DNA of 64,000 nt from Flagellimonas sp. HMM57 (GTDB lineage Bacteria > Bacteroidota > Bacteroidia > Flavobacteriales > Flavobacteriaceae), in the NCBI RefSeq assembly GCF_021390175.1, contig NZ_CP090004.1, positions 3,215,001-3,279,000 of the forward strand, given 5' to 3'. Both the position numbers and the translations under genes were made by a program. The notes beneath the pieces are model-generated. The model was given only the letters and a program-made list of their open reading frames with translations, did not search any database and was not told the DNA's origin. This document shows positions 1 to 64,000 of the stretch, piece by piece. Position 1 is the first letter of the stretch; every line of letters starts with the position of its first letter.

Positions 1-93
1 ATTGATACTAAGAACCGAAGACTATATATTTCCCAAAACGGAAATGGTAAACCAGCTTCTTTACGCTATATTGATTTGCCAGAAAAAAAGTAG
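1..93 (+). CDS. C-terminal tail of a protein cut by the window start
   Basis: An open frame enters from the left edge and stops at TAG 91-93, giving 30 residues ending in YIDLPEKK. No motif is recognisable in so short a piece, so no function is given. Codon use is normal for the region, and a strong terminator lies about 210 bp downstream. It could be a chance open frame. Confidence 0.45.
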   Translation: MDTKNRRLYISQNGNGKPASLRYIDLPEKK

Positions 94-305
94 TCATAAC
101 GATGGTTTGATAGAAACCTTGAGCTTTTTGGCCTACAAGATGTAATCAATTGTAAAACTACCTTTTCTAGCTCCTGTAAAAGTACCTCATCATTATTTAG
201 TTGGTTATAGTATATCTGGAAGCTTGCCCTTGGGTTGACCTAATACTTTTATATTTTGAATAACAAAACTTCTGGATTAAACAGATTTAAAACTGTTTGT
301 TGCCG

Positions 306-350
306 ATCCTCTAAACAAATCTTTGGATTTGTTTAGAGGATTTTTTGTTT
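306..350 (+). terminator. Rho-independent terminator
   Basis: Perfect stem of 16 bp (306-321 with 326-341, core CCTCTAAACAAATC), loop TTTG, followed by a T-rich tail. The tail is on the + strand, so it probably ends transcription of the gene that stops at 93. Confidence 0.7.
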
Positions 351-676
351 CATTCACTGTTAAAATTAATTGAAAGTTACGGTTACACTTTTTAAATATC
401 GATCCAGAAGGCCCATCCGTGAATGCAAATGGCCCATCCATCAGTTTAGGTCCTATAAAAGCAAAATTCAATAGTATGTTTACACCGAGTTAGTAGTCAA
501 GTTGAATGACGTGATTATAAATCTTTTAAGAATAGATTTGGTTTGGATATTTTAGATCAATTTGTTTAGAAGATTTACGTTGCACCAAGGGGTTATGAGG
601 TTGAGCTCCTTGGTTGTAACGGTTTTAAAATTTAATTGTATAACAAGCTCATTTACTTAACCTACCTGCTTAGATA

Positions 677-710
677 AAAGGGTCATTTATAATGGCTCTT
701 TTTCTTTTTC
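677..710 (+). terminator. Terminator-like hairpin upstream of trxB
   Basis: Ten-bp stem with two G-T pairs (677-686 with 692-701), loop TTATA, then a T-rich run to 710. The stretch between 94 and the trxB promoter otherwise shows no convincing gene. Confidence 0.45.
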
Positions 711-791
711 AACTTAGGAAAGTTTATAATCTTTCACAAAGATCTTGTTGACAAATTGAGAATAGCATGGTGAATAAATCAACTGTTTACA

Positions 792-825
792 TTTTGTAAG
801 GTTCTATGCAAAAAACCTACTTTTG
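792..825 (+). promoter_or_regulatory. trxB promoter (Bacteroidota type)
   Basis: TTTTG at 792-796, a 21-bp spacer, then TACTTTTG at 818-825. This is an exact match to the Bacteroidota -7 consensus TAnnTTTG at a normal distance from the -33 TTG. The start codon follows 29 bp later, and no Shine-Dalgarno sequence is visible. Confidence 0.7.
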
Positions 826-854
826 TAAAAGTAATTTATAGCACAAACTATCTT

Positions 855-1829
855 ATGTCCGAACAAATAGAAAGAATAAAAACACTGATTATTGGATCCG
901 GCCCAGCAGGATACACTGCGGCAATCTATGCCTCTAGAGCAGATTTAAAACCTGTAATGTATACAGGAATGGAACCTGGGGGGCAATTAACAACAACAAC
1001 AGAAGTGGATAATTTTCCTGGATATCCTGATGGTATCGATGGTCCAACAATGATGGTTCAGTTGCAGAAACAAGCTGAAAGATTTGGGACAGAGGTACGG
1101 ATAGGAATGGTTACTTCAGTCGATTTTAGCGATGAAGTTGGCGGAATACATAAAGTAACTGTGGATAATAATCAGGTTATAGAGGCAGAAAGCATTATAA
1201 TTTCTACAGGTGCTTCTGCGAAATATTTAAATATCCCAAGTGAACAACGTTTACGGGGAGGTGGTGTCTCCGCTTGTGCTGTTTGCGACGGATTCTTTTA
1301 TAAAGGCCAAGAAGTCGCTATTGTTGGGGCTGGGGATACTGCTGCGGAGGAAGCTTCTTATTTGGCAAACATTTGTAAAAAGGTGACCATGTTGGTGAGA
1401 AAGGATTATATGCGAGCTTCCAAGGCGATGCAACATCGTGTCAACAGTTTAGAGAATATAGAGGTCAGATATAACACAGAGGTTGATGAAGTGTTGGGCG
1501 AACAAGTGGTAGAAGGCCTTAGAATGGTCAATAATGTAACTGGGGAAAAAGAAGATATTGCTATTACAGGGCTTTTTATAGCAATAGGACACAAACCCAA
1601 TACGGATATCTTCAAGGGTCAATTAGATATGGACGAAACAGGTTATATAATTACTGAAGGAAAGTCCACAAAAACAAATAAACCTGGAGTCTTCGCCAGC
1701 GGAGATGTACAAGATAAGGAGTACAGGCAAGCAGTAACCGCTGCCGGAACAGGATGCATGGCCGCTTTGGATGCAGAACGTTATTTGGCTTCTGTTGGGT
1801 CAACAGAAGAAGTGACGGCCAATTCATAG
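855..1829 (+). CDS. trxB: Thioredoxin-disulfide reductase
   Basis: Cytoplasmic flavoenzyme that passes electrons from NADPH through FAD and a disulfide to thioredoxin. The 324 residues are the usual length. The FAD-binding motif GSGPAG is at residues 14-19, the redox pair CAVC at 141-144, and the NADPH-binding motif GAGDTA shortly after. A C-terminal GDV motif typical of the family is also present. The gene stands alone behind its own promoter and is followed by a terminator, so it is probably monocistronic. Confidence 0.97.
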   Translation: MSEQIERIKTLIIGSGPAGYTAAIYASRADLKPVMYTGMEPGGQLTTTTEVDNFPGYPDGIDGPTMMVQLQKQAERFGTEVRIGMVTSVDFSDEVGGIHKVTVDNNQVIEAESIIISTGASAKYLNIPSEQRLRGGGVSACAVCDGFFYKGQEVAIVGAGDTAAEEASYLANICKKVTMLVRKDYMRASKAMQHRVNSLENIEVRYNTEVDEVLGEQVVEGLRMVNNVTGEKEDIAITGLFIAIGHKPNTDIFKGQLDMDETGYIITEGKSTKTNKPGVFASGDVQDKEYRQAVTAAGTGCMAALDAERYLASVGSTEEVTANS

Positions 1830-1884
1830 AAGTTGGGTAGAAGATGTTCTCCTATTATAATAGGTATAACTAAAGAACAATAAA

Positions 1885-1928
1885 AAAGCAATCCATAGAC
1901 TGATTTCAATTCAGGAATGGATTGCTTT
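1885..1928. terminator. Bidirectional terminator between trxB and the 1949 gene
   Basis: Perfect 12-bp inverted repeat AAAGCAATCCAT (1885-1896) / ATGGATTGCTTT (1917-1928) with A- and T-rich flanks. It lies between two convergent genes and can serve both. Confidence 0.75.
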
Positions 1929-1948
1929 ATGCTTTATAATGGATTTTT

Positions 1949-2395
1949 TTAATCGATGCGCTTATAATTTTCTGAAGAGGTTCTGTTGCCCTCATCATCT
2001 ACTGTAATCTGACTAAAAAAGTCTTTTTCCAGTTTAAGTTCAAACGTGAAATTCCGCATGGTGTCCAGTGCTTTCATCATAGCGTCATCACCGTATTCAA
2101 TGACTTCTATGAGCGAGTCTTTGGTTATTTTATAGGAACCGTAGCCAAATCTTCCATGTGGTTCATCGGGGACGTAGCGTGTCCACATTATTTTCCCCTT
2201 GGAGTACATTTTTACCTGTCTGTAACCATCAGATTTTTCGATGGTATCAGAGATATCCTGCCCGTCATAACTATAGAAACTTTGAAGCTCCCATGTTCCT
2301 TCGATAGATTTTGTAGGTTGAGGTTTAGGCGATGTAAATTCTGTGGCAGAAATTAAAATTAACATCAATAAAACCAATCCTAGTAGTTTTTTCAT
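1949..2395 (-). CDS. Secreted lipocalin-like hypothetical protein
   Basis: A 148-residue protein with an N-terminal hydrophobic signal segment (about residues 3-18) and no lipobox cysteine. The mature part starts near SIEGTWELQSF, the pattern seen at the first strand of small lipocalin-like domains common in Bacteroidota. Alternating hydrophobic strands continue to the C-terminus. The ligand is unknown. It is convergent with trxB and shares its terminator. The lipocalin-like assignment rests on the GTWEL motif and strand pattern only. Confidence 0.75.
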   Translation of the reverse strand: MKKLLGLVLLMLILISATEFTSPKPQPTKSIEGTWELQSFYSYDGQDISDTIEKSDGYRQVKMYSKGKIMWTRYVPDEPHGRFGYGSYKITKDSLIEVIEYGDDAMMKALDTMRNFTFELKLEKDFFSQITVDDEGNRTSSENYKRID

Positions 2396-2791
2396 ACCCG
2401 TTACTTTTAAGATTAGTAATAATCAACCCTTTAATTTACAAATAATTATGATCAAAACTGGGTTTAATTCAAAAAAGTGGCATGTTAAATATGAAATTCA
2501 TAAAACCTATTTTTTTATGGCTATATACAATGCTTACCGATTACCTTGGCCGTCAAAAAACAGCATTATGTGCAGTTAATTGCAAGAAAATGACTTGAAA
2601 AAGATTTTAAACTATATTTTGCAAGATTAAATAGCTTTTTGTAGGAAAATGGATGATAAAAAAGGAAATAATGAGTGTTTTTTCTATAAAACCGTAAATA
2701 ATTGTATATATCTGCAACATTTTAAGATAAAATTGTTTGATTATTAACATTTTTTATACACTTTTAACCACCACTTTTAAATAACTAACTT
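2396..2791. other. Intergenic region upstream of the susC-like gene
   Basis: AT-rich 396 bp between divergent genes. No gene is convincing. A weak promoter candidate for the SusC-like gene is TTG 2702-2704 with TAAAATTG 2728-2735 (one mismatch to TAnnTTTG). No riboswitch-like structure was recognised. Confidence 0.4.
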
Positions 2792-5700
2792 ATGATTAAA
2801 GCATTTTTAACCTTTTTTACTTTATTAATAACTATGCTAAGTTTTGGTCAGACCATTACTGGAAGTGTAGTTGATGAATCAGGAGCTCCTCTGCCCGGTG
2901 TGTCTATTGTAGTACTCGAAACAAATAATGGAACTACGACCGATTTTGATGGAAACTATTCCATATCCGCTTCAGAAGGCAATACTTTAAGGTTTATATA
3001 CCTTGCAATGATATCGCAGGATATTTTGGTAAGCTCAAATTCGGTAATTGATATTATACTTCAAGAAGATACCCAGCAATTGAACGAGGTAGTTGTTACT
3101 GCACTCGGTATCAAAAAAGCGAAACGTTCTGTAGGATATGCTGTTCAAGAAATAGGGAGCGATCAATTGGTAAGAAATAATGATGGAGATGTCTTAAGTT
3201 CCATACAAGGAAAAGTAGCTGGTGTAAATATTAATGCTACAAGTGGTGCTGCAGGTGCAGGATCCAGTATTATTATAAGAGGTATTACTTCGCTGAATCC
3301 AGACGCTAACAATCAACCATTATTTGTTGTTGACGGGATTCCTATCAGTAATGAGGCTCCTGCAGGTAATGTATTGCCAAGTACTGGTTCTAATTCCCCA
3401 AGTTCTTCTGAACAATTTTCATTTTCCAACAGAGGGGCGGATTTAAATCCAAATGATATAGAAAGTGTATCTATTCTTAAAGGGCCAGCAGCGACAGCTC
3501 TATATGGTCTAAGAGCTGCAAATGGCGTTGTGGTTATTACTACAAAAAGAGGTGAAAGTGGAGAAATGAAGTTCAACTACAGGGGTTCTGTTGGATGGAA
3601 CGAGGTAAATAAAACCCCAGATGTACAGACAAGATGGCGAGAAGGAAGAGGTGGCGAAATCGTATCGATACCAAATGACAATGCACCTGATGGGTTTGAT
3701 TATGCAGATGATAGAAGCTTCGGATTTTGGACTTTAGGACCTGAATATGGACCGAATGACCGTAATTTTGATAACTTCAAAAACTTTTTTAACAAAGGTT
3801 TTACTTCCAATAATTCGTTTAACCTTAGTGGTGGAGGGGAAGATTATACGTATTTTGGTTCTATATCGAGATCCGATGATGAAGGTATTGTTCCAAACAC
3901 TTTTTTTGATAGGACTACACTTAAACTTTCAGGTAAAATAAACGTTACAGATAAATTCTCTGTAGAACCTTCTTTTTCATACATCGTTTCAGACGGTAGA
4001 CTGCCCAACGGAGGTGACAAGTCCATTATGAGTTCTTTATCTTTTTGGACACCAACCATAGATGTAAATGATTATTTGTTACCTAATGGCAATGAACGAA
4101 ACTATACGGCTGGTATTGTTGATAATCCAAGGTACTTTGCAGAAGTGAGCTATCTGGATAGTAGGGTGGATAGGATCTTAGCTAATACCAGACTTAATTA
4201 CAAGTTCAATGATTGGGCTACTGTACAATATCAGCTAGGAATTGATAATTACCACGATTCTAGAAATCGTTTTGTTCCACCGGATATTGACCCAGGTTCT
4301 GCCAATGGCGGCTTTATAGTTAATGAAGGAATAAATTATAATGAGATAACATCAAACTTATTCTTAACACTCTCTCATGATTTTGGTGAGGACTTCTCAA
4401 GTTCATTATTGGTAGGTAACCAAATAACCGATATTGAGACAAGAAGATTAACCAATAGGGCAGAGGGACTAGATCCGGATAATCTAAACAGTTTTGATCA
4501 AGCTACCAATTTCTTTAACGACATTGGAGGAACAAAGCAACGAATAATAGGTCTTTTTGGAGATTTGAGACTGGAATATAAAAACACCTTGTTTTTAAAT
4601 ATTACAGGTAGAAATGATTGGTCATCTACACTGCCCAAGGATAATAGAAGTTTTTTCTATCCTTCTTTTAATTTAAGTTATGTTTTATCGCAGACATTGC
4701 AAGACAATGATGCGCTTCCAAGTTTTTTGACCTATGCTAAACTGCGTGCATCTTATGCTGAGGTAGGTAAGGATGCTCCCCCGTTTGTAGGTGTCTATTA
4801 CGATCAACCGCTTAATTTTCCATTTGGTAATGTTGATGGTCGTTCACGTGATATCGAAGGTGGTTCAGATGCACTAAGACCAGAAAGGACTTCCTCAATA
4901 GAGTTTGGTGGGGAATTCAAGTTTTTTAATAACCGTCTGGGAATGGATTTGGCCTATTATAAACAGAATAGTAAAGATCAGATTCTTCCTGTTCCAGTTG
5001 CACAAACATCAGGGTTTGACACCTATGTTTTAAATGCCGGTGAAATCGAGAATATTGGTTATGAAGCCTTAATAAATATTGTTCCCATAAAAACTGCTGA
5101 TTTCTCTTGGGATATAACACTTAACTGGACAAAAGTAGAAGCCGAAGTACTTTCGCTTCCAGATGGTATTGATGAAATTATATTTGCGGATAGCGGTTTT
5201 GCAGGTGTAATTTCAAAACTGGAAGTAGGCGGTGCTCCGGGCGATTTATTTGGTTACGTTTGGGAAAGAGATGCAAATGGTAATCGTATCATTGGAGAGG
5301 ATGGGTTACCGAACATAGTTGCGGACAGTCCTTCAGATCGAGTCAAAGTTGGTAATGCGCTTCCAGATTGGTTGGGTAGTATTGGAAGCACATTTAGATA
5401 CAAGAACTTAGCACTATCTTTTTTACTTGAAAGAAAAGAAGGTGGAGAAGCTTATGATTCAGGACAGCGTAATGGGATAAGAAATGGTATTCTAAAGATA
5501 ACAGAAGTTAGAGATGAAGAAGTAATTTTGGATGGTGTATTAGAGAGCGGAGAACCAAATAACATACCCGTCCTTATTACAGAAAACTACTATAGAGATT
5601 CAGGTGCTTATAATCGTGCTTCTGAAATACTTATACAGGATACTTCTTGGTGGAGGTTACGAAATGTGACCCTGTCTTATGATTTACCTAGCAAACTGCT

Positions 5701-5887
5701 TCAAAATACTGTTTTTGACGCAGTATCATTCAGCTTTACGGGTACAAATTTATGGTTGGACACACCATTTAGGGGTTATGACCCGGAAGGTAGTCAATTT
5801 AGTGCAGGCACTAATGCATTTGGTTTTACCGGTCTTAACATACCGAACACAAAAACATACCTTTTTGGTTTAAACTTAAATTTCTAA
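2792..5887 (+). CDS. SusC/RagA-family TonB-linked outer membrane protein
   Basis: Outer membrane TonB-dependent transporter of 1031 residues, a normal size for SusC. It has a signal peptide ending at SFGQ (about residue 20), a carboxypeptidase-regulatory-like domain (about 22-105), the SusC linker region with LNEVVVTALG, a plug domain (about 115-255, ending in GANGVVVITTKRG-like sequence), and a 22-strand beta-barrel to the terminal aromatic residue. It is followed 3 bp later by its SusD partner. The substrate cannot be read from context because no glycoside hydrolase or sulfatase is adjacent. Confidence 0.95.
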   Translation: MIKAFLTFFTLLITMLSFGQTITGSVVDESGAPLPGVSIVVLETNNGTTTDFDGNYSISASEGNTLRFIYLAMISQDILVSSNSVIDIILQEDTQQLNEVVVTALGIKKAKRSVGYAVQEIGSDQLVRNNDGDVLSSIQGKVAGVNINATSGAAGAGSSIIIRGITSLNPDANNQPLFVVDGIPISNEAPAGNVLPSTGSNSPSSSEQFSFSNRGADLNPNDIESVSILKGPAATALYGLRAANGVVVITTKRGESGEMKFNYRGSVGWNEVNKTPDVQTRWREGRGGEIVSIPNDNAPDGFDYADDRSFGFWTLGPEYGPNDRNFDNFKNFFNKGFTSNNSFNLSGGGEDYTYFGSISRSDDEGIVPNTFFDRTTLKLSGKINVTDKFSVEPSFSYIVSDGRLPNGGDKSIMSSLSFWTPTIDVNDYLLPNGNERNYTAGIVDNPRYFAEVSYLDSRVDRILANTRLNYKFNDWATVQYQLGIDNYHDSRNRFVPPDIDPGSANGGFIVNEGINYNEITSNLFLTLSHDFGEDFSSSLLVGNQITDIETRRLTNRAEGLDPDNLNSFDQATNFFNDIGGTKQRIIGLFGDLRLEYKNTLFLNITGRNDWSSTLPKDNRSFFYPSFNLSYVLSQTLQDNDALPSFLTYAKLRASYAEVGKDAPPFVGVYYDQPLNFPFGNVDGRSRDIEGGSDALRPERTSSIEFGGEFKFFNNRLGMDLAYYKQNSKDQILPVPVAQTSGFDTYVLNAGEIENIGYEALINIVPIKTADFSWDITLNWTKVEAEVLSLPDGIDEIIFADSGFAGVISKLEVGGAPGDLFGYVWERDANGNRIIGEDGLPNIVADSPSDRVKVGNALPDWLGSIGSTFRYKNLALSFLLERKEGGEAYDSGQRNGIRNGILKITEVRDEEVILDGVLESGEPNNIPVLITENYYRDSGAYNRASEILIQDTSWWRLRNVTLSYDLPSKLLQNTVFDAVSFSFTGTNLWLDTPFRGYDPEGSQFSAGTNAFGFTGLNIPNTKTYLFGLNLNF

Positions 5888-5890
5888 ACA

Positions 5891-7399
5891 ATGAAAGCGA
5901 TAGTAAATAATATATTGGGTCTATTGGTGATTACTTTATTTTTGGGATGTGATGATTACTTAGATGTAAATGTAGATCCAAACAAAGAAGGTTTAGATAC
6001 GCTTATACCAGCAGATCTTTTAACTACATCGATTTTTTATACATCTTCTGCACATTATAATGTAGCTGTGGGCGTATGTCAATATTCACAACAATTAGCC
6101 TCGTACTTTGAGCCTGGTACTGATACACAAGAGGAAATACAGTTAACTGACGCATGGAGGGCAATTTATTTAGAAGCACTGGCAGATATAGCTACTTTAG
6201 CGGATGTAGCCGAAAGGGAGAGTGCAACAAGTTATTTGGGCATATCCAAAATTCTCAAAGCAACAAATATTGGTCTGGCAACAGACCAATGGGGAGATGT
6301 TCCAGTTACTACAGCAACACTGGGAGAGGAAAATTTCAAACCTTCTTTTGATGCACAAGAGGCGGTTTATACAGAAATCAATACGTTGTTGGATGATGCC
6401 ATTATCTTATTGGGGCAGACAGATAGCTCTGGCTTTACCATAGGAGAGGATGACATCATTTATGGTGGGGATACAGCTAAATGGATTAAAACTGCATATT
6501 TTTTAAAGGCCAAGTATGCTATTCATTTGACCGAAGTAGATCAAAATGCTGCAATAGCCGGTGTACTTGCTAATATAGAAAATGCCTTTACTTCTAATGA
6601 TGATGATTTTCAGCTCATCTATAATTCCAGAAACTTTAACCTTTGGAACTCAGAGGTGGTTTTACCAAATAACACGGGAAATTTCTCAGTGTTACTTTCA
6701 GATCAACTTGTAAGTCTAATGGATGGTACATCATTTCCTTTTTCAAGTATTGAATTAGACCCAAGATTACCAGAGATAACCACAATTGGTGAAGATGACA
6801 CAGAATTTTTAGGAGCCATTAACGGTACTGGAGGATTTAATGTATTTGTAGAAGCTGGTAGTGATTCCAACATAGGTGCAAATACGAATTTGGGTGCTGA
6901 TAATTTTTACTCATCACAATCCGCTCCTATTATTTTGGGCAGTTATTCAGAATTGAAATTTATTGAGGCTGAGGCATTGTTTCTTCAAGATGGTGGTACA
7001 CCTACCTCAATTGGTGCCACCCAACAAGCATATGATGCATACCTTGAGGGAATTAACGCTAATATGACAAAATTGGGAATTCCTACTGGGGAAGCTTCGG
7101 CTTATCTCTCGGATGTTTCCGTTGCAGTCGGGGCCGAAAATTTGACTATGGCTTTAATAATGCGAGAAAAATTCATAGCTACTTTCCTAAATCCAGAATC
7201 CTTTGTGGATTTAAGAAGATACGATTTTGACCCTAATGTATTTGTTGGTCTTGAATTGCCTTTTGGACATAATCCAATTTTGAATGGGGAATGGGTGAGA
7301 AGAGTTCAATATCCAGCTAGTGAGCAAACTAGAAATGGTGATCAGGTAGAAATAGTTGTAAAAGAAATAAGCGAAGGAGTTTGGTGGGATAGAGATTAA
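5891..7399 (+). CDS. SusD/RagB-family nutrient-binding lipoprotein
   Basis: Surface lipoprotein that caps the SusC channel and binds substrate. The 502 residues begin with a lipoprotein signal with the lipobox LFLGC. The DDYLDVNVDPNK sequence directly after it is the hallmark of the SusD-like group 2 family. The gene starts 3 bp after the SusC-like stop, so the two are one operon. The remaining helical SusD fold contains the usual conserved late LRRYD-type segment (DLRRYDF). The substrate is unknown. Confidence 0.93.
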   Translation: MKAIVNNILGLLVITLFLGCDDYLDVNVDPNKEGLDTLIPADLLTTSIFYTSSAHYNVAVGVCQYSQQLASYFEPGTDTQEEIQLTDAWRAIYLEALADIATLADVAERESATSYLGISKILKATNIGLATDQWGDVPVTTATLGEENFKPSFDAQEAVYTEINTLLDDAIILLGQTDSSGFTIGEDDIIYGGDTAKWIKTAYFLKAKYAIHLTEVDQNAAIAGVLANIENAFTSNDDDFQLIYNSRNFNLWNSEVVLPNNTGNFSVLLSDQLVSLMDGTSFPFSSIELDPRLPEITTIGEDDTEFLGAINGTGGFNVFVEAGSDSNIGANTNLGADNFYSSQSAPIILGSYSELKFIEAEALFLQDGGTPTSIGATQQAYDAYLEGINANMTKLGIPTGEASAYLSDVSVAVGAENLTMALIMREKFIATFLNPESFVDLRRYDFDPNVFVGLELPFGHNPILNGEWVRRVQYPASEQTRNGDQVEIVVKEISEGVWWDRD

Positions 7400-7411
7400 G
7401 TTATTAGTTAA

Positions 7412-8470
7412 TTAGTTCTCAGAGAGGGTATTCAAATGTCCAACCAGGCATTGGATATCCTCTTTTTTATGTGCTGCACTTATGATGATTCTGCTCAATA
7501 ACTTTGAATCTTCATCTGGGTACCTGAAGTTGGTAATAAGGATATGGTTTTTCTCAAGATGACTCGATAATGCTTCATTTACAAAACCAAACGAAGGATG
7601 TTTTGGCATATATTGAAATCTGTTCAATCCCTTGATCTTATCAATAAAAAGTTCAATATTGTTTTTTAAGGTAACTCTCTTTTGCGCATAAATTGCTTCA
7701 CTGTCCAAAAATGTAGCCAGACCTACAGGAGCTGCGGGACTGGCACCTCCAAAAAAAGCTGTTTTTTGTAATGCCTTGATTCTTTTCTCAAATCCAAAAA
7801 CTGCTCCACCCTGCACGCCATACCCTTTCCCTAACGAACAACAAACAATCAGTTCTTTGGGCTTAAAGCTTTTTAACTTCTGGTAAACGCCACCGCCATT
7901 TTTCCCGACAATTCCAATACCGTGCGAATCATCTGCCACCAGTATAATATCTTCAAGAGGTAACAATTGCAAGCCTTCAAAGTTTGGATAGTTCATACCT
8001 GAAAAATCAATCGAATCCAAAAAAACAACGGGAACTGATTCTTTGTCCAAACTTAACTGTGCCCGAAGTGCTGTATTGAGCGCAGCAAAAGTATCGTACG
8101 TTTTAATCTTGTGTTGATACAATGCGGAATGCGTACTGGGCGCATAGAAGAAGGGATGTTTTGCGTGGCTTAAGAATTGTGAGACCAGTTGCCCCGCCAA
8201 ATAACCGGAAGATAATGTAATGCAAGCTTCGCTACCGACCAGTTCTGCCAAATGGTTTTCTGCTTTTTCAAATATAGAAATTTGAACATTGGATTTTCGG
8301 GAAGCACCATAATTGGTGCCGAAAATTCTGGTGTTTTTGATAAAAGTGTCTTGAAAAGTTGCATCTGTTTGTAAACCTAGATACGAAGTGCCCCCAAAAT
8401 ATAGGTATTCTTTGCTTTTAATGGTGACCGTTCTGCCGGGGAAGGAATCTATCCAATATTTCATTGCCAT
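7412..8470 (-). CDS. BioF-like PLP-dependent aminotransferase (class I/II fold)
   Basis: A 352-residue PLP enzyme of the alpha-oxoamine synthase type. It has an N-terminal LYFGGTSYLGL segment, the cofactor-binding VADDSHGIG (compare DDAHG in BioF), and the lysine in SLGKGYG that should form the Schiff base. Its start overlaps the end of the dipeptide epimerase by 10 bp, so the two are translated together. It is not necessarily a biotin enzyme, because no other bio genes are nearby. The partner suggests a role in peptidoglycan peptide or amino acid metabolism. Start: MAMKYW, with M3 as an alternative. Confidence 0.85.
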   Translation of the reverse strand: MAMKYWIDSFPGRTVTIKSKEYLYFGGTSYLGLQTDATFQDTFIKNTRIFGTNYGASRKSNVQISIFEKAENHLAELVGSEACITLSSGYLAGQLVSQFLSHAKHPFFYAPSTHSALYQHKIKTYDTFAALNTALRAQLSLDKESVPVVFLDSIDFSGMNYPNFEGLQLLPLEDIILVADDSHGIGIVGKNGGGVYQKLKSFKPKELIVCCSLGKGYGVQGGAVFGFEKRIKALQKTAFFGGASPAAPVGLATFLDSEAIYAQKRVTLKNNIELFIDKIKGLNRFQYMPKHPSFGFVNEALSSHLEKNHILITNFRYPDEDSKLLSRIIISAAHKKEDIQCLVGHLNTLSEN

Positions 8471-9474
8471 AAGGTTACGCCACTTCCGGCAATATCAGGG
8501 AATTTTACAGCTCCATCCGTTAAAATTTCAACACCCCCGGCAATATCTTCCTTTAACAACATGGCACCATCCATATCCACATAATCCAATTGTGGCAATA
8601 ACTGGGCAATTGCAGAGATGCCAACGGTTGATTCCGTCATACAACCCACCATGACTTTAAGCCCCATTTCCTTTCCTTTTTTTATCATACGTAGGGCAGG
8701 GGTGAGGCCACCGCATTTGGTTAGTTTTATATTGATTCCGTTAAAATGTAACCCACATTTCTCAACATCGGTCTCCACAATACAACTTTCATCTGCAACA
8801 ACAGGGAGCACGCTATGGTGCAATACGCTTTCCATTCCGCTCCAATCATCTGCCTTAAGAGGTTGTTCCAAAAATTCTACGCCTAAATCTTTTAGCAAAG
8901 GGGCATTGTATATGGTTTCTTCTGCGGTCCAGGCACAGTTCGCATCAATCCTAAAAATAGCATCGGTATGTTTTCGCAGTTCCCTAACGATAGCTACATC
9001 ATCATTTGTACCTAATTTTATTTTATAGATGGGCCAAGGGGTTTCTTGCATTTTGGAAACCATTTTAGCTATAGAAGCTATACCTATGGTATAATTGGTT
9101 GTGGGATACGTATTGGTAGTTGTTCCCCAAATCTGATGAAGAGGCTTGTTCTGTATTTTTCCATATAAATCGTATGCTGCCAAATCGAGAGCACATATGG
9201 CAAAATTTGTCAATCCCTTTTCTACTAAAAATTGATGTAAAACCTCAGGAGTGGTAAAGCTAAACGATTCCAATTCATCTTTTATAGCCGCGATTTCTGC
9301 CATCATACTTTCGACTGTAATTTTATAGTAGGGATTGGAAGTTGCCTCTCCATAGCCTGTTTTACCACCAAGCTCAAGCGCCACTATCAAAGAGTCTTGA
9401 AAATCGTGTGATTCCCGTGAAATGCTAAAGGTATGCTTGAGTGGTAACGTATATTTTTTTAAGCTGATTTTCAT
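8461..9474 (-). CDS. Dipeptide epimerase (L-Ala-D/L-Glu epimerase family)
   Basis: Enolase-superfamily enzyme expected to epimerise L-Ala-D-Glu or related dipeptides during murein peptide recycling. The 337 residues carry the lysine pair in YKIKLG, metal ligands in RIDANC, LEQPL and VADES, the second catalytic lysine in INIKLTKCGG, and the DMDGAM motif whose two aspartates bind the dipeptide amino group. That motif separates dipeptide epimerases from muconate cycloisomerases. First gene of a two-gene operon with the BioF-like enzyme. Confidence 0.92.
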   Translation of the reverse strand: MKISLKKYTLPLKHTFSISRESHDFQDSLIVALELGGKTGYGEATSNPYYKITVESMMAEIAAIKDELESFSFTTPEVLHQFLVEKGLTNFAICALDLAAYDLYGKIQNKPLHQIWGTTTNTYPTTNYTIGIASIAKMVSKMQETPWPIYKIKLGTNDDVAIVRELRKHTDAIFRIDANCAWTAEETIYNAPLLKDLGVEFLEQPLKADDWSGMESVLHHSVLPVVADESCIVETDVEKCGLHFNGINIKLTKCGGLTPALRMIKKGKEMGLKVMVGCMTESTVGISAIAQLLPQLDYVDMDGAMLLKEDIAGGVEILTDGAVKFPDIAGSGVTLWQ

Positions 9475-9524
9475 CGAAAAAATGGTTTATACTAATATAG
9501 ATAAACCTGCAAGACTAATAAACG

Positions 9525-9560
9525 AAAACCCTTATTCTTATTGGTAGAATCAGGGTTTTT
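9525..9560 (-). terminator. Terminator at the end of the padR-pspC-head-GIN operon
   Basis: Inverted repeat AAAACCCT (9525-9532) / AGGGTTTT (9552-9559), extended inwards by a partly paired ATTCT/AGAAT. Read on the minus strand it is followed by a T-rich stretch. Confidence 0.6.
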
Positions 9561-9607
9561 AATGTTAATATTTTGTAGATATGTTTTAATTCCTACATAT
9601 ATTGGCG

Positions 9608-10330
9608 TTAGTACTTATGCACACTTCCAGAAACAGATTTTTTCTTTTTGACGCTTGCTTCACCAGTATAGGATATATCCGCTCCACTGCTCGCATCGGC
9701 AACGAGGGATTCGGATACATTTACCGAAATATCAGAACCGCTACTGGCGTCTGCATTACATGTTTTGGCCATAAGTTCGCGCGCCCTAATATCCGCGCCA
9801 CTACTGGCATCTGCATAAAATGAATCCGTTTTACCTGCAACTTTAATATCCGCTCCGCTACTGGCATCTGCCGATACTTCTACTGCAATAAGTTCTACAT
9901 GTAAATCGGAACCGCTGCTGGCATCCAATTCTATTTTTTCTGATTTGATAACGTTCTGTACAATCAAATCAGAACCACTTGAGCTTTTCAAAGCAGTTAT
10001 TTCTGGGAGCGATACATAAATCTTTTTGGTCGCTCTTCCAATATTCTCCAAAGCATGGATTCGTAGTTTTCCATCTTTGATATCCGTTGCGATTAAATCG
10101 ATAATGTTTTCATCGGCCTCAACGGAAATCTTAAATTCTTGGTCTTGAGTTACAAAGACATCCAAACCTTCTGAAGCGGATACCACGGTGAAATCTTCAG
10201 TTACATTTCTGGATTCTTCTACTACTTCGCCATTTCCTTTTTTTCCATCTCCAAAATTGATATCGAAGGCGCAGGAAGATGCAAAAATGGAAACTAATAG
10301 TGCGATTGCGATTTTTGCTAGTGTTGTCAT
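9608..10330 (-). CDS. Head GIN domain (DUF2807) lipoprotein
   Basis: A 240-residue lipoprotein with signal sequence and lipobox (ASSC, Cys near residue 20). The body is one DUF2807 domain. From about residue 115 it carries repeated DASSGADI or DASSGSDL units at about 16-20 residue intervals, which predicts a right-handed beta-helix. The C-terminus is basic. It follows the PspC gene by 164 bp on the same strand, a common flavobacterial arrangement (PadR, PspC, DUF2807). The family has no proven biochemical role, and an envelope-stress link is inferred from the neighbours. Confidence 0.88.
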   Translation of the reverse strand: MTTLAKIAIALLVSIFASSCAFDINFGDGKKGNGEVVEESRNVTEDFTVVSASEGLDVFVTQDQEFKISVEADENIIDLIATDIKDGKLRIHALENIGRATKKIYVSLPEITALKSSSGSDLIVQNVIKSEKIELDASSGSDLHVELIAVEVSADASSGADIKVAGKTDSFYADASSGADIRARELMAKTCNADASSGSDISVNVSESLVADASSGADISYTGEASVKKKKSVSGSVHKY

Positions 10331-10494
10331 GATTGTTGTTTTTTACCCTAAGCTTGTTTCAGGGTCTGTTAATAATTGATTGATATGGTTCTTTGTTTTT
10401 TGCGATGCTGAAATAAACTCAGTATGAAATTCGTGTTTATTATTGTTTAATTCTTTTAAAGGTTTCCCAATTGTTGAAAAAGAGGACCCAACTG

Positions 10495-12225
10495 TTAGTT
10501 TTTTTCTTTGGCCTTTATTTTTATGCCGTCCTCATTGATCTTTACCTTGAGCGCATCGTCACCATCCTCTAGGTCAATATCAATACCATCTTCGTTTATG
10601 ATAATATGACCGTCTTCGTCTTCGCTTTCGTAAGAATTTGAACGTTCTGGGCAATCCTGGCATTTGAGCTCCCCATCTTCTCCCATGATCCAAGTATATT
10701 CTACTATACTGCTTCTATAATAATCTTGATCATTTTTTATGCCCCGTCCTACATATCCGTGTACGGATTCTGCAAACTGTACTACAGTACCTTCTGGAAT
10801 ATAGATGGTCGAGGTCACCTCTTGGTTTCTAGCCTTATTTGAAGTTGATGTAGTAAGAAATTCATCCAACAAAATCTCATTTGGCATTAATTCATAGTCA
10901 TAATTAATTTGCTTTGCCCTTTCCCTTGCTGCAAGCGTAGTATTACCATGCGAATCTTTTCTAATGTTCAATCGTAAATAGGAATCGTCAGATTTTCTCA
11001 GTTTGATATCCACATCATCGGATATCAAAATTCTATTATCATCTTCGTCATACGTAAAGGTCATTCGCCCAAAATGAACATCATCCATACCATAGTCAAA
11101 TCTGGAGTTCTTCATTTTTATGAGTAACGTATCTCCTGGATTTTCAATTAATACTTCATCTTTAATGTTGACGCTCCCCACGTTGGCAAATTCAGCAGCT
11201 TGTCGTAATCCAAGGACGAACAAGGTTCCGATAGAAATTAACCAAAGCCCCAAAAGTGAAAATTTTGCAATGTTCCCTATGGATTTTAAGTTGTTTACCA
11301 AAATCTTCAGTCCTAAATACAGCAAGAAAAAGAATGGAATTCCTATGGTAAAGAATATCAAAATAGATACGACCCAAACAGGAGCGCCTGTTGTGTTCAC
11401 TATCTCATAAAAATCGATACCCGGAAAGTGCACTGCATTGAACATTCCTACGCTAAAGAGTGCTACAAACAATCCTATAAGCATTGAAGCACCTATGATA
11501 ATCAATAGTATACCTATGAATTTCCCAAATACTTTGAACAGGAACATGATGATATCTCCTATAGTATCGAAAAAGGTCTTGGAGCCGCTTTTGACCTTGC
11601 CGCCTACTTTTTCGTAGTCGACGTTTTTAACCCTGTCTGCAACATCATCAAACCCCTCTTTGACTTTACGTTCTATATTGCTGATGTTGACAGGCTCTCC
11701 CCGCATGTCCAGTTTTTGCGAAGTTGAGGCGGCTTCCGGTACCAAAATCCACAATAGGATATAAGCCACTAGTCCAAACCCTGAAAATATGGTTAGTAGG
11801 ATAAAAAGGATTCGTATCCAAAGGGAGTCAAAACCTAAGTAATGCTCTAGACCAGAACAGACACCACCAATATATTTTTGGTCCATGTCCCGATACAGCT
11901 TTTTAGTTCTTCGTCTGGTTTCCGGGCGTGTCTTTTTGGGTTCGTCCTCAAAAATGTCCTCATCGACCATATAATCTTCGGGTTGCCCCATGATGTTGAT
12001 GACCTCGTCCACTTCTTTTTGGGTAATCACCTGACGTTCACTTTCCATTTTTTCCAAGAAAAGTTCGGCTACCCTAGCTTCAATATCCGCAATGATCTCG
12101 TCGCTACCAGCAGTGCCAGAAAATGACCGTTTTATGGACTCCAAATAGAGCCTAAGTTTGTTATACGCCTCATCATCTATATGAAAGAGTGTATTTGCTA
12201 GATTTATATTTACTGTCTTGTTCAT
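10495..12225 (-). CDS. PspC-domain membrane protein
   Basis: A 576-residue inner membrane protein. The N-terminal region (1-100) is soluble and acidic. A PspC domain follows at about 108-168 (YIGGVCSGLEHYLG, then a transmembrane helix ending LLWILVPEA). Several more transmembrane segments lie between about 215 and 350. The extracytoplasmic C-terminal domain ends in an acidic repeat rich in EDG and INEDGI. It starts 8 bp after the PadR regulator, so it is co-transcribed. Role inferred: phage-shock-like envelope stress response under PadR control. Confidence 0.9.
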   Translation of the reverse strand: MNKTVNINLANTLFHIDDEAYNKLRLYLESIKRSFSGTAGSDEIIADIEARVAELFLEKMESERQVITQKEVDEVINIMGQPEDYMVDEDIFEDEPKKTRPETRRRTKKLYRDMDQKYIGGVCSGLEHYLGFDSLWIRILFILLTIFSGFGLVAYILLWILVPEAASTSQKLDMRGEPVNISNIERKVKEGFDDVADRVKNVDYEKVGGKVKSGSKTFFDTIGDIIMFLFKVFGKFIGILLIIIGASMLIGLFVALFSVGMFNAVHFPGIDFYEIVNTTGAPVWVVSILIFFTIGIPFFFLLYLGLKILVNNLKSIGNIAKFSLLGLWLISIGTLFVLGLRQAAEFANVGSVNIKDEVLIENPGDTLLIKMKNSRFDYGMDDVHFGRMTFTYDEDDNRILISDDVDIKLRKSDDSYLRLNIRKDSHGNTTLAARERAKQINYDYELMPNEILLDEFLTTSTSNKARNQEVTSTIYIPEGTVVQFAESVHGYVGRGIKNDQDYYRSSIVEYTWIMGEDGELKCQDCPERSNSYESEDEDGHIIINEDGIDIDLEDGDDALKVKINEDGIKIKAKEKN

Positions 12226-12233
12226 TTTTTTGA

Positions 12234-12566
12234 TTATTGTTTTGAGTTGGTAACCAGATTTACTGCATTTCTTAATTCGTCCCAGGTGCCGTTGAGTTCG
12301 TTTAGGAACAACTTTCCGGTTTCGGTGAGCGCGTAGTATTTACGTGGCGGTCCTGAAGTGGACTCTTCCCACCGATAGTTGAGCAATCCAGCATTTTTTA
12401 ACCTTGTCAATAAAGGGTAAATAGTGCCTTCCACTACAAGCATCTTTGCGTCTTTTAAAGCTCCTAGAATTTCCGATGCATATTTGTCCTTATCGTTTAA
12501 GATAGAAAGAATGCAGTATTCTAGAACCCCTTTTCGCATTTGTGCTTTTGTATTTTCTATGTTCAT
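12234..12566 (-). CDS. PadR-family transcriptional regulator
   Basis: A 110-residue cytoplasmic winged-helix repressor. It has the PadR signature LEYCILSIL, then YASEILGALK, GTIYPLLTRLKNAGLL and the wing segment GPPRKYYALTETGK. The C-terminal helix is short, as in PadR subfamily s2. First gene of the operon with PspC and head-GIN proteins, which it presumably autoregulates. The effector is unknown. Confidence 0.95.
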   Translation of the reverse strand: MNIENTKAQMRKGVLEYCILSILNDKDKYASEILGALKDAKMLVVEGTIYPLLTRLKNAGLLNYRWEESTSGPPRKYYALTETGKLFLNELNGTWDELRNAVNLVTNSKQ

Positions 12567-12625
12567 AACTTCATGGTTCTATTAATTAACTGTTCGTTTT
12601 TCTTGTACCCAATTTGATCGGGCCT

Positions 12626-12678
12626 CTTGCTCCCGCCCATTCCCTCTTTGATGAGAAGAGGGAGCGAGAACTTTTTTT
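12626..12678. other. GC-rich hairpin with competing stems
   Basis: CTTGCTCCC (12626-12634) can pair with GGGAGCGAG (12660-12668). Alternatively CCCTCTT (12642-12648) pairs with AAGAGGG (12656-12662). A T7 run follows at 12672-12678. It resembles a + strand terminator, but no + strand gene ends nearby, so its use is unclear. It lies between the NTF2-like gene and padR. Confidence 0.4.
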
Positions 12679-12695
12679 GATTGATTGATTGATGA

Positions 12696-12761
12696 CCCTT
12701 CGACTATGCTCAGGGCAAGTTTTTGATTGTTTTTTGATACTTCGACAGTGCTTAGCACAGG
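12696..12761. repeat. Two copies of a CTTCGAC...CAGG intergenic repeat
   Basis: CCCTTCGACTATGCTCAGGG at 12696-12715 and a diverged copy CTTCGACAGTGCTTAGCACA from 12740. These quasi-palindromic units resemble a dispersed short repeat that recurs in many Bacteroidota genomes. A related sequence lies at 28299-28340. Confidence 0.5.
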
Positions 12762-12798
12762 TTGATGAATAAACTCCTTAATGGTATTATGTTATTTA

Positions 12799-13305
12799 TT
12801 ATTGTGATTGATGGTCATAGCTTAATTCTCTTTTTATTTTCCAATTTCCGTTTTCCAATACCCAAACATGGGTGAATTTGGCAATCTCTCCTTTTTGGTA
12901 TTCTTTGTTTTCGTTCAAATATTCAAAACTGTGTATTCCTTTTTGAATCGCCCCATATAGTTCCCCTTTTTTATGAAGCGGATAGACCTCTAAACTTTCG
13001 TGCACTAAGATTCTTTTTGCGGGTTGAGGTTCATTTCTGTCCAATTTTGCACAATTCTCCCGCATTGGATTTAAAAAAGCTGCTCTACTTTCGGTAAGTC
13101 CTCCTTTATCGTGATAGAACTCAAAATCTTCGGTAAACAGTGTTTTCATGATTTCAGGATTACATTGATTAAAGGCAGCGTCAAACAGCGTGCTGTCTTT
13201 TTTCTCAAGGGTGATGTACAACTCAGAACCTTGTGCTATTTGGGCATTGGTAAACGCTGTTATACTTAAAAAAAGTCCAATTATTATTATGTTGGTTCGG
13301 TTCAT
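12799..13305 (-). CDS. Exported NTF2-like (DUF4440-type) protein
   Basis: A 168-residue protein with a signal peptide (about 1-21, ending TNAQ) and one NTF2-like/SnoaL-type domain with the segments LYITLEKKDSTLFDAAFN, FTEDFEFYHDKGGL and HVWVLENGNWKIKRELSYDH. Such domains bind small ligands or catalyse varied reactions, and the substrate cannot be inferred. Its ATG overlaps the stop of the preceding DUF4870 gene by one base (TAATG), so translation is probably coupled. Confidence 0.85.
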   Translation of the reverse strand: MNRTNIIIIGLFLSITAFTNAQIAQGSELYITLEKKDSTLFDAAFNQCNPEIMKTLFTEDFEFYHDKGGLTESRAAFLNPMRENCAKLDRNEPQPAKRILVHESLEVYPLHKKGELYGAIQKGIHSFEYLNENKEYQKGEIAKFTHVWVLENGNWKIKRELSYDHQSQ

Positions 13306-13787
13306 TATTTTATGAATTTTATAGTGAAAGGGTAAGCAAATGTTTGCCCTTCATTGGTGCGTATCGTTGCCAAAATGGTATACACCACATTGATTACAAC
13401 CAAAGCTACTTGGATAAGTCCAGTAATACCTGCAGGCCAAAAAAATCGGCTTAACCTAAAATCATCACTGCTAATATGAATATCCAAATTATTAAGGTCG
13501 CTTAAGCGGTGAAATCCAAATAAGTTCCAATCAAACAAATCAGGTAAAAAACCTATAAAAAATGGAATACTGATTAAACCTGTGACAACCGAATATAATA
13601 GCATACTTATCTGAAAGTTCAATGCCTGCTTACCATTATAGTCTACAAACTTGTGTTCCGATTTGTTCGCTGTCCATAATATTAATGGAAGTATAAAATT
13701 ACCAAAAGGAATAAAATACTTTGAGAACGTGGAAGCGTGTATGATCGCTGACAGATTTCGTTCGTGTTTGGTTATTGTTGTTGCCAT
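13305..13787 (-). CDS. DUF4870-domain membrane protein
   Basis: A 160-residue inner membrane protein with predicted helices around residues 22-40, 55-80 and 115-140. The central FVDYNGKQALNFQ motif is diagnostic of DUF4870 (the usual form is H.r.AL.fql). The function of the family is unknown. First gene of a two-gene operon with the NTF2-like protein, divergent from the DUF4442 gene. Confidence 0.88.
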   Translation of the reverse strand: MATTITKHERNLSAIIHASTFSKYFIPFGNFILPLILWTANKSEHKFVDYNGKQALNFQISMLLYSVVTGLISIPFFIGFLPDLFDWNLFGFHRLSDLNNLDIHISSDDFRLSRFFWPAGITGLIQVALVVINVVYTILATIRTNEGQTFAYPFTIKFIK

Positions 13788-13955
13788 TTTTTAACTGATG
13801 ATTTGATAAGAAATTTAGTTTACCTATTAGCTTACCATGCAAATATATATCCAAAAGATGGTACTATGCAAAACAAAGTACTATAAATTAACATATATTT
13901 AACATAATGAAATAGCAATTATTTTGGTTACTTTTATCAAAACTAAAATTGGAAT

Positions 13956-14411
13956 ATGGCTTCAAATGCTAGTAAATTCAACACTTTTACTTTTTTTAAA
14001 CTTCCTTCGGCTTGGTGGTGCGGAGTACGGGTGAAGTCTATTGATAGCAAAAAGACGGTAACCACAGTAACACATCGTTGGGTGAATCAAAATCCTTTTA
14101 AAAGTATGTTTTGGGCCGTTCAAGGTATGGCTGCTGAGTTGAGCACGGGTGCTATGGTCATCAATCAAATACAAGATAGCGGCAGAAAAATATCCATGTT
14201 GGTATTGAACAATAATGCAAATTTCTCTAAAAAAGCTACTGGTAAAATCACCTTTACCTGTGAAGATGGACATTTGATTACCGATGCTATTCAAAAAAGT
14301 ATTGAAACAGGGGAAGGTCAGACCATCTGGATGAAGTCCGTAGGAGTAAATACCGATGGGGTAGTGGTCTCTACGTTTAATTTTGAATGGACGGTAAAGT
14401 TGAAAAAATGA
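13956..14411 (+). CDS. DUF4442 hotdog-fold thioesterase-like protein
   Basis: A 151-residue cytoplasmic protein without signal peptide. The sequence FKLPSAWWCGVRVKSID followed by QNPFKSMFWAVQGMAAELSTG matches DUF4442, a hotdog-fold family related to acyl-CoA thioesterases. The central long helix would carry the Ala-Ala-Glu-Leu-Ser active-site region. The substrate is not known. It begins 168 bp from the divergent DUF4870 operon and precedes the TIGR00266 gene. Confidence 0.85.
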   Translation: MASNASKFNTFTFFKLPSAWWCGVRVKSIDSKKTVTTVTHRWVNQNPFKSMFWAVQGMAAELSTGAMVINQIQDSGRKISMLVLNNNANFSKKATGKITFTCEDGHLITDAIQKSIETGEGQTIWMKSVGVNTDGVVVSTFNFEWTVKLKK

Positions 14412-14486
14412 TTATCTCTTATACACATGGTATAGTAACAAAATATAAAAACAGACAACTAATAACCGTAAACAAAAACAAAAACT

Positions 14487-15284
14487 ATGAATGCACACGA
14501 AATAGACTATGACATTTACGGAGAAGAAATGCAATATGTAGAAATTGAGCTTGATCCTCAAGAAGCGGTAGTTGCCGAAGCTGGTAGCTTTATGATGATG
14601 GACACCGATATTAAAATGGATACCATTTTTGGTGATGGTTCCGGTCAAGATTCGGGGGTATTGGGCAAGCTGTTCTCTGCTGGAAAACGATTGCTTACGG
14701 GAGAGAGTCTTTTTATGACCGCTTTTCTAAATATTGGGCAAGGAAAGAAGAAAGTAAGTTTTGCTTCTCCCTATCCAGGTAAAATACTTCCTATCGATCT
14801 ATCTGAAAAAGGCGGTAAGTTTATTTGCCAGAAAGATGCTTTTTTATGTGCTGCAAAAGGCGTATCCGTCGGAATTGAATTCTCTAAAAGATTGGGTCGC
14901 GGATTGTTTGGGGGTGAAGGCTTTATTATGCAAAAATTAGAAGGCGATGGAATGGCCTTTGTACATGCAGGTGGCACCATGGCTAAAAAGGAATTGGTAG
15001 CAGGGGAAGTATTAAAAGTGGACACAGGTTGCATTGTAGGTTTTTCGCACACCGTTGATTATAACATTGAGTTTGTGGGTGGAATAAAAAACACCGTTTT
15101 TGGCGGCGAAGGACTATTTTTTGCAACCCTTAAAGGGCCAGGAACCGTTTATGTACAATCATTACCTTTCAGTAGATTGGCAGGAAGAGTTTTGGCTTCC
15201 ATTCCCAGGGGTGGAAAAGATAAGGGGGAAGGTAGCATTTTAGGTGGTTTGGGTGATATTGTCATGGGTGATAATCGGTTTTGA
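14487..15284 (+). CDS. TIGR00266/AIM24-family protein
   Basis: A 265-residue soluble beta-rich protein. VEIELDPQEAVVAEAGSFMMM near the N-terminus and repeated glycine-rich turns (GLGRGLFGGEGFIMQKLEG, GGIKNTVFGGEGLFFATLKGPG) identify the AIM24 (TIGR00266) family. It has no signal peptide or transmembrane helix. The molecular role in bacteria is not established. It follows the DUF4442 gene by 75 bp and may share its transcript. A heptamer tandem repeat begins 14 bp after its stop. Confidence 0.92.
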   Translation: MNAHEIDYDIYGEEMQYVEIELDPQEAVVAEAGSFMMMDTDIKMDTIFGDGSGQDSGVLGKLFSAGKRLLTGESLFMTAFLNIGQGKKKVSFASPYPGKILPIDLSEKGGKFICQKDAFLCAAKGVSVGIEFSKRLGRGLFGGEGFIMQKLEGDGMAFVHAGGTMAKKELVAGEVLKVDTGCIVGFSHTVDYNIEFVGGIKNTVFGGEGLFFATLKGPGTVYVQSLPFSRLAGRVLASIPRGGKDKGEGSILGGLGDIVMGDNRF

Positions 15285-15297
15285 TTTTTTGATTTAT

Positions 15298-15339
15298 AGA
15301 TGTCAGATGTCAGATGTCAGATGTCAGATGTCAGATGTC
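15298..15339. repeat. Tandem heptanucleotide repeat, 6 x AGATGTC
   Basis: Six perfect copies of the 7-mer AGATGTC in the gap between the TIGR00266 and DUF2461 genes. It is noncoding. Related period-7 tracts occur at 34040-34130 and 35996-36033. Confidence 0.9.
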
Positions 15340-15468
15340 GGATTTTGGTTAGTGTATCAATATATTCTTGGTAATGAAGGTTGCATTTTAAATGAATCAA
15401 ATACTGTTTCGTTTGAATCCTATTGAATGGATTGTTTTCTATTTTTACGAAACACCAAACACCAATTC

Positions 15469-16122
15469 ATGGATTTCCACGACCTTTTTGACTTTCTGGA
15501 GCAGCTTGAGCAAAACAATCACAAAGAATGGATGGATACTCATCGTAAATGGTATGAATCCCTACGGGCTAATTATATCCTATGGCTGGATGACTTAGAT
15601 ACAGAACTAGCACAATTGCATGATGATTATTACCCCACTCCAGGGAAACAGGGTATCAATCGAATCAATAATAATTTAATGTTCCATCCCCAAAAACCTG
15701 TATATAAGGACCATTTTGGTGCAGGTTTGGATAAAGCACCCAATTCGGCGGATTTTTATATCGAAATTGGGTTAAAGCAATGCCTATTTGCCGGAGGGTT
15801 TTGGAGGCCCAAGGCCAAAACACTACAAAGTATCCGGGAGGGTATAGACTATGATGGTGAGGAACTACTTTCTATTTTAAATAAGCCCTCTTTCAAAAGT
15901 ATGTTTGGTGGACTTTATCAAGATGAAAAATTGACAAATGCCCCTAAGGGCTTTTCTCAGGATCACCCACATATTGAACTTTTAAAAAATAAGACATTTG
16001 CGGTAGCGCATCAATTTGATAGAGCTGAAGTTTTTCAAAATGATTTTAAGGAAAAAATCATAGCGGTATACATGGAAATGCTACTATTTCGCCGTTACCT
16101 AAACCGAGCAGCATCGATTTAA
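15469..16122 (+). CDS. DUF2461 family protein
   Basis: A 217-residue cytoplasmic protein. FLEQLEQNNHKEWMDTHRKWY at the N-terminus, RINNNLMFHPQKPVYKDHFGAG and the FAGGFWRPKAKTLQSIREGID stretch are the conserved blocks of DUF2461. The start at MDFHDLF was chosen because the family begins at this point. An in-frame ATG 42 bp upstream adds an unrelated 14-residue extension. The function of the family is unknown. It is 8 bp from the NUDIX gene, so probably co-transcribed with it. Confidence 0.9.
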   Translation: MDFHDLFDFLEQLEQNNHKEWMDTHRKWYESLRANYILWLDDLDTELAQLHDDYYPTPGKQGINRINNNLMFHPQKPVYKDHFGAGLDKAPNSADFYIEIGLKQCLFAGGFWRPKAKTLQSIREGIDYDGEELLSILNKPSFKSMFGGLYQDEKLTNAPKGFSQDHPHIELLKNKTFAVAHQFDRAEVFQNDFKEKIIAVYMEMLLFRRYLNRAASI

Positions 16123-16130
16123 ATAAAACT

Positions 16131-16718
16131 ATGAAATACGGAAATGTAAAGAATATCAAAAAGGAAGTATTGTCCAATAATTGGTACACGCTTCGTAAAA
16201 TCACTTTTGAATATCGGCGGGAAGATGGTGAATGGGAAACTCAAGTTAGAGAAGCCTATGATCGCGGAAACGGTGCTGTTATTCTTCTTTATAATAAGGA
16301 TAAGGGTACGGTAATTCTAACACGCCAATTTAGAATGCCTACGTATTTGAATGGTAATGAAGACGGCATGATGATAGAAGCTTGTGCAGGAATCCTTGAA
16401 AAAGGAAATGCGGAGCAGACTATTATCATGGAGGTTGAAGAAGAAACGGGATACAAAATTTCGGAAGTGGAAAAAGTTTTTGAATCATACATGTCACCGG
16501 GCTCGGTTACGGAAGTCCTTTATTTTTTCATGGGAAAGTATGAAGAGAGTATGAAAATCAGCGAAGGCGGGGGTGCTGAGGATGAAACTGAAAATATTGA
16601 AGTATTGGAACTATCTTTTGAAGAAGCTTTGAAACTTGTCAAAAATGGTGAAATAAAAGATGCCAAGACCATTATGTTGCTGCAACACGCTCAAATTAAC
16701 GGATTGTTCTCCAAATAA
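16131..16718 (+). CDS. NUDIX hydrolase, GDP-mannose pyrophosphatase (NudK)-like
   Basis: A 195-residue NUDIX enzyme. The family is known to hydrolyse GDP-mannose or ADP-ribose. NudK-like features are the N-terminal KKEVLSNNWYTLRKITFEYRR strand pair, the TRQFRMPTYLNG loop and the NUDIX box starting AGILEKGNAEQ and ending EVEEETGY. Two NUDIX positions deviate: the early Glu is Asn and the usual Arg/Lys before the catalytic Glu is Met. The EEETG core is intact, so activity is likely. The substrate is an inference from overall similarity. Confidence 0.87.
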   Translation: MKYGNVKNIKKEVLSNNWYTLRKITFEYRREDGEWETQVREAYDRGNGAVILLYNKDKGTVILTRQFRMPTYLNGNEDGMMIEACAGILEKGNAEQTIIMEVEEETGYKISEVEKVFESYMSPGSVTEVLYFFMGKYEESMKISEGGGAEDETENIEVLELSFEEALKLVKNGEIKDAKTIMLLQHAQINGLFSK

Positions 16719-16733
16719 ATTCGGCGCAAATTA

Positions 16734-18002
16734 TCAATAGGTATCTCTCAGATACTCAAAGATAGATTGCATGCGTTGTTTTAGTTCAGAAGTGGATTGT
16801 CTGTAATGGTTGTTCATAAAACTGAAAATAAGTGTTTTTCCAGAATTAGTGAGTAGATAGCCACTAACACAGTGATTATTACTCAAGGTTCCCGTTTTCG
16901 CATAAATGTAAGGGTCAGGGGCACCTGAGTACCAGTTTTCCAAAGTGCCTGAAACACCACCAACAGCAAGAGTACTGAATAACGTCTCCCTTGGAAATTC
17001 ACTGTACATTCTATCCAAAACTTGTACTATGGATTCTGGTGTAAATAGATTGTACCTCGAAAGCCCGGACCCATCCACCCAACGTGGAACTTGTTTGAGA
17101 TAGGACAAATGGTTTTCCAGCATATGATTCTGTGCTTTGGATACATTCAAGGTATCTGACAAAGTGGAAGAGGCAAGCACAAGCAATTGTTCTGCTAAAA
17201 AGTTATCGCTGTCCTGCATCATTTTTCGCAACACTGTATCTTTGGGCACACTGTATAGGGTCGATTTTACCCCTTCTGGCATACTGTTTATAATGTTTAT
17301 TTTCTTATCTAGTACGTTTATGAGTAATTCCTTGGTCAATGTGCTATCGGTGATAAATGGGATTGACAGTGTATCCTTTCTAGTAGGATTAAAGAAAAAA
17401 AGATTCCTCTCCTTTTTCCTATTCCTTGAAAAATCCATGTCTACCACTTTATCCTTAAAATAGGCAGGGATAACAATAAGGGAATCGGTTTTATGTAAAG
17501 TCGTGACATTTCCATATATAGGAAGAGCCGTTCTTTCAGGTTGGTAATAATAAGAATAGTCTCCCCAGGACCAACCGGGACCATACTTTTCGTCTTTAAA
17601 ATTATTCGGATGCAAGGCTATATTTTCATGGGACTTTAAAAAATCCAATGTTGTTGTGTTATCAAAATCAGAATGTAAAAATGTTGGGTCGCCCGTCCCC
17701 TCAATAAATAGGGAATCTCCCAACTTAATATATTTTAAGGCAGGAATACTGTCCGGCAGCATCTTAAGCGCAGTGTACAAAGTGAAAATTTTGGTATTAC
17801 TGGCAGGAGTAAAATATTTTGTATGGTTTTGCTGATAGAGCGTATCCTTGCTCTGGGCATCCAGTATAAGTAACCCTGTAAATTGATTATTGAAAAAAGA
17901 TTCCAATAATGCAGATTCGGTTTTTTTCTGAATAATTTTCTTTGAGCTGGTACATCCAACCAAAAAAATGACAACTAAAAGTAGATACAATAAATGCTTC
18001 AT
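16734..18002 (-). CDS. dacB: D-alanyl-D-alanine carboxypeptidase/endopeptidase (PBP4, S13 family)
   Basis: Cell-wall peptidase that cleaves D-Ala-D-Ala and cross-bridges. The 422 residues begin with a lipoprotein signal (lipobox VGC, Cys17). The three penicillin-binding motifs are present: SNTK with nucleophile Ser68 and Lys71, SDN in MMQDSDNFLAEQL, and KTG in YAKTGTLSN. The protein is anchored in the periplasm by the lipid. It is convergent with the NUDIX gene, with 15 bp between stops. Confidence 0.92.
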   Translation of the reverse strand: MKHLLYLLLVVIFLVGCTSSKKIIQKKTESALLESFFNNQFTGLLILDAQSKDTLYQQNHTKYFTPASNTKIFTLYTALKMLPDSIPALKYIKLGDSLFIEGTGDPTFLHSDFDNTTTLDFLKSHENIALHPNNFKDEKYGPGWSWGDYSYYYQPERTALPIYGNVTTLHKTDSLIVIPAYFKDKVVDMDFSRNRKKERNLFFFNPTRKDTLSIPFITDSTLTKELLINVLDKKINIINSMPEGVKSTLYSVPKDTVLRKMMQDSDNFLAEQLLVLASSTLSDTLNVSKAQNHMLENHLSYLKQVPRWVDGSGLSRYNLFTPESIVQVLDRMYSEFPRETLFSTLAVGGVSGTLENWYSGAPDPYIYAKTGTLSNNHCVSGYLLTNSGKTLIFSFMNNHYRQSTSELKQRMQSIFEYLRDTY

Positions 18003-18143
18003 ATCACTACCACACTTTGTTTAACATGAAATTACCTAATTTTTAACAAGGATAAAACAATAATGTTTATGAATTTTTGTTTAATTTTATGTTCGTTAAA
18101 ACAATGATTATCAACTAATTTGTTAAACATAACCCTAAGAATT

Positions 18144-18341
18144 ATGCCTAGAGCTATGTTGGATTACACAAAAACTGTTTTACAAAAAGTCAGTTTTGAT
18201 ACTAAATTATTTACTAAAGAATTGAAAAAAGCTATTTCACGATTATTACCAAATGAAATAGAAGAACTTAAAATCTGGTTGAAACAATTTATTATAGATA
18301 AACCAGAATTACAAGCTACACTAGTATTAGTGAGAGTTTAA
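18144..18341 (+). CDS. Small conserved flavobacterial protein of unknown function
   Basis: A 65-residue cytoplasmic protein starting MPRAMLDYTKTVLQKVSFD and continuing with FTKELKKAISRLLPNEIEELKIWL. This form of sequence is conserved across Flavobacteriaceae as a short uncharacterised protein (from memory of the family). It is predicted all-helical. The start was chosen at the MPRAM methionine, since the frame upstream opens only with TTG. A strong terminator follows immediately. Confidence 0.8.
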   Translation: MPRAMLDYTKTVLQKVSFDTKLFTKELKKAISRLLPNEIEELKIWLKQFIIDKPELQATLVLVRV

Positions 18342-18371
18342 AAAGAGCCGCTTTAAGCGGCTCTTTTTTTT
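18340..18371 (+). terminator. Strong rho-independent terminator
   Basis: AAAAAGAGCCGCTT pairs with AAGCGGCTCTTTTT as an almost perfect palindrome ending in T9. It lies between the small gene and the convergent oxyR, so it can work in both directions. Confidence 0.88.
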
Positions 18372-18393
18372 GGAGAATTTACCAAGATTTTAT

Positions 18394-19341
18394 CTATACA
18401 CCATTTTTTCCCAATGGACTTATAATTTTCACATCTTGAAAAGCAATGGCTCCTCTAACAATTCCAGAAATCACTTCTTTTAAGGCTTCTGTAATCTGTA
18501 TTTTCAATTCACTTTTATGGTAGATTAAACTTATTTCTCTCGCAGGGGACGGATTTTTAAACTTTTTTAAATACTGTTTTTTCTTTTGATCTAATTCCAA
18601 GGTGTTTAAATAGGGCAGTAATGTCATCCCCATACCTTCATCTGCCAGACTTACCAAAGTTTCAAAACTTCCACTTTCAATTTTGAACTGTTCCTTGTTT
18701 AAATTCTTAGGAGATTTACAGAGATTGATGACACCATCCCTAAAACAATGTCCATCTTGTAGCAATAGGATATCGCTCACATCCAAATTTTCTGTTGCCA
18801 ATAATTCTTGCTCAGAAAGGCGATGGTTTTTTGGAACATATCCAACAAAAGGCTCGTAGTACAAGGGTCTTTCCTTGATAAATTCAATTTCCAATGGTGT
18901 AGCGGCGATTCCAGCATCCAAATGTCCATCCAGTATATTTCGTATTAAAGTATCCGTGGACTGCTCTTTAATTATGAGGTTTACCTTGGGATATTTTTTT
19001 ATAAATGTGTTCAAAAACATGGGAAGAAGCGTTGGCATTACCGTAGGGATTATTCCAATGGTATAATCACCACCAATAAATCCTTTGTCTTGATCTACGA
19101 TGTCTTTGATACGTTCCGCTTCTGCCACAATATTCTTTGCTTGCGCAACTATCTTTTCACCTACTTCCGTAATGGAAATGGGCTTTTTTCCGCGGTCAAA
19201 AATGAGTATATCCAATTCATCTTCAAGTTTTTGTATCTGCATGCTCAGGGTAGGTTGCGTAACAAAACTTTTTTCTGCGGCGAGAGTGAAATTTTTATAT
19301 TCCGCAACCGCCAAAACATACTGTAATTGAGTTATGGTCAT
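18394..19341 (-). CDS. oxyR: OxyR-type LysR regulator of the peroxide response
   Basis: LysR-family activator with an N-terminal helix-turn-helix (about 1-60, TQPTLSMQIQKLEDEL) and a periplasmic-binding-like sensor domain. With the start at MTITQLQYV the redox cysteines fall at 199 (DGHC) and 208 (INLC), the same numbering as E. coli OxyR. That is why this start was preferred over a methionine one codon earlier. It is divergent from dps, a classic OxyR target, so peroxide control of dps is likely. Confidence 0.92.
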   Translation of the reverse strand: MTITQLQYVLAVAEYKNFTLAAEKSFVTQPTLSMQIQKLEDELDILIFDRGKKPISITEVGEKIVAQAKNIVAEAERIKDIVDQDKGFIGGDYTIGIIPTVMPTLLPMFLNTFIKKYPKVNLIIKEQSTDTLIRNILDGHLDAGIAATPLEIEFIKERPLYYEPFVGYVPKNHRLSEQELLATENLDVSDILLLQDGHCFRDGVINLCKSPKNLNKEQFKIESGSFETLVSLADEGMGMTLLPYLNTLELDQKKKQYLKKFKNPSPAREISLIYHKSELKIQITEALKEVISGIVRGAIAFQDVKIISPLGKNGV

Positions 19342-19357
19342 CAACGATAATATTAGA

Positions 19358-19378
19358 CTATAAAGCTATAAAAACTAT
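19358..19378. promoter_or_regulatory. Candidate OxyR half-site cluster between oxyR and dps
   Basis: Three CTAT elements at 19358-19361, 19366-19369 and 19375-19378 in the 109-bp divergent gap. OxyR half-sites of the ATAG/CTAT type are known, but their normal spacing is about 10-11 bp, and here it is 8 and 9, so the match is only suggestive. Confidence 0.35.
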
Positions 19379-19450
19379 TAGTAAAACTTATGGAGCCCGT
19401 AGATTTTAATTTGATAATTTTATCGTGAATTTGAACAAAAAAACATAAAA

Positions 19451-19930
19451 ATGAAACTAAACGCTATAGGATTGAACGAGGAAACTTCAAAGTCCTTGAG
19501 TAATGATTTAAATGAATTGTTGGCAAATTTCCAACAGTATTACCTTAATCTTAGAGGTATTCACTGGAATATACGCGGAAAACGGTTTTTTGACCTCCAT
19601 GAAAAATTCGAAGAACTTTACGTTGATGCAAATTTAAAAGTTGATGAAGTAGCAGAACGTGTTTTGACACTGGGAGGAGTGCCTTACCATACATTTCAGG
19701 ATTATGCTTCCAATGCCAAGGTGCCGGTAGGAAAAAATGTAACCAAGGATGAAGATGCAATCAGGTTGATTGTTGATTCCTTAAAAGAACTATTGATTAT
19801 CGAAAGAAAGATTTTAGACCTTTCTGATGAAGCAAAAGATGAAGGGACCAATTCGATGATGAGCGATTTCATCACGGAGCAGGAAAAAACAGTATGGATG
19901 ATGAAAGCCTGGTTGGCCGAAGAAATCTGA
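19451..19930 (+). CDS. dps: Dps-family DNA-protection/ferritin-like protein
   Basis: A 159-residue four-helix subunit that forms a 12-mer, oxidises Fe(II) with peroxide and stores iron. The Dps ferroxidase signature is intact: YLNLRGIHWNIRGKRFFDLHEKFEELY, with the His and the D/E residues that bridge two subunits, followed by DEVAERVLTLGG. The gene is divergent from oxyR and ends at a perfect terminator. Confidence 0.96.
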   Translation: MKLNAIGLNEETSKSLSNDLNELLANFQQYYLNLRGIHWNIRGKRFFDLHEKFEELYVDANLKVDEVAERVLTLGGVPYHTFQDYASNAKVPVGKNVTKDEDAIRLIVDSLKELLIIERKILDLSDEAKDEGTNSMMSDFITEQEKTVWMMKAWLAEEI

Positions 19931-19949
19931 TTACAAGTTTGAACAAAAT

Positions 19950-19985
19950 AAAATGCCCTGATTGTAAAAACAATCAGGGCATTTT
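19950..19985. terminator. Bidirectional terminator between dps and the DUF2141 gene
   Basis: Perfect 16-bp stem (19950-19965 with 19970-19985, core ATGCCCTGATTGT), AAAA loop, flanked by A and T runs. Confidence 0.9.
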
Positions 19986-19999
19986 ACGTTGCACCTTTT

Positions 20000-20419
20000 T
20001 TAGAACCGTATTTCCATTTCCAGATTCTCATCGTTTACTTCAAACTTGGCGTCTTCAAAGTCTGGCCAGCCAAAGAACATTTCATTTCCGGGCATTCCAT
20101 AACTTTCCGTTGGTGCACCGTTACTATCAAAATCCATTTGATTGTTTTCGTTGGCATCGTGCAATGCTAAGATGGCATAAGTGCCTTTTGGGACATTTTC
20201 AAATACGAATGAAACTTTTCCATCCTTAATGGAATCTTTTTGATTTTGAATCCCTTTTCCTTTCAAAAAAGTTTCTTTGGTATGCAGCGCAATCATGACC
20301 TTACCTTGGTCATTCGCTACGTTATTAATGGTTACCGTAATATCGACACCTGTAGTTTCTTGTGCAAAGCTGATAAAACTGATTAAAAATAATCCTACTG
20401 TTAATGTTAGAGTCTTCAT
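20000..20419 (-). CDS. Secreted DUF2141 protein
   Basis: A 139-residue exported protein. The signal peptide (MKTLTLTVGLFLISFISFAQ) sets the start, and an upstream in-frame ATG would add a non-signal extension. The mature domain has the DUF2141 pattern: VDITVTINNVANDQGKVMIAL, VPKGTYAILALHDANENNQMD and a PTESYGMPGN loop. Its biochemical role is unknown. It is divergent from the TonB receptor at 20630, and the candidate LytTR site lies about 117 bp upstream of its start. Confidence 0.9.
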   Translation of the reverse strand: MKTLTLTVGLFLISFISFAQETTGVDITVTINNVANDQGKVMIALHTKETFLKGKGIQNQKDSIKDGKVSFVFENVPKGTYAILALHDANENNQMDFDSNGAPTESYGMPGNEMFFGWPDFEDAKFEVNDENLEMEIRF

Positions 20420-20535
20420 GATGATTTTTTTATTGTTATTGATGCCACAAATATCCTTCTGGAGTGTTTGTTTCAAAATTTCAATCTACTGAAATGTAGT
20501 TTTTTAAGGCTGAATTGAATTCAAAATATCAAGGT

Positions 20536-20606
20536 GCAATTCATCCCTGAAATTTTACAATTGGGTCAATGGGATTGGTGCATCAAACCTTGCCTGTGCA
20601 TTTTTG
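20536..20606 (+). promoter_or_regulatory. Candidate LytTR-type direct repeat and promoter of the TonB receptor
   Basis: CAATTCATCCC begins at 20537 and CAATTGGGT at 20558, a 21-bp direct repeat. A degenerate -7 element CATTTTTG is at 20599-20606, 62 bp from the first repeat and 24 bp before the ATG. The same arrangement is found at 31871 and 36136. Confidence 0.65.
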
Positions 20607-20629
20607 CCCCATCAAAATAACGAACAGTC

Positions 20630-22792
20630 ATGAAAAAACTAACCTTTACTTTACTCATACTATTTAATGTCTCATTTCTTCTTTCACAGACAACCATATC
20701 TGGTATTATAACAGATTCAAAAAAGGTTCCGATTGCAGGGGCCAATGTGTATTTAGAAGGTACGTATGATGGTGCATCAACTTCAGAAAATGGTGAATTT
20801 AGTTTTGAGACGGAAGAGACGGGAACACAAACCCTTGTAATCTCTATGCTTTCGTATGATACGCATTACGAAATAGGTGAAGTATCCTATTTTAAAGACT
20901 TACAAATAAGTCTTTTGGAATCTATAAATGCTTTAACGGGCGTTACCCTTACCGCAGGCACTTTTGAAGCGGGAGATAACTCAAAAGTATCTGTTTTAAA
21001 ACCGTTGGACATCGTTACCACTGCCGGAGCGCTAGCGGATATTAGCAGTGCTCTGCAAACCTTGCCCGGTACCACCACCGTTAACGAAGACGGTAGACTA
21101 TTTGTGCGTGGAGGAGAAGCTGGCGAAACACAGGTTTTTATTGATGGTCTTCGGGTTTTTCAGTTTTTTAATGCTACGGCTAACAACATTCCCACCCGGG
21201 GGCGGTTTTCACCCTTTTTGTTTAAAGGGACTACGTTTAGTACAGGTGGATATTCTGCCGAGTACGGACAAGCGCTCTCTAGCGTGCTATTGCTGAATAC
21301 AATCGATATGCCCGATCAGGAAAAGACCGAAATATCCATCATGTCTGTTGGTGGCGGACTTGGTCATACGGAATTATGGGGCGACCAATCCCTGAGCATC
21401 AACACCTCTTATATTAACTTATCTCCCTACGAAGCATTGATTCCTTCGACTCAAGGAATTAGGTGGAACAGTCCTGTTGAATCCTTTTCCGGCGAAACAG
21501 TTTTTAGGAGCAAGGGAGACAAAAGCATGTTGAAGTTGTACACAGGATTCAATTTTTCAAATCTTGATATCAGCCAGGAAGATATCAATTTTGAAGACTT
21601 GGTCAGATTTCGCCTGAAGAATAACAATCTTTACTTCAATTCTTCGTACAAACACTTTTTTGAAAATGATTGGACCCTTTCTACCGGAGCATCATTTTCA
21701 TGGGATGATAATGCGATAGTGGTACAAGAGAATACTATTGACAATGATGAAACCGCTTCGCATATAAAGTTCAAGGTCAAAAAAAGTTTTAGTAGCCGCT
21801 TTAGCTTGAATTTTGGCTCTGAACTTTTTCTAACCGACTTTGATGAAACCTTTGCACAGCCCAACGTCCAGGACTTGAGTATAGGATTTGAGGACCAATT
21901 ATGGGCAAGTTTTGTAGAGACCGATATTTTTTTGAGCAACAAATTTGCCATGAAACTTGGTGTTAGGGCAGAAAATAGTTCCTTGATTGATGATTTTACA
22001 GTTTCTCCAAGAATTTCCCTGGCATATAAACCAGGGGAAAAAGGGCAGTTTTCTTTGGCCTATGGGGATTTTTATCAGAACCCATTGACAGAAGTTGCCA
22101 AGTTTGGACAAGCTTTGGGTTCCGAAAAAACGTCGCATTACCTTTTAAACTATCAATTTTTAAGTGATGGTAAAACCTTCAGGGCTGAAGCTTACTATAA
22201 AGATTACAACAATTTGGTAAAGTATGACACGCAATTACCACAGTTCAATTCTGTATATGATAACTCGGGCAGTGGATATGCTGCTGGATTGGATGTTTTT
22301 TGGCGGGATAACAAAAGTATTGAGAATCTGGATTATTGGGTTTCGTATTCCTATTTAAACACCGAGAGGGACTATAGAAATTTTAGGGAACGCGCTACAC
22401 CAAACTTTGCTCCAGAGCACAATCTTTCTGTAGTTACCAAGTATTGGGTGGATGATTTACGTTCGCAATTGGGTTTTTCATACATATACGGTTCCGGAAG
22501 GCCTTATGACAATCCAAACACAAATGGGTTTTTAACGGAAAAGACAAAGTCCTTTAACAGTTTGAATTTTAACTGGGCATACCTGATAGACCAACAAAAA
22601 ATCCTCTACTTTTCGGTCAATAATGTACTTGGATTCAATAATATCAATAACTATCAGTATGCGAACACCCCAAATGCAAATGGTATTTTTGATAGACAGG
22701 CCATAAGACCTGCGGCGGATAGCTTCTTTTTTGTAGGCTTCTTTTGGACAATAAGCACAGATAAGAAAAGTAACCAGTTGGATAACTTATAA
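20630..22792 (+). CDS. TonB-dependent receptor with carboxypeptidase-regulatory-like domain
   Basis: Outer membrane transporter of 720 residues: signal peptide (about 1-19), carboxypeptidase-regulatory-like domain (about 22-100), plug (about 125-225, RLFVRGGEAGETQVFIDG), and a beta-barrel. It is not a SusC, because it is shorter and has no SusD partner. The promoter carries the repeat shared with the two-component locus 11 kb away, so LytTR control is inferred. A leader ACGAACAGTCATG at the start is nearly identical to that of the TPR gene at 31969. The substrate is unknown. Confidence 0.92.
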   Translation: MKKLTFTLLILFNVSFLLSQTTISGIITDSKKVPIAGANVYLEGTYDGASTSENGEFSFETEETGTQTLVISMLSYDTHYEIGEVSYFKDLQISLLESINALTGVTLTAGTFEAGDNSKVSVLKPLDIVTTAGALADISSALQTLPGTTTVNEDGRLFVRGGEAGETQVFIDGLRVFQFFNATANNIPTRGRFSPFLFKGTTFSTGGYSAEYGQALSSVLLLNTIDMPDQEKTEISIMSVGGGLGHTELWGDQSLSINTSYINLSPYEALIPSTQGIRWNSPVESFSGETVFRSKGDKSMLKLYTGFNFSNLDISQEDINFEDLVRFRLKNNNLYFNSSYKHFFENDWTLSTGASFSWDDNAIVVQENTIDNDETASHIKFKVKKSFSSRFSLNFGSELFLTDFDETFAQPNVQDLSIGFEDQLWASFVETDIFLSNKFAMKLGVRAENSSLIDDFTVSPRISLAYKPGEKGQFSLAYGDFYQNPLTEVAKFGQALGSEKTSHYLLNYQFLSDGKTFRAEAYYKDYNNLVKYDTQLPQFNSVYDNSGSGYAAGLDVFWRDNKSIENLDYWVSYSYLNTERDYRNFRERATPNFAPEHNLSVVTKYWVDDLRSQLGFSYIYGSGRPYDNPNTNGFLTEKTKSFNSLNFNWAYLIDQQKILYFSVNNVLGFNNINNYQYANTPNANGIFDRQAIRPAADSFFFVGFFWTISTDKKSNQLDNL

Positions 22793-23257
22793 AACCAGTT
22801 CCATTTGAATATCACTACGCTCATAGGGTGACATAGCCCCTTTGATTTCTACAAAGCCCAACTTCTGGTACAAATTGATTGCAGGTTGTAGAACACGGTT
22901 ACTTTCCAGATAAATTCTTTTGGCACCCAAAGCTTTGGCTTTTTCTATAATGTGCTGTGCAAGTAGTTTTCCAACACCTTTGCCCTGCGCCTCAGGAGAA
23001 ACTCCCATTTTTGCCAATTCAAAATCGAACCCCTTGCGTTTACAGGGTATCAAGGCATATACCCCAACAGGCTTATCCTCAACAAGTGCAAAACCAATAT
23101 ACCCCCCTTTATCCAATATATACTCTCGGGGATAATTAAGAGAAATACGGTCCATTTCCTCAATCTTAAAATACTTTTCTATCCAGGCTACATTGAGTGT
23201 TTTGAATGCTTCTTTATATTTTTCCGCGTATGGAACTATTGTAGGTGTCTCGGTCAT
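22787..23257 (-). CDS. GNAT-family N-acetyltransferase
   Basis: A 156-residue acetyl-CoA dependent acetyltransferase. Motif A is KMGVSPEAQGKGVGKLLAQHII (the Q/RxxGxG/A acetyl-CoA loop), and the C-terminal part AINLYQKLGFVEI is typical. The acceptor substrate is unknown. Its 3' end overlaps the end of the convergent TonB receptor gene by 6 bp. Confidence 0.92.
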   Translation of the reverse strand: MTETPTIVPYAEKYKEAFKTLNVAWIEKYFKIEEMDRISLNYPREYILDKGGYIGFALVEDKPVGVYALIPCKRKGFDFELAKMGVSPEAQGKGVGKLLAQHIIEKAKALGAKRIYLESNRVLQPAINLYQKLGFVEIKGAMSPYERSDIQMELVL

Positions 23258-23564
23258 TTGAATAAATTGTATTCGAAAATTACCAAAAAAGAAAATAGAA
23301 GAAACCGATTACAGGTTAATAGGATTACTACCATAGTATAGATTTTTGGAAAAAAAATCTTGAATTTTCATAAAATTTAGACAGATAACCAAGAAAACAC
23401 TGTTTTTCATCGATTAAATTGGTTTTTTAACGATTAAATAAGTAATATTGTTTCATAATTAATAGTAAAGCTCTTACAAGTATCCCAAATCTTGCTAATG
23501 AGACCAAACAAAAAAGACAAATCTGCTGACCACAGTTTGTTTAACCTACAAATACGATTAAGCT
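23258..23564. other. Intergenic region upstream of the PorP/SprF gene
   Basis: AT-rich 307 bp between divergent genes. A 9-bp direct repeat CGATTAAAT occurs at 23411-23419 and 23431-23439 (20-bp period) and could be a regulator site. No gene was recognised. A short open frame from 23492 overlaps the PorP start and looks spurious. Confidence 0.4.
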
Positions 23565-25328
23565 ATGGATTTAAAATTACTCCTTTTATCCAGAGGTACA
23601 GTCTTGTTTTATCTAAGACAGGCCTTATTTTTTATAATACCATTGTTTTTTCTATGCAAAGCAAACGCACAAGATGGAAACCCATATGTTAGCTATGATG
23701 TGCCTTTTCAAAACTTGTTGAAATTCAATAGATTTTTGATAAATCCAACGTTTTCAGCTGTTAGAGAGGATAAGTCCTATGTAAACCTGTTTCACAGAAA
23801 CCAAGGTTCGGATTTTAACAACAATAACCAAAACTATTTCTTGAGTTATAGTGGACGTTTAAATGAACGTGTTGGTCTTGGGTTAAGTTTGTACAACCAA
23901 CAGGAAGGTGTAATCTCCAATTTGGGTGTTATGGCAAACTATTCCCATGGCATACAATTGGGTGAAAAAAGTAATCTTAGTTTTGGAGTCAATATTCCGT
24001 ATTACGTGAGTAGTTTTGATCCAGAAAGAGCCGTTACCCTAGAAGAAGACCCTCTTTTAAATGATGCTTCACAAAATTCCATTATATCTTTTCAGCCTGG
24101 GCTTAACCTTTCTTTTGGAAAGTTTGATTTTGGGGTATTTGCACAAAACTTGGTCGATTACAATATGCAATCCGGGGAATCCTTGACCAGTTTCGATGAA
24201 AAAACTTTTTCTGGACATATTCAGTTTGCGCATGAGTTTAAAAATGGAGCTGGAATTTTTGAAGATGGTAGACTACTGCCTTTAGCGAGAGCCCGTTTTG
24301 AAGGGGCCGAAGAACCCATTTTTGGGGGAGGATTAATATTGGACTTACCTAAGTTAGGTTGGATTCAAGGCGGATATGATGAATTTTATGGCGCTTCCGC
24401 AGGTACGGGATTTAATCTAAATCGAAGACTTTCATTTGGTTATAATTTTGAAAAAAATATTAATAGTCCTCTAAGTAATCTTGGCGTAACCCATGAAGTT
24501 TCCATTGCTTTCTCCTTCATCCCTTCACAGTCAAGAAATGCAATAGCATCCAATGAAGGTTCAACTGAAAAACCTATAGAGGGAACTTTTGTGGCCGATG
24601 CTAAGAATCAAAAGAAAAAGAAAAAAGACAAGTTGGATGAACAAACTACCCTACGTCCAACCAATAAGGAGGATTTAGCGTTCTGGGAAGCGCAGGTCAA
24701 AGAGCTAAAGGCCCAACAAAAAGACAATTACATGGTGATCAATGAGTTGATTTTTAAAATGGATTCATTGGAACAGCACAGACAGCGGGACTTGGAAAAA
24801 CGTTTTGAGATGGTCATGCGAATGGTACAACGCAAAACCAATAACGAACGACCAGATATTGAAGCACAGGCCCAAGATATATACTTGGCCAAAAATGTTG
24901 ATTTGGATTCTATTGAGAAAACTTTAAAAACTAATAGTTTAGCGAATAACGTAAAAGCTAAAAAAACCAGTGCTACTGATGATACCGGTGCTTTTACCGG
25001 TGGGGCGTTCAAACCCATTGAGAAATTCATCAACCTTGATGGAGTAGGTAAGGGGCATTATATTGTAGCCAATGTATTCAAGAACGAACGTTATCTAAAG
25101 AGCTTTATGGCTAAACTTAAAGCCAGAGGATTGAATGCCAAATACTTTAAAAATCCAGATAATGGCTTAAATTATGTCTACTTGGCGAAATATGAAGAAA
25201 ATGAACTTGCGTACCAAGCGTATCGTTCAAAGATGAAGGGTGCATATACCGATGAGATATGGATCATGCACGTAGACAATCCCCGCTATTCCAACTGGGC
25301 GGACACTAAATTTCAGGATAATGAATAA
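23565..25328 (+). CDS. PorP/SprF-family type IX secretion membrane protein with C-terminal SPOR-like domain
   Basis: A 587-residue outer membrane protein. The signal peptide ends near CKANAQ (about 36). The PorP/SprF barrel domain spans about 40-325 (FNRFLINPTFSAVREDKSYVNLFHRNQ-type start). A lysine-rich linker and predicted coiled coil follow (about 350-425), then a C-terminal SPOR-like domain (about 500-575, KGHYIVANVFKNERY...FMAKLKARG). Family members help anchor type IX-secreted surface proteins or gliding adhesins. No secreted partner is adjacent. Confidence 0.9.
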   Translation: MDLKLLLLSRGTVLFYLRQALFFIIPLFFLCKANAQDGNPYVSYDVPFQNLLKFNRFLINPTFSAVREDKSYVNLFHRNQGSDFNNNNQNYFLSYSGRLNERVGLGLSLYNQQEGVISNLGVMANYSHGIQLGEKSNLSFGVNIPYYVSSFDPERAVTLEEDPLLNDASQNSIISFQPGLNLSFGKFDFGVFAQNLVDYNMQSGESLTSFDEKTFSGHIQFAHEFKNGAGIFEDGRLLPLARARFEGAEEPIFGGGLILDLPKLGWIQGGYDEFYGASAGTGFNLNRRLSFGYNFEKNINSPLSNLGVTHEVSIAFSFIPSQSRNAIASNEGSTEKPIEGTFVADAKNQKKKKKDKLDEQTTLRPTNKEDLAFWEAQVKELKAQQKDNYMVINELIFKMDSLEQHRQRDLEKRFEMVMRMVQRKTNNERPDIEAQAQDIYLAKNVDLDSIEKTLKTNSLANNVKAKKTSATDDTGAFTGGAFKPIEKFINLDGVGKGHYIVANVFKNERYLKSFMAKLKARGLNAKYFKNPDNGLNYVYLAKYEENELAYQAYRSKMKGAYTDEIWIMHVDNPRYSNWADTKFQDNE

Positions 25329-25335
25329 TTGACCT

Positions 25336-25947
25336 TTACAGTTTTGGTTCTTTCATTTTTTTGGCGATTGCCTTACTGCCCATATCTTCTCTTTCCATCA
25401 ATTCTGAAGTAATTTTTGGATGATCTTGTTCGCGGGTTTGTGAAAGCTTGTACGCAGCTTGAATATCTGAGATTTCAATCTTAAAACCAATAACACCCTT
25501 AACTTGCCTCAAGGTTTTTGGCGACATATCCTTCAGGGAAATGGGGTTTTTAACCGTTCTTTCATATTTGTCTACCAGCCTATATAGCGATTTCATGGTA
25601 GCTTCCTCACTCAGGATTGTAAGCTTTCCGTAAATATGGACCGCAATATAGTTCCAAGTGGGAACTTCCTCATCCTTGTACCATGAAGAAGAGATATAGG
25701 TATGGGGACCATTGAATACGCAAAGTACTTCTACCGAGTCTATAAATGACTTTCCCTGTGGGTTTCCCCTGGCAATATGACCGACAAGAATATCCTTTCC
25801 TGCTTCGTCTTTCTCTAGTTCCAATGGTATGTGCGTCGCCCATGGCTTTCCATCTACTTGATTAATCAAAAGGCCAAAACTATTATGGGTCAAGAAATCT
25901 TTTATTTCTTCAAGATTTTCGTTTTTGTAGTGATGTGGGATATACAT
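25336..25947 (-). CDS. PaiB-family FMN-binding protein
   Basis: A 203-residue split-barrel flavin-binding protein of the PaiB family (FMN-binding negative transcriptional regulator). MYIPHHY, ATHIPLELEKD, GHIARGNPQ, YISSSWY and VPTWNYIAVHIYGK are the conserved blocks. In Bacillus PaiB relatives are linked to sporulation and protease repression. The role here is unknown. Four bases upstream of its ATG lies a tandem heptamer repeat that may affect expression. Confidence 0.92.
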   Translation of the reverse strand: MYIPHHYKNENLEEIKDFLTHNSFGLLINQVDGKPWATHIPLELEKDEAGKDILVGHIARGNPQGKSFIDSVEVLCVFNGPHTYISSSWYKDEEVPTWNYIAVHIYGKLTILSEEATMKSLYRLVDKYERTVKNPISLKDMSPKTLRQVKGVIGFKIEISDIQAAYKLSQTREQDHPKITSELMEREDMGSKAIAKKMKEPKL

Positions 25948-25951
25948 TTTT

Positions 25952-25997
25952 CAATAAACAATAAACAATAAACAATAAACAATAAACAATAAACAAT
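25952..25997. repeat. Tandem heptanucleotide repeat, about 6.5 x CAATAAA
   Basis: Six perfect copies plus a partial copy of CAATAAA. It sits in the 5' leader of the PaiB-like gene, ending 4 bp from its start codon. Confidence 0.9.
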
Positions 25998-26076
25998 ACT
26001 TGTGTTGAGTTCAGTGAAAACAAACAAGGAACCTCAGAAAATTGGGTTTGCGATTGAAGCCTTAACCTATGTGCAT

Positions 26077-28101
26077 TTATTTTTTATACTTCTCGAACCA
26101 TGCCAGAACACTGGCAATTTTAGCAATTAAATTACTAGGTTTATTTGCTATTCCATGGGATGCACCCGGAATTCGGACCATGGCAGATTCTACATTTTCT
26201 AATTTCAATGCAGCGAAGAACTGCTCGGATTCTGCAATTGGTGTGCGATAATCTTCTTCACCGGTCAATAGCATTGTTGGCGTTTTTACGTTGGCGACAT
26301 AGGAAAGGGGAGATCGTTTAAAATAACTCTCTGGATCCTCCCAAGGTTTTTTTCCAAACCAATATTTAGAAAAGAAACTGGCTCCATCTGCATAGAGCAC
26401 AAAACTTTGCCAGTTGATTACCGGTTTAGCGACTACAGCTGCTTTAAAACGATCAGTTTTACCAACGATCCATGCAGTGAGTACACCACCGCCACTACCA
26501 CCGGTAACAAAAAGATTACTTTCATCTATATAGCCTTTCTTGATCACAGCATCTACGCCCGACATTAAATCTTCGTAGTCATGATTGGGGTAATCATGGT
26601 GAATTAAATTTCCAAACTCTTCTCCATAACCTGAACTTCCCCTAGGATTTGTATAGAGGACTACGTAACCTGCCGCTGCATACGCTTGTATCTCTGCAGA
26701 ATAAACCGCACCATAGCTAGCGAATGGTCCACCATGTATTTCCAAGATCATAGGATACTTTTTTGAAGGGTCAAAATTCGGGGGAGTAACGACCCAACCT
26801 TGTATTTTACGTTGGTCATAAGAAGAATCCCACCAAAGCTCTTCTACCTTGCCCAAGTTTCTAAAAGCGAATAGGTCATCGTTTAAAGAAGTAAGTCGTT
26901 TGGTTTGATTTTTTTCATAAGTTCCCAGATCAGCTGGATGCTCCGTACTTCCTAGCGTATATGCGAATCTATCGTTTTTTGAAACGGTATACGCAGCCGC
27001 ATTGTAAGGTCTTCCCAATGAAAGTCCACCTAAGCCCTTTACTTTTTCATCAACATTTCCGTTGAGGTTCATGTACGCGATTTTTGTATGGCCCTTATCA
27101 TCAAACTGAAAATAGATTCCTTTTCCACTATTGGCCCAAGTAATGTTTTGTATATCACGATCAAAACCGTCAGAAATCAATTTAGATGTTCCACTGGCGA
27201 TATCAAGTAGATAAGCCTTGGTCAATTGGTAACCTTGGTAGGTATCATCAAAACCGGTGTAAGCTAATTTAGTACCATCTGGTGATAAGACCGGATTGGA
27301 ATCAGGCCCATAACGATCTGTAAGTGCAGCTACTTTCCCATCGGCTAAAGAAAGCGTATAGATTTCACTGTTTAGAGGTTCTAATGCTTCTTCAGTATTA
27401 AAATTCGCTGAGAAATAAAGATTTTTGCCATTTTTTGACCACACAGGTGCTCCATGGTCAAAATTGGTAGAGGTCCATTGCCTTGGTGTGCCGCCATCTA
27501 TGGATAAGGTGAAAATCTGCGTATTTCCCCCTTTAAAATATCCTTGCCCATCACCGCGGTAGTTAAGTCTTGTAATATATGTTGGTGGTTTGTTCCATTT
27601 GGCACCTTCAGGTTTTGTGGGCATGTTTACAATAGATTTCTCGCTTTTGGGGACAAACATGGTGAATGCAAGTTGCTTATCGTCTTTGGACCAAGAAACT
27701 TGTCCTGGGGATTTTGGTGTATTGGTGAGCGCAACAGTTTCCTTGGTATCCATCCACATGAGATATAATTTCATTTTACCATCCGACATGTTCGATTTGA
27801 AAATGATTTTTTTTCCGTCATGCGACCACCTTGGATAAAAGTCGTTTTGGTTTCCCGTAGTCAACGGACGGTTTTTGGTACCATCAAAATTAACTATCCA
27901 AAGATTGGAAAGGTTTTTGTCGGTCATTACGTCCTTAAAATTACGGACGTAGATAATCTTGTTCCCGTCAGGTGAAATTTGTGGGTCAGAGACATATTCC
28001 ATATTGAAAATGTCTATAAGCTCCAAGTTGGATTTTACTTGACCTAGAACGGTATGGCCAAAAAACAATACTAAAACGATACGCTGCAGGATAGTCTTCA
28101 A
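26077..28101 (-). CDS. S9-family prolyl oligopeptidase-type serine peptidase
   Basis: Exported peptidase of 674 residues. The signal peptide ends at TVLG, a WD40-like/TolB beta-propeller (about 25-400, repeated SPDGTKLAY-type blades) follows, then an alpha/beta-hydrolase domain (about 420-674). The nucleophile is Ser536 in GGSGGG. An Asp in GEEDYRTP and a His in PGASHGI near the C-terminus complete the triad. Probably periplasmic acylaminoacyl- or dipeptidyl-peptidase activity; the exact specificity cannot be read. Confidence 0.93.
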   Translation of the reverse strand: MKTILQRIVLVLFFGHTVLGQVKSNLELIDIFNMEYVSDPQISPDGNKIIYVRNFKDVMTDKNLSNLWIVNFDGTKNRPLTTGNQNDFYPRWSHDGKKIIFKSNMSDGKMKLYLMWMDTKETVALTNTPKSPGQVSWSKDDKQLAFTMFVPKSEKSIVNMPTKPEGAKWNKPPTYITRLNYRGDGQGYFKGGNTQIFTLSIDGGTPRQWTSTNFDHGAPVWSKNGKNLYFSANFNTEEALEPLNSEIYTLSLADGKVAALTDRYGPDSNPVLSPDGTKLAYTGFDDTYQGYQLTKAYLLDIASGTSKLISDGFDRDIQNITWANSGKGIYFQFDDKGHTKIAYMNLNGNVDEKVKGLGGLSLGRPYNAAAYTVSKNDRFAYTLGSTEHPADLGTYEKNQTKRLTSLNDDLFAFRNLGKVEELWWDSSYDQRKIQGWVVTPPNFDPSKKYPMILEIHGGPFASYGAVYSAEIQAYAAAGYVVLYTNPRGSSGYGEEFGNLIHHDYPNHDYEDLMSGVDAVIKKGYIDESNLFVTGGSGGGVLTAWIVGKTDRFKAAVVAKPVINWQSFVLYADGASFFSKYWFGKKPWEDPESYFKRSPLSYVANVKTPTMLLTGEEDYRTPIAESEQFFAALKLENVESAMVRIPGASHGIANKPSNLIAKIASVLAWFEKYKK

Positions 28102-28427
28102 AGTGTTAGATTTTTAGAAGGTTGAATAATGCTCAAGATACGTATTTAATCGATTTACTGTATCAAAACAGAGCTTCCTAAAATCTAAGATCCCAAAATA
28201 AGAATTGATAGCCTTTTGGCATCAAACCGGAACCGAATTGTATGGAGATGAAAATTATAGCTAGCATTGAATCAAAAAAGGGCATCAAAAAAAACATTCT
28301 TGTCATATTGAACTTATTGAAATACTTCAACCTGTCAGAAATTCAACATGAGCTTATATAGGCTCAACCTAATTTTGGAAGAACTAAATGCTTATGAGAT
28401 ACCCTTTCTTTTCATCAAACCAAATAA
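28102..28427. other. Intergenic region with a dispersed-repeat remnant
   Basis: 326 bp between two minus-strand genes. At 28299-28340 it holds TGTCATATTGAACTTATTGA followed by AATACTTCAACCTGTCAG, which resembles the dispersed Bacteroidota repeat also seen at 12696. No gene or clear terminator was recognised. Confidence 0.4.
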
Positions 28428-29273
28428 TTATTCAAACGTATAACTGCGTTCTACTTTTTCCGTGACCCTAAAATAACCATAGGCGATATTGTCTGGATTA
28501 CTGGTATTGACACAATTACCAACAAGTGCTACAGGGGTAGGGCTAAAGGGATCTCCGCCGGCTTCAAACTGGTCTACCAAAAGCTGTAAATAGGTATAGT
28601 AATCCTCGGATATTCCCAGAAAAACGATATCAACGGTATCCCCAACCAAAAACTCCCTGATATTATTATCCTCATCCTCTAACTTTTCATAATAAACGGT
28701 GAACTCATTGCCATCGATAAATTCATCTTTTATGTAGAAGAGTTCAGGAAGCAAGTCGTCGCGACTCTGAAAACGTAAAAAATAATAGTTTTCTATATCT
28801 GCCGGGTCTTCAAAGGATACATTTACTTCCAATGCCTCATCATCCTCTCCATCTTCGGTAGATTGTGTTACGGATGTGATATCGGTCACAGGAAGAAGCG
28901 TTTCAGTAGCAGTATAGGTTTCTTCTTGGTAAACCACTTCCAATGTGTAGGAATTTCCAATAATCGGTTCAAAAGATGTAGTGGTATACCTACCATCATT
29001 TTCATCTTCAAAAATAAATTCGGTACCACTATCATTGTTTGTTACTTTAACACTGGCCCCAGTGACCGCTGTATTTTGCTGACTTTCAAAAAACGGTGTG
29101 GAGGTACTTAGAAGAATAGTCTGATTATTGCCCGTAGTTCCTTTTTCCCAATCTAGGGATGCTTCTATAGTTAGTCTTATAGGGCCTTCTGGGACATCAA
29201 CTTCTATAACATCGGTACATGATGCGCCCATTATCAATAAAATGCTGAATAATATCTTATACATTGGTTTCAT
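28428..29273 (-). CDS. DUF4249-family lipoprotein
   Basis: A 281-residue lipoprotein (lipobox GASC, Cys19, followed by TDVIEVDVPEG). The body fits DUF4249: an immunoglobulin-like beta domain near residues 30-125 (VTGASVKVTNNDSGTEF, GNSYTLEV) and the late GDTVDI..LGISEDYYTYL segment. The gene lies 4 bp downstream of the TonB receptor gene, the standard pairing. The family is thought to be the surface partner of the receptor; the ligand is unknown. Confidence 0.93.
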   Translation of the reverse strand: MKPMYKILFSILLIMGASCTDVIEVDVPEGPIRLTIEASLDWEKGTTGNNQTILLSTSTPFFESQQNTAVTGASVKVTNNDSGTEFIFEDENDGRYTTTSFEPIIGNSYTLEVVYQEETYTATETLLPVTDITSVTQSTEDGEDDEALEVNVSFEDPADIENYYFLRFQSRDDLLPELFYIKDEFIDGNEFTVYYEKLEDEDNNIREFLVGDTVDIVFLGISEDYYTYLQLLVDQFEAGGDPFSPTPVALVGNCVNTSNPDNIAYGYFRVTEKVERSYTFE

Positions 29274-29277
29274 GTTC

Positions 29278-31677
29278 TTAGAATTTAAAGTTGTACGTTA
29301 CTGATGGGACCATTCCGAAAATAGCGGTTCTGGTGGCTTCGTTTGCTCCGGTTTCCAAATTTTGTCCAAATGATATGGCAGCGGCATTTTTCCTATTGTA
29401 GATATTATAGATGCCAATAACCCATTCACCTTTCCATTTTTTATCAGGTCTTCTATTGGGCCTATACGTCGCGGAAAGGTCTATACGATGGTATGCGGGT
29501 AATCTATCGGCATTACGATCAGAGTAACTTGCAACGGATATACCTTCATACTCATATTGTCCGTTGGGATATGTGACAGGTCTTCCCGTTTGGAAAATTG
29601 CGTTTGCCCCAAAACTCCATTTATCATTCAATTTGTAGGCAGCAGTAATCGATACATCATGGGTTCTGTCAAAAGGGGTATTATACCATTCACCATTATT
29701 TATCCCAGGTCCTCCTGCAATACCACCTGGGGTTCTTTGTTCAGATTTAGATAGGGTATAGGCAATCCATCCTGTAAAAGCTCCCTCATTTTTCCGAAAC
29801 AGGAATTCAAGACCATAAGCTCGTGATTCTCCGTTTAAAATTTCAGTTTCAATAGTATTGTTCCCTATTAAGTCTGAACCATCCACATAGTCGATTCTGT
29901 TATCGACCGTTTTGTAATAGGTTTCCACTTCTAAAGAATACATTTCATCGTTAAAGTTTCTAAAGTAGCCCAACGCATATTGATCGGAGAGTTGGGGCTT
30001 TATATATTTTCCGCTCGGTGTCCACACGTCCAAAGGGGTCACTGCTGAAGTATTGGATAGCAGATGGATATACTGTGCCGCCCTTGAATACCCCATTTTG
30101 ATGGAAGAGTAATCATTGAGCTGATACGCTAAAGAGAGCCTGGGTTCAAAATTGTCGAATGTTTCGATGCTCTCACTCTTTTTGAAAAATGTTTCACCAA
30201 TTGGGTCTGTTCTCTGGTAGAACCGTAACGTTGGGTTATATAAGATAGGTTGGTCATTTGCATATTCCGATATGGGTTGGCCACCAAGTCGGTTGAACCT
30301 ACTGTACCGTACACCGTATTGTGCGGACAGGTTATCCGTTAGTTTATGTTCTGCTCCAATATAGATGCCACTTTCGAGCGCTAATTTTTGGTCCAATATA
30401 AGTTCATTTATAGCTGAATTTGGCCCAGTAGGTTTAATTTCCCCTGGATTGAACTCATACTTTATGGCGCTGATTCCAAAATCCAGCTTAAAAGCATCGC
30501 TTAAATAATACTTAAAGTCGTATTTGGCATTATAATTTCTAATGGATGAAATCCAATCAAACTCAAAATCCTCTATGCCCAGCTCATAGTCATAATTACT
30601 ATAAATGAGGGATAAATTTGAAAACAATCTATCATTGAAGATATGGTTCCATCTTAGGTTGCCCGATGCATTGCCGTAACTACTGCTGAAAGAGCCGTCA
30701 AAATTGAAAACATCACGACCAAAATAACCAGATAGATACAATTTGTTATTGTCGTTTATGCTATAATTTGTTTTGAGGTTTAGGTCATAAAAACTGACAC
30801 TGTTTTTCTCCCCTGCCAGTTTTAGTAACAAGTGTGCATAAGATCCTCTACCTGCAACTAAAAAAGATCCCCTGTCGTTGAACATTGGACCTTCTAAAGC
30901 AAGTCTGCTGGATATAACACCAACTCCGCCAGTCATGGCAAAGTTTTTACTGTTCCCATCTTTCTGGCGAACATCCAATACAGAAGATACCCTGCCACCA
31001 AAGCGCGCTGGAATTCCACCTTTGTATAGTTTTAAGTCTTTTACGGCATCTGCATTAAAGACCGAAAAGAAGCCCAATAAGTGCGAAGTATTATAGATGA
31101 TAGCTTCGTCCAATAATACCAGGTTTTGGTCAACAGCACCGCCTCTTACGTGAAATCCGCTCGTACCTTCACCGTTATTGGTCACTCCTGGTAAAATCTG
31201 TAATGATTTGATAACGTCTACTTCTCCCAAAACTACCGGCATCTGCTTCACGGTTTTTATGTTCAGCTTGGAAATACTCATTTCCGGTTTCTTTATGATT
31301 GCACGTTCGGTTTCTTCTGCCGTGACCTCAACTTCATCCAATTGCGTTGAGGTTTCCTCAACTTCAACATCAATTTTTTGATTGCTGTTCAATGTTATTT
31401 CCATGGAGATCTCTTTATATCCCATATGCGAGAATACCAGGGTATAAGAGCCTTCAGGTGCGCTAATGGAATAAAACCCATATTCATTTGTTATGGCTCC
31501 AATGGATGTGCCTTTTAAGAATATGGAGGTTCCAAAAAGTGTTTCTCCGTTAAATTCATCGGTAACGGTTCCGCTGATCGTATATTTTTTTTGTGCATGG
31601 ATGAGAGATGAGCTCAGCACAAAGCCTACGATCAGCATTAGTAGTGGTAGTAAATTACTACCGTTTCTTTTCTTCAT
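29278..31677 (-). CDS. TonB-dependent receptor (DUF4249 partner)
   Basis: Outer membrane transporter of 799 residues: signal peptide (about 1-28), carboxypeptidase-regulatory-like domain (about 32-115), plug (about 135-235, GTSGFHVRGGAVDQNLVLLDEA), and a beta-barrel ending VTYNFKF. It forms an operon with the DUF4249 lipoprotein 4 bp downstream. It is divergent from the TPR/kinase operon and shares a 291-bp regulatory gap with it. No LytTR-like repeat was found in its own orientation. Confidence 0.94.
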   Translation of the reverse strand: MKKRNGSNLLPLLMLIVGFVLSSSLIHAQKKYTISGTVTDEFNGETLFGTSIFLKGTSIGAITNEYGFYSISAPEGSYTLVFSHMGYKEISMEITLNSNQKIDVEVEETSTQLDEVEVTAEETERAIIKKPEMSISKLNIKTVKQMPVVLGEVDVIKSLQILPGVTNNGEGTSGFHVRGGAVDQNLVLLDEAIIYNTSHLLGFFSVFNADAVKDLKLYKGGIPARFGGRVSSVLDVRQKDGNSKNFAMTGGVGVISSRLALEGPMFNDRGSFLVAGRGSYAHLLLKLAGEKNSVSFYDLNLKTNYSINDNNKLYLSGYFGRDVFNFDGSFSSSYGNASGNLRWNHIFNDRLFSNLSLIYSNYDYELGIEDFEFDWISSIRNYNAKYDFKYYLSDAFKLDFGISAIKYEFNPGEIKPTGPNSAINELILDQKLALESGIYIGAEHKLTDNLSAQYGVRYSRFNRLGGQPISEYANDQPILYNPTLRFYQRTDPIGETFFKKSESIETFDNFEPRLSLAYQLNDYSSIKMGYSRAAQYIHLLSNTSAVTPLDVWTPSGKYIKPQLSDQYALGYFRNFNDEMYSLEVETYYKTVDNRIDYVDGSDLIGNNTIETEILNGESRAYGLEFLFRKNEGAFTGWIAYTLSKSEQRTPGGIAGGPGINNGEWYNTPFDRTHDVSITAAYKLNDKWSFGANAIFQTGRPVTYPNGQYEYEGISVASYSDRNADRLPAYHRIDLSATYRPNRRPDKKWKGEWVIGIYNIYNRKNAAAISFGQNLETGANEATRTAIFGMVPSVTYNFKF

Positions 31678-31870
31678 TTGTTTCTTGATTAAGGTTAAAA
31701 GTTAAATCCTATTATGGTTTACTCTCCTTAATGACATTTGAAAAAAAGAAGGGTTGCATCACCCGGAAAAAATAATTTTTTGACATAAAACTATTCACTA
31801 TCCAAGGTTTTCATCGATGGACAAGTGGGCAGGTAGGCCATGAACTTTTGGTCAATAGCAATCTGAATAC

Positions 31871-31939
31871 AATTCATCCCAAAAATTCTACAATCCGGTA
31901 ATACTTTCTGGTCAAATGATGTCTTTGATTACATTTTTG
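31871..31939 (+). promoter_or_regulatory. Candidate LytTR-type direct repeat and promoter of the TPR-kinase operon
   Basis: CAATTCATCCC begins at 31871 and CAATCCGGT at 31892 (21-bp period). CATTTTTG at 31932-31939 is the -7 candidate, 61 bp from the first repeat and 29 bp before the ATG. The remainder of the 31678-31968 gap holds no gene. Confidence 0.65.
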
Positions 31940-31968
31940 TGACAGCAATAATCAAAAAACGAACAGTT

Positions 31969-32592
31969 ATGCAAACGGTAGTAAAAATTTTAATCTCCTT
32001 ATTGATCGGAACCCTTAGTGCACAAGATCAATATACCAAGGGAATGGAAAAGGCATTTGACTTATGGAAAAACGAAAAAAATGTTGAGGCGTCCAATCTT
32101 TTTGAACGTATTGCAATGGCCGAGCCCGATAACTGGCTGCCTTATTACTATGTAGCACAGGTCAATACTTTTTCCTCCTTTGGCGAGAAGGATGAAGAAA
32201 AATTGACCGAGCAATTGGACAAGGCAAAAGAGTTCTTGGATTTGGCACAAGCCATTTCTTCCAACAATCCCGAGCTCCTTGTTCAGGAAGCAATGATCAA
32301 TACAGCGTGGATCTCTTTTGATGGTGCCAAGTATGGCATGACACTTTCGGGAAAGAACACCCGACTCTATAACCAAGCCTTGGAATTGGCGCCCGAAAAC
32401 CCAAGGGTCATACTTTCCAAAGCAGAATGGGATATGGGTTCTGCTCGCTATTTTGGAAAAGATACCGCACCTTACTGTAGTGATATTGAAAAGGCCTTGG
32501 AACTTTTTGCTACCTTTAAATCCGAAACCCCGTTCTACCCAAGTTGGGGAAAGAAAAGAGCCGAAGAGGTTTTAGAACAGTGTAAGAGCTGA
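31969..32592 (+). CDS. Exported TPR-like protein linked to a LytS-type kinase
   Basis: A 207-residue exported protein with a signal peptide MQTVVKILISLLIGTLSAQ. The helical repeat region has TPR-like segments (FDLWKNEKNVEASNLFERIAMAEPDNWLPYYYVAQ; RLYNQALELAPENPRVILSKAE). The start was chosen at the methionine that gives a signal peptide; its leader ACGAACAGTTATG nearly repeats that of the TonB receptor at 20630. It precedes the histidine kinase by 34 bp. A periplasmic sensing or adaptor role for the kinase is inferred. Confidence 0.8.
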   Translation: MQTVVKILISLLIGTLSAQDQYTKGMEKAFDLWKNEKNVEASNLFERIAMAEPDNWLPYYYVAQVNTFSSFGEKDEEKLTEQLDKAKEFLDLAQAISSNNPELLVQEAMINTAWISFDGAKYGMTLSGKNTRLYNQALELAPENPRVILSKAEWDMGSARYFGKDTAPYCSDIEKALELFATFKSETPFYPSWGKKRAEEVLEQCKS

Positions 32593-32626
32593 TGATGGTC
32601 AGTATGATGCTTTTAAGTTGTAAAAG

Positions 32627-33967
32627 GTGAAAAAAGAGGTCAAAGTAGGTAGTTTAAGACGTGTTTTAATCGTAAGCCTTTATATTACGTTGGCTATACG
32701 CGCACTTAACATACTTATCAATATAGGTAATGGTGTTACGTGGTCCGATGAGCTTGAAAACTTTGGGGTCACTTACATCTATGCATTCATTATAACCGCA
32801 TTCAATGCTTATTACAATGATTTTATCTCTACAAAATATAGCTGGGAACTGCAGGGTAAAAAGCGTCTTTGGTATGGTGCCATTGGCTCTATAGTCGTTA
32901 CTTTAGTAGGATTTGGTCTGGCCAGGGTATTGGTAAATGTGGGGATATACAGTAACTCATTTGATGATTTTTTGGCAAATGAGACCTTGGAGAACTACGT
33001 TTCCACTTTGATTATCGCAATATGTATCTCCGCCATTTTACATGCCTTTCATTTCTACAAAGCTTTACAGGATACTAGGGTAAAAAAGCAACGGATTATA
33101 GCAGGCACGGCCTCTGCCCGTTTTGATGCGCTAAAAAATCAATTGGATCCCCATTTTTTATTCAACAGTCTTAATGTACTTACCAGCCTTATTGAAGAAG
33201 ATCCGCATCAGGCCCAAAAATTCACGACGTCCCTTTCAAAAGTATACCGCTATGTTTTGGAACAGAAAAACAAGGATTTGGTCACAGTGGACGAAGAATT
33301 GAATTTTGCCCGAACCTACGTTAGACTCTTAAAGATGCGGTTTGAGGATAGTATTGTTTTTAATATTCCGGATACATCCAGTGTTCCAGATGCTAAAATA
33401 GTGCCCCTATCATTACAACTGTTGTTGGAGAACGCCGTGAAGCATAACGTTGTGACATCATCAAAACCATTGCATATTACCGTTAAAGAAGAGGGCGGAA
33501 TGCTGATGGTGACCAATAACCTTCAAGAAAAGCAGGTGGTCAAAAAGAGTAGTGGGGTGGGGCTCCAAAATATCCAGCAGCGCTATGAAATTTTAACGGA
33601 TAGACAGGTCCACATTGAAAAAACAACTTCAGATTTTAGTGTGTCGATCCCAATGCTTACTAAAAAAGGATCAACGGTTGAAACGCAGGAATCCCATATT
33701 GCGGAGAAACGTTACCTAAAGGCAAAAGAAAAAGTAGATGCCGTAAAAGGTTTTTATAGCAATCTGATTACGTACTGTATCGTTATTCCATTTTTATGGT
33801 GGCTCAACCTAAAAACCACTAGCTTTCTCTGGGCACTGTTTCCAACAATTGGCTGGGGATTTGGGGTGTTGGCACACGGTATGGAAGCTTATGGCTATAA
33901 TCCACTTTGGGGCAAACGTTGGGAAGAACGTAAGATCCAAGAGCTTATGGACAAGGAGGATTTTTAG
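32627..33967 (+). CDS. LytS-type sensor histidine kinase with C-terminal 2TM domain
   Basis: A 446-residue inner membrane kinase. Four transmembrane helices lie within about 12-145. The His_kinase domain of the LytS type follows, with phosphoacceptor His176 in DPHFLFNSLN and the ATP-binding motifs LLLENAVKHN and GVGLQNIQQR. The C-terminal 85 residues are a 2TM domain (YLKAKEKVDAVKGFYSNL to WEERKIQELM) that closely matches the free 2TM protein at 36247. The GTG start was chosen because an in-frame stop lies directly before it. The partner regulator is the LytTR protein at 37534. Confidence 0.93.
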   Translation: MKKEVKVGSLRRVLIVSLYITLAIRALNILINIGNGVTWSDELENFGVTYIYAFIITAFNAYYNDFISTKYSWELQGKKRLWYGAIGSIVVTLVGFGLARVLVNVGIYSNSFDDFLANETLENYVSTLIIAICISAILHAFHFYKALQDTRVKKQRIIAGTASARFDALKNQLDPHFLFNSLNVLTSLIEEDPHQAQKFTTSLSKVYRYVLEQKNKDLVTVDEELNFARTYVRLLKMRFEDSIVFNIPDTSSVPDAKIVPLSLQLLLENAVKHNVVTSSKPLHITVKEEGGMLMVTNNLQEKQVVKKSSGVGLQNIQQRYEILTDRQVHIEKTTSDFSVSIPMLTKKGSTVETQESHIAEKRYLKAKEKVDAVKGFYSNLITYCIVIPFLWWLNLKTTSFLWALFPTIGWGFGVLAHGMEAYGYNPLWGKRWEERKIQELMDKEDF

Positions 33968-33988
33968 TTGTTCGGTTTAATATGACGG

Positions 33989-34130
33989 TTGACGGATGCG
34001 GGTTTTGGTTTTGGGTGAAGGGTAAAAGGTTTAAGGTTTCAAAGTTTCAAGTTCTAAGCTCTAAGTTCTTGAATTTGACTTCGTACCTCGTACCGCTGAC
34101 TTCCGATATCTGACTTCTGACCTCCGAACT
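33989..34130. repeat. Left flanking repeat tract of the BspA-type gene
   Basis: 33989-34050 resembles the tract on the other side of the gene (TTGACGGATGC, TTTTGGGTGAA, GGTTTCAAAG). From 34040 to 34130 the sequence is 13 consecutive heptamers whose consensus drifts from CTAAGTT to CTGACTT and CCGAACT. No coding capacity is evident. Confidence 0.7.
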
Positions 34131-34146
34131 CATACCCAAACCAAAA

Positions 34147-34179
34147 GGCCACCAAAAAACGTAAAGTTCCTCAGTGGCC
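34147..34179 (-). terminator. Possible terminator of the BspA-type gene
   Basis: GGCCAC (34147-34152) pairs with GTGGCC (34174-34179). On the minus strand it is followed by TTTTGGTTT. The stem is short, so the call is tentative. Confidence 0.35.
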
Positions 34180-34203
34180 CATTGTATTAAAAGTTAAGTT
34201 TAA

Positions 34204-35760
34204 TTACGGACAGAAAACACTGTCTTTATAATCTATGTCCCAATTGGGCCCCATGTCATTTATAAGGGTATTATAAGCGATGCCCCCGTCACCTATGCAC
34301 AGATCTACTCCCGTTGCACCCAAAACCACATTTGGTTGTACCACTTGATCGGCCCACCCTATAAGTGTATCTGAAAAGTTAGGGGCGGACATCCCGGAAT
34401 CGTTGAACATGTTTATCATACTTGAAACGTTGCCTATTTCCCATTCCCCCAGATCTTGGTCGAACGCCGTGGCATCCGCGAACATGTAATCCATATTGGT
34501 AACCTGACTTACATCCCAACCGCTGATGTCCTGATCGAATGCAGTAGCTTCAAAGAACATGGAACGCATATCTTCAACATTGCTTACATCCCAACCGCTG
34601 ATATCCTGATTAAATAGGCTATTACCCCTAAAAGTGTTATTCATGGTTTGAACATTGTCTACATCCCATTCGGTAATGTCCTGTTTAAAATCCGCATTGG
34701 GAAAAGCGTAACTGAACGATGTACATTGCTCAAGGTTGGGTTCGCCCGTTGCATTTATAGCTACATAAATATCATCATTATCCAAGTGAAACATATCCTC
34801 CATACTCTTCCATGCCGTGTCTCCCCATTGCTCCACGGTCCGCAAAGCGTCCTGTCCAAAGAAGCTCAATCGGCCCACTTGCCCTTTTAGGGCCACGGTA
34901 TAAGTGTCCGCAGTTTGGTACTGATGGTACGCTTCCTCTTCGGTCACATGTTCCTCTGGCTGTCCATCGCCCCAATCAATTTGAAAATCGACATCTTCCC
35001 CTTCTCCGAATACTTCTATGTTGAATTCCTCATTGGCACCAGCGGTCTCCAAGGTAAAGATAAAGGATGCCGGGTCCTCGAACAGGTTTTCGATGACGTT
35101 CTTCACGGCTATCTGTACGCTGATCTGGTCCGTGCCCCCATTGCCATCGGAGACGGTCACGGTGATGTTGTGCCCGCTGGTCGTCTCGTAGTCAAGGTTC
35201 TTACCGTCCGCCAAGGTGATCAGGCCGCTTTCATCTATGCTGAACAGTTCTTCATCGTTTCCGTCCGTAATCTCAAAGGTGAGCGTATCGCCTTCATCTT
35301 CATCGGTGGCGGTCACGGTAAAGATGGTGAATTCATTGTTCGCATTCTCATCCACTTCTGTTGTTGTGGTCTGGTTGGTGATTACGGGGGCGGTGTTCTG
35401 CGCTTCCGCTTCGGTCACGGTAAAGGTGTTTCCGGTCACGGTCTCACCACCTACGCCAACACTTACCGCTCCTGTTGTCGCACCCTGGGGAACGGAGATG
35501 GTAAGCTTGGTGGCGGTTGCGGTACTTACGGTAGCCGTAGTGGCACCAATTTTTACGGTGTTGGATGCCGGTGTTGTACTAAAGTTGGTCCCGTTAATGG
35601 TCACCTGTGTGCCAACAGGCCCGGAACTGGGCGTAAAACCACTTATGGTCGGCTTAGTCGGTGTTGGTGTCGGTGTCGTTGTACCATCATCACTTGAACA
35701 GGAGACGGCGAACATTGCAACGGACAGTGTCATCAGAATCAAAAAACGTATTTTTTTCAT
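34204..35760 (-). CDS. BspA-type surface lipoprotein with IPT/TIG and cadherin-like domains
   Basis: A 518-residue lipoprotein. The lipobox AVSC (Cys20) and signal MKKIRFLILM set the start; an in-frame upstream ATG adds a non-signal extension. Domains: IPT/TIG (about 35-115), cadherin-like (about 125-220), a PKD-like stretch (WGDGQPEEH), then BspA/DUF285 repeats with ISGWDVSNVEDMRSMF-type units (about 360-470). Probably a surface adhesin. It is visibly richer in G and C than its neighbours, lies against the direction of the kinase/regulator genes and separates them, and has repeat tracts on both sides, which suggests insertion. Confidence 0.88.
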   Translation of the reverse strand: MKKIRFLILMTLSVAMFAVSCSSDDGTTTPTPTPTKPTISGFTPSSGPVGTQVTINGTNFSTTPASNTVKIGATTATVSTATATKLTISVPQGATTGAVSVGVGGETVTGNTFTVTEAEAQNTAPVITNQTTTTEVDENANNEFTIFTVTATDEDEGDTLTFEITDGNDEELFSIDESGLITLADGKNLDYETTSGHNITVTVSDGNGGTDQISVQIAVKNVIENLFEDPASFIFTLETAGANEEFNIEVFGEGEDVDFQIDWGDGQPEEHVTEEEAYHQYQTADTYTVALKGQVGRLSFFGQDALRTVEQWGDTAWKSMEDMFHLDNDDIYVAINATGEPNLEQCTSFSYAFPNADFKQDITEWDVDNVQTMNNTFRGNSLFNQDISGWDVSNVEDMRSMFFEATAFDQDISGWDVSQVTNMDYMFADATAFDQDLGEWEIGNVSSMINMFNDSGMSAPNFSDTLIGWADQVVQPNVVLGATGVDLCIGDGGIAYNTLINDMGPNWDIDYKDSVFCP

Positions 35761-35824
35761 GAGCTCGAAATTTAGCGTTAGAGCTTGCAAGAAAACAGGA
35801 ATATAGATCGGTGACCCATGGCAA

Positions 35825-36033
35825 TTGACGGATGCAGGGTTTGGGTTGACGGATGGGGGTGTTGGGTTTTGGGTGAAAGGTTTCAAAGTTGCAGAGTTTC
35901 AAAGTTTCAAAGTTGAGAAGTTGAGAAGTTGAGAAGGGTCGTTATCGAGGTGAAGGGTTTTGGGTGAAAGGTTTTGGGTGAAAAGGGGTGTTTTTCAGAC
36001 ATCAGACATCAGAAATCGGAAATCAGAAGTCAG
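35825..36033. repeat. Right flanking repeat tract of the BspA-type gene
   Basis: 35825-35880 repeats TTGACGGATG/TTGGGTGAAAGG motifs shared with the left tract. 35881-35936 is seven period-8 units (TTTCAAAG to TTGAGAAG). 35949-35990 is three 14-bp units (GGTGAAAGGTTTTG). 35996-36033 is period-7 CAGACAT/CAGAAAT/CGGAAAT/CAGAAGT. The rest of the 35761-36246 gap holds the promoter of the 2TM operon and no other gene. Confidence 0.8.
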
Positions 36034-36135
36034 TTGTTAGGAGTTAGGGATTACAAGTAAACAAGTTGTAAGCATATTCGATTCCAATACCCAACACCTT
36101 TTACCCTTCACCTTATACCTAATTCCCAATCCCTA

Positions 36136-36205
36136 CAATTCATCCCTAAAAACCAACAGTTCGCGAATCTACTTTTTCACTTGCTTTTCAATATCCCGAA
36201 GTTTG
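36136..36205 (+). promoter_or_regulatory. Candidate LytTR-type direct repeat and promoter of the 2TM/LytTR operon
   Basis: CAATTCATCCC begins at 36136 and CAGTTCGCG at 36157 (21-bp period). GAAGTTTG at 36198-36205 is the -7 candidate, 62 bp from the first repeat and 42 bp before the first gene. This is the third copy of the arrangement in the window. Confidence 0.62.
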
Positions 36206-36246
36206 CTATGTAATTAAGATATAGGTAACACTTAAAACATAGCATT

Positions 36247-36525
36247 ATGAAAGACTTCAATGAAAACAGATACACAAGAGCAAAGGAAAAAGTTGATACT
36301 ATTAAATCTCTCTATTCCAGTTTGTTTGCGTATTGTATTGTCATTCCTATTTTGGCTTATATCAATTATAGGACAACCAGTTTTCTTTGGTTCGTTTTTC
36401 CTGCACTGGGTTGGGGAATAGGATTGGTCGCAAATTGGATGGGCATTTATGGGTATAATCCTATTTTTGGCAGAGACTGGGAAGAGCGTAAAATCAAGGA
36501 ATTCATGAACAACACTAAATTCTAA
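36247..36525 (+). CDS. 2TM-domain protein (first of four)
   Basis: A 92-residue inner membrane protein that is one 2TM domain: a basic amphipathic start (RYTRAKEKVDTIKSLYSSL), two helices, and the end motif GYNPIFGRDWEERKIKEFM. It closely resembles the C-terminal domain of the kinase at 32627, which suggests duplication or fission of that module. It is first in a row of four 2TM genes leading to the LytTR regulator. Function unknown; a role in signalling to the kinase is inferred from location. Confidence 0.88.
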   Translation: MKDFNENRYTRAKEKVDTIKSLYSSLFAYCIVIPILAYINYRTTSFLWFVFPALGWGIGLVANWMGIYGYNPIFGRDWEERKIKEFMNNTKF

Positions 36526-36569
36526 TGTTTCAGTATATTTAACTGTACAACTAACCAAAAACAACTAAA

Positions 36570-36872
36570 ATGGAAAATTTAAGCAAGGAAAATAAATATG
36601 TAAAGGCAAGGGAGAGGGTTATTCAATTAAAAAAGTTTTACGCAAACCTTTGGACGTATATTATTGTAATTTCAGCTTTGGCATTGATCAACTATTTAAC
36701 CAACGGATTTAGCTATGCATGGTTTTTGTGGGCTGCATTTGGATGGGGGATAGGTGTCTTTTTTCATGCCATAGGAACCTTTGACCTCAACCCATTTTTT
36801 GGAAAAAACTGGGAAGAGCGTAAGATTAGGCAGTTTATGCAAAAAGAAGAAGAAAACGATAAATGGAGATAG
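36570..36872 (+). CDS. 2TM-domain protein (second of four)
   Basis: A 100-residue 2TM protein (KYVKARERVIQLKKFYANLW, helices about 26-46 and 52-72, end FGKNWEERKIRQFM). It lies 44 bp after the first copy. Its stop overlaps an upstream ATG of the third copy, so translation may be coupled. Confidence 0.88.
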   Translation: MENLSKENKYVKARERVIQLKKFYANLWTYIIVISALALINYLTNGFSYAWFLWAAFGWGIGVFFHAIGTFDLNPFFGKNWEERKIRQFMQKEEENDKWR

Positions 36873-36874
36873 TT

Positions 36875-37180
36875 ATGGAGCCATATAATCAAGAAAAATT
36901 AAAACGTGCAAAGAACCAGATCGAAAAGCTAAAAGGGTTTTATGTTCACATAGCAGTTTATGTCATCGTGAATGCCTTCATCCTTTTTAATATCTATAGA
37001 AACACCGAGGATTTTTGGGAATGGGGTCATTTTGTAACGCTTTTTGGATGGGGCATTGGACTTTTTTTCCATGCGGCCAAGACTTTTGATTTTAATCCAC
37101 TTTTTAATAAAAAGTGGGAAGAAAGGCAGATCAAAAAATATATAGAAGAAGATAAAAAAGAAATGGATAAATACATGTAA
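36875..37180 (+). CDS. 2TM-domain protein (third of four)
   Basis: A 101-residue 2TM protein (KLKRAKNQIEKLKGFYVHIA, end FNKKWEERQIKKYI). The ATG at 36875, two bases after the previous stop, was chosen. An in-frame ATG at 36863 would overlap the preceding gene by 10 bp and add four residues. Confidence 0.85.
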   Translation: MEPYNQEKLKRAKNQIEKLKGFYVHIAVYVIVNAFILFNIYRNTEDFWEWGHFVTLFGWGIGLFFHAAKTFDFNPLFNKKWEERQIKKYIEEDKKEMDKYM

Positions 37181-37181
37181 T

Positions 37182-37517
37182 ATGAAAAATCTAGAAACTA
37201 GTAGGGAAAGAGCAGAAAAAAGAGTAAAACAACTAAAGAAGTTTTATTCGCACTTGAGTATTTACATTATCATCAATATCATCATATTCTGTATAAAGGC
37301 GTATCATTATGATTTTTTCCAAGATATAGGTTCAGAAGCCTTTAACTATAACAATTGGTTGATATGGGACTTGGTATCCACACCAGTAATCTGGGGAATT
37401 TTTCTTGTTGTTCATGCAATCCGGGTCTTTAGCCACTCCCGTGTAGAAAAGTGGGAAGCCAAGCAGATTCAAAAATATATGGAACAAGAAGAACGGGATA
37501 CACGTACTTTTGAATAA
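37182..37517 (+). CDS. 2TM-domain protein (fourth of four)
   Basis: A 111-residue diverged 2TM protein (RAEKRVKQLKKFYSHLSIYI, two helices with a longer loop between them, end VEKWEAKQIQKYM). It starts one base after the third copy and ends 16 bp before the response regulator, so all five genes are one operon. Confidence 0.85.
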   Translation: MKNLETSRERAEKRVKQLKKFYSHLSIYIIINIIIFCIKAYHYDFFQDIGSEAFNYNNWLIWDLVSTPVIWGIFLVVHAIRVFSHSRVEKWEAKQIQKYMEQEERDTRTFE

Positions 37518-37533
37518 TCTTTAATACAGTAAA

Positions 37534-38289
37534 ATGAACGTTATCATTATAGAAGATGAGAAACCCGCTGCAAGACGTTTGAACAGGTTGCTTGCAGAAT
37601 TGGATGTTGAGGTTTCAACCATGTTGCATTCCGTTGAAGAATCTATCGAGTGGTTTCAGAACAATCCACATCCCGATCTTATCTTTTTGGATATCCAATT
37701 GTCGGATGGTCTTTCGTTTGAAATATTTGATATCATCGAGGTAAAAAGTGCCATAATTTTCACCACTGCATATGACGAATATGCGCTCCAGGCATTTAAG
37801 TTGAACAGCATAGATTATTTGTTAAAACCTATCGATGATGAAGAGCTGGAAAGTGCTGTGAAAAAGTACAAGGATTTTAAGCCTGGTTCGCACAAAATAT
37901 CGGTTGATTTTAACGACATAAAAAACCTGTTGGTAAACCCTCTGGAACGTGAATACAAAAAAAGATTTACGGTCAAGGTAGGGCAGCATTTGAAAATTAT
38001 AAATGCAGATGACGTGGAATGTTTTTATAGTGAAAATAAGGGAACCTATGCAGCTACATCCGAGGGGAGAAGTTATCTGTTGGATACCACTCTGGAGAAT
38101 TTGGAAGAGGAGCTCTCACCAAAAAATTTCTTCAGGGTGAGCCGAAAATTTTATGTGAACATCAATCACATCAACGACATCATTTCATACACCAATTCTA
38201 GGCTTCAAATTAAGCTGAATCGCTTTAATGAACAAGAAATCATCGTAAGCCGGGAGCGAGTAAAAGACTTTAAGCTTTGGTTAGAATAA
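37534..38289 (+). CDS. LytTR-family response regulator
   Basis: A 251-residue regulator. The receiver domain (1-120) has acidic residues in IIEDE, phosphoacceptor Asp53 in IFLDIQ, the Thr in FTTAYDEYAL, and the Lys in LLKPIDDEEL. The LytTR DNA-binding domain spans about 140-251 (RFTVKVGQHLKIINADDVECFYSE, FFRVSRKFYVNINHI, IIVSRERVKDFKLWL). The family binds direct repeats at about 21-bp periodicity, which fits the three sites in this window. Its partner is the kinase at 32627. It is the last gene of the 2TM operon. Confidence 0.95.
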   Translation: MNVIIIEDEKPAARRLNRLLAELDVEVSTMLHSVEESIEWFQNNPHPDLIFLDIQLSDGLSFEIFDIIEVKSAIIFTTAYDEYALQAFKLNSIDYLLKPIDDEELESAVKKYKDFKPGSHKISVDFNDIKNLLVNPLEREYKKRFTVKVGQHLKIINADDVECFYSENKGTYAATSEGRSYLLDTTLENLEEELSPKNFFRVSRKFYVNINHINDIISYTNSRLQIKLNRFNEQEIIVSRERVKDFKLWLE

Positions 38290-38380
38290 GAAATTATAAA
38301 ATTTTGGTTATCAAATATTTATTCATGTATAAAAGTAAATATAGATTTTTCTTATAGTAGCTTTTTTAAGAGAAAAACGA

Positions 38381-39571
38381 CTATTTTTCGACTCGATTGT
38401 CATCAAAAGCCGATGGCAGCAATTTAGGAATTAATTTTATAAAAATAGGCAATAAAACTGCTCCGCCCGGTAGCATAAAAATGGCCAAAGAAGGAATGGT
38501 TTTAAAAATATCCAACAAATGATTTTGTACTTTTTTCTTTTCTTCCGCACTCAAATCCTTTACCGTGGATTTTGATAAAAGGGTGACAAGCTCCTTACTT
38601 TCAAGAAGCTCTTTTTTTAGTCTTTTGCTATTTCGCAAAATCAATTTACTTACACTTTTGGACATTCCTTCATAGAACTGAAACGCCAAATTTTTATCAT
38701 TTAAATAGGTTGCTTTTTCGCTGTTTTTTTTGAAGAAATCCTTAACGAAATTTAGGGCATGTTCTACCTCGATTTTTGTCTTTCCCAAGTCCTTTCCCAG
38801 ACCAAAAATATAATCGGATTCCGTGTAGTCCAACGACCCATCCTCCCACAATGTCAGACATGCAATATCCATAAAATATTCTCTTTCGTAAACTGTTGTA
38901 AAACTCTGTTTTAACAAATCCCTATAGGTGCCATCAAAATCCGTCTCATCAAAATCTACATAGGTTAATGAAGAAGCTAATATCTGTACAAGTTTTATAT
39001 CCTTTTCATCGGTATCTTTTGAGTTCAATGCATGGTATGCAATATTAATGGTTACATATTCCAATAACTGCGCATGTTGCTTTATGGGGATATAACCTTG
39101 TAGATAGCTTCTAAAAATTAGGACGTCTACATACAACAGGGAATTGGTAAGACTGTTTCCAAAAGCCCGATTAAAAATATTACTGTCCAAGTAAATTCTT
39201 GAATCCAAGAGCTTTTCCAATTGGGATTCCGTATGCTTTCCGCTCAATATTTTGTTCAAGAACGATATTTTTCCAACTTCCAGGGATTGGTAATAATCAA
39301 AAACAGTATTTACAAAGACATCAAAATCAGTTTCTTCTTTTTCGAACCTGAAGGTGAAGTACAAAGCGGTGAGCAAATTTATTTTTGCAATTTCATCTTC
39401 TGTTAGCTTATGCTCTACTGGAACAAAAGAGGGGATATTTAAGTGAACCCCATAGATAAAACCATTCGTCTTAAGTTCCTTATAGAGACTTTCAAAGTCT
39501 AGAAAATCAAGACTTTCTTTATTGACAAGATACCCAAACTTGTTTATCCAGCCAGAAGATGAGGGATTCAT
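38381..39571 (-). CDS. LETM1-related biofilm-associated protein
   Basis: A 396-residue protein. The C-terminal block IFKTIPSLAIFMLPGGAVLLPIFIKLIPKLLPSAFDDN is the LETM1-like hydrophobic signature used to name this flavobacterial family. The N-terminal 300 residues are helical and family-specific. The start at MNPSSSGWINKFG was preferred to an ATG seven codons earlier, because family members begin this way. It is probably membrane-attached near the C-terminus. The biofilm link is from family naming, not visible here. Confidence 0.85.
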   Translation of the reverse strand: MNPSSSGWINKFGYLVNKESLDFLDFESLYKELKTNGFIYGVHLNIPSFVPVEHKLTEDEIAKINLLTALYFTFRFEKEETDFDVFVNTVFDYYQSLEVGKISFLNKILSGKHTESQLEKLLDSRIYLDSNIFNRAFGNSLTNSLLYVDVLIFRSYLQGYIPIKQHAQLLEYVTINIAYHALNSKDTDEKDIKLVQILASSLTYVDFDETDFDGTYRDLLKQSFTTVYEREYFMDIACLTLWEDGSLDYTESDYIFGLGKDLGKTKIEVEHALNFVKDFFKKNSEKATYLNDKNLAFQFYEGMSKSVSKLILRNSKRLKKELLESKELVTLLSKSTVKDLSAEEKKKVQNHLLDIFKTIPSLAIFMLPGGAVLLPIFIKLIPKLLPSAFDDNRVEK

Positions 39572-39737
39572 TAGGTTATGTTTACATACCAAAATAACAC
39601 AAATTATAGGACTTTTTATGACTACGGTCCTTATAATAATAGAAATGTATTAAGTTTTTTTTAACACATCAAAACCAAACCCCACTTTCCATAGTTCCGT
39701 AGGTACCGTTGTATTTAATTCAAAAATGTATACTAAA

Positions 39738-40430
39738 ATGAAAAAAACAACTAAGTATGTGGCTGGTCTGGGAGTTTTGCTAACAGCTACGATGGTTTTG
39801 GTGTCCGCGGATCATATTGATGCTCCCTCAACAACTGGGACCACTTCCGATATTGCAGATTTTTTTGCTTTTGAACCCACAGAAGGTTCCAACAATACTG
39901 TTTTTCTAGTTGATTTGCAATCAGATGTTTTGCCAGACTTGCCGTACGGTAGCTTTGATGAAGATGTGCTTACGGAAATCAATATAGATTTGGGTGGAGA
40001 TTTAGTAGAAGATCTTGTCATTCAGGCCATTGCCAGAGATGGGAGAATGTACTTTTTTGGGCCTGATGCTCCATCCCAGACAGGTACAAGCGGTCAAATT
40101 TTAACGGACAGCCCTCTCGGGGATGTTGATATTTCGGGAGCTACGGCAATCGTAGAAACTACCTCAGATGGCGTTTCGTTATTTGCCGGTCCAAGACAAG
40201 ACCCTTTCTTTTTCGACTTTTTCCAGTTCAATGCAGTCATATCTCCTGAAGTTAATTCGGCCCCAGACGGGTTTTTACCGGCCGTTGATGCAGAAGATAC
40301 ATTTGATGGCGCCAATACCATGACCATTGCCATTGAGATACCAAATAGCATGTTAGGAACACCTACTGGAACAAACGCTTTAGGCCTTACGGTCTATAAG
40401 ACTTGGGTAACTACAAATAGAAAACAATGA
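39738..40430 (+). CDS. DUF4331-family protein, N-terminal half
   Basis: A 230-residue exported protein (signal peptide to about ADH). SADHIDAPSTTGTTSDIADFFAFEP is the N-terminal mark of DUF4331, a family usually about 450-550 residues in one chain. This protein covers only the first half, ending KTWVTTNRKQ, and its stop overlaps the start of the next gene (ATGA), which carries the rest. The start was chosen at MKKTTKYVAG. Function unknown. Confidence 0.85.
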   Translation: MKKTTKYVAGLGVLLTATMVLVSADHIDAPSTTGTTSDIADFFAFEPTEGSNNTVFLVDLQSDVLPDLPYGSFDEDVLTEINIDLGGDLVEDLVIQAIARDGRMYFFGPDAPSQTGTSGQILTDSPLGDVDISGATAIVETTSDGVSLFAGPRQDPFFFDFFQFNAVISPEVNSAPDGFLPAVDAEDTFDGANTMTIAIEIPNSMLGTPTGTNALGLTVYKTWVTTNRKQ

Positions 40431-41158
40431 GAAATACTAAAAAGAGCACCATGATACAGGAGTATATAAAGAACACAACACTAGCACTATTATTGTCAGG
40501 CTTATTTATTGCCTGTAGCAATGACGACAATACGCCCGACACGATGATGATGGATGATGACGATGTCGAAGTAATCGATTTTTCCGGTACCTTTTCACAA
40601 GTTGATTTCATGGGTCGCCCCGGAATAAACACAACGCTTAGTTTTGATATGGACGGCCAGCCAAGTGTTAAGGACGCCCATAATGTAGCCATACCTTCGG
40701 AAATGGTGGCAAGCTTTCAGAGTGGTTTTGAGGCCAGACTGGAACAATATCATGATGTTTATGCCAACAAATTGGGATTGGACCCAAACATTGTCAATTA
40801 TGAAAACAATATACTTGGATTGGATGCCACAACGTTGACCACGGTTCTGGCAGCCGATGTATTGGAAGTAGCTCCCGATTTACCCACAACATATTTTAAT
40901 CCTGGTACCGATGCAGATAACGATGGGAATATTTTAGTGCCTGATGGTGACGAAGTTGCACTGACCGGGAGAACACCAAGTGATGATATTATTGATGTCT
41001 CCTTAATCCTCTTTTTTGGTGGGGCGGAAGGAAACCGTTTTAGTGGGCAAGACTTGGATGATGATGGAACTCCCGACTTACCTAGATTGACTTCGGATGG
41101 AGTGGGTTTAACGGCTGATATATCAACAAGCTTTCCATATTTGGGAAATCCGGAATAA
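40427..41158 (+). CDS. DUF4331-like lipoprotein, C-terminal half
   Basis: A 243-residue protein with its own lipoprotein signal (lipobox IAC, then SNDDNTPD). Segments VDFMGRPGINTTL and VALTGRTPSDDIIDVSLILFFGG fit the C-terminal half of DUF4331. It overlaps the previous gene by 4 bp (ATGA), so the two are translationally coupled. Its own signal sequence argues for a real split gene and not a frameshift. M9 is an alternative start. Followed by a terminator. Confidence 0.8.
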   Translation: MRNTKKSTMIQEYIKNTTLALLLSGLFIACSNDDNTPDTMMMDDDDVEVIDFSGTFSQVDFMGRPGINTTLSFDMDGQPSVKDAHNVAIPSEMVASFQSGFEARLEQYHDVYANKLGLDPNIVNYENNILGLDATTLTTVLAADVLEVAPDLPTTYFNPGTDADNDGNILVPDGDEVALTGRTPSDDIIDVSLILFFGGAEGNRFSGQDLDDDGTPDLPRLTSDGVGLTADISTSFPYLGNPE

Positions 41159-41170
41159 TAACTATGAAAA

Positions 41171-41205
41171 GGAGTGGGAGAGGCGTTTTCACTCTCCCTT
41201 TTTAT
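41171..41205 (+). terminator. Terminator after the DUF4331 pair
   Basis: GGGAGAG (41176-41182) pairs with CTCTCCC (41192-41198), followed by T7. The flanking GGAGTG can form an alternative pairing with CACTCTCC. Confidence 0.65.
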
Positions 41206-41224
41206 TCAATAAAAAATCAAAGGC

Positions 41225-42499
41225 ATGAAATATCCAGTATGGTTACTATTACTGACGCTTGTAGTGGGCTGTAATCAAAAATCAAAATTTAAAACAGATT
41301 CCAAAGATTACGAACTCTATTTAAGTACGGCATCGAATTCAACGACTTCCAAGTATTTTGAGCTTTGGAACAACAAAATAAAACCCGATAGCTTACAAGC
41401 ATTGGGCTTAGGTAACGTAGCGGCAGAGTACAGTCGTTTTTTTACAGGTACGGGCAATATCACATATTTGAAAAAAGCTGAAGAGGCGTTAAGCAAGGCT
41501 GTTGAAGTCGCTGCAATAGGTAAAGCAGCCTATTATAGGGCGTTGGCAAGAAACTATATTTCGCAGCATCGATTTAAAGAGGCACTTACATTGGCCGAGT
41601 TGGCACTAAAAAAAGGTAGCGGTGTCAATGCATCCCATGGTCTTCTGTTCGATTTGCATATGGAACTGGGAAACTATAATACAGCAAGTAAATATTTGGA
41701 CAGTATCCGCAATATGTCCGATTTTGGATATCTGATACGCTTGGCAAAATGGAACGATTATAAAGGTAATCTTGATACCACAATTCGTTTGATGGAGAAA
41801 GCGATCAACAAAGCCGAATCTTCAAAAAATAGGCAACTTATGCTGTGGTCCTATACCAATTTGGCGGATTATTACGGGCACGCAGGGCGTATACAGGAAT
41901 CCTACGAGCACTATTTGAAAGCCTTAAAAATAGATTCGAAAAATGCCTATGCCAAAAAAGGCATAGCATGGATTGTTTTTTCCCATGAGAAAGATGGTGC
42001 AGAAGCATTACGCATTCTAAACGCAATAACTCAAACCCATACATTACCAGATTACCATTTGCTACGAGCGGAAATTGCCGAGTTCATGAACGATGATGCT
42101 TTAAAAAAATCTGCACTTAATGCATACCATAAAAGTATTCAGGACAAGTCCTATGGGGCTATGTACAATGCATACACTATTAATTTGTACTTGGATGAGT
42201 TACAAGCTTTCGATAGGGCCTTGGAGTTGGCTAAAAAAGAAGTGGAAAACCGCCCTACTCCAGAGTCTTTTGATATGCTCGCCTACAGCTATCTTAAAAA
42301 AGGAGAACCTGAAGTGGCACTTGAACTTGCCCAAAACCACGTTGTAGGTAAAACACAGGAACCGGTAATACTTCAGCATCTGGCTGAAATCTATAAAGCA
42401 AATGGAAAAACGAAAGAAGTACAGGAGTTAAAAAAGGAATTATTGGAGGCTTTGTACGAATTGGGTCCCAACGCTTCAAAAAAAGTTGGAATGCTTTAA
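41225..42499 (+). CDS. TPR-repeat lipoprotein
   Basis: A 424-residue lipoprotein (signal MKYPVWLLLLTLVVGC, Cys16). The rest is tetratricopeptide repeats, clear at about 75-150 (FKEALTLAELALKKG), 190-245 (GRIQESYEHYLKALKIDSKNAYAKKGIAW) and 330-400 (LKKGEPEVALELAQNH). It is a protein-interaction scaffold on the periplasmic side of a membrane. It follows the DUF4331 pair after a terminator and is probably functionally linked to it, though this is inference. Confidence 0.88.
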   Translation: MKYPVWLLLLTLVVGCNQKSKFKTDSKDYELYLSTASNSTTSKYFELWNNKIKPDSLQALGLGNVAAEYSRFFTGTGNITYLKKAEEALSKAVEVAAIGKAAYYRALARNYISQHRFKEALTLAELALKKGSGVNASHGLLFDLHMELGNYNTASKYLDSIRNMSDFGYLIRLAKWNDYKGNLDTTIRLMEKAINKAESSKNRQLMLWSYTNLADYYGHAGRIQESYEHYLKALKIDSKNAYAKKGIAWIVFSHEKDGAEALRILNAITQTHTLPDYHLLRAEIAEFMNDDALKKSALNAYHKSIQDKSYGAMYNAYTINLYLDELQAFDRALELAKKEVENRPTPESFDMLAYSYLKKGEPEVALELAQNHVVGKTQEPVILQHLAEIYKANGKTKEVQELKKELLEALYELGPNASKKVGML

Positions 42500-42528
42500 A
42501 CGGTTTTTTTGGATTGATTGTTTTTAAG

Positions 42529-42559
42529 ATACGCCACGGAAGTATCGTGGCGTATTTTA
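42529..42559. terminator. Bidirectional terminator
   Basis: Perfect 10-bp stem ATACGCCACG / CGTGGCGTAT (42529-42538 with 42546-42555), followed by TTTT on the + strand. It lies between convergent genes. Confidence 0.75.
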
Positions 42560-42560
42560 A

Positions 42561-43100
42561 CTAATTTTCGATGGCATCAGGTTTGTTATCGATTTCCTCT
42601 TTTTTAAGGATTTCTATACCTTTTTGAATGACCAAATTAGTAGGAATGGTAATCTTTCTACCATCATCCGTACGCATAAAAAGATAAAAACCACTGATAT
42701 CCTCAACTTCTCCGGTCCAATCAAAATCCTTGTCCATAACCCTGACCCTATCGCCAAGACGTAACGGATGACTAAAGAATAAAATGACACTGGCGGTCAA
42801 GTTTGATAATATGGACCATTGGGCGACAAATCCAATGCCCAAAATTGCAGAGACCGACGTAATAAAAACAGTGAATTCCTTTAGGTTTACCCCCCAAATC
42901 AAGGTAATCACTATTATCGCAAGGCCATAAAAAAACAAGTTGCTTAGATAGAAAATAATTTTTCTACTGTTCATATTTATAGCGCTGGTTCTCCCGAACC
43001 TGCGTATGGCCCTTTTACTTAAAGAGTTTAACCCTAGAATAAATACCAATAAAATAATTGTGACCAGTAGTTCTGTTTTCACAGACATGAAATCTAACAT
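42561..43100 (-). CDS. Small MscS-family mechanosensitive channel
   Basis: A 179-residue inner membrane protein. An N-terminal helix (about 8-25), a second helix (about 50-70) and the pore helix region (about 75-110, SVSAILGIGFVAQWSILSNLTASVILFF) are followed by the MscS beta-domain signature PLRLGDRVRVMDKDFDWTGEVEDI. It is shorter than E. coli MscS because the C-terminal alpha/beta cage domain is missing, as in many Bacteroidota homologues. Role: osmotic pressure release. Confidence 0.9.
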   Translation of the reverse strand: MLDFMSVKTELLVTIILLVFILGLNSLSKRAIRRFGRTSAINMNSRKIIFYLSNLFFYGLAIIVITLIWGVNLKEFTVFITSVSAILGIGFVAQWSILSNLTASVILFFSHPLRLGDRVRVMDKDFDWTGEVEDISGFYLFMRTDDGRKITIPTNLVIQKGIEILKKEEIDNKPDAIEN

Positions 43101-43416
43101 AGCATATACTTAAAGTTTAACTTATTACCGTAGCTGACAAACAACCGTCTTTTCTGTAATACAAATGACGAGAGATTTTAAAAATAATACAACTACAATC
43201 CATTATTCTGAGATGGAATGCCAAAGTATACCATTTTTCTTCATTTTTATTTCTATACTTGATTCTTTGTGAAGCCCCTTCTTATCTAGGCCAAGGATGC
43301 AAGTATGATTAAAATAATAGCTTTTGTAACAAATCATAAATTTTCCATCTATGATAAAGGTCATGTTCTTTGATTGAGTAGAGGTTTAGTTTTGACTGAA
43401 ATTTAAACAGACTCAA
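43101..43416. other. Intergenic region with candidate ompW-like promoter
   Basis: 316 bp between divergent genes. TAGTTTTG at 43387-43394 matches the -7 consensus TAnnTTTG, 22 bp before the OmpW start. No well-placed -33 TTG was found. Nothing else was recognised. Confidence 0.45.
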
Positions 43417-44067
43417 ATGAAAAAAACAGTAATTTCTTTAATGGTAGTGCTCTTGGCTTTTGTGAATTACACAAATGCACAGGATACAGATTCGAATGCT
43501 GACTTCAGCAAATGGCAATTTAGGTTACGAGGTATTGTAGTAACACCAGATGAAAGTGCAGATATTGAAGCTATAGGTGGTGATGCATCAATATCCACAG
43601 CAGTTGTTCCCGAATTGGACATCTCTTATTTCTTTAACGAAAATTGGTCAGTTGAGTTGATTTTGGCTACTGCTAAGCACGATGTGGAAGCTGTGGGTAC
43701 AGCAGCTGGGGATATAGATTTAGGACATGTATGGTTACTTCCTCCAACATTGACAGGACAGTACCATTTTACTGGAGGTGATTTTGTTCCCTATGTTGGT
43801 GCAGGTCTTAATATGACTATTTTTTACGGAGTTGATGAAGGTCCCGTTGCGGACAATGTTGACTATGATACTTCTATAGGATATGCACTACAAGGAGGTT
43901 TTGATTTTATGCTCAACGATAAGTGGTTCTTGAATGTTGATGTGAAAAAGCTCTTCTTAAGTACCGATGCCACCATTGATGCTACTACTGCTCTCCAAGC
44001 AACAGTTGATGCGGATGTTGATATCAATCCATGGATTATCGGATTTGGAGTAGGGATTAAGTTATAG
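43417..44067 (+). CDS. OmpW-family outer membrane protein
   Basis: A 216-residue eight-stranded beta-barrel with signal peptide (ending TNAQ). Family blocks: FRLRGIVVTPDESADI, ELDISYFFNENWSVELILATAKH, GHVWLLPPTLTGQYHF and VPYVGAGLNMTIFY, with the terminal strand ending GVGIKL. OmpW proteins form narrow hydrophobic channels and often respond to stress. It is a single gene with a terminator. Confidence 0.94.
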   Translation: MKKTVISLMVVLLAFVNYTNAQDTDSNADFSKWQFRLRGIVVTPDESADIEAIGGDASISTAVVPELDISYFFNENWSVELILATAKHDVEAVGTAAGDIDLGHVWLLPPTLTGQYHFTGGDFVPYVGAGLNMTIFYGVDEGPVADNVDYDTSIGYALQGGFDFMLNDKWFLNVDVKKLFLSTDATIDATTALQATVDADVDINPWIIGFGVGIKL

Positions 44068-44097
44068 AATTGTGTTCTTAGTTTTATAAGTTGTTAG

Positions 44098-44127
44098 AAA
44101 CGGCTTGGTTTTTCCAAGTCGTTTTCT
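44098..44127 (+). terminator. Terminator after the OmpW gene
   Basis: AAACGGCTTGG pairs with CCAAGTCGTTT (one G-T pair), loop TTTTT, then a T-rich tail. Confidence 0.65.
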
Positions 44128-44163
44128 TTTTCTAAATTGACAGGCAAAGTATTTTGAAACCCT

Positions 44164-44958
44164 TTACGGTCCAACCGTTCCTAGAGTATAAAGCTGCTCC
44201 ATAGTTGGTGTCGAACTGCCGCCCTCTGGTTCCAGTGTTATGCCAAAGGCTTGGGATTCATTGGTATTTGGTAGTGTAAATAGTCTACTGGTATCAGTAT
44301 CAAAATTTCCCAATAGGCCTAAACTGGTAGGAGTCAAGGGATCTAAGGTCAACGACCAAACTTGATAAGCATATCCCGTTGGAGGTGTTGGCAATCCTTG
44401 AGCATCGATAATAACTTTTTCTTCGGTTTTGTTCCAATATGCCTTTGCATAGGAGTTTGGAGATACATCTTGGCCTCCCAACGCTACCACCGTAACATTA
44501 TTACTTCTAAGCTCCTGTAAGAGTGCTTCTTTTTCAGTGATGGCATTCTGGGTTTTGGTGATAGTGTGTTGTAAATTTTTGTTCTCTTGATTGGTCAGTT
44601 CAATTTCTGACTTTAAATTTTTGTTTTGAAGGTACATCCAGGCCAAGCCCGTAATCAATACTAACGAAGCGGCCCAACCCATATAACTTGTCCAGGCAAT
44701 CCTTTTCTTTGAAGCTGCAGGTAAGAAAGGAATGGTATCGTCCAGACGAGCCAGTACTTTTTTAAAGTCGGTGTCAGTTACTCCGGGGCTTGCCGATTTT
44801 GTAAGTTGAAGCATGGCCTCTTCAATCCCTTCAATTTCTTTTTGAATTTCAGGATATTGAAGCGCATAATGTTGTACCTCCAAGTTTTCCTCGGCACTTA
44901 ATGCTCCTGCTACATAGAGCTCTAAAATTCCGGATGCTATGTACTTTTCAATATCCAT
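44164..44958 (-). CDS. Anti-sigma factor, RskA-like
   Basis: A 264-residue single-pass membrane protein. The N-terminal cytoplasmic part (IASGILELYVAGALSAEENLEVQHYALQYPEI) is the zinc-less anti-sigma helix bundle. One transmembrane helix lies near 90-108, a coiled coil near 110-150, and the extracytoplasmic RskA domain has AYWNKTEEKVIIDAQGLPTPPTGYAYQVW and FGITLEPEGGS. It follows its sigma factor with a one-base gap and is expected to hold it inactive until an envelope signal. Confidence 0.93.
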   Translation of the reverse strand: MDIEKYIASGILELYVAGALSAEENLEVQHYALQYPEIQKEIEGIEEAMLQLTKSASPGVTDTDFKKVLARLDDTIPFLPAASKKRIAWTSYMGWAASLVLITGLAWMYLQNKNLKSEIELTNQENKNLQHTITKTQNAITEKEALLQELRSNNVTVVALGGQDVSPNSYAKAYWNKTEEKVIIDAQGLPTPPTGYAYQVWSLTLDPLTPTSLGLLGNFDTDTSRLFTLPNTNESQAFGITLEPEGGSSTPTMEQLYTLGTVGP

Positions 44959-44959
44959 C

Positions 44960-45490
44960 TTACAGTTTCATGTTTTTCCGTATTTCGGAAATACAGCTAC
45001 GAATTCTTGTTTTTATGGTGCCTATTGGGGTATTTAGTTCTTTGGCCACTTCCTTTTGCGTGTATCCCTTATAGTATAGCAAATCTATTAATAGAATACA
45101 TTTTTCTTTCAACCCTTTAAGAAGCGTTTGTATTCCTATCGTATCTATTTTGGAGTTTAAATCCTCTCCTTTTTCAAAAATACCTACGAGAGAATGAACA
45201 TGTAGGTTTTTCTTCTGATTTTTATGGATCTTAGAACGTAGTTCATCGATGGCCGTATTGCGCGCAATATTTAATATCCACGTAAAAAAACGACCTTTTG
45301 TTGGATTATAGCTATCTGATTTTTCCCAAATCTTCACAAATACATCCTGGCACAATTCCTCGGCACGTTCTGGGTCTTGTATAATGGTATTGATGACCCC
45401 ACAAATATTGTCGGCATACATGGTGTACAATTTTTCAAAGGCAGTTTTATCCTTTTGTTGAAATTGTTGTATGAGGTCGTCTAAATTCAT
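44960..45490 (-). CDS. ECF-type RNA polymerase sigma factor
   Basis: A 176-residue sigma-70 family regulator. Region 2 (about 10-85) has ELCQDVFVKIWEKSDSYNPTKGRFFTWILNIARNTAIDELR. Region 4 (about 120-172) has LLYYKGYTQKEVAKELNTPIGTIKTRIRSCISEIR. It is an SigK-like sigma paired with the RskA-like anti-sigma gene directly downstream. The target promoters are unknown. Confidence 0.95.
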   Translation of the reverse strand: MNLDDLIQQFQQKDKTAFEKLYTMYADNICGVINTIIQDPERAEELCQDVFVKIWEKSDSYNPTKGRFFTWILNIARNTAIDELRSKIHKNQKKNLHVHSLVGIFEKGEDLNSKIDTIGIQTLLKGLKEKCILLIDLLYYKGYTQKEVAKELNTPIGTIKTRIRSCISEIRKNMKL

Positions 45491-45539
45491 GGCGCGGGGC
45501 TAAAGTATGAAAAAAGCAATGCTTTCTTTTGAAGGCCCA

Positions 45540-45911
45540 TTATACATGTTGGTCAATTAAAATAGTATTGCCGTCGGGATCAGTAATTACAAAGCTTGCA
45601 GGACCCTCAGAATTCTCATCTGCTTCCTTTACCGGTGTTATACCATTTTTTTTAAGGTGCTTTTGTATGGTGCGTACATCGTCAAAAGCGTCCAAGTTTT
45701 GGGCATTGGCATCCCAACCCGGATTAAAGGTCAAAATATTGTTTTCGAACATGCCTTGAAAAAGCCCGATTAGCGTATTCTCATTTTTTAGGATAAGGTA
45801 ATTTCGTTCCAATTCTCCGGCAAAAACAGTGAAGCCCAAAGTTTCGTAAAATTCTTTGGACACCTCTAGATTTTTTACTGCCAAACTAATGGAAAATGCG
45901 CCTAGTTTCAT
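45540..45911 (-). CDS. VOC-family (glyoxalase-like) protein
   Basis: A 123-residue protein with two beta-alpha-beta-beta-beta units (FSISLAVKNLEVSKEFYETLGF, then a second unit ending SFVITDPDGNTILIDQHV). No clear metal triad can be assigned. Members include dioxygenases, lyases and resistance proteins. Function unknown. Confidence 0.9.
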   Translation of the reverse strand: MKLGAFSISLAVKNLEVSKEFYETLGFTVFAGELERNYLILKNENTLIGLFQGMFENNILTFNPGWDANAQNLDAFDDVRTIQKHLKKNGITPVKEADENSEGPASFVITDPDGNTILIDQHV

Positions 45912-45949
45912 GTTGTTTATTTCAATTGGTTATATGTTGACTACGTTTG

Positions 45950-46408
45950 TTATTTTATTTTGGTGTCGTGAAAAGCTGCTCGTTTCCAAACATCATCCTC
46001 ATATACCCAAATATTTGTAACCCGATACTCATTTTCTGTAATTACTCCATTTTTGATGATAGATGTGGATATTTTCGCCGTGGTAATTGCCGTTTGGTTA
46101 TGTAATTCAATATGTAATTCATCCATGTTGTAACCTTCCATCTTTAGCATACCAGATTCAATTTCCTGATTCCTTGATTTTAGATAGTTAAACCAAGACG
46201 TCTTATCAATGGCCTTGGAATTTCCGTTGGTATGAACATAATTTTCCGTTACCATAGCATCCAATGTTGGGAGTTCACTGTTTGCAAAAGCAGTATTAAA
46301 CTTTTCAATGGTATCTAACAATTCCTTTTCTTTTGGTTGGGCCGTACAGGCACAGAACAAAAAAAAGGACACAACTAAGTAAACAAATAAAGAAATCTTG
46401 AAGTTCAT
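45950..46408 (-). CDS. NTF2-like (DUF4440-type) lipoprotein
   Basis: A 152-residue lipoprotein with lipobox FCAC (Cys20) and one NTF2-like domain (DTIEKFNTAFANSELPTLDAMVTENYVHTNGNSKAIDK..., end TNIWVYEDDVWKRAAFHDTKI). The substrate is unknown. It lies between the VOC protein and the MFS transporter on the same strand. Confidence 0.85.
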   Translation of the reverse strand: MNFKISLFVYLVVSFFLFCACTAQPKEKELLDTIEKFNTAFANSELPTLDAMVTENYVHTNGNSKAIDKTSWFNYLKSRNQEIESGMLKMEGYNMDELHIELHNQTAITTAKISTSIIKNGVITENEYRVTNIWVYEDDVWKRAAFHDTKIK

Positions 46409-46484
46409 GCGCCGTAATCTAATGATACTTATAAATTTAAGAAATTTAACTACTAGTGGCCATTTTTAATTTTCAAGAATCCTG

Positions 46485-47792
46485 TTATTGAGGATTGTTG
46501 GCTTTTAAACTTCCCAAAACCAAGAATATCAAAAATGCCAACCCTATATAACCCACCAGGCTATAAGAACCGAACGTGGAAAAGCATAAACTAAAAATAG
46601 GCGGGGCCAAAGCACTTGCCAGAATTAAAAAACTCATTATTTTTCCTGTAATGGCACCTAGGTGGTCTCGACCATAAAAACGTGGCCATGCGATAGCATT
46701 AAGGACGGCAAAAAACCCTCCCATAATACCAAAACCGGCAATTAAGAAGGGAATCCCAATTGGACTGGTCAAAAATAAAAAGCCTACAGCTGCCAGAATA
46801 CCGCCCAAAAGCATTAAATAGAGATACAGCTTTAAGGATAGGGAATCGCTTAACCAATTAAAAATGGTTGAAATTGTAACGGCAACCACAGAACCTGGTA
46901 AAAAAATAGCGATAGCATCAGCTTTTGGGTAGCCCTCACTGGCAAAGATGGATACAACATGGAAGGTAAGGCCCGTGATAAAAAAACTATTAAAGGCAAG
47001 CATAAGCCCGTACATCCAAAAAGCACGTGTACCTTTAGCCTCTTTAAGCGTGAATTGCTTGCTCGCAATTTTGATTTTTTCCCGTTCTTCCAAGTTTTTC
47101 TCAGATACTCCATCGGGTAACAGTCCGTGTTCCTCAGGTCTGTTCTTATAAAAAAGGAAAACCAACATGCTGAAGACCAGAAGCCCTACCGCAAAGATTT
47201 GCCATGCATTTTCCCAACCATTTGTTTCAATGATTGCATTGATCCATAAAGGAGAGGAGGAAAAACCAAAAGAAAGAGCAACGCTACTGAACATATTCAC
47301 CTTACCTCTGTTTTTATCGAACCAGATCATGATCATGTTTCTTGATGCCATGGTCAATACGCCTTGTCCAGCAAATCGTAATAAGAAAAACAAACAAGTC
47401 ATAAGAACAAATGGTATGATCCATGTGTCTTGATTAAGTAAATCCTTGATGGACTCACTCATATGAACCGATAAGGAACAGAGTAAAAGTGTTGTTGCCA
47501 ATGTCAATGTTGCGCCTAAGGCAACATATCTTGCTCCGTATCTGTCAAACCAAACACCAGCACGTCCTATGACTTGGGAACTGATGATGGTTCCGATCAT
47601 ATAAGCATTACTGAATTGATTACGACTCAAACCCAAAGCGTCTTTAACTGGATCCGTAAAAACAGATACCCCTATGGTTTGACCGGGAATACTGCAATAG
47701 ACACCAACAGTACCCATAAGAAGGATGACATATCCATAGAAAAAAGGACTTTTTGATGGGTCGATTAAACTGAATCTTTGGGTTTTGAACAT
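46485..47792 (-). CDS. MFS transporter
   Basis: A 435-residue inner membrane transporter with twelve predicted helices. The MFS loop 2-3 motif appears as GVWFDRYGARYVALG, and the central cytoplasmic loop carries ENLEEREKIKIASKQFTLKEAKG. The domain layout resembles the monocarboxylate/oxalate-formate (OFA) type, but the substrate is not predictable. Single gene. Confidence 0.9.
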   Translation of the reverse strand: MFKTQRFSLIDPSKSPFFYGYVILLMGTVGVYCSIPGQTIGVSVFTDPVKDALGLSRNQFSNAYMIGTIISSQVIGRAGVWFDRYGARYVALGATLTLATTLLLCSLSVHMSESIKDLLNQDTWIIPFVLMTCLFFLLRFAGQGVLTMASRNMIMIWFDKNRGKVNMFSSVALSFGFSSSPLWINAIIETNGWENAWQIFAVGLLVFSMLVFLFYKNRPEEHGLLPDGVSEKNLEEREKIKIASKQFTLKEAKGTRAFWMYGLMLAFNSFFITGLTFHVVSIFASEGYPKADAIAIFLPGSVVAVTISTIFNWLSDSLSLKLYLYLMLLGGILAAVGFLFLTSPIGIPFLIAGFGIMGGFFAVLNAIAWPRFYGRDHLGAITGKIMSFLILASALAPPIFSLCFSTFGSYSLVGYIGLAFLIFLVLGSLKANNPQ

Positions 47793-47892
47793 GGTAAGGT
47801 TTCACTCGTAAAAGTAAATGTTTTAGTCCAATGGAATATCAAAAAAATAAGAATTGGATCTTTATCTAAACCGCAAAGATTATCTGAAATTA

Positions 47893-48189
47893 TTAGGCAA
47901 TGTTAATTCCTTTTAAAACCAAGGTTTTCCATTCGGGATGCCTTTTTATGTACATGGCCACAAAAGGACATAAGGGAACCAATGTAAGATCTTTTGCTTT
48001 GATGTATTCCAGCGTTTGTTTTATAAGTTCAGAGCCAACACCTTTGCCCTCGTAGTTTCTGGGCACTTCGGTATGGGTAAGATAGATTTTTTCTTTCGCC
48101 TTTATGTATTCTATTTTGGCCACGGCGCCATCAATCTTAAATTGAAACTGCTTGGCTTCTTCATTATTTAAAAGTTGATAAGTATCCAT
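47893..48189 (-). CDS. Small GNAT-like acetyltransferase (YidJ/YjdJ type)
   Basis: A 98-residue one-domain protein of the Acetyltransf_CG group: YIKAKEKIYLTHTEVPRNYEGKGVGSELIKQTLEYIKAKDLTLVPLCPFVAMYIKRHPEW. The acetyl-CoA loop is EGKGVG, and the LCPF.....I..HPE end is diagnostic. The substrate is unknown. Confidence 0.92.
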   Translation of the reverse strand: MDTYQLLNNEEAKQFQFKIDGAVAKIEYIKAKEKIYLTHTEVPRNYEGKGVGSELIKQTLEYIKAKDLTLVPLCPFVAMYIKRHPEWKTLVLKGINIA

Positions 48190-48271
48190 AACATAAACGA
48201 TTTAAGTGTGGAAAGGGTTATGTGTTTATTTGTCTTGTTAGGATGGCGTAGTCGTAATTGGTTGCTTTCTA

Positions 48272-48300
48272 AAAAAAGCTGCCAAAAGGCAGCTCTTTTT
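48272..48300. terminator. Terminator downstream of the SOD gene
   Basis: AGCTGCC (48277-48283), loop AAAA, GGCAGCT (48288-48294) flanked by A7 and CTTTTT. On the minus strand it follows the SOD stop. Confidence 0.8.
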
Positions 48301-48313
48301 AAACTTAAAATGT

Positions 48314-49039
48314 TCAAGACATTCTTGACTCAACTTTTTCCCAGTTGATGATTTTGATAATATTTTGAAGGTAGTCCCCTCGCTTATTCTGGTATTTCAA
48401 ATAATAGGCATGTTCCCAAACATCTATTCCCAATACTGGCGTTCCCATTTTTTCGGCAACGTTCATAAGAGGATTATCTTGATTTGGTGTAGAACAGATG
48501 TGAAGTTTTTTATCCGCATCTTGACAGACCCAAGCCCAACCAGAACCAAATCGTTTTGCGCCGGCTTCTGCCAATTCTTTGGTAAAAGCTTCGTGCGAAC
48601 CAAAATCTTCGGTAATCTTGGATTTTAGGGTATCGCTCATACTGCCACCGGGAGTTAAAATATCCCAGTAGAGGGTATGGTTGTAATAGCCACCACCATT
48701 ATTGCGGATTGCTGTTGGCAAATTATCCATACTCAAAATTTCTTCAATTGTTTTCCCAGAAATATTTTCCTCTTTCAGGGCAGCATTCAATTTATTGGTA
48801 TACCCTTGATGATGTTTTGAATGGTGAATCTCCATGGTCATCGCATCAATGGTATCTGGAAATGCTTCATACCCGTATGGAATCTCGGGAAGTGAAAACA
48901 CCGTTGCCGCTGTAGCCGGAACCTCCATCTCTTTTTCCTTTTTAGGTTCGGTTTTACAGGATGAAAGCACAAGGGAAGGGGCAATGGACATTCCAGTGGT
49001 CGCCATTACGGTATGCTTCAAAAATTTACGTTTGTCCAT
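48314..49039 (-). CDS. sodA: Exported Fe/Mn superoxide dismutase
   Basis: A 241-residue Fe/Mn-type superoxide dismutase with an unusual N-terminal export extension: KRKFLKH, a hydrophobic segment and lipobox LSSC (Cys28). The mature part begins FSLPEIPYGYEAFPDTID. The metal-site blocks IHHSKHHQGY, NHTLYWD, GSGWAWV and DVWEHAYYLKY are intact. The lipobox predicts a membrane-anchored enzyme in the periplasm or at the surface. KR in place of RR makes Tat export uncertain. Fe versus Mn preference is not resolved. Confidence 0.93.
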   Translation of the reverse strand: MDKRKFLKHTVMATTGMSIAPSLVLSSCKTEPKKEKEMEVPATAATVFSLPEIPYGYEAFPDTIDAMTMEIHHSKHHQGYTNKLNAALKEENISGKTIEEILSMDNLPTAIRNNGGGYYNHTLYWDILTPGGSMSDTLKSKITEDFGSHEAFTKELAEAGAKRFGSGWAWVCQDADKKLHICSTPNQDNPLMNVAEKMGTPVLGIDVWEHAYYLKYQNKRGDYLQNIIKIINWEKVESRMS

Positions 49040-49092
49040 GGTAAAGTTTTTATGATTTTTCTAAAGTTAGGAATTATTGAAACGTTGTCAAA

Positions 49093-49587
49093 CTAAAATG
49101 GCTTTAACAATTCTTTATTATCCCGAATCCCCCTTTTTAGGTTTTCGCACAACAAGAGTGTTTTGTCAATTTTGGTCTGAGAGTTTTTATAACGGGTGAT
49201 CATGTAAATAATACCTCGTTTTTTTCCATCCGTTAGACCCTCAAATATGTTGTAGGCATCATAATCGCTTAGCATGACCGCATCAAATTCCTCGGGAACG
49301 GCAACACCATATTTAGAAGTATCCTCAAAAAGTTGTAATTGAAAGTAATCGTTAGGGAATATACCCAATGCCTTCTGATTCTTCTTTCCGAACATCATAA
49401 AGTAGGCATTTTTTCTCTTTAATAACGCTGCATAAATTTCAATAGATCTATCCTCAAAACTTGCCACGACCCGGACACGTTTATGCTTATTCTCAACAAA
49501 AGGTTTTGCAATTTCCATTGGAATGGCAATGAGATACATACCATCCATATTAGTTCCAATGCTTATTTCAAAAGTTGGACTTTGCAT
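49093..49587 (-). CDS. YdeI/OmpD-associated-type protein
   Basis: A 164-residue cytoplasmic protein. The N-terminal half resembles DUF1905 (IPMEIAKPFVENKHKRVRVVASF...GKKNQKALGIFPNDYFQLQLFED). The C-terminal half resembles the YdeI/OmdA tail (EFDAVMLSDYDAYNIFEGLTDGKKRGIIYMITRYKNSQTKIDKTLLLCENLKRG). Its function is not established. Confidence 0.82.
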   Translation of the reverse strand: MQSPTFEISIGTNMDGMYLIAIPMEIAKPFVENKHKRVRVVASFEDRSIEIYAALLKRKNAYFMMFGKKNQKALGIFPNDYFQLQLFEDTSKYGVAVPEEFDAVMLSDYDAYNIFEGLTDGKKRGIIYMITRYKNSQTKIDKTLLLCENLKRGIRDNKELLKPF

Positions 49588-49653
49588 CTAACGTACTTTG
49601 AATTTTAAATGGCGATTTATGATTTAAAGGCAAAGTATAAAAGAAACAGGAAA

Positions 49654-50874
49654 TTAATCTACTAATTTGGTCAAAATCTGTGTTTTACTGTGAAGCGTTC
49701 TATGCACTGGACATTTATCGGCAATCTCCATGATTTTTGCTTTCTGTTTTTCATCAAGATTCCCTGTCAATTTAATTTCTCGTTGAAATGTATCGATTTT
49801 AGAAGTATCGTTTTCACAATTTTCACAATCTTCCGCATGGGATTTGCTGTAAGAGGTATGCACTTCCACATTGTATATGGGCCACCCCTTTCTTCTGGCA
49901 TACATTTGAATGGTCATTACGGTACATGCAGAAAGACCGGCAGAGACAAGCTCATAGGGGGAAGGGCCAAAGTCATTCCCTCCAAAATCAGTAGGTTCAT
50001 CCGCTATCATGTAGTGATTTCCAACCTTCATCTGTGTTGTAAAATAGTCATCCCCGTCCAGGCTTGCCACAACTTGGTGTTTTGTTCGTAAACCCTCATC
50101 AACTCCTTTTTCTATGGACAGGTATCTTTTTGCCCAACCAGAAATGACCTCCCCAACATAGGTGGAGTCTTTTTTATTGAACAGTAAATGGTCCGCGCCA
50201 TCCAAGGAAACAAAACTTTTAGGATGATGGGCCGCAACGTAAATTTCTTCTGCATTTTTTATGCTCACGGTATCATCCTGCGGGGAATGCATAATGAGCA
50301 AAGGTTTTCGGAGTGACTTTGCGGTTTCAGGAAGTGATTTGGTGTCTAGGTCATCCACAAATTGTTTTTTAATCTTAAAATCGCGACCACTTAGATTGAC
50401 AACTGCCTCTCCATTGGCATTGATTTCTTCCAATCCACTTTTGAACAAATGTTTTACATGTTTTGGATTAGAAGGTGCTCCTACGGTTGCTATTGCGTTA
50501 ACGGATTCGATTTCGGAGGCAGCAAAAATTACCGCAGCACCGCCCAAAGAATGCCCAATCAATAATGAGGGGGATTCGTAGTTATCCTTTAAAAAATCGG
50601 CTGCAGCTATTAAATCCTCTACATTTCCGGAAAAATTGGTATCTGCAAAATCACCATCGCTTTCACCTAAACCCGTAAAATCGAACCGAAGTACCGCAAA
50701 ACCATTTGCGGTCAACGCTTTACTGATATTCTTAACGGCGGAAAGATTCTTGGTACAGGTGAAACAATGTGCAAAGAGTGCATAATTGTGTGGATGCCTA
50801 TCTACAGGAAATTCTATGCGGCCTACAAGTTGTTGCCCTTCTTTATTGGTGAACGTGATTTTTTGGAGGTTCAT
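49654..50874 (-). CDS. Fused alpha/beta-hydrolase and OsmC-family peroxidase
   Basis: A 406-residue two-domain protein. Residues 1-255 are an alpha/beta hydrolase (FALRFDFTGLGESDG-type oxyanion region, nucleophile Ser109 in IGHSLGG, late Asp and His in HSPQDDTV and DGADHLL). Residues 265-406 are an OsmC/Ohr-like domain with cysteines in SACTVMTIQMYARRKGWPI and KCPVHRTLHS, suited to reducing organic hydroperoxides. This fusion is known in the family. Its start overlaps the stop of the DUF2490 gene by 4 bp, so the two are co-translated. Confidence 0.94.
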   Translation of the reverse strand: MNLQKITFTNKEGQQLVGRIEFPVDRHPHNYALFAHCFTCTKNLSAVKNISKALTANGFAVLRFDFTGLGESDGDFADTNFSGNVEDLIAAADFLKDNYESPSLLIGHSLGGAAVIFAASEIESVNAIATVGAPSNPKHVKHLFKSGLEEINANGEAVVNLSGRDFKIKKQFVDDLDTKSLPETAKSLRKPLLIMHSPQDDTVSIKNAEEIYVAAHHPKSFVSLDGADHLLFNKKDSTYVGEVISGWAKRYLSIEKGVDEGLRTKHQVVASLDGDDYFTTQMKVGNHYMIADEPTDFGGNDFGPSPYELVSAGLSACTVMTIQMYARRKGWPIYNVEVHTSYSKSHAEDCENCENDTSKIDTFQREIKLTGNLDEKQKAKIMEIADKCPVHRTLHSKTQILTKLVD

Positions 50875-51587
50875 GATTTACTTTTTGACTTTTTTCTTAA
50901 GTCGGGATTGAAGAAAAAACCTATCTGAATGCGGTCAAAAACTGCATTGTTGAAATGATTTTTTAAGTATCCTATCTGAAGATTACTGTTTTCGGTAAGA
51001 TGTATTCCCCCAGCAAGGTACAATCTATTCTGTCCAAAGATGTCATCTTGGAGGTTGATGAATACTTCATCATAAAAATTCAAGAAAAATGTATTGGTCA
51101 AAGGCAAGGTGACCTGTAACCGATATCTGGCACGATGTTCAGTAAACGAATCATTTAAATCCCTGTTTTCCAAAAAGCGCTGTTCCAATCGGTAGCGGTG
51201 TTCAAAAAGAAATTCCCATACTTTGTTCGTCAAGATTAATTGTTCAAAGATTCGATGTTCTAAAAGTGTATTGTTATTAATTAAAACATCTCCAGCAATA
51301 CCATCAAATTCTCCAAACGTAGGGTCTGAATCAATATAGGCATACCCGCCGGTTACGATGGCATTTTTAGTAATGTGGTAGTTCAGTCCGGTACGTAACA
51401 ACAACTGATTAAAGTTCGAGGTAGTTTCATAGTATCGAAATTGCGCTTCGGTATGTATGCTTAGTTTGTCAGAAACTCGATTCATTCCAAAATACATATA
51501 CCATGCACCTAATTCTTCTTCGCCACTTTCTTGGGCATACATAAAAGAACAAGTACCTAACGTGACCAGTAAAATAAGTTTTCTCAT
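50871..51587 (-). CDS. DUF2490 outer membrane beta-barrel protein
   Basis: A 238-residue exported barrel with signal peptide (ending SFMYAQ). The DUF2490 blocks are LGAWYMYFGMNRVSDKLSIHTEAQFRYYE, HRIFEQLILTNKVWEFLFEHRYRLEQRF and the late strand NRLYLAGGIHLTENSNLQIGYL. It overlaps the hydrolase-OsmC gene by 4 bp. Function unknown. Confidence 0.9.
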   Translation of the reverse strand: MRKLILLVTLGTCSFMYAQESGEEELGAWYMYFGMNRVSDKLSIHTEAQFRYYETTSNFNQLLLRTGLNYHITKNAIVTGGYAYIDSDPTFGEFDGIAGDVLINNNTLLEHRIFEQLILTNKVWEFLFEHRYRLEQRFLENRDLNDSFTEHRARYRLQVTLPLTNTFFLNFYDEVFINLQDDIFGQNRLYLAGGIHLTENSNLQIGYLKNHFNNAVFDRIQIGFFFNPDLRKKSKSKS

Positions 51588-51676
51588 AAAACAATGTTGC
51601 GAATTAGAACGTAGTCAATCTTCTTAAAGACTATGTTTAAAACTCATAGATTATGTGCTGCTAAATCGTTAATACT

Positions 51677-54600
51677 TCAATCTAAACTAAAGGACTGTGT
51701 TTCCTTAAAAGGGGATACATCTAAAGATTCAATACTTTCTCTATAAGCTTTCCAATCATTTTTAAAGAAAGTATTGGTCTTTTCCAATGCGGAATTCAGT
51801 TCCTCTTCTGCAAATTGAATCAGATTGTTTTCCGTTTTGGTCATTCCTGTTTTACGGCTGCCCACATATCTTCTGGCGGTATTGATACGGAGCATAACAG
51901 TTATTTCAGGATTTCGGGTTATTCCTTGGCGTTTGTCCTCCTTACCAAGGTAGAGTGCGGTTATGGAATCTATTTGTTTTACAATATCTTTTGAAGCGGT
52001 AATCTGTTCTTTATATTGCTCCTTGTCCAATTCTTTTAATTCTCTTTCGAATTTATTGGCCAAGTCCTTGCTTTCCACAAGTTGTTTTACAGCATCGGCT
52101 GCTTTTTGTGTAAAATCATCCAATTTTTTTCCTGTGGTATACACTTGGTCGATTGCAGCAATCGAAACCTTCAGCCTTGGGTCCGACTTAACCGATACTG
52201 ATGTGGAGTCCATTAACTCCCCATAATGTACCTTTACTTTGTACGTTCCCGGTTTTACTTCCACACCGCCACGTTCTTTTTTATCCTTGTTTATTTTTCT
52301 TGACGGCCTGTCTGGACCTTTTTCATCAAGGTCCCAATAGATGCGATGAAAACCAGCTTTTTTGGGAGTTTTAAATTTCAATGTTCGTATCAATCTTTCT
52401 CCGTCGAAGAACTTGAATACAACGGAATCCTTTGTTTTTTGTTTTGTATTCTCAACTTCCTTCTCTCCGTCGTTCTTCTCTTCTTTTTTGTCATCTTCTT
52501 TTTTGGAGCTGTTCCCTTCTTTTAAATAATAGGTGATCATAGCACCATATTTTCTGTTTTCGGCATTATAAAGGGCATCTCCTCCAAACCGACTTCCGGT
52601 AGGTTGTTGGTATGCGGCAAGATATGTATCTGGGCTATCAAAGAGACGTATTTCCTTTTGAAGGAGGGAAGGGTTTTTTGCCAATTCCCTTAGTGGGCGT
52701 ATATCGTCCAGCACCCATGCAGAACGACCAAAAGTCCCTAAAATAAGATCGTTTTCCCTAGGCTGAATAACCAAGTCTTTAGTGGACACAGTAGGGAAAC
52801 CTTCTGTCCACTTTTGCCATTTCTCTCCTGCATTTAAGGAAACATATAGACCATCATCTGTTCCTAAAAACATAAGATTGGGATTTTTGGCATCTTCGAC
52901 TATGGATAACGTATAACTTTCAACATCATCGCCATCTACAATGCGCGTCCATGTTTTTCCATAATCTTTGGTACGGTATGCGTAAGGCGTATAGTTGAAC
53001 CTTCTGTAATCATTAGCTATTAGAAGCGCTTCCCCTTTGTTGTTCTTCGAAGCTTTAATCTGTGGAATCCAACTTCCTTTTGGTAATCCTTTAATATTTC
53101 CAGTGACCTCGGTCCAACTACTACCACCATTTTGGGTAAAATGCACGCGACCGTCATCTGTACCTGCCCAAAGCATATCCTTCTCTACTGGTGAAGGTTC
53201 AATGACTAGAATGGTGCAATGATTTTCGGCTCCGGTTGCATCCATGGTAAGTCCACCACTTTCGCTTTGCTTTTGTTTTTCTTTGTCATTTGTGGTCAAA
53301 TCCGGGGAAATCACTTCCCATGTCAATCCTTTATCAGTTGACTTATGTACAAATTGACTTCCAAAATAAACCGTACTGTTATCAAATGGGTCTTGTCCTA
53401 TTCCAGCATTCCAATTAAAGCGAAGTTTGGTCTCCGCATTGGGTGGAGTAGGGCGTACGATGTAATTGTTTCCAGTTTTCCAGTCATAACGGGAAACATA
53501 GCCTTGCTGGCTCATGGCATAACCAAATTGATTGTCATCCAAATCGGGGACGACATCAAAACCATCCCCAAAGGCAATTTCTTGCCAATAACTGTTCCGT
53601 ATGCCTTGGGTTTTCCATACATATGCGGGCCCACGCCAAGATCCATTATCCTGCATTCCGCCATAGACGTTATAGGGGTATTCATTATCGACATTGATGT
53701 GGTAGAATTGTGCTACGGGCAGATTTCCAATAAAACGCCAAGTTTTGCCACCATCTTTAGAAATGTTCATCCCGCCATCGTTACCATCAATTAAAAATTG
53801 ACCGTTTTCTGGATGAATCCAAAAGGCATGATGGTCTGGATGTATACCATTGGTCACATCCCAGCCATAAGCGTTCATCAACTGTTCAAAGTTTTTACCT
53901 CCATCTTCCGAAACATTTACAAAAGTAAAAATAGAGTACACTCTGTTCTCGTTCTGTGGGTCAACATAGATTTCCGAATAATAGAATGGACGATTTCCAA
54001 TATCATTCTTATCGTTTACTTTCTTCCATTTGAAACCTCCGTCTTCAGATTTGTAGAGTGCATTTTTCTTTGCCTCGACCAAGGCATAGACAACATTAGG
54101 TTTGTTTTTAGCTATGGCGATGCCGATTCTCCCCAAATCCCCTTTTGGCAGGCCATCTTCATCTGTTAGTTTTTTCCAAGTAGTTCCGCCATCATGCGTC
54201 ATATAAAGCCCGCTGCCTTCACCGCCCGATTTAAAGAACCACGGGTCGCGCTTGTGTTCCCACATTGCTGCAATCAACTTATTTGGATTTGTTGGGTCCA
54301 TTACTAGGTCGGCAACACCTGTTTTGTTATTTATAAAAAGGATTTTGTCCCATGTTTTTCCACCGTCGGTCGTTTTGTAGACACCACGTTCTGGATGTAT
54401 GCCCCATGGGGAACCAATAGCACCTACATACACCACATTCGGGTCCGTGGGGTCTATAATCACTCTATGGATATGTCGGGTTTTTTCAAGCCCCATACTT
54501 TTCCAGGTTTTTCCACCATCCAAGGACTTGTAGATTCCGTAACCACCATTAAGACTGTTCCTTGGGTTTCCTTCTCCGGTACCCACCCAGATTACTGATG

Positions 54601-54889
54601 GGTTGGATTGCTGAATGGCAACCGCACCTACGGAAGCTGTAACTTCCTTATCAAAAATCGGCTCCCATTTAATGCCTCCAGATGTAGACTTCCATAGCCC
54701 GCCCGAAGCGGTGCCCACATACATAATATCTGGATTGGAATGGACTACATCAATAGAGGTAACCCTACCACTCATCCCTGCGGGACCAATGTTACGGGGT
54801 TTCATATCCTGGACCAAATCCATGGAAAAATCTTGTGCAAATAGGGTAATAGATGCAAGTAGCATCAACAAAGTGTAATGTTGTTTCAT
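51677..54889 (-). CDS. Large exported BNR/sortilin-like repeat protein
   Basis: A 1070-residue exported protein (signal peptide to LFAQ, about 19). Asp-box/BNR repeats (SxDGGKTW type: STSGGIKW, SLDGGKTWKSM, TTDGGKTWDKI, THDGGTTWKKL, SEDGGFKWKKV, NAGEKWQKW) build a VPS10/sortilin-like propeller to about residue 720. The last 330 residues are a charged, helical region with a Lys/Glu-rich patch near 790-820. No catalytic residue can be assigned. Single gene. Confidence 0.9.
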   Translation of the reverse strand: MKQHYTLLMLLASITLFAQDFSMDLVQDMKPRNIGPAGMSGRVTSIDVVHSNPDIMYVGTASGGLWKSTSGGIKWEPIFDKEVTASVGAVAIQQSNPSVIWVGTGEGNPRNSLNGGYGIYKSLDGGKTWKSMGLEKTRHIHRVIIDPTDPNVVYVGAIGSPWGIHPERGVYKTTDGGKTWDKILFINNKTGVADLVMDPTNPNKLIAAMWEHKRDPWFFKSGGEGSGLYMTHDGGTTWKKLTDEDGLPKGDLGRIGIAIAKNKPNVVYALVEAKKNALYKSEDGGFKWKKVNDKNDIGNRPFYYSEIYVDPQNENRVYSIFTFVNVSEDGGKNFEQLMNAYGWDVTNGIHPDHHAFWIHPENGQFLIDGNDGGMNISKDGGKTWRFIGNLPVAQFYHINVDNEYPYNVYGGMQDNGSWRGPAYVWKTQGIRNSYWQEIAFGDGFDVVPDLDDNQFGYAMSQQGYVSRYDWKTGNNYIVRPTPPNAETKLRFNWNAGIGQDPFDNSTVYFGSQFVHKSTDKGLTWEVISPDLTTNDKEKQKQSESGGLTMDATGAENHCTILVIEPSPVEKDMLWAGTDDGRVHFTQNGGSSWTEVTGNIKGLPKGSWIPQIKASKNNKGEALLIANDYRRFNYTPYAYRTKDYGKTWTRIVDGDDVESYTLSIVEDAKNPNLMFLGTDDGLYVSLNAGEKWQKWTEGFPTVSTKDLVIQPRENDLILGTFGRSAWVLDDIRPLRELAKNPSLLQKEIRLFDSPDTYLAAYQQPTGSRFGGDALYNAENRKYGAMITYYLKEGNSSKKEDDKKEEKNDGEKEVENTKQKTKDSVVFKFFDGERLIRTLKFKTPKKAGFHRIYWDLDEKGPDRPSRKINKDKKERGGVEVKPGTYKVKVHYGELMDSTSVSVKSDPRLKVSIAAIDQVYTTGKKLDDFTQKAADAVKQLVESKDLANKFERELKELDKEQYKEQITASKDIVKQIDSITALYLGKEDKRQGITRNPEITVMLRINTARRYVGSRKTGMTKTENNLIQFAEEELNSALEKTNTFFKNDWKAYRESIESLDVSPFKETQSFSLD

Positions 54890-54982
54890 TCTAGGTTAAT
54901 TAGTCTGCTAAAGATAACCAAAAGGGACACGGGATTTCTTAAAGGCTTGTTAACGGATTTAGGGCAATGCATAGATTTTTTG

Positions 54983-55579
54983 TCACTCCTTTTTACCGAA
55001 GATTCCGAAAAGTTCATTCCCTTGTCGAGGAGGAATGGAGTTGTAACATCTTTCAAAGGCAATCATCTTTAAATAGCGCGTCAGGTATTTTAGATAGAGT
55101 TCCTTGTCACCCCCAAAAGGTCTTTTATCCATATCGTCCATTAGTGGGATATCGAACCAAACCCCGACTAATTTGCCATTGGTTTGTAGCAAACATGCCA
55201 TTTGCTCTGCATAAGCAAATCTATTTTTATCGGTTGGAACAAGAGAACAGAAAAAAGTCTGTTCAAAAATGATATCATATTGTCCTTGATGCTCAAAAAA
55301 GTTTTCTTGGAGCAAATGGGTTGTAGGGAATTCAGGGTTTCTTGCTTGAAAAGCGTTCAAAGGGATAGGGGAGATGTCCATGACGTATAGATTATGGAAT
55401 CCTTTTTTCCATAAATACTCAGCTTCATAGGCATTCCCCGCACCGGGAATTAAAATCTTGATATTCTTGTCCGTAAGTTGGTCGATGTAGGTTTTCAATG
55501 GCGTGGAAGGATATCCAATATCCCAACCTGTACGTTCTTGCTTGTAGCGTTGGGTCCAATAGGTTTGCTCATTGTCCAT
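54983..55579 (-). CDS. SAM-dependent methyltransferase, TPMT-like
   Basis: A 198-residue Rossmann-fold methyltransferase. The block WTQRYKQERTGWDIGYPSTPLKTYID at the N-terminus, the SAM motif ILIPGAGNAYEAEYLWKKGF and DIIFEQTFFCSL match the thiopurine S-methyltransferase-like family. The start at MDNEQTYW was chosen because an upstream in-frame ATG adds 28 unrelated residues. The natural substrate is unknown; thiol or halide methylation is possible. Confidence 0.9.
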   Translation of the reverse strand: MDNEQTYWTQRYKQERTGWDIGYPSTPLKTYIDQLTDKNIKILIPGAGNAYEAEYLWKKGFHNLYVMDISPIPLNAFQARNPEFPTTHLLQENFFEHQGQYDIIFEQTFFCSLVPTDKNRFAYAEQMACLLQTNGKLVGVWFDIPLMDDMDKRPFGGDKELYLKYLTRYLKMIAFERCYNSIPPRQGNELFGIFGKKE

Positions 55580-55835
55580 AGTAGGCTCAAAAGTAAAGAT
55601 TGCTACTCTAAAGTTGAGTGAAAGCTTCGAAACATTTGAAATGTTAGGGAATAAAAAGGTCACATGGCAATCATTTGGGCGTATTTTTTATGTATGTTGT
55701 TAGGTATAGCTATTCATTATTTTTTCTCATTTAGATGCCAAATTAAAAGTGTGATGTTCTTTGCAAAGAAGCACAAAACTTTAGATTTAGTACTTGTTAG
55801 CTGTATTTTATACTCCGTGTTATGTGTAGACTTTT

Positions 55836-56660
55836 TCAGTATTCTATTTCAACGTTAATAGAAGCTCCTCCGTTCAGTTTTGACCAATTGCCCAAGCTAT
55901 TTTCTCGGTAATATCCCTTTCCTTTTGTCAATATTCCACCTAAGTCCACTATTGTTGGATTTTCGAAGTTCGGTATAAATTCAATTCCAATGAAGAAGTC
56001 TTGTGAGATATAAATGTCTTTATCATTCAGGTCAATTCGTATCCAATCCGAGTCCTCTTGAGTTGGTAATTCCGCAACAATGTTTTTAAGCACTATTTTA
56101 GTTTGAGGTGCGTTGTCTCTATTTTCATAAAAATTAATTCTAATTTTAACGCCATCTATCTTTGACCATTTTCTTATTGCAAAGTTTACTGCTTTAACTT
56201 TTATTTCTTTGTTCGCAATATTAATTCGCTGTGCAACCTCTACGATATCATTGTCTTTTGATACCACACGCATTGATAAAAATCTGCTATAAGATTTGAC
56301 CCCAATTTTTTTATTTTTTATCTTTTTGTTTGAAACTATAACTTCCGACAATTCATTTGTTTTAGGTTCAAGACGTATCATTTGATTTTTAAAACCCTTG
56401 ATAGGTATTTTTAAGGTATAATAGCTAACGTGACTAATAGTTAGACTATCATTCGAGAACTTTTTCGAAACACTTAGGTCAAATTTCCCTTTTAAATTTG
56501 ATATCGTGCCCATGTTCTTATTTAATATACCAATGTTTACAAACTCAATGGGGTCTTTCGTTTCCGAATCAATTATGGTCCCGTTCATTTCAATCGTTTG
56601 TGAATGAGATTGAAAAGTTAAAAGTTGTAATAAGATAAATGTATAAAAGGAGTTCTTCAT
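55836..56660 (-). CDS. Exported carboxypeptidase-regulatory-like domain protein
   Basis: A 274-residue exported protein (signal peptide to about SHS, 20). Residues 24-110 are a carboxypeptidase-regulatory-like domain (MNGTIIDSETKDPIEFVNIGILNKNMGTISNLKGKFDL). The remainder (about 125-270) is a beta-rich region without recognised family (AVNFAIRKWSKIDGVKIRINFYE). It is more AT-rich than the genes to the left and begins the accessory island. Function unknown. Confidence 0.83.
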   Translation of the reverse strand: MKNSFYTFILLQLLTFQSHSQTIEMNGTIIDSETKDPIEFVNIGILNKNMGTISNLKGKFDLSVSKKFSNDSLTISHVSYYTLKIPIKGFKNQMIRLEPKTNELSEVIVSNKKIKNKKIGVKSYSRFLSMRVVSKDNDIVEVAQRINIANKEIKVKAVNFAIRKWSKIDGVKIRINFYENRDNAPQTKIVLKNIVAELPTQEDSDWIRIDLNDKDIYISQDFFIGIEFIPNFENPTIVDLGGILTKGKGYYRENSLGNWSKLNGGASINVEIEY

Positions 56661-56674
56661 TTTTCAGTTTGCAG

Positions 56675-56867
56675 GTAACGGTTCGGCTAAGCGTAGTGCG
56701 GAGGCAAGGAAACTTTTCGTTTCCGTCTGCGAACGAAGCTAAAGCTTATTGTTTTGCTTTTTCTTTTTTTGTTCCAAAGCTAAATCCATAAGATTTAGCG
56801 ACATTATAAATATACACAGACCTTTCGGTTTTGCTCATAAGTCTGGATTACGTTTAGGCTTTGTTAT
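56675..56867. repeat. Intergenic element A with imperfect terminal inverted repeats
   Basis: The left arm begins GTAACGGTTCGGCTAAGCGT (56675), and the right arm ending TTTAGGCTTTGTTAT (to 56867) pairs with it imperfectly. The arms begin TAAC and end GTTA. The 313-bp gap 56661-56973 holds this element and no gene. The layout resembles cassette-boundary (attC-like) sequences, but the standard integron core site is not matched. Confidence 0.45.
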
Positions 56868-56973
56868 CTTCTGTAGCGACACGTGCGAGTAGGCACGTTC
56901 TCATTTTTATTACACCCGAGTAAAGTCCGTCGCAACAGTTGCGTCCGATTGAATTCCTTTGTCGGCCAATTTT

Positions 56974-57192
56974 TTAGAAGTCGAACAGCTCTTTAAGTTC
57001 AATGTTCAGGGCAGTTGCGATAGTGTAAAGAGTGTAAGTATTGGCAGAGACTTTGTGGTTCTCGATTAGTTCAATATGTTGTTTGTCCCTTTCGCACAAT
57101 CTGGCCAACTCGGCTTGGGAGATATTTCTATCTTTTCTAAGCTGTTTGATTCGGTCCCCAATTTTAATCGATAACTCTTTCTTTGTCAACAT
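56974..57192 (-). CDS. Small XRE-family repressor
   Basis: A 72-residue helix-turn-helix protein (IKQLRKDRNISQAELARLCERDKQHIELIENHKVSANTYTLYTIATALNIELKELF), essentially one Cro/CI-type DNA-binding domain. It is divergent from the small gene at 57298, and two matching palindromes lie between them. Control of both genes by this protein is inferred. Confidence 0.92.
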   Translation of the reverse strand: MLTKKELSIKIGDRIKQLRKDRNISQAELARLCERDKQHIELIENHKVSANTYTLYTIATALNIELKELFDF

Positions 57193-57240
57193 TTCCTTCG
57201 TGGTAACAAAACAAAATTGAAGAGATAAAATGGGAACATA

Positions 57241-57303
57241 GTCATAATAAATTATGACGAGCTAAAATAAAATGATATATTAGCGTCATAATTATCTATG
57301 ACG
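57241..57303. promoter_or_regulatory. Paired palindromic operators of the XRE regulator
   Basis: GTCATAATAAATTATGAC (57241-57258) is a perfect palindrome apart from its two central bases. CGTCATAATTATCTATGACG (57284-57303) shares the outer GTCATA/TATGAC arms. The second covers the start codon of the small gene at 57298. The centres are 44 bp apart, about four helical turns, which fits cooperative repression. Confidence 0.7.
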
Positions 57304-57492
57304 ATGAAAGACAAGTATTTTGCCGAACTGATTAAGGATAGTTATGGCGATCCCGGTGGCTTGGCCAACTTTTTGGATAAGGCCATTGAAATGCTGTTCT
57401 ACATTGAAGACCATACTTTTGATAGGAGAGATGTTCAGTCCGTTGTTTCAGCTTTAAGGACAATTATCAGTATTCTAAGGCGGCAAGAATAA
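57298..57492 (+). CDS. Small hypothetical protein opposite the XRE repressor
   Basis: A 64-residue acidic helical protein (KDKYFAELIKDSYGDPGGLANFLDKAIEMLFYIEDHTFDRRDVQSVVSALRTIISILRRQE). No family was recognised. An operator covers its start, so it is probably repressed by the neighbour. A second ATG at 57304 is possible. The pair could be a regulatory or toxin-antitoxin-like module, but nothing proves this. Confidence 0.65.
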   Translation: MTMKDKYFAELIKDSYGDPGGLANFLDKAIEMLFYIEDHTFDRRDVQSVVSALRTIISILRRQE

Positions 57493-57571
57493 ATTCCCCG
57501 TCTCTGTATAGTCAATCCGTGCAAAGTTGCCGAGGCCGTGGGCAGTATTTCTTGGGTTTGACAGAGTTTGT

Positions 57572-57808
57572 TTATTCAAAACCCACCCATATGGCCAAGA
57601 GTAATATAACTATGAAAATCACAACTATATATTTTGACAGAGGTCCTTTCTCCTTCGAAAAAAACCAAGCAGATTTTTTAGCCAATGGCCTATTAGTTTT
57701 TTCAAGTCTGTTAATAAGACGCTTATCATTTAGTTCTCCCAACTTAAGCCAAATAGGAACTCCTACTATAACAAGGATGGAAACAATTATTTTTGTCTTA
57801 AAGTCCAA
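57572..57808 (-). CDS. Small two-helix membrane protein
   Basis: A 78-residue protein with a hydrophobic segment at about 6-23 and another at about 57-76, separated by a basic loop (LNDKRLINRLEKTNRPLAKKSAWFFSKEKG). No family was recognised. It sits between hairpin elements like a one-gene cassette. A reading frame on the other strand covers the same bases but has no comparable pattern. Confidence 0.5.
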   Translation of the reverse strand: MDFKTKIIVSILVIVGVPIWLKLGELNDKRLINRLEKTNRPLAKKSAWFFSKEKGPLSKYIVVIFIVILLLAIWVGFE

Positions 57809-57834
57809 TTAATTTATTTTTTGAGCTATTGAAG

Positions 57835-57960
57835 ATAACGGTTTGTATATGAAAAGTAGTGGACTTAACGCACTAATTTTTCGGTTTATAACTGACCTTT
57901 ATTTTATAATTTATCTTTTGTTTAAGCACTAAAACCGCTATTTTTTATATACGTTGTTGT
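57835..57960. repeat. Intergenic element B with imperfect terminal inverted repeats
   Basis: The left arm ATAACGGTTTGTATATGAAA (57835 onward) pairs imperfectly with the right arm TTTTTTATATACGTTGTTGT (57941-57960). The ends TAACGG and CGTTGTT recall element A. It lies between the small membrane gene and the restriction-modification cassette, inside a 271-bp gap without a gene. Confidence 0.5.
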
Positions 57961-57990
57961 GTTTTCGTACTTTATTTTCCGTTCTGTTTG

Positions 57991-58079
57991 TAGCGTTGGC
58001 AAAGACATACTCTTTTGCAATTTTCGACTTGTGTGTTGGCTGAAGCGAATTGCAAATGTGTATGGCTTTTAGCGTTGGC
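57991..58079. repeat. Left hairpin of the restriction-modification cassette
   Basis: Direct repeat TAGCGTTGGC at 57991-58000 and 58070-58079. Between them TTTGCAATT (58013-58021) pairs with AATTGCAAA (58048-58056), and CATAC pairs with GTATG further out. The loop contains ACTTGTGTGTTGGC (58027-58040), which is found again in the right hairpin. Confidence 0.65.
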
Positions 58080-58922
58080 TTACACACATAGTTTTATCAA
58101 TTTACAATCCATTAATTTCGCAGGATTATTAGGGTCTTTTATTTGTTTATCTTCAATACTAAATCCATTTTCTTTTATTCCTTCAAGTTTTGTTCTACTA
58201 TCTTTCGGGAAACTACTGTATTTTTCGGTTGGAATTATGCAAACTAATTCAAAATCCTTGTCGGTTGGTTCGTGTAAATAGTTAAATACTTTCCTTGGAT
58301 TTTCGATTTGCCACATTCCTCTAATTCTCAAATTCGTTATTCCTAAAGGGTCAACTTGATTTACTCGACCTAATTCTTTAGTATCCGCAAAAACGACATC
58401 TGGAATTGTTTTAATTCCGCTTGAAATTGTCGTTTTAATTCTTTGGTAGGTTTCGTGTCTGGCTGCATAGGAATTACCATAAACCATCCACAAAGATTTT
58501 AAACTTGTATCAGTTGTATGTCCAACACAATAAATTAAATCTTTAACAGTCCAATTTTCACACTCTTTACATTCTTTCGTAATCATTGGACTTGTGTGTC
58601 TTAAATCCGTTTTTGGATAACTACTATTTAATGCCAAACTTGAATTTGCACTTTGTGTTTTCTTAACTTCAATTGCATCTCCGCCTTTTATCATTATATC
58701 AGGTGGATTGTTTTGTGAGCCTAACCAAGAAAATTTTTGATTATAGGTTTGCATTTTCTGCAATTCGTCAGAAACTCCAAAAGTTCCTGCAAAGGCATCT
58801 TTGATGTAGTTTTCAAGAGCGTCACCCATTCCGTTCGCTCGATTTCTACCTGAATACATTGCACGTATTTCAAAGTTCTTTTGATTTACGATATTGTAAA
58901 TTGCTTCTAAAATATTTGTCAT
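58080..58922 (-). CDS. Type II restriction endonuclease, NgoPII family
   Basis: A 280-residue restriction enzyme. It resembles the NgoPII family ([28 protein letters not shown] start, [24 protein letters not shown]). The PD-(D/E)xK catalytic residues are Asp75, Glu85 and Lys87. The predicted target is GGCC, inferred from the family. Its ATG overlaps the methyltransferase stop (ATGA), so the enzyme is made only after the methylase is translated. It is the last gene of the cassette. Confidence 0.9.
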
Positions 58923-59968
58923 ACTGCTAATGCTTCTTTTACTTTTTGAGTCTTTTTGACTGCTTTATTCGTTTTATCGTTAGCTTTAATTTGTTCCATA
59001 ATGCTATTTGCTAAAAACTTTGCTAAATTAACAGGAACAGCATTTCCAATCATTTTGTAACCTGCTGCGACTTTCTTATAATGAAAAATAAAGTCATTTG
59101 GAAAAGTCTGAATTCTTGCACATTCTCTTACACTTAATCTTCTGTACAAATGTTCTTTTCCTAGAACAAAAATTCTCTTATTTTTTTCTATGAATTTCAT
59201 TTTTGGTGCTTGTGGATGAAGTGGTGCGTGTCTTCCTCCAGCTTGAATTGTAAAAGACTGTTCGTCCCAACTTCTTACTCTATTTCTGGACATATAAATA
59301 GTTGAAAAACTACCAATCATATATTCGTGATTTGGTACTACGCAATTATCTCCATTTGTATTGTTGTATTCTAAAGCCGGTAAAACACATTCTTTTAAGT
59401 CAGATATAACGTCTTCAAGAGGTATTTTCGGGAAAGTTTCAGTTGGAAATTGATATTTAAAATTCAAGTCTTTTCTAATTCCAATAAAGAAAACTCTTTT
59501 TCTATCTTGAGGAACATTATAATCAGATGCGTTAAGCATTTGAAAGGAAAGTTCATATCCGATTCCTGCATTTCTGAAAAGTTCTTTAATTCCTTCTAAA
59601 GCTTCTGTGTGTTTAGAAATCAACATTCCACTAACATTTTCTGCTAAAAAGAATTTAGGTTGTTTAGCTTCTAATATTCTTATGAAGTCATAAAATAACT
59701 GACCTCTCTTATCTTTAATTCCTCTTGCAGCTCCAGCTTCACTCCAACTTTGGCAAGGTGGACCTCCAATTATTCCATCACATTCTGGAACTTCATCAGC
59801 TGGTATGTTCATAATACTTCTTTTGTCAAGTATCGTGTTTGGATGATTTTTTTCATAAGTCTCCCAAATTTCTTTGTCATATTCGTTTGCCCATATAACA
59901 TTAAAACCAGCTTGTTGAAAGCCTAAATCAAGTCCGCCAGCTCCTGCGAAGAAAGATACTATTTTCAT
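58919..59968 (-). CDS. DNA (cytosine-5) methyltransferase
   Basis: A 349-residue C5-methyltransferase. It carries motif [13 protein letters not shown], motif [11 protein letters not shown] with catalytic Cys72, motif VI ENV, motif [14 protein letters not shown], a variable target-recognition region (about 190-270), motif [15 protein letters not shown] and motif [10 protein letters not shown]. It overlaps the endonuclease gene by 4 bp and follows the XRE gene by 3 bp. The target is expected to be GGCC, as for NgoPII-type partners. Confidence 0.96.
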
Positions 59969-59971
59969 ATT

Positions 59972-60304
59972 TTATTGTGTTTGAAGTGATTTATTAAGTG
60001 TTCTACGATATTCTGCTTTTTCCTCTGCAACTTGTAAAAGTTGTTTTGTACAATTTGTTTCATAAATATGCTTTCCTATTTGGTCAGTCACATATTCATT
60101 TCGTAATTCCGTAAGATTTAGTTTGAAGATTTTCGCAAGTTTTGGCAGGCGCTTTTCGTCAAAATCTCGTTTTCCATTCTCGATTTTGCTCAAATTTGCA
60201 GAGTCCAAATTCAGTTTGGCCGCAAGTTGAGTTAAAGTCAATTCGTTTTCGTTTCGTAAAAGTCGGATGTATTCTCCAAATGTGGTTTTCATAAGACTTG
60301 TCAT
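59972..60304 (-). CDS. XRE-family controller protein of the R-M operon
   Basis: A 110-residue helix-turn-helix regulator (EYIRLLRNENELTLTQLAAKLNLDSANLSKIENGKRDF) with a C-terminal helical tail. As the first gene of the cassette, it probably controls transcription of the methylase and endonuclease. M5 (start 60292) is a possible start. It is unrelated in sequence to the XRE protein at 56974 beyond the fold. Confidence 0.85.
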   Translation of the reverse strand: MTSLMKTTFGEYIRLLRNENELTLTQLAAKLNLDSANLSKIENGKRDFDEKRLPKLAKIFKLNLTELRNEYVTDQIGKHIYETNCTKQLLQVAEEKAEYRRTLNKSLQTQ

Positions 60305-60357
60305 TTTTTGACAAATTTAAATATTTTAATCGGAATATTCAATTCGTGCGTTGGGAA

Positions 60358-60424
60358 ATTTTAGCTCTTTTGGTTTTTCGAGCGTTGGAACTTGTGTGTT
60401 GGCAAAAACCGAAAGTGCTAAAAT
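60358..60424. repeat. Right hairpin of the restriction-modification cassette
   Basis: A 21-bp arm at 60358-60378 (ATTTTAGCTCTTTTGG...) pairs with 60404-60424 with one mismatch and one G-T pair. The loop holds AGCGTTGG and ACTTGTGTGTTGGC (60390-60403), the same 14 bases as in the left hairpin. It lies beyond the upstream end of the controller gene. Confidence 0.7.
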
Positions 60425-60680
60425 ATGCGGCTGGCAGTATGAAACACAACTAATAGATAAAGAGAATCGTCCCATTATCCATCTTAAACAAGGGTAAAAA
60501 TAATACTTTTCTCATGTTTTTTTTGCTATTTCCATTATCCTTCCAGTTCATGTTTTTGTGCTAATTTATCAGGTTTAAAAGAATTCTATAATGAGTCAAG
60601 ATGGATTTGATATTGCATTTTTTCCAATAAAATCCATTACTTTAAAGCCTAGATTACCAATACCAACAAAAACCACTTAA
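60425..60680. other. Intergenic region before the MFS/beta-mannosidase genes
   Basis: Together with 60305-60424 this is a 376-bp gap. Beyond the hairpin it is AT-rich and has no recognised gene, terminator or consensus promoter. Confidence 0.3.
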
Positions 60681-61928
60681 ATGCAAAAACCGCCTTGGTA
60701 CTATCTTATCCTTTTAATTTTGGCCGGAGAGGCCGTATTTATTCTTCCCTTTGTATTGCCCCGTATTTTTAGACCTACGGTATTGGATGTCTTTCAATTG
60801 GAGAATGTACAGTTGGGACTCTGTTTTTCGGTGTATGGTATTGTCGCCTTGCTATCTTATCTGGTAGGAGGACCATTGGCCGATAAATTTCCACCACGAA
60901 AATTGATTGCTATTGCGCTTTGGATGACAGCACTTGGTGGCATTTTGTTCGCTACATATCCTGGTTATGGAATTTTGCGGGCATTATATGGTTATTGGGG
61001 TTTCACCACCATTTTTCTTTTTTGGGCGCCCATGATAAAGGCAACTAGGGTATGGGGCGGTGACACTTCACAGGGGAAAGCGTTTGGCTTTTTGGATGGG
61101 GGTAGGGGGCTTACCGGAGCTTTGTTTGGGCTATTGGGTGTTTTGGTTTTTTCGCTATTTCTAAAAGAGGATGTAAATACAGCTGATTTATCCGAAAGAA
61201 AAGAAGCGTTTACCTATGTCATCTATATGGCATCGGTCATTATAGGTGTCATCGGTGTTTTGGTTTGGCTGTTTATGAAATCTGGAATGGACGAAAGCAA
61301 TATCCTGATCGAGGAATTATCTTTTACTGATATCAAGAAAGTCTTGAAGCTTCCTTCCGTATGGCTTCTTATGATAATTATTCTTTGCGGTTATGTGGGT
61401 TATAAAATAACGGATGTCATATCCCAATATGCCAATGAAGTAATGCGCTACAATGAGGTGGAATCTGCCAAGGTAGGAACCTTTTTACAGTTTTTAAGAC
61501 CAACAACCGGCATACTGGTAGGTTTGGTGGTCGATAGGTTCAAAATTACATTTTGGCTGTTTTTGAGTTTGTTGCTCTGCGTAATCGGGGGTATATTTTT
61601 TGGTTCTGGTGTGATCGGTCCTTCAACCACCATTTTATTTTTTATGTCGGTAGTTACGATTGCCGTAGGGGTTTATGCCGCACGGGCTTTATACTTTGGT
61701 GTAATGCAGGAAGGTAAAATACCTCTGGTGTTAACGGGTACTGCAGTTGGACTCATCTCTTTGGTCGGCTACACCCCAGATATCTTTGCCGGCCCGGCCT
61801 ATGGTTATTTCTTGGATACATACCCGGGCGAGCAAGGACATCAATACGTGTTTTGGATGCTAACAGGGTTTTCCGGCGTTGGAGCTATCACGGCATTTAT
61901 TTATTACAGGATGTACCGTAACAATTGA
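60681..61928 (+). CDS. MFS transporter beside a beta-mannosidase
   Basis: A 415-residue inner membrane transporter with twelve predicted helices. The MFS signature GGPLADKFPPRKLIAIALWMTALGG is in loop 2-3, with a repeat-like VGLVVDRFKITFWLF in the second half. It lies 45 bp upstream of a GH2 beta-mannosidase on the same strand, so the two are probably co-transcribed and the substrate may be mannose or a manno-oligosaccharide. That link is inference. Confidence 0.9.
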   Translation: MQKPPWYYLILLILAGEAVFILPFVLPRIFRPTVLDVFQLENVQLGLCFSVYGIVALLSYLVGGPLADKFPPRKLIAIALWMTALGGILFATYPGYGILRALYGYWGFTTIFLFWAPMIKATRVWGGDTSQGKAFGFLDGGRGLTGALFGLLGVLVFSLFLKEDVNTADLSERKEAFTYVIYMASVIIGVIGVLVWLFMKSGMDESNILIEELSFTDIKKVLKLPSVWLLMIIILCGYVGYKITDVISQYANEVMRYNEVESAKVGTFLQFLRPTTGILVGLVVDRFKITFWLFLSLLLCVIGGIFFGSGVIGPSTTILFFMSVVTIAVGVYAARALYFGVMQEGKIPLVLTGTAVGLISLVGYTPDIFAGPAYGYFLDTYPGEQGHQYVFWMLTGFSGVGAITAFIYYRMYRNN

Positions 61929-61973
61929 GCAACATCAGTTTTTTTAAGTCGGTTTATGTGTATCTTTCCCCTT

Positions 61974-64000
61974 ATGAAAAAATTGAATTTCATCCAAAAG
62001 CCACTTTATCTATTAGTTTTGATACTGGTCGGATGTGCGAAGAAAACACCTTCAGAGATGGTACTTAAAGACAATTGGGAATTCCGAAATACGGCCGATA
62101 CAAGTTGGTTAAAGGCTCAAGTGCCTGGCACGGTACATACCGATCTATTGGACAACAATAAAATTAAAGACCCATTTTTTCGCCTAAATGAGCGTGAGTT
62201 ACAGTGGGTAGACAAGGCAGATTGGGAGTACCAAACGACTTTTGACCTTACCGAAGAAGAAACGGAAAGAGATTACATGGCACTTACATTCAGGGGTTTG
62301 GATACCTACGCCGATGTTTATTTAAATGGTACGTTGTTGCTACAGACCGATAACATGTTCAGGACTTACGAAGTTTCTGTAAAGCAAAAAATAAAAGTTG
62401 GTCAAAATCGGTTAAGGGTAGTTTTGGCATCACCGATTAAAAAAGGCATCGAAAAATATGACAAAGTCCCCTATGTAATCCCTGTATCGGATAATGACCT
62501 CGCAGCATTGGGGCAAGTTCCCGAAAATAAAAAAGTCAGTGTATATACTCGAAAGGCCGGTTATCATTTTGGTTGGGATTGGGGACCTCGTTTGGTAACT
62601 TCAGGGATATGGCGTCCAGTAACACTTAAAAGTTGGGACGATTTTGTGATCAAGGACCTTTTTGTGCAGCAGGAAGTGTTGGATACCGTTGCAAAACTAA
62701 AAGCTCATCTGGAGTTGACCGCACTTGTTGCCGAAGAAAAAGCAGATGTAGAAGTTACAATCGATGATATTACGGTGCTCGAAGAAGAATTCTTGATGCG
62801 AAAAGGGACACATCAATATGATTTTTCTTTTAAAATTGCCGATCCCGAATTATGGTGGCCTAACGGATTAGGGAACCAAAAACTATATACTATTGGTGTT
62901 AAAATCAAGGGTAGAAAAAGTCAAGATACCATTTCCAAAAAGGTAGGCTTGCGAACGATTGAATTGGTCACCGAAAAAGACAGTATTGGAAGCTCGTTCT
63001 TTTTCAAGGTCAACGGGCATCCTATTTTTATGAAAGGGGCAAATTACATTCCCAATGATGTATTCTTGCCCCGTGTTGATAAAAAAGACTATGAGAACGT
63101 AATCAATGCAGCGGTTGAAACCAATATGAACATGCTTCGTGTTTGGGGCGGGGGCATCTATGAAGACGACTACTTTTATGAACTGTGCGATGAAAAGGGC
63201 ATTTTGGTCTGGCAAGATTTTATGTTTGCCTGTGCCATGTTTCCCGGCGATACCGATTTTTTAAACAATATTAGGGAAGAAGCCATTGATAATGTAAAGC
63301 GACTTCGAAACCACCCTTCAATTGCCTTATGGTGCGGTAACAACGAGATTTTATCGGCATGGAAGAATTGGGGCTGGGAAGATGAGATGAAAAAAACCTA
63401 TGGTGAAGCTCCGGCGCAAGAGGTATACCAGGCGTATCAAAACATATTTCATAAAATCTTGCCAGAAGTGGTCAATGCCTATGATGCGGATAGAAGGTAT
63501 TGGGCTTCTTCGCCAAGTACCGCACTGGGGGAACCAGAATCTCTTACGGATGGTGACCGTCATTATTGGGGCGTTTGGTGGGGCAAAGAACCTTTTTCCA
63601 ATTTTGAGAAAGAAATGCCGCGTTTTATGTCCGAATTTGGTTTTCAGTCCTTTCCAGAGCTATCAACCGTTGAAAAATATGCGATACCCGAAGATTATGA
63701 TATTTATTCAGAAGTCATGAAATCGCACCAGCGTTCGAGTATCGGTAACGAGACTATTGAAGAATACATGTTGCGCCATTATAAAAAACCGAAGAACTTT
63801 GAATCCTACCTTTACCTAAGCCATCTTTTGCAAGCATACGGTATCGGTGAGGGTATTGCGGCACATCGGAGAAACCGAGAGCGCTGTATGGGCAGTCTGT
63901 ATTGGCAGATCAATGATTGTTGGCCTGTAGCTTCATGGAGCAGTATCGATTATTATGGTAAATGGAAAGCCTTGCACTATACCATAAAAAGGGCTTTTGA
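61974..64000 (+). CDS. GH2-family beta-mannosidase (runs off the window end)
   Basis: Exo-beta-mannosidase that releases mannose from non-reducing ends. The frame is open from ATG 61974 to the window end (675 codons); the C-terminus is missing. It starts with a lipoprotein signal (lipobox VGC). The sugar-binding domain has [25 protein letters not shown] and [13 protein letters not shown]. The barrel contains [23 protein letters not shown], acid/base Glu458 in WCGNNE, and the likely nucleophile Glu554 in [10 protein letters not shown]. Confidence 0.95.

Follow-up and report, generated by a model that had tools for sequence, protein, structure and literature searches.

The YpdA/YpdB and BtsS/BtsR systems of E. 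coli control narrow regulons around a transporter, with BtsS/BtsR combining a LytS-type kinase, a receiver-LytTR regulator and a direct-repeat operator. The half-sites bound by AgrA of Staphylococcus aureus are of the ACAGTT type. In the available text of PMC4847170, YpdB is described as a LytTR regulator with a direct-repeat operator, and two 9–11-bp repeats with an 11–13-bp spacer serve as the yardstick for LytTR operators. The direct repeats of AgrA are centred at about -60, in front of promoters with suboptimal core elements (available text of PMC4227749). Published LytTR repeats follow a 9-12-9 arrangement, mostly 10 bp before the -35 element, according to the accessible part of PMC6193735. 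The same part describes the LRS of Streptococcus mutans, with positive autoregulation and membrane proteins in the operon, and an LRS-like example from B. thetaiotaomicron, whose repeats are 11 bp long and whose -7 box, TATCTTTG, is complete. For Bacteroidota promoters, PMC7366714 (in its available text) reports that the -33 motif could not be identified in F. johnsoniae. TAnnTTTG variants are contained in the F. psychrophilum transcriptome paper, from whose main text, as available, 'LytTR', 'direct repeat' and '2TM' are absent (PMC9723704).

The locus described here comes from the marine flavobacterium Flagellimonas sp. HMM57. The window is the whole 64,000-nt stretch analysed (NZ_CP090004.1, 3,215,001–3,279,000), and all coordinates are positions within it (Table 1). 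It encodes a LytS/LytTR two-component system, as judged from a regulator with receiver and LytTR domains and a kept Asp, a kinase with the PF06580 boxes, and the operator arrangement. In an alignment of 80 relatives and the window, regulator residues E7, D8, E9, D53, T77/T78 and K98 are near-invariant, so that the phospho-acceptor Asp and its partner residues are kept; the presumed DNA-contact positions are conserved too. The kinase was found in 73 of the 80 relatives' loci, and H176, N269 and G312 of its H, N and G boxes are near-invariant across these and the window. The TPR protein encoded ahead of it has a putative signal peptide by inspection and adjoins the kinase in many relatives. The regulator falls below the curated cut-offs for BtsR (NF008677, 111.6 vs. 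246 bits) and LytR (NF010684, 108.3 vs. 375 bits). Among 13 sequences of solved structures matching its LytTR domain at E ≤ 10, 3d6w was the sole plausible LytTR relative (E 0.0019), the others not being LytTR by name. AgrA was not hit by sequence in this search; by inspection, the published FhRhHRS motif pairs its DNA-contact residues R198 and N201 with R201 and R204 of the window's regulator, both near-invariant, and the residue equivalence depends on that motif.

An autoregulated LytTR regulon was proposed in the initial annotation from direct repeats and -7 candidates at three places. Both elements are real, with CAATTCATCCC occurring exactly at 20537, 31870 and 36136 on the plus strand. 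The positions 20537/20558 and 36136/36157 were given correctly, while 31871 and 31892 were one base too high and become 31870 and 31891. The repeats had been called 21-bp repeats; 21 bp is their period and 9–11 bp their length. In these three sites the second half-sites, CAATTG, CAATCC and CAGTTC, begin 21 bp downstream of the first, and the window sites share a half-site consensus of approximately ACARTT(C/G)RK in a 9-12-9 arrangement. The 31870 site precedes the TPR-kinase operon and the 36136 site precedes an operon whose last gene encodes the regulator. Two further sites had been overlooked. The fourth, on the minus strand (20517 down to 20448), adjoins the 20537 site in divergent orientation; it has the top score of all sites in the genome, and two mismatches to the composite pattern. 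The fifth is weaker and lies upstream of the Head-GIN gene (10494, minus strand); its half-site score is 14.6, where nothing reached 12 in 1.19 Mb of reversed sequence, and its profile E is only 0.116. No description of this operator was found in the accessible portion of the open-licence full-text literature.

Table 1. Predicted operators, promoters and associated genes in the 64,000-nt window.
Feature	Position	Strand	Details
Head-GIN (DUF2807) putative lipoprotein, 240 aa	9608..10330	-	directly behind PspC/Toastrack and PadR
Weaker, probable fifth operator	10466..10495	-	CAGTTGGGT (10494), CAATTGGGA (10473), 21-bp period; without canonical -7 box at +62
PspC/Toastrack gene, directly ahead of Head-GIN	10495..12225	-	
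PadR gene, ahead of PspC/Toastrack and Head-GIN	12234..12566	-	
DUF2141 protein, 139 aa, apparently exported	20000..20419	-	PF09912
Operator and promoter, divergent DUF2141 gene	20448..20518	-	half-sites CAATTCAGC (20517), CATTTCAGT (20496); -7 GATATTTG 20455–20448; predicted start ~20443; profile E 2.7e-11
Operator and promoter, TonB-dependent receptor	20536..20606	+	half-sites 20537, 20558; -7 CATTTTTG 20599–20606; predicted start ~20611; profile E 7.7e-8
TonB-dependent receptor, 720 aa (carboxypeptidase-regulatory domain and plug)	20630..22792	+	domain matches
Operator and promoter, TPR-kinase operon	31869..31939	+	half-sites 31870, 31891; -7 CATTTTTG 31932–31939; predicted start ~31944; profile E 1.7e-8
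207-aa protein, weak TPR match, first gene of kinase operon	31969..32592	+	PF14559 below cut-off
LytS-type histidine kinase with C-terminal 2TM domain, 446 aa	32627..33967	+	PF06580 7.8e-26
Operator and promoter, 2TM-LytTR operon	36135..36205	+	half-sites 36136, 36157; T-run +37 to +41; -7 GAAGTTTG 36198–36205; predicted start ~36210; profile E 8.3e-7
2TM protein 1	36247..36525	+	PF13239
2TM protein 2	36570..36872	+	PF13239
2TM protein 3	36863..37180	+	PF13239
2TM protein 4	37182..37517	+	PF13239
LytTR response regulator (receiver and LytTR), 251 aa	37534..38289	+	PF00072 1.5e-14, PF04397 1.1e-22

Taken singly, the first half-site is common enough: with up to one mismatch it occurs 4 times in the window against 2.02 expected, a count reached by 13 of 100 shuffles and thus not significant, which is the point in favour of chance or a dispersed repeat as the origin of the element. 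The composite CAATTCATCCC-N10-CARTTC with up to three mismatches has 44 matches in the whole genome vs. 8 for the reversed pattern, and only 20537, 31870 and 36136 match it with 0–1 mismatch. A held-out profile built from 115 sites, all from other genomes, was then used to scan the 4.16 Mb genome of HMM57. Four strong sites were returned (E 2.7e-11 to 8.3e-7), the next match having an E of 0.05. All four are inside the window and within ~17 kb of the regulator gene, so the motif is not scattered randomly over the genome.

The arrangement extends across the Flavobacteriaceae, where the element lies upstream of the same five classes of gene: TonB receptor, DUF2141, TPR, kinase and 2TM. Sites of at least 18 bits in the loci of 80 relatives number 129, vs. 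none in either reversed or dinucleotide-shuffled sequence, with a matrix partly trained on those same loci. Nearly all (126/129) precede a gene for a TPR protein (41), TonB receptor (31), 2TM protein (22), kinase (16) or DUF2141 protein (16). The 80 named loci hold 154 sites, 147 of them non-identical to any training row, and all stand before the same five classes. Conservation of the repeat at orthologous loci, on which the initial proposal depended, is borne out: of the 80 loci that surround the regulator orthologue in relatives, 76 have at least one site. Chance occurrence is ruled out by the held-out scan together with the reversed and shuffled controls, and a dispersed repeat by the four strong sites in 4.16 Mb; the probability left to either is negligible.

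The sites also travel with the regulator. Of 120 genomes sampled from the family, 93 carry its orthologue, and sites were found in 91 of these 93 vs. 7 of the 27 without it (Fisher 6e-15, confounded by shared ancestry). Four of those seven have only 3-mismatch matches, unsupported by the profile. At a profile E ≤ 1e-6, sites occur in 9/10 genomes with the orthologue vs. 2/26 without, in a chosen subset. At the order level the figures are 12/12 with the regulator and 3/87 without, the latter three including two genomes with a more diverged regulator; in genome G199 the regulator itself was not identified. Sites may also lie in trans, as in G087, where the kinase operon and its site are far from the regulator, and in G213, whose sites are far from it. 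Exceptions include G051 (88% complete), where a TonB-receptor-like stretch is preceded by a site and no regulator was found, and G116, which has the regulator and neither a pattern match nor a profile match below E 0.0097.

These data bear on which protein binds. The HMM57 genome encodes 24 LytTR proteins (E ≤ 1e-5), half-sites of different LytTR regulators can look alike, and another of the 24 might be the main binder, with the neighbouring kinase and regulator merely its targets. G006 would fit such a case. It lacks the regulator orthologue yet retains good sites before DUF2141 and Head-GIN genes, and it has nine other LytTR matches; its TonB receptor is reduced to a remnant of 17 aa, its TPR hits are split over two frames, and the kinase was looked for there and not found. 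Against this, sites are mostly missing where this particular orthologue is absent, and in HMM57 no strong site lies near any of the remaining 23 LytTR genes, the nearest of these being ~127 kb from the regulator gene. A different LytTR binder is hence considered unlikely, and the locus's own regulator is the favoured one.

The promoters share a fixed geometry. The -7 candidates had been placed 61, 62 and 62 bp from the first repeat; two of these distances hold, and all three are exactly +62. As had been noted, all three (nAnnTTTG) lack the T of TAnnTTTG. In three sets picked by half-sites only, nAnnTTTG stands at +62 in 46/51, 108/125 and 134/152 sites. The first -7 base at operator sites is G or C in 103 of 113 and T in 3, compared to T in 176 of 337 other upstream regions. 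A T occupies +39 in all four strong window sites and is absent from +40 and +41 in 20537 and 31870. The operator centre is at -60.5 from the predicted transcription start. This geometry, together with G/C as the first -7 base, suggests that the promoters are activator-dependent. Sequence alone cannot give the direction of control, and the right regulator might repress or only tune them. This is considered quite unlikely, as the operators stop well upstream of the -7 box, at fixed spacing and before an off-consensus -7, as in activated promoters. A uniform departure from TAnnTTTG is also something an alternative sigma factor could show, with the block then being its site or that of an unrelated regulator. 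A sigma site would not show conservation up to 62 bases ahead of the -7 box together with a two-turn direct repeat, and the half-sites and spacing fit those of LytTR operators and are found alongside a LytTR gene, making this very unlikely.

The recurrence, in HMM57 and most of its family, of one site at a single exact distance ahead of a few promoters indicates that a conserved sensor-regulator pair very probably activates itself together with an uptake receptor of the outer membrane and some exported proteins. We infer, at a probability of roughly 0.88, that the repeats serve as operator for the locus's own two-component system, whose regulator would bind them and activate the kinase, itself, the TonB receptor and exported proteins. 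Site placement, the 76/80 loci and site-regulator co-occurrence thus lend comparative support to the predicted autoregulated regulon. The membrane kinase would sense a cue and phosphorylate D53 of the regulator, which would then, as a dimer, bind half-sites resembling ACARTT(C/G)RK. Their 21-bp period, two helical turns, would place both on one DNA face, from where the regulator would recruit or remodel sigma-A RNA polymerase. The target promoters would be weak by design, with G/C for T at the first -7 base and a -33 T-run without a regular final G. Control of the TPR-kinase and 2TM-LytTR operons would form a positive feedback loop. Both halves of the locus had been proposed as the regulon; they are retained, and the predicted extent is wider, also taking in the divergent DUF2141 gene and probably the Head-GIN gene behind PspC, besides the TonB-dependent receptor. 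For the receptor, a sequence search for a solved relative gave none at E ≤ 0.01. The AlphaFold model of the DUF2141 protein (pLDDT 82) has one N-terminal helix followed mostly by beta strands. Foldseek found no match to it at E ≤ 0.001, and the top hits were pilins, starch-binding and other domains with low TM-scores; hence no function is assigned.

For a family-widespread two-component system, the operator is now resolved to the base and accompanied by a promoter geometry and a list of targets, and 2TM, DUF2141, Head-GIN and TonB receptor proteins are joined into one testable pathway. The locus also offers a clean example from nature of the way in which activator dependence may be built into sigma-A promoters of Bacteroidota. 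A broader reading is tentative and on balance doubtful. Here, the family-wide hard-wired code (operator at -60.5, SAnnTTTG, -33 T-run without a regular G) would mark activator dependence in sigma-A promoters of Bacteroidota in general. The 2TM domains, on the kinase and alone, would act as a sensing or inhibiting module that merges LRS with two-component design, and through the regulon TonB-receptor uptake would be tied to PspC/Toastrack/Head-GIN envelope genes.

Compared with known systems, the window shares the LytS-type kinase, receiver-LytTR regulator and direct-repeat operator of YpdA/YpdB and BtsS/BtsR. It differs from both in the C-terminal 2TM domain of its kinase and the stand-alone 2TM proteins in the operon, in a TonB-dependent receptor as target, in a Bacteroidota sigma-A promoter, and in operators on the regulator's and kinase's own operons. 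Its operators resemble those of AgrA in being centred near -60 and in the suboptimal core elements of the promoters that follow. In AgrA promoters the weakness comes from spacer length, whereas in the window it would come from the first -7 base and the missing G at -33, and unlike in agr, no peptide quorum genes were seen among the genes examined here. The 9-bp repeats, 12-bp spacer and ~10-bp distance to the -35/-33 element are LRS-like, as are the membrane proteins in the operon and the repeats just before its own operon promoters (31870, 36136), from which autoregulation is predicted. In LRS a LytTR regulator is held by a membrane inhibitor; here the receiver domain and a neighbouring histidine kinase that keeps its catalytic residues speak against LRS membership. 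Unlike in the LRS-like example of B. thetaiotaomicron, the first T of the -7 box is replaced by G or C. On the best reading, the kind of system is a known one and the promoter is specific to Bacteroidota.

The motif CAATTCATCCC is present at positions 20537, 31870 and 36136, each time with a second half-site 21 bp downstream and a nAnnTTTG box, the -7 element, starting exactly 62 bp after the first half-site. The initial annotation had described such half-sites with 21-bp spacing at three places, and this is borne out. Its coordinates were correct for 20537 and 36136 and one too high for the middle site; the fixed distance to the -7 boxes also stood, with the middle value corrected to 62 bp. 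The sites precede both operons of the system, TPR-kinase and 2TM-regulator, and the autoregulated LytTR regulon proposed at that stage would be the simplest account of this arrangement.

Genes of the locus and its neighbours (window positions; single values are gene starts)
Feature	Position	Strand	Remark
Head-GIN gene	9608-10330	-	directly behind PspC/Toastrack and PadR genes
DUF2141 protein gene	20000-20419	-	divergent from TonB receptor gene
TonB-dependent receptor gene	20630	+	
TPR-like gene	31969	+	unit with kinase gene
PF06580 kinase gene, C-terminal 2TM domain	32627	+	unit with TPR-like gene
Large surface-type protein gene	34204-35760	-	DUF285, TIG, cadherin; between kinase and 2TM genes
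Four 2TM protein genes	36247, 36570, 36863, 37182	+	unit with regulator gene
Receiver-LytTR regulator gene	37534	+	last gene of 2TM unit

Specificity was assessed with R1, a sequence-only profile of 115 distinct sites aligned in 78 columns. These have at most two mismatches to CARTTCATC-N12-CARTTSRG-N33-SAnnTTTG and come from 100 stretches of other genomes, the genome under study contributing no training row. Searching its single 4.16-Mb contig returned four matches (E 2.7e-11 to 8.3e-7), all inside the window (contig positions 3215001-3279000), followed by a fifth-best at E 0.05. The genome-wide check suggested initially thus finds the motif not to be randomly scattered. The best match (minus strand, 20517-20448) was absent from the initial list and faces the divergent DUF2141 gene. 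Operators 20517- and 20537+ stand back to back between the DUF2141 and TonB receptor genes, their first bases 20 bp apart, and a divergent pair like that at 20448-20606 also occurs in two other stretches (L191, L192). The leader up to the start codon is AACGAACAGTyATG at both the TonB receptor gene (20618-20632) and the TPR gene (31959-31971), and also lies behind two sites of locus L062.

To examine conservation, the surroundings of the regulator orthologue (at most 15 kb per locus) were extracted from 80 genomes out of the 102 in which the regulator had a match; contig ends truncate four of these loci. A position matrix of the 115 sites, applied with a threshold of 18 bits, gave 129 sites spread over 76 of the 80 loci; in reversed or dinucleotide-shuffled sequence of the loci, nothing reached even 10 bits. 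Part of the 129 trained the matrix, and the held-out R1 scan of the studied genome is the cleaner test. All but three (126/129) precede TPR (41), TonB receptor (31), 2TM (22), kinase (16) or DUF2141 (16) genes, the others preceding different genes in L067 (one) and L081 (two). In the site-less loci L101, L120, L129 and L131, the regulator is the only one of the query genes to appear. Three of the corresponding genomes contain pattern matches at other places (G054 for L101, G074 for L120, G033 for L131), and in the fourth (G087 for L129) the kinase operon, with a site, is located away from this locus. A set of 80 named loci yielded 154 sites, distributed over 75 of them; 147 of these sites differ from every training row, and all lie upstream of TPR, TonB receptor, 2TM, kinase or DUF2141 genes. 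Orthologous loci, whose comparison had been proposed at the outset, therefore keep the repeat.

The genome encodes 24 LytTR proteins. The four strong sites all lie within ~17 kb of regulator 37534, and the next LytTR gene is ~127 kb from it. In a family sample of 120 genomes, the studied one included, the orthologue (E ≤1e-90) is found in 93. The pattern, at up to three mismatches, matches in 91 of these 93 vs 7 of the 27 others (Fisher 6e-15, uncorrected for relatedness); the reversed pattern matched 8/120. Of the seven, G004, G007, G041 and G092 have three-mismatch matches unsupported by R1, G079 has its regulator interrupted by a contig end, G051 (88% complete, no orthologue called) has a site upstream of a TonB-receptor-like stretch, and G006 retains sites in a decaying locus. 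The pattern is missing from two genomes with the orthologue, G116 and G087, and in the latter R1 recovers a site upstream of the kinase operon.

At E ≤1e-6 in 36 chosen genomes, R1 matched 9/10 with the orthologue and 2/26 without (G006, G051); the next matches, G115 (E 2e-5) and G046 (E 3e-5), contain no site of at least 18 bits. An order-wide sample of 99 genomes gave matches at E ≤1e-5 in 12/12 genomes with the regulator (E ≤1e-70) vs 3/87 without, or 10/10 when the studied genome (G000) and G119, not independent of earlier steps, are excluded. Two of the three (G184, G214) have, within the 15 kb that contain the sites, a regulator homologue of 48–49% identity, and the third (G199) has sites upstream of a TonB receptor and a TPR gene.

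Outside the family, in loci L324-L326 (family f5), the first half-site shifts from CARTTCATC towards CRRTTCRG, so that the half-sites resemble each other. This drift is accompanied by a diverged regulator, 48–49% identical in two of the three. The decaying copy in G006 (L186) has no regulator or kinase match, TPR matches in two frames and a 17-aa TonB receptor remnant behind its operator; operators persist, with intact geometry at DUF2141 (L186) and Head-GIN (L190).

The 2TM-regulator unit is compact, with intergenic gaps of 44, -10, 1 and 16 bp. Loci L061-L140 differ in how many stand-alone 2TM genes separate the kinase from the regulator (zero to seven tblastn matches labelled 2TM); in the window, the kinase itself has a 2TM domain fused to it. 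The regulator's best named match is in Flagellimonas sp. 389 (100% over 251 aa), which makes a flavobacterium of Flagellimonas/Allomuricauda type the probable host. Among the 80 named loci, several of them incomplete, only that of the same strain (L206) matches the surface-type gene at >100 bits. Related repeat-rich DNA in inverted orientation lies on both sides of this gene (33994-34127 and 36016-36132), with four further partial copies in the genome, one at the gene's far side. The gene with its flanking repeats (33987-36132) looks like a species-specific insertion.

A further candidate, CAGTTGGGT-N12-CAATTGGGA, lies at 10494 to 10465 (minus strand) at the Head-GIN gene. Its half-site score is 14.6, and nothing in 1.19 Mb of reversed control sequence reaches 12; a canonical -7 box at +62 is absent and R1 gives only E 0.116. 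Sites also occur upstream of Head-GIN (DUF2807) genes in relatives. Among 18 distinct Head-GIN upstream stretches, most from loci taken because a site was present, 12 score at least 30, the window's own 14.6 and five have none. As Head-GIN genes have full sites in several relatives, 10494 is counted as a probable fifth operator. The PadR, PspC/Toastrack and Head-GIN genes form one unit (9608-12566). The putative operator begins at the PspC stop codon, suggesting an internal promoter for Head-GIN within the PadR-PspC unit.

Counting from the first half-site start, sites picked by half-sites alone have nAnnTTTG starting at +62 in 46/51, 108/125 and 134/152 cases (score at least 18 in the last two sets, where any other offset is found at most twice). 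Among 113 sites with a box, position +62 is occupied by G in 56, C in 47, A in 7 and T in 3 (in the named loci, 63 G, 60 C, 9 T and 2 A). By contrast, the first base of xAnnTTTG is T 176, A 89, G 38 and C 34 in 888 further regions of the same loci, each upstream of an open frame of at least 150 aa. T at +39, outside every search pattern used, is found in 107/108 and 132/134 sites with a box; the four strong window sites all have it. As PMC9723704 assigns positions -12 to -5 to the sigma-A box, transcription is predicted to start at ~+74, giving leaders of 24 (DUF2141), 19 (TonB receptor), 25 (TPR) and 37 (2TM) bases. The half-sites would be centred at -60.5 and end 10 bp upstream of a T-run in the expected position of the -33 element. 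In the published LytTR operons of PMC6193735, the repeats are mostly 9 bp long and separated by 12 bp, and tend to lie 10 bp upstream of the -35 element; a case from B. thetaiotaomicron described there has 11-bp repeats and TGTA-19-TATCTTTG. A text search of open-licence papers gave no description of the present operator.

Catalytic residues are kept in the kinase (H176, N269, G312) and regulator (D53, T77/T78, K98). Phosphorylation of the regulator would lead to binding at the repeats, with activation from the upstream site as the simplest account. Both halves of the system would then be under their own control, creating positive feedback. The AgrA repeats are centred near -60 according to PMC4227749, close to the -60.5 here. 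The DNA-touching AgrA positions R198 and N201 (PMC4227749) appear, on our own reading of the FhRhHRS motif, to correspond to the near-invariant R201 and R204 of the regulator. Its scores place regulator 37534 outside both the BtsR and the LytR equivalogs. In its logic the system is similar to YpdAB, which combines a LytS-type kinase, a LytTR regulator and one transport protein, a logic that BtsSR shares.
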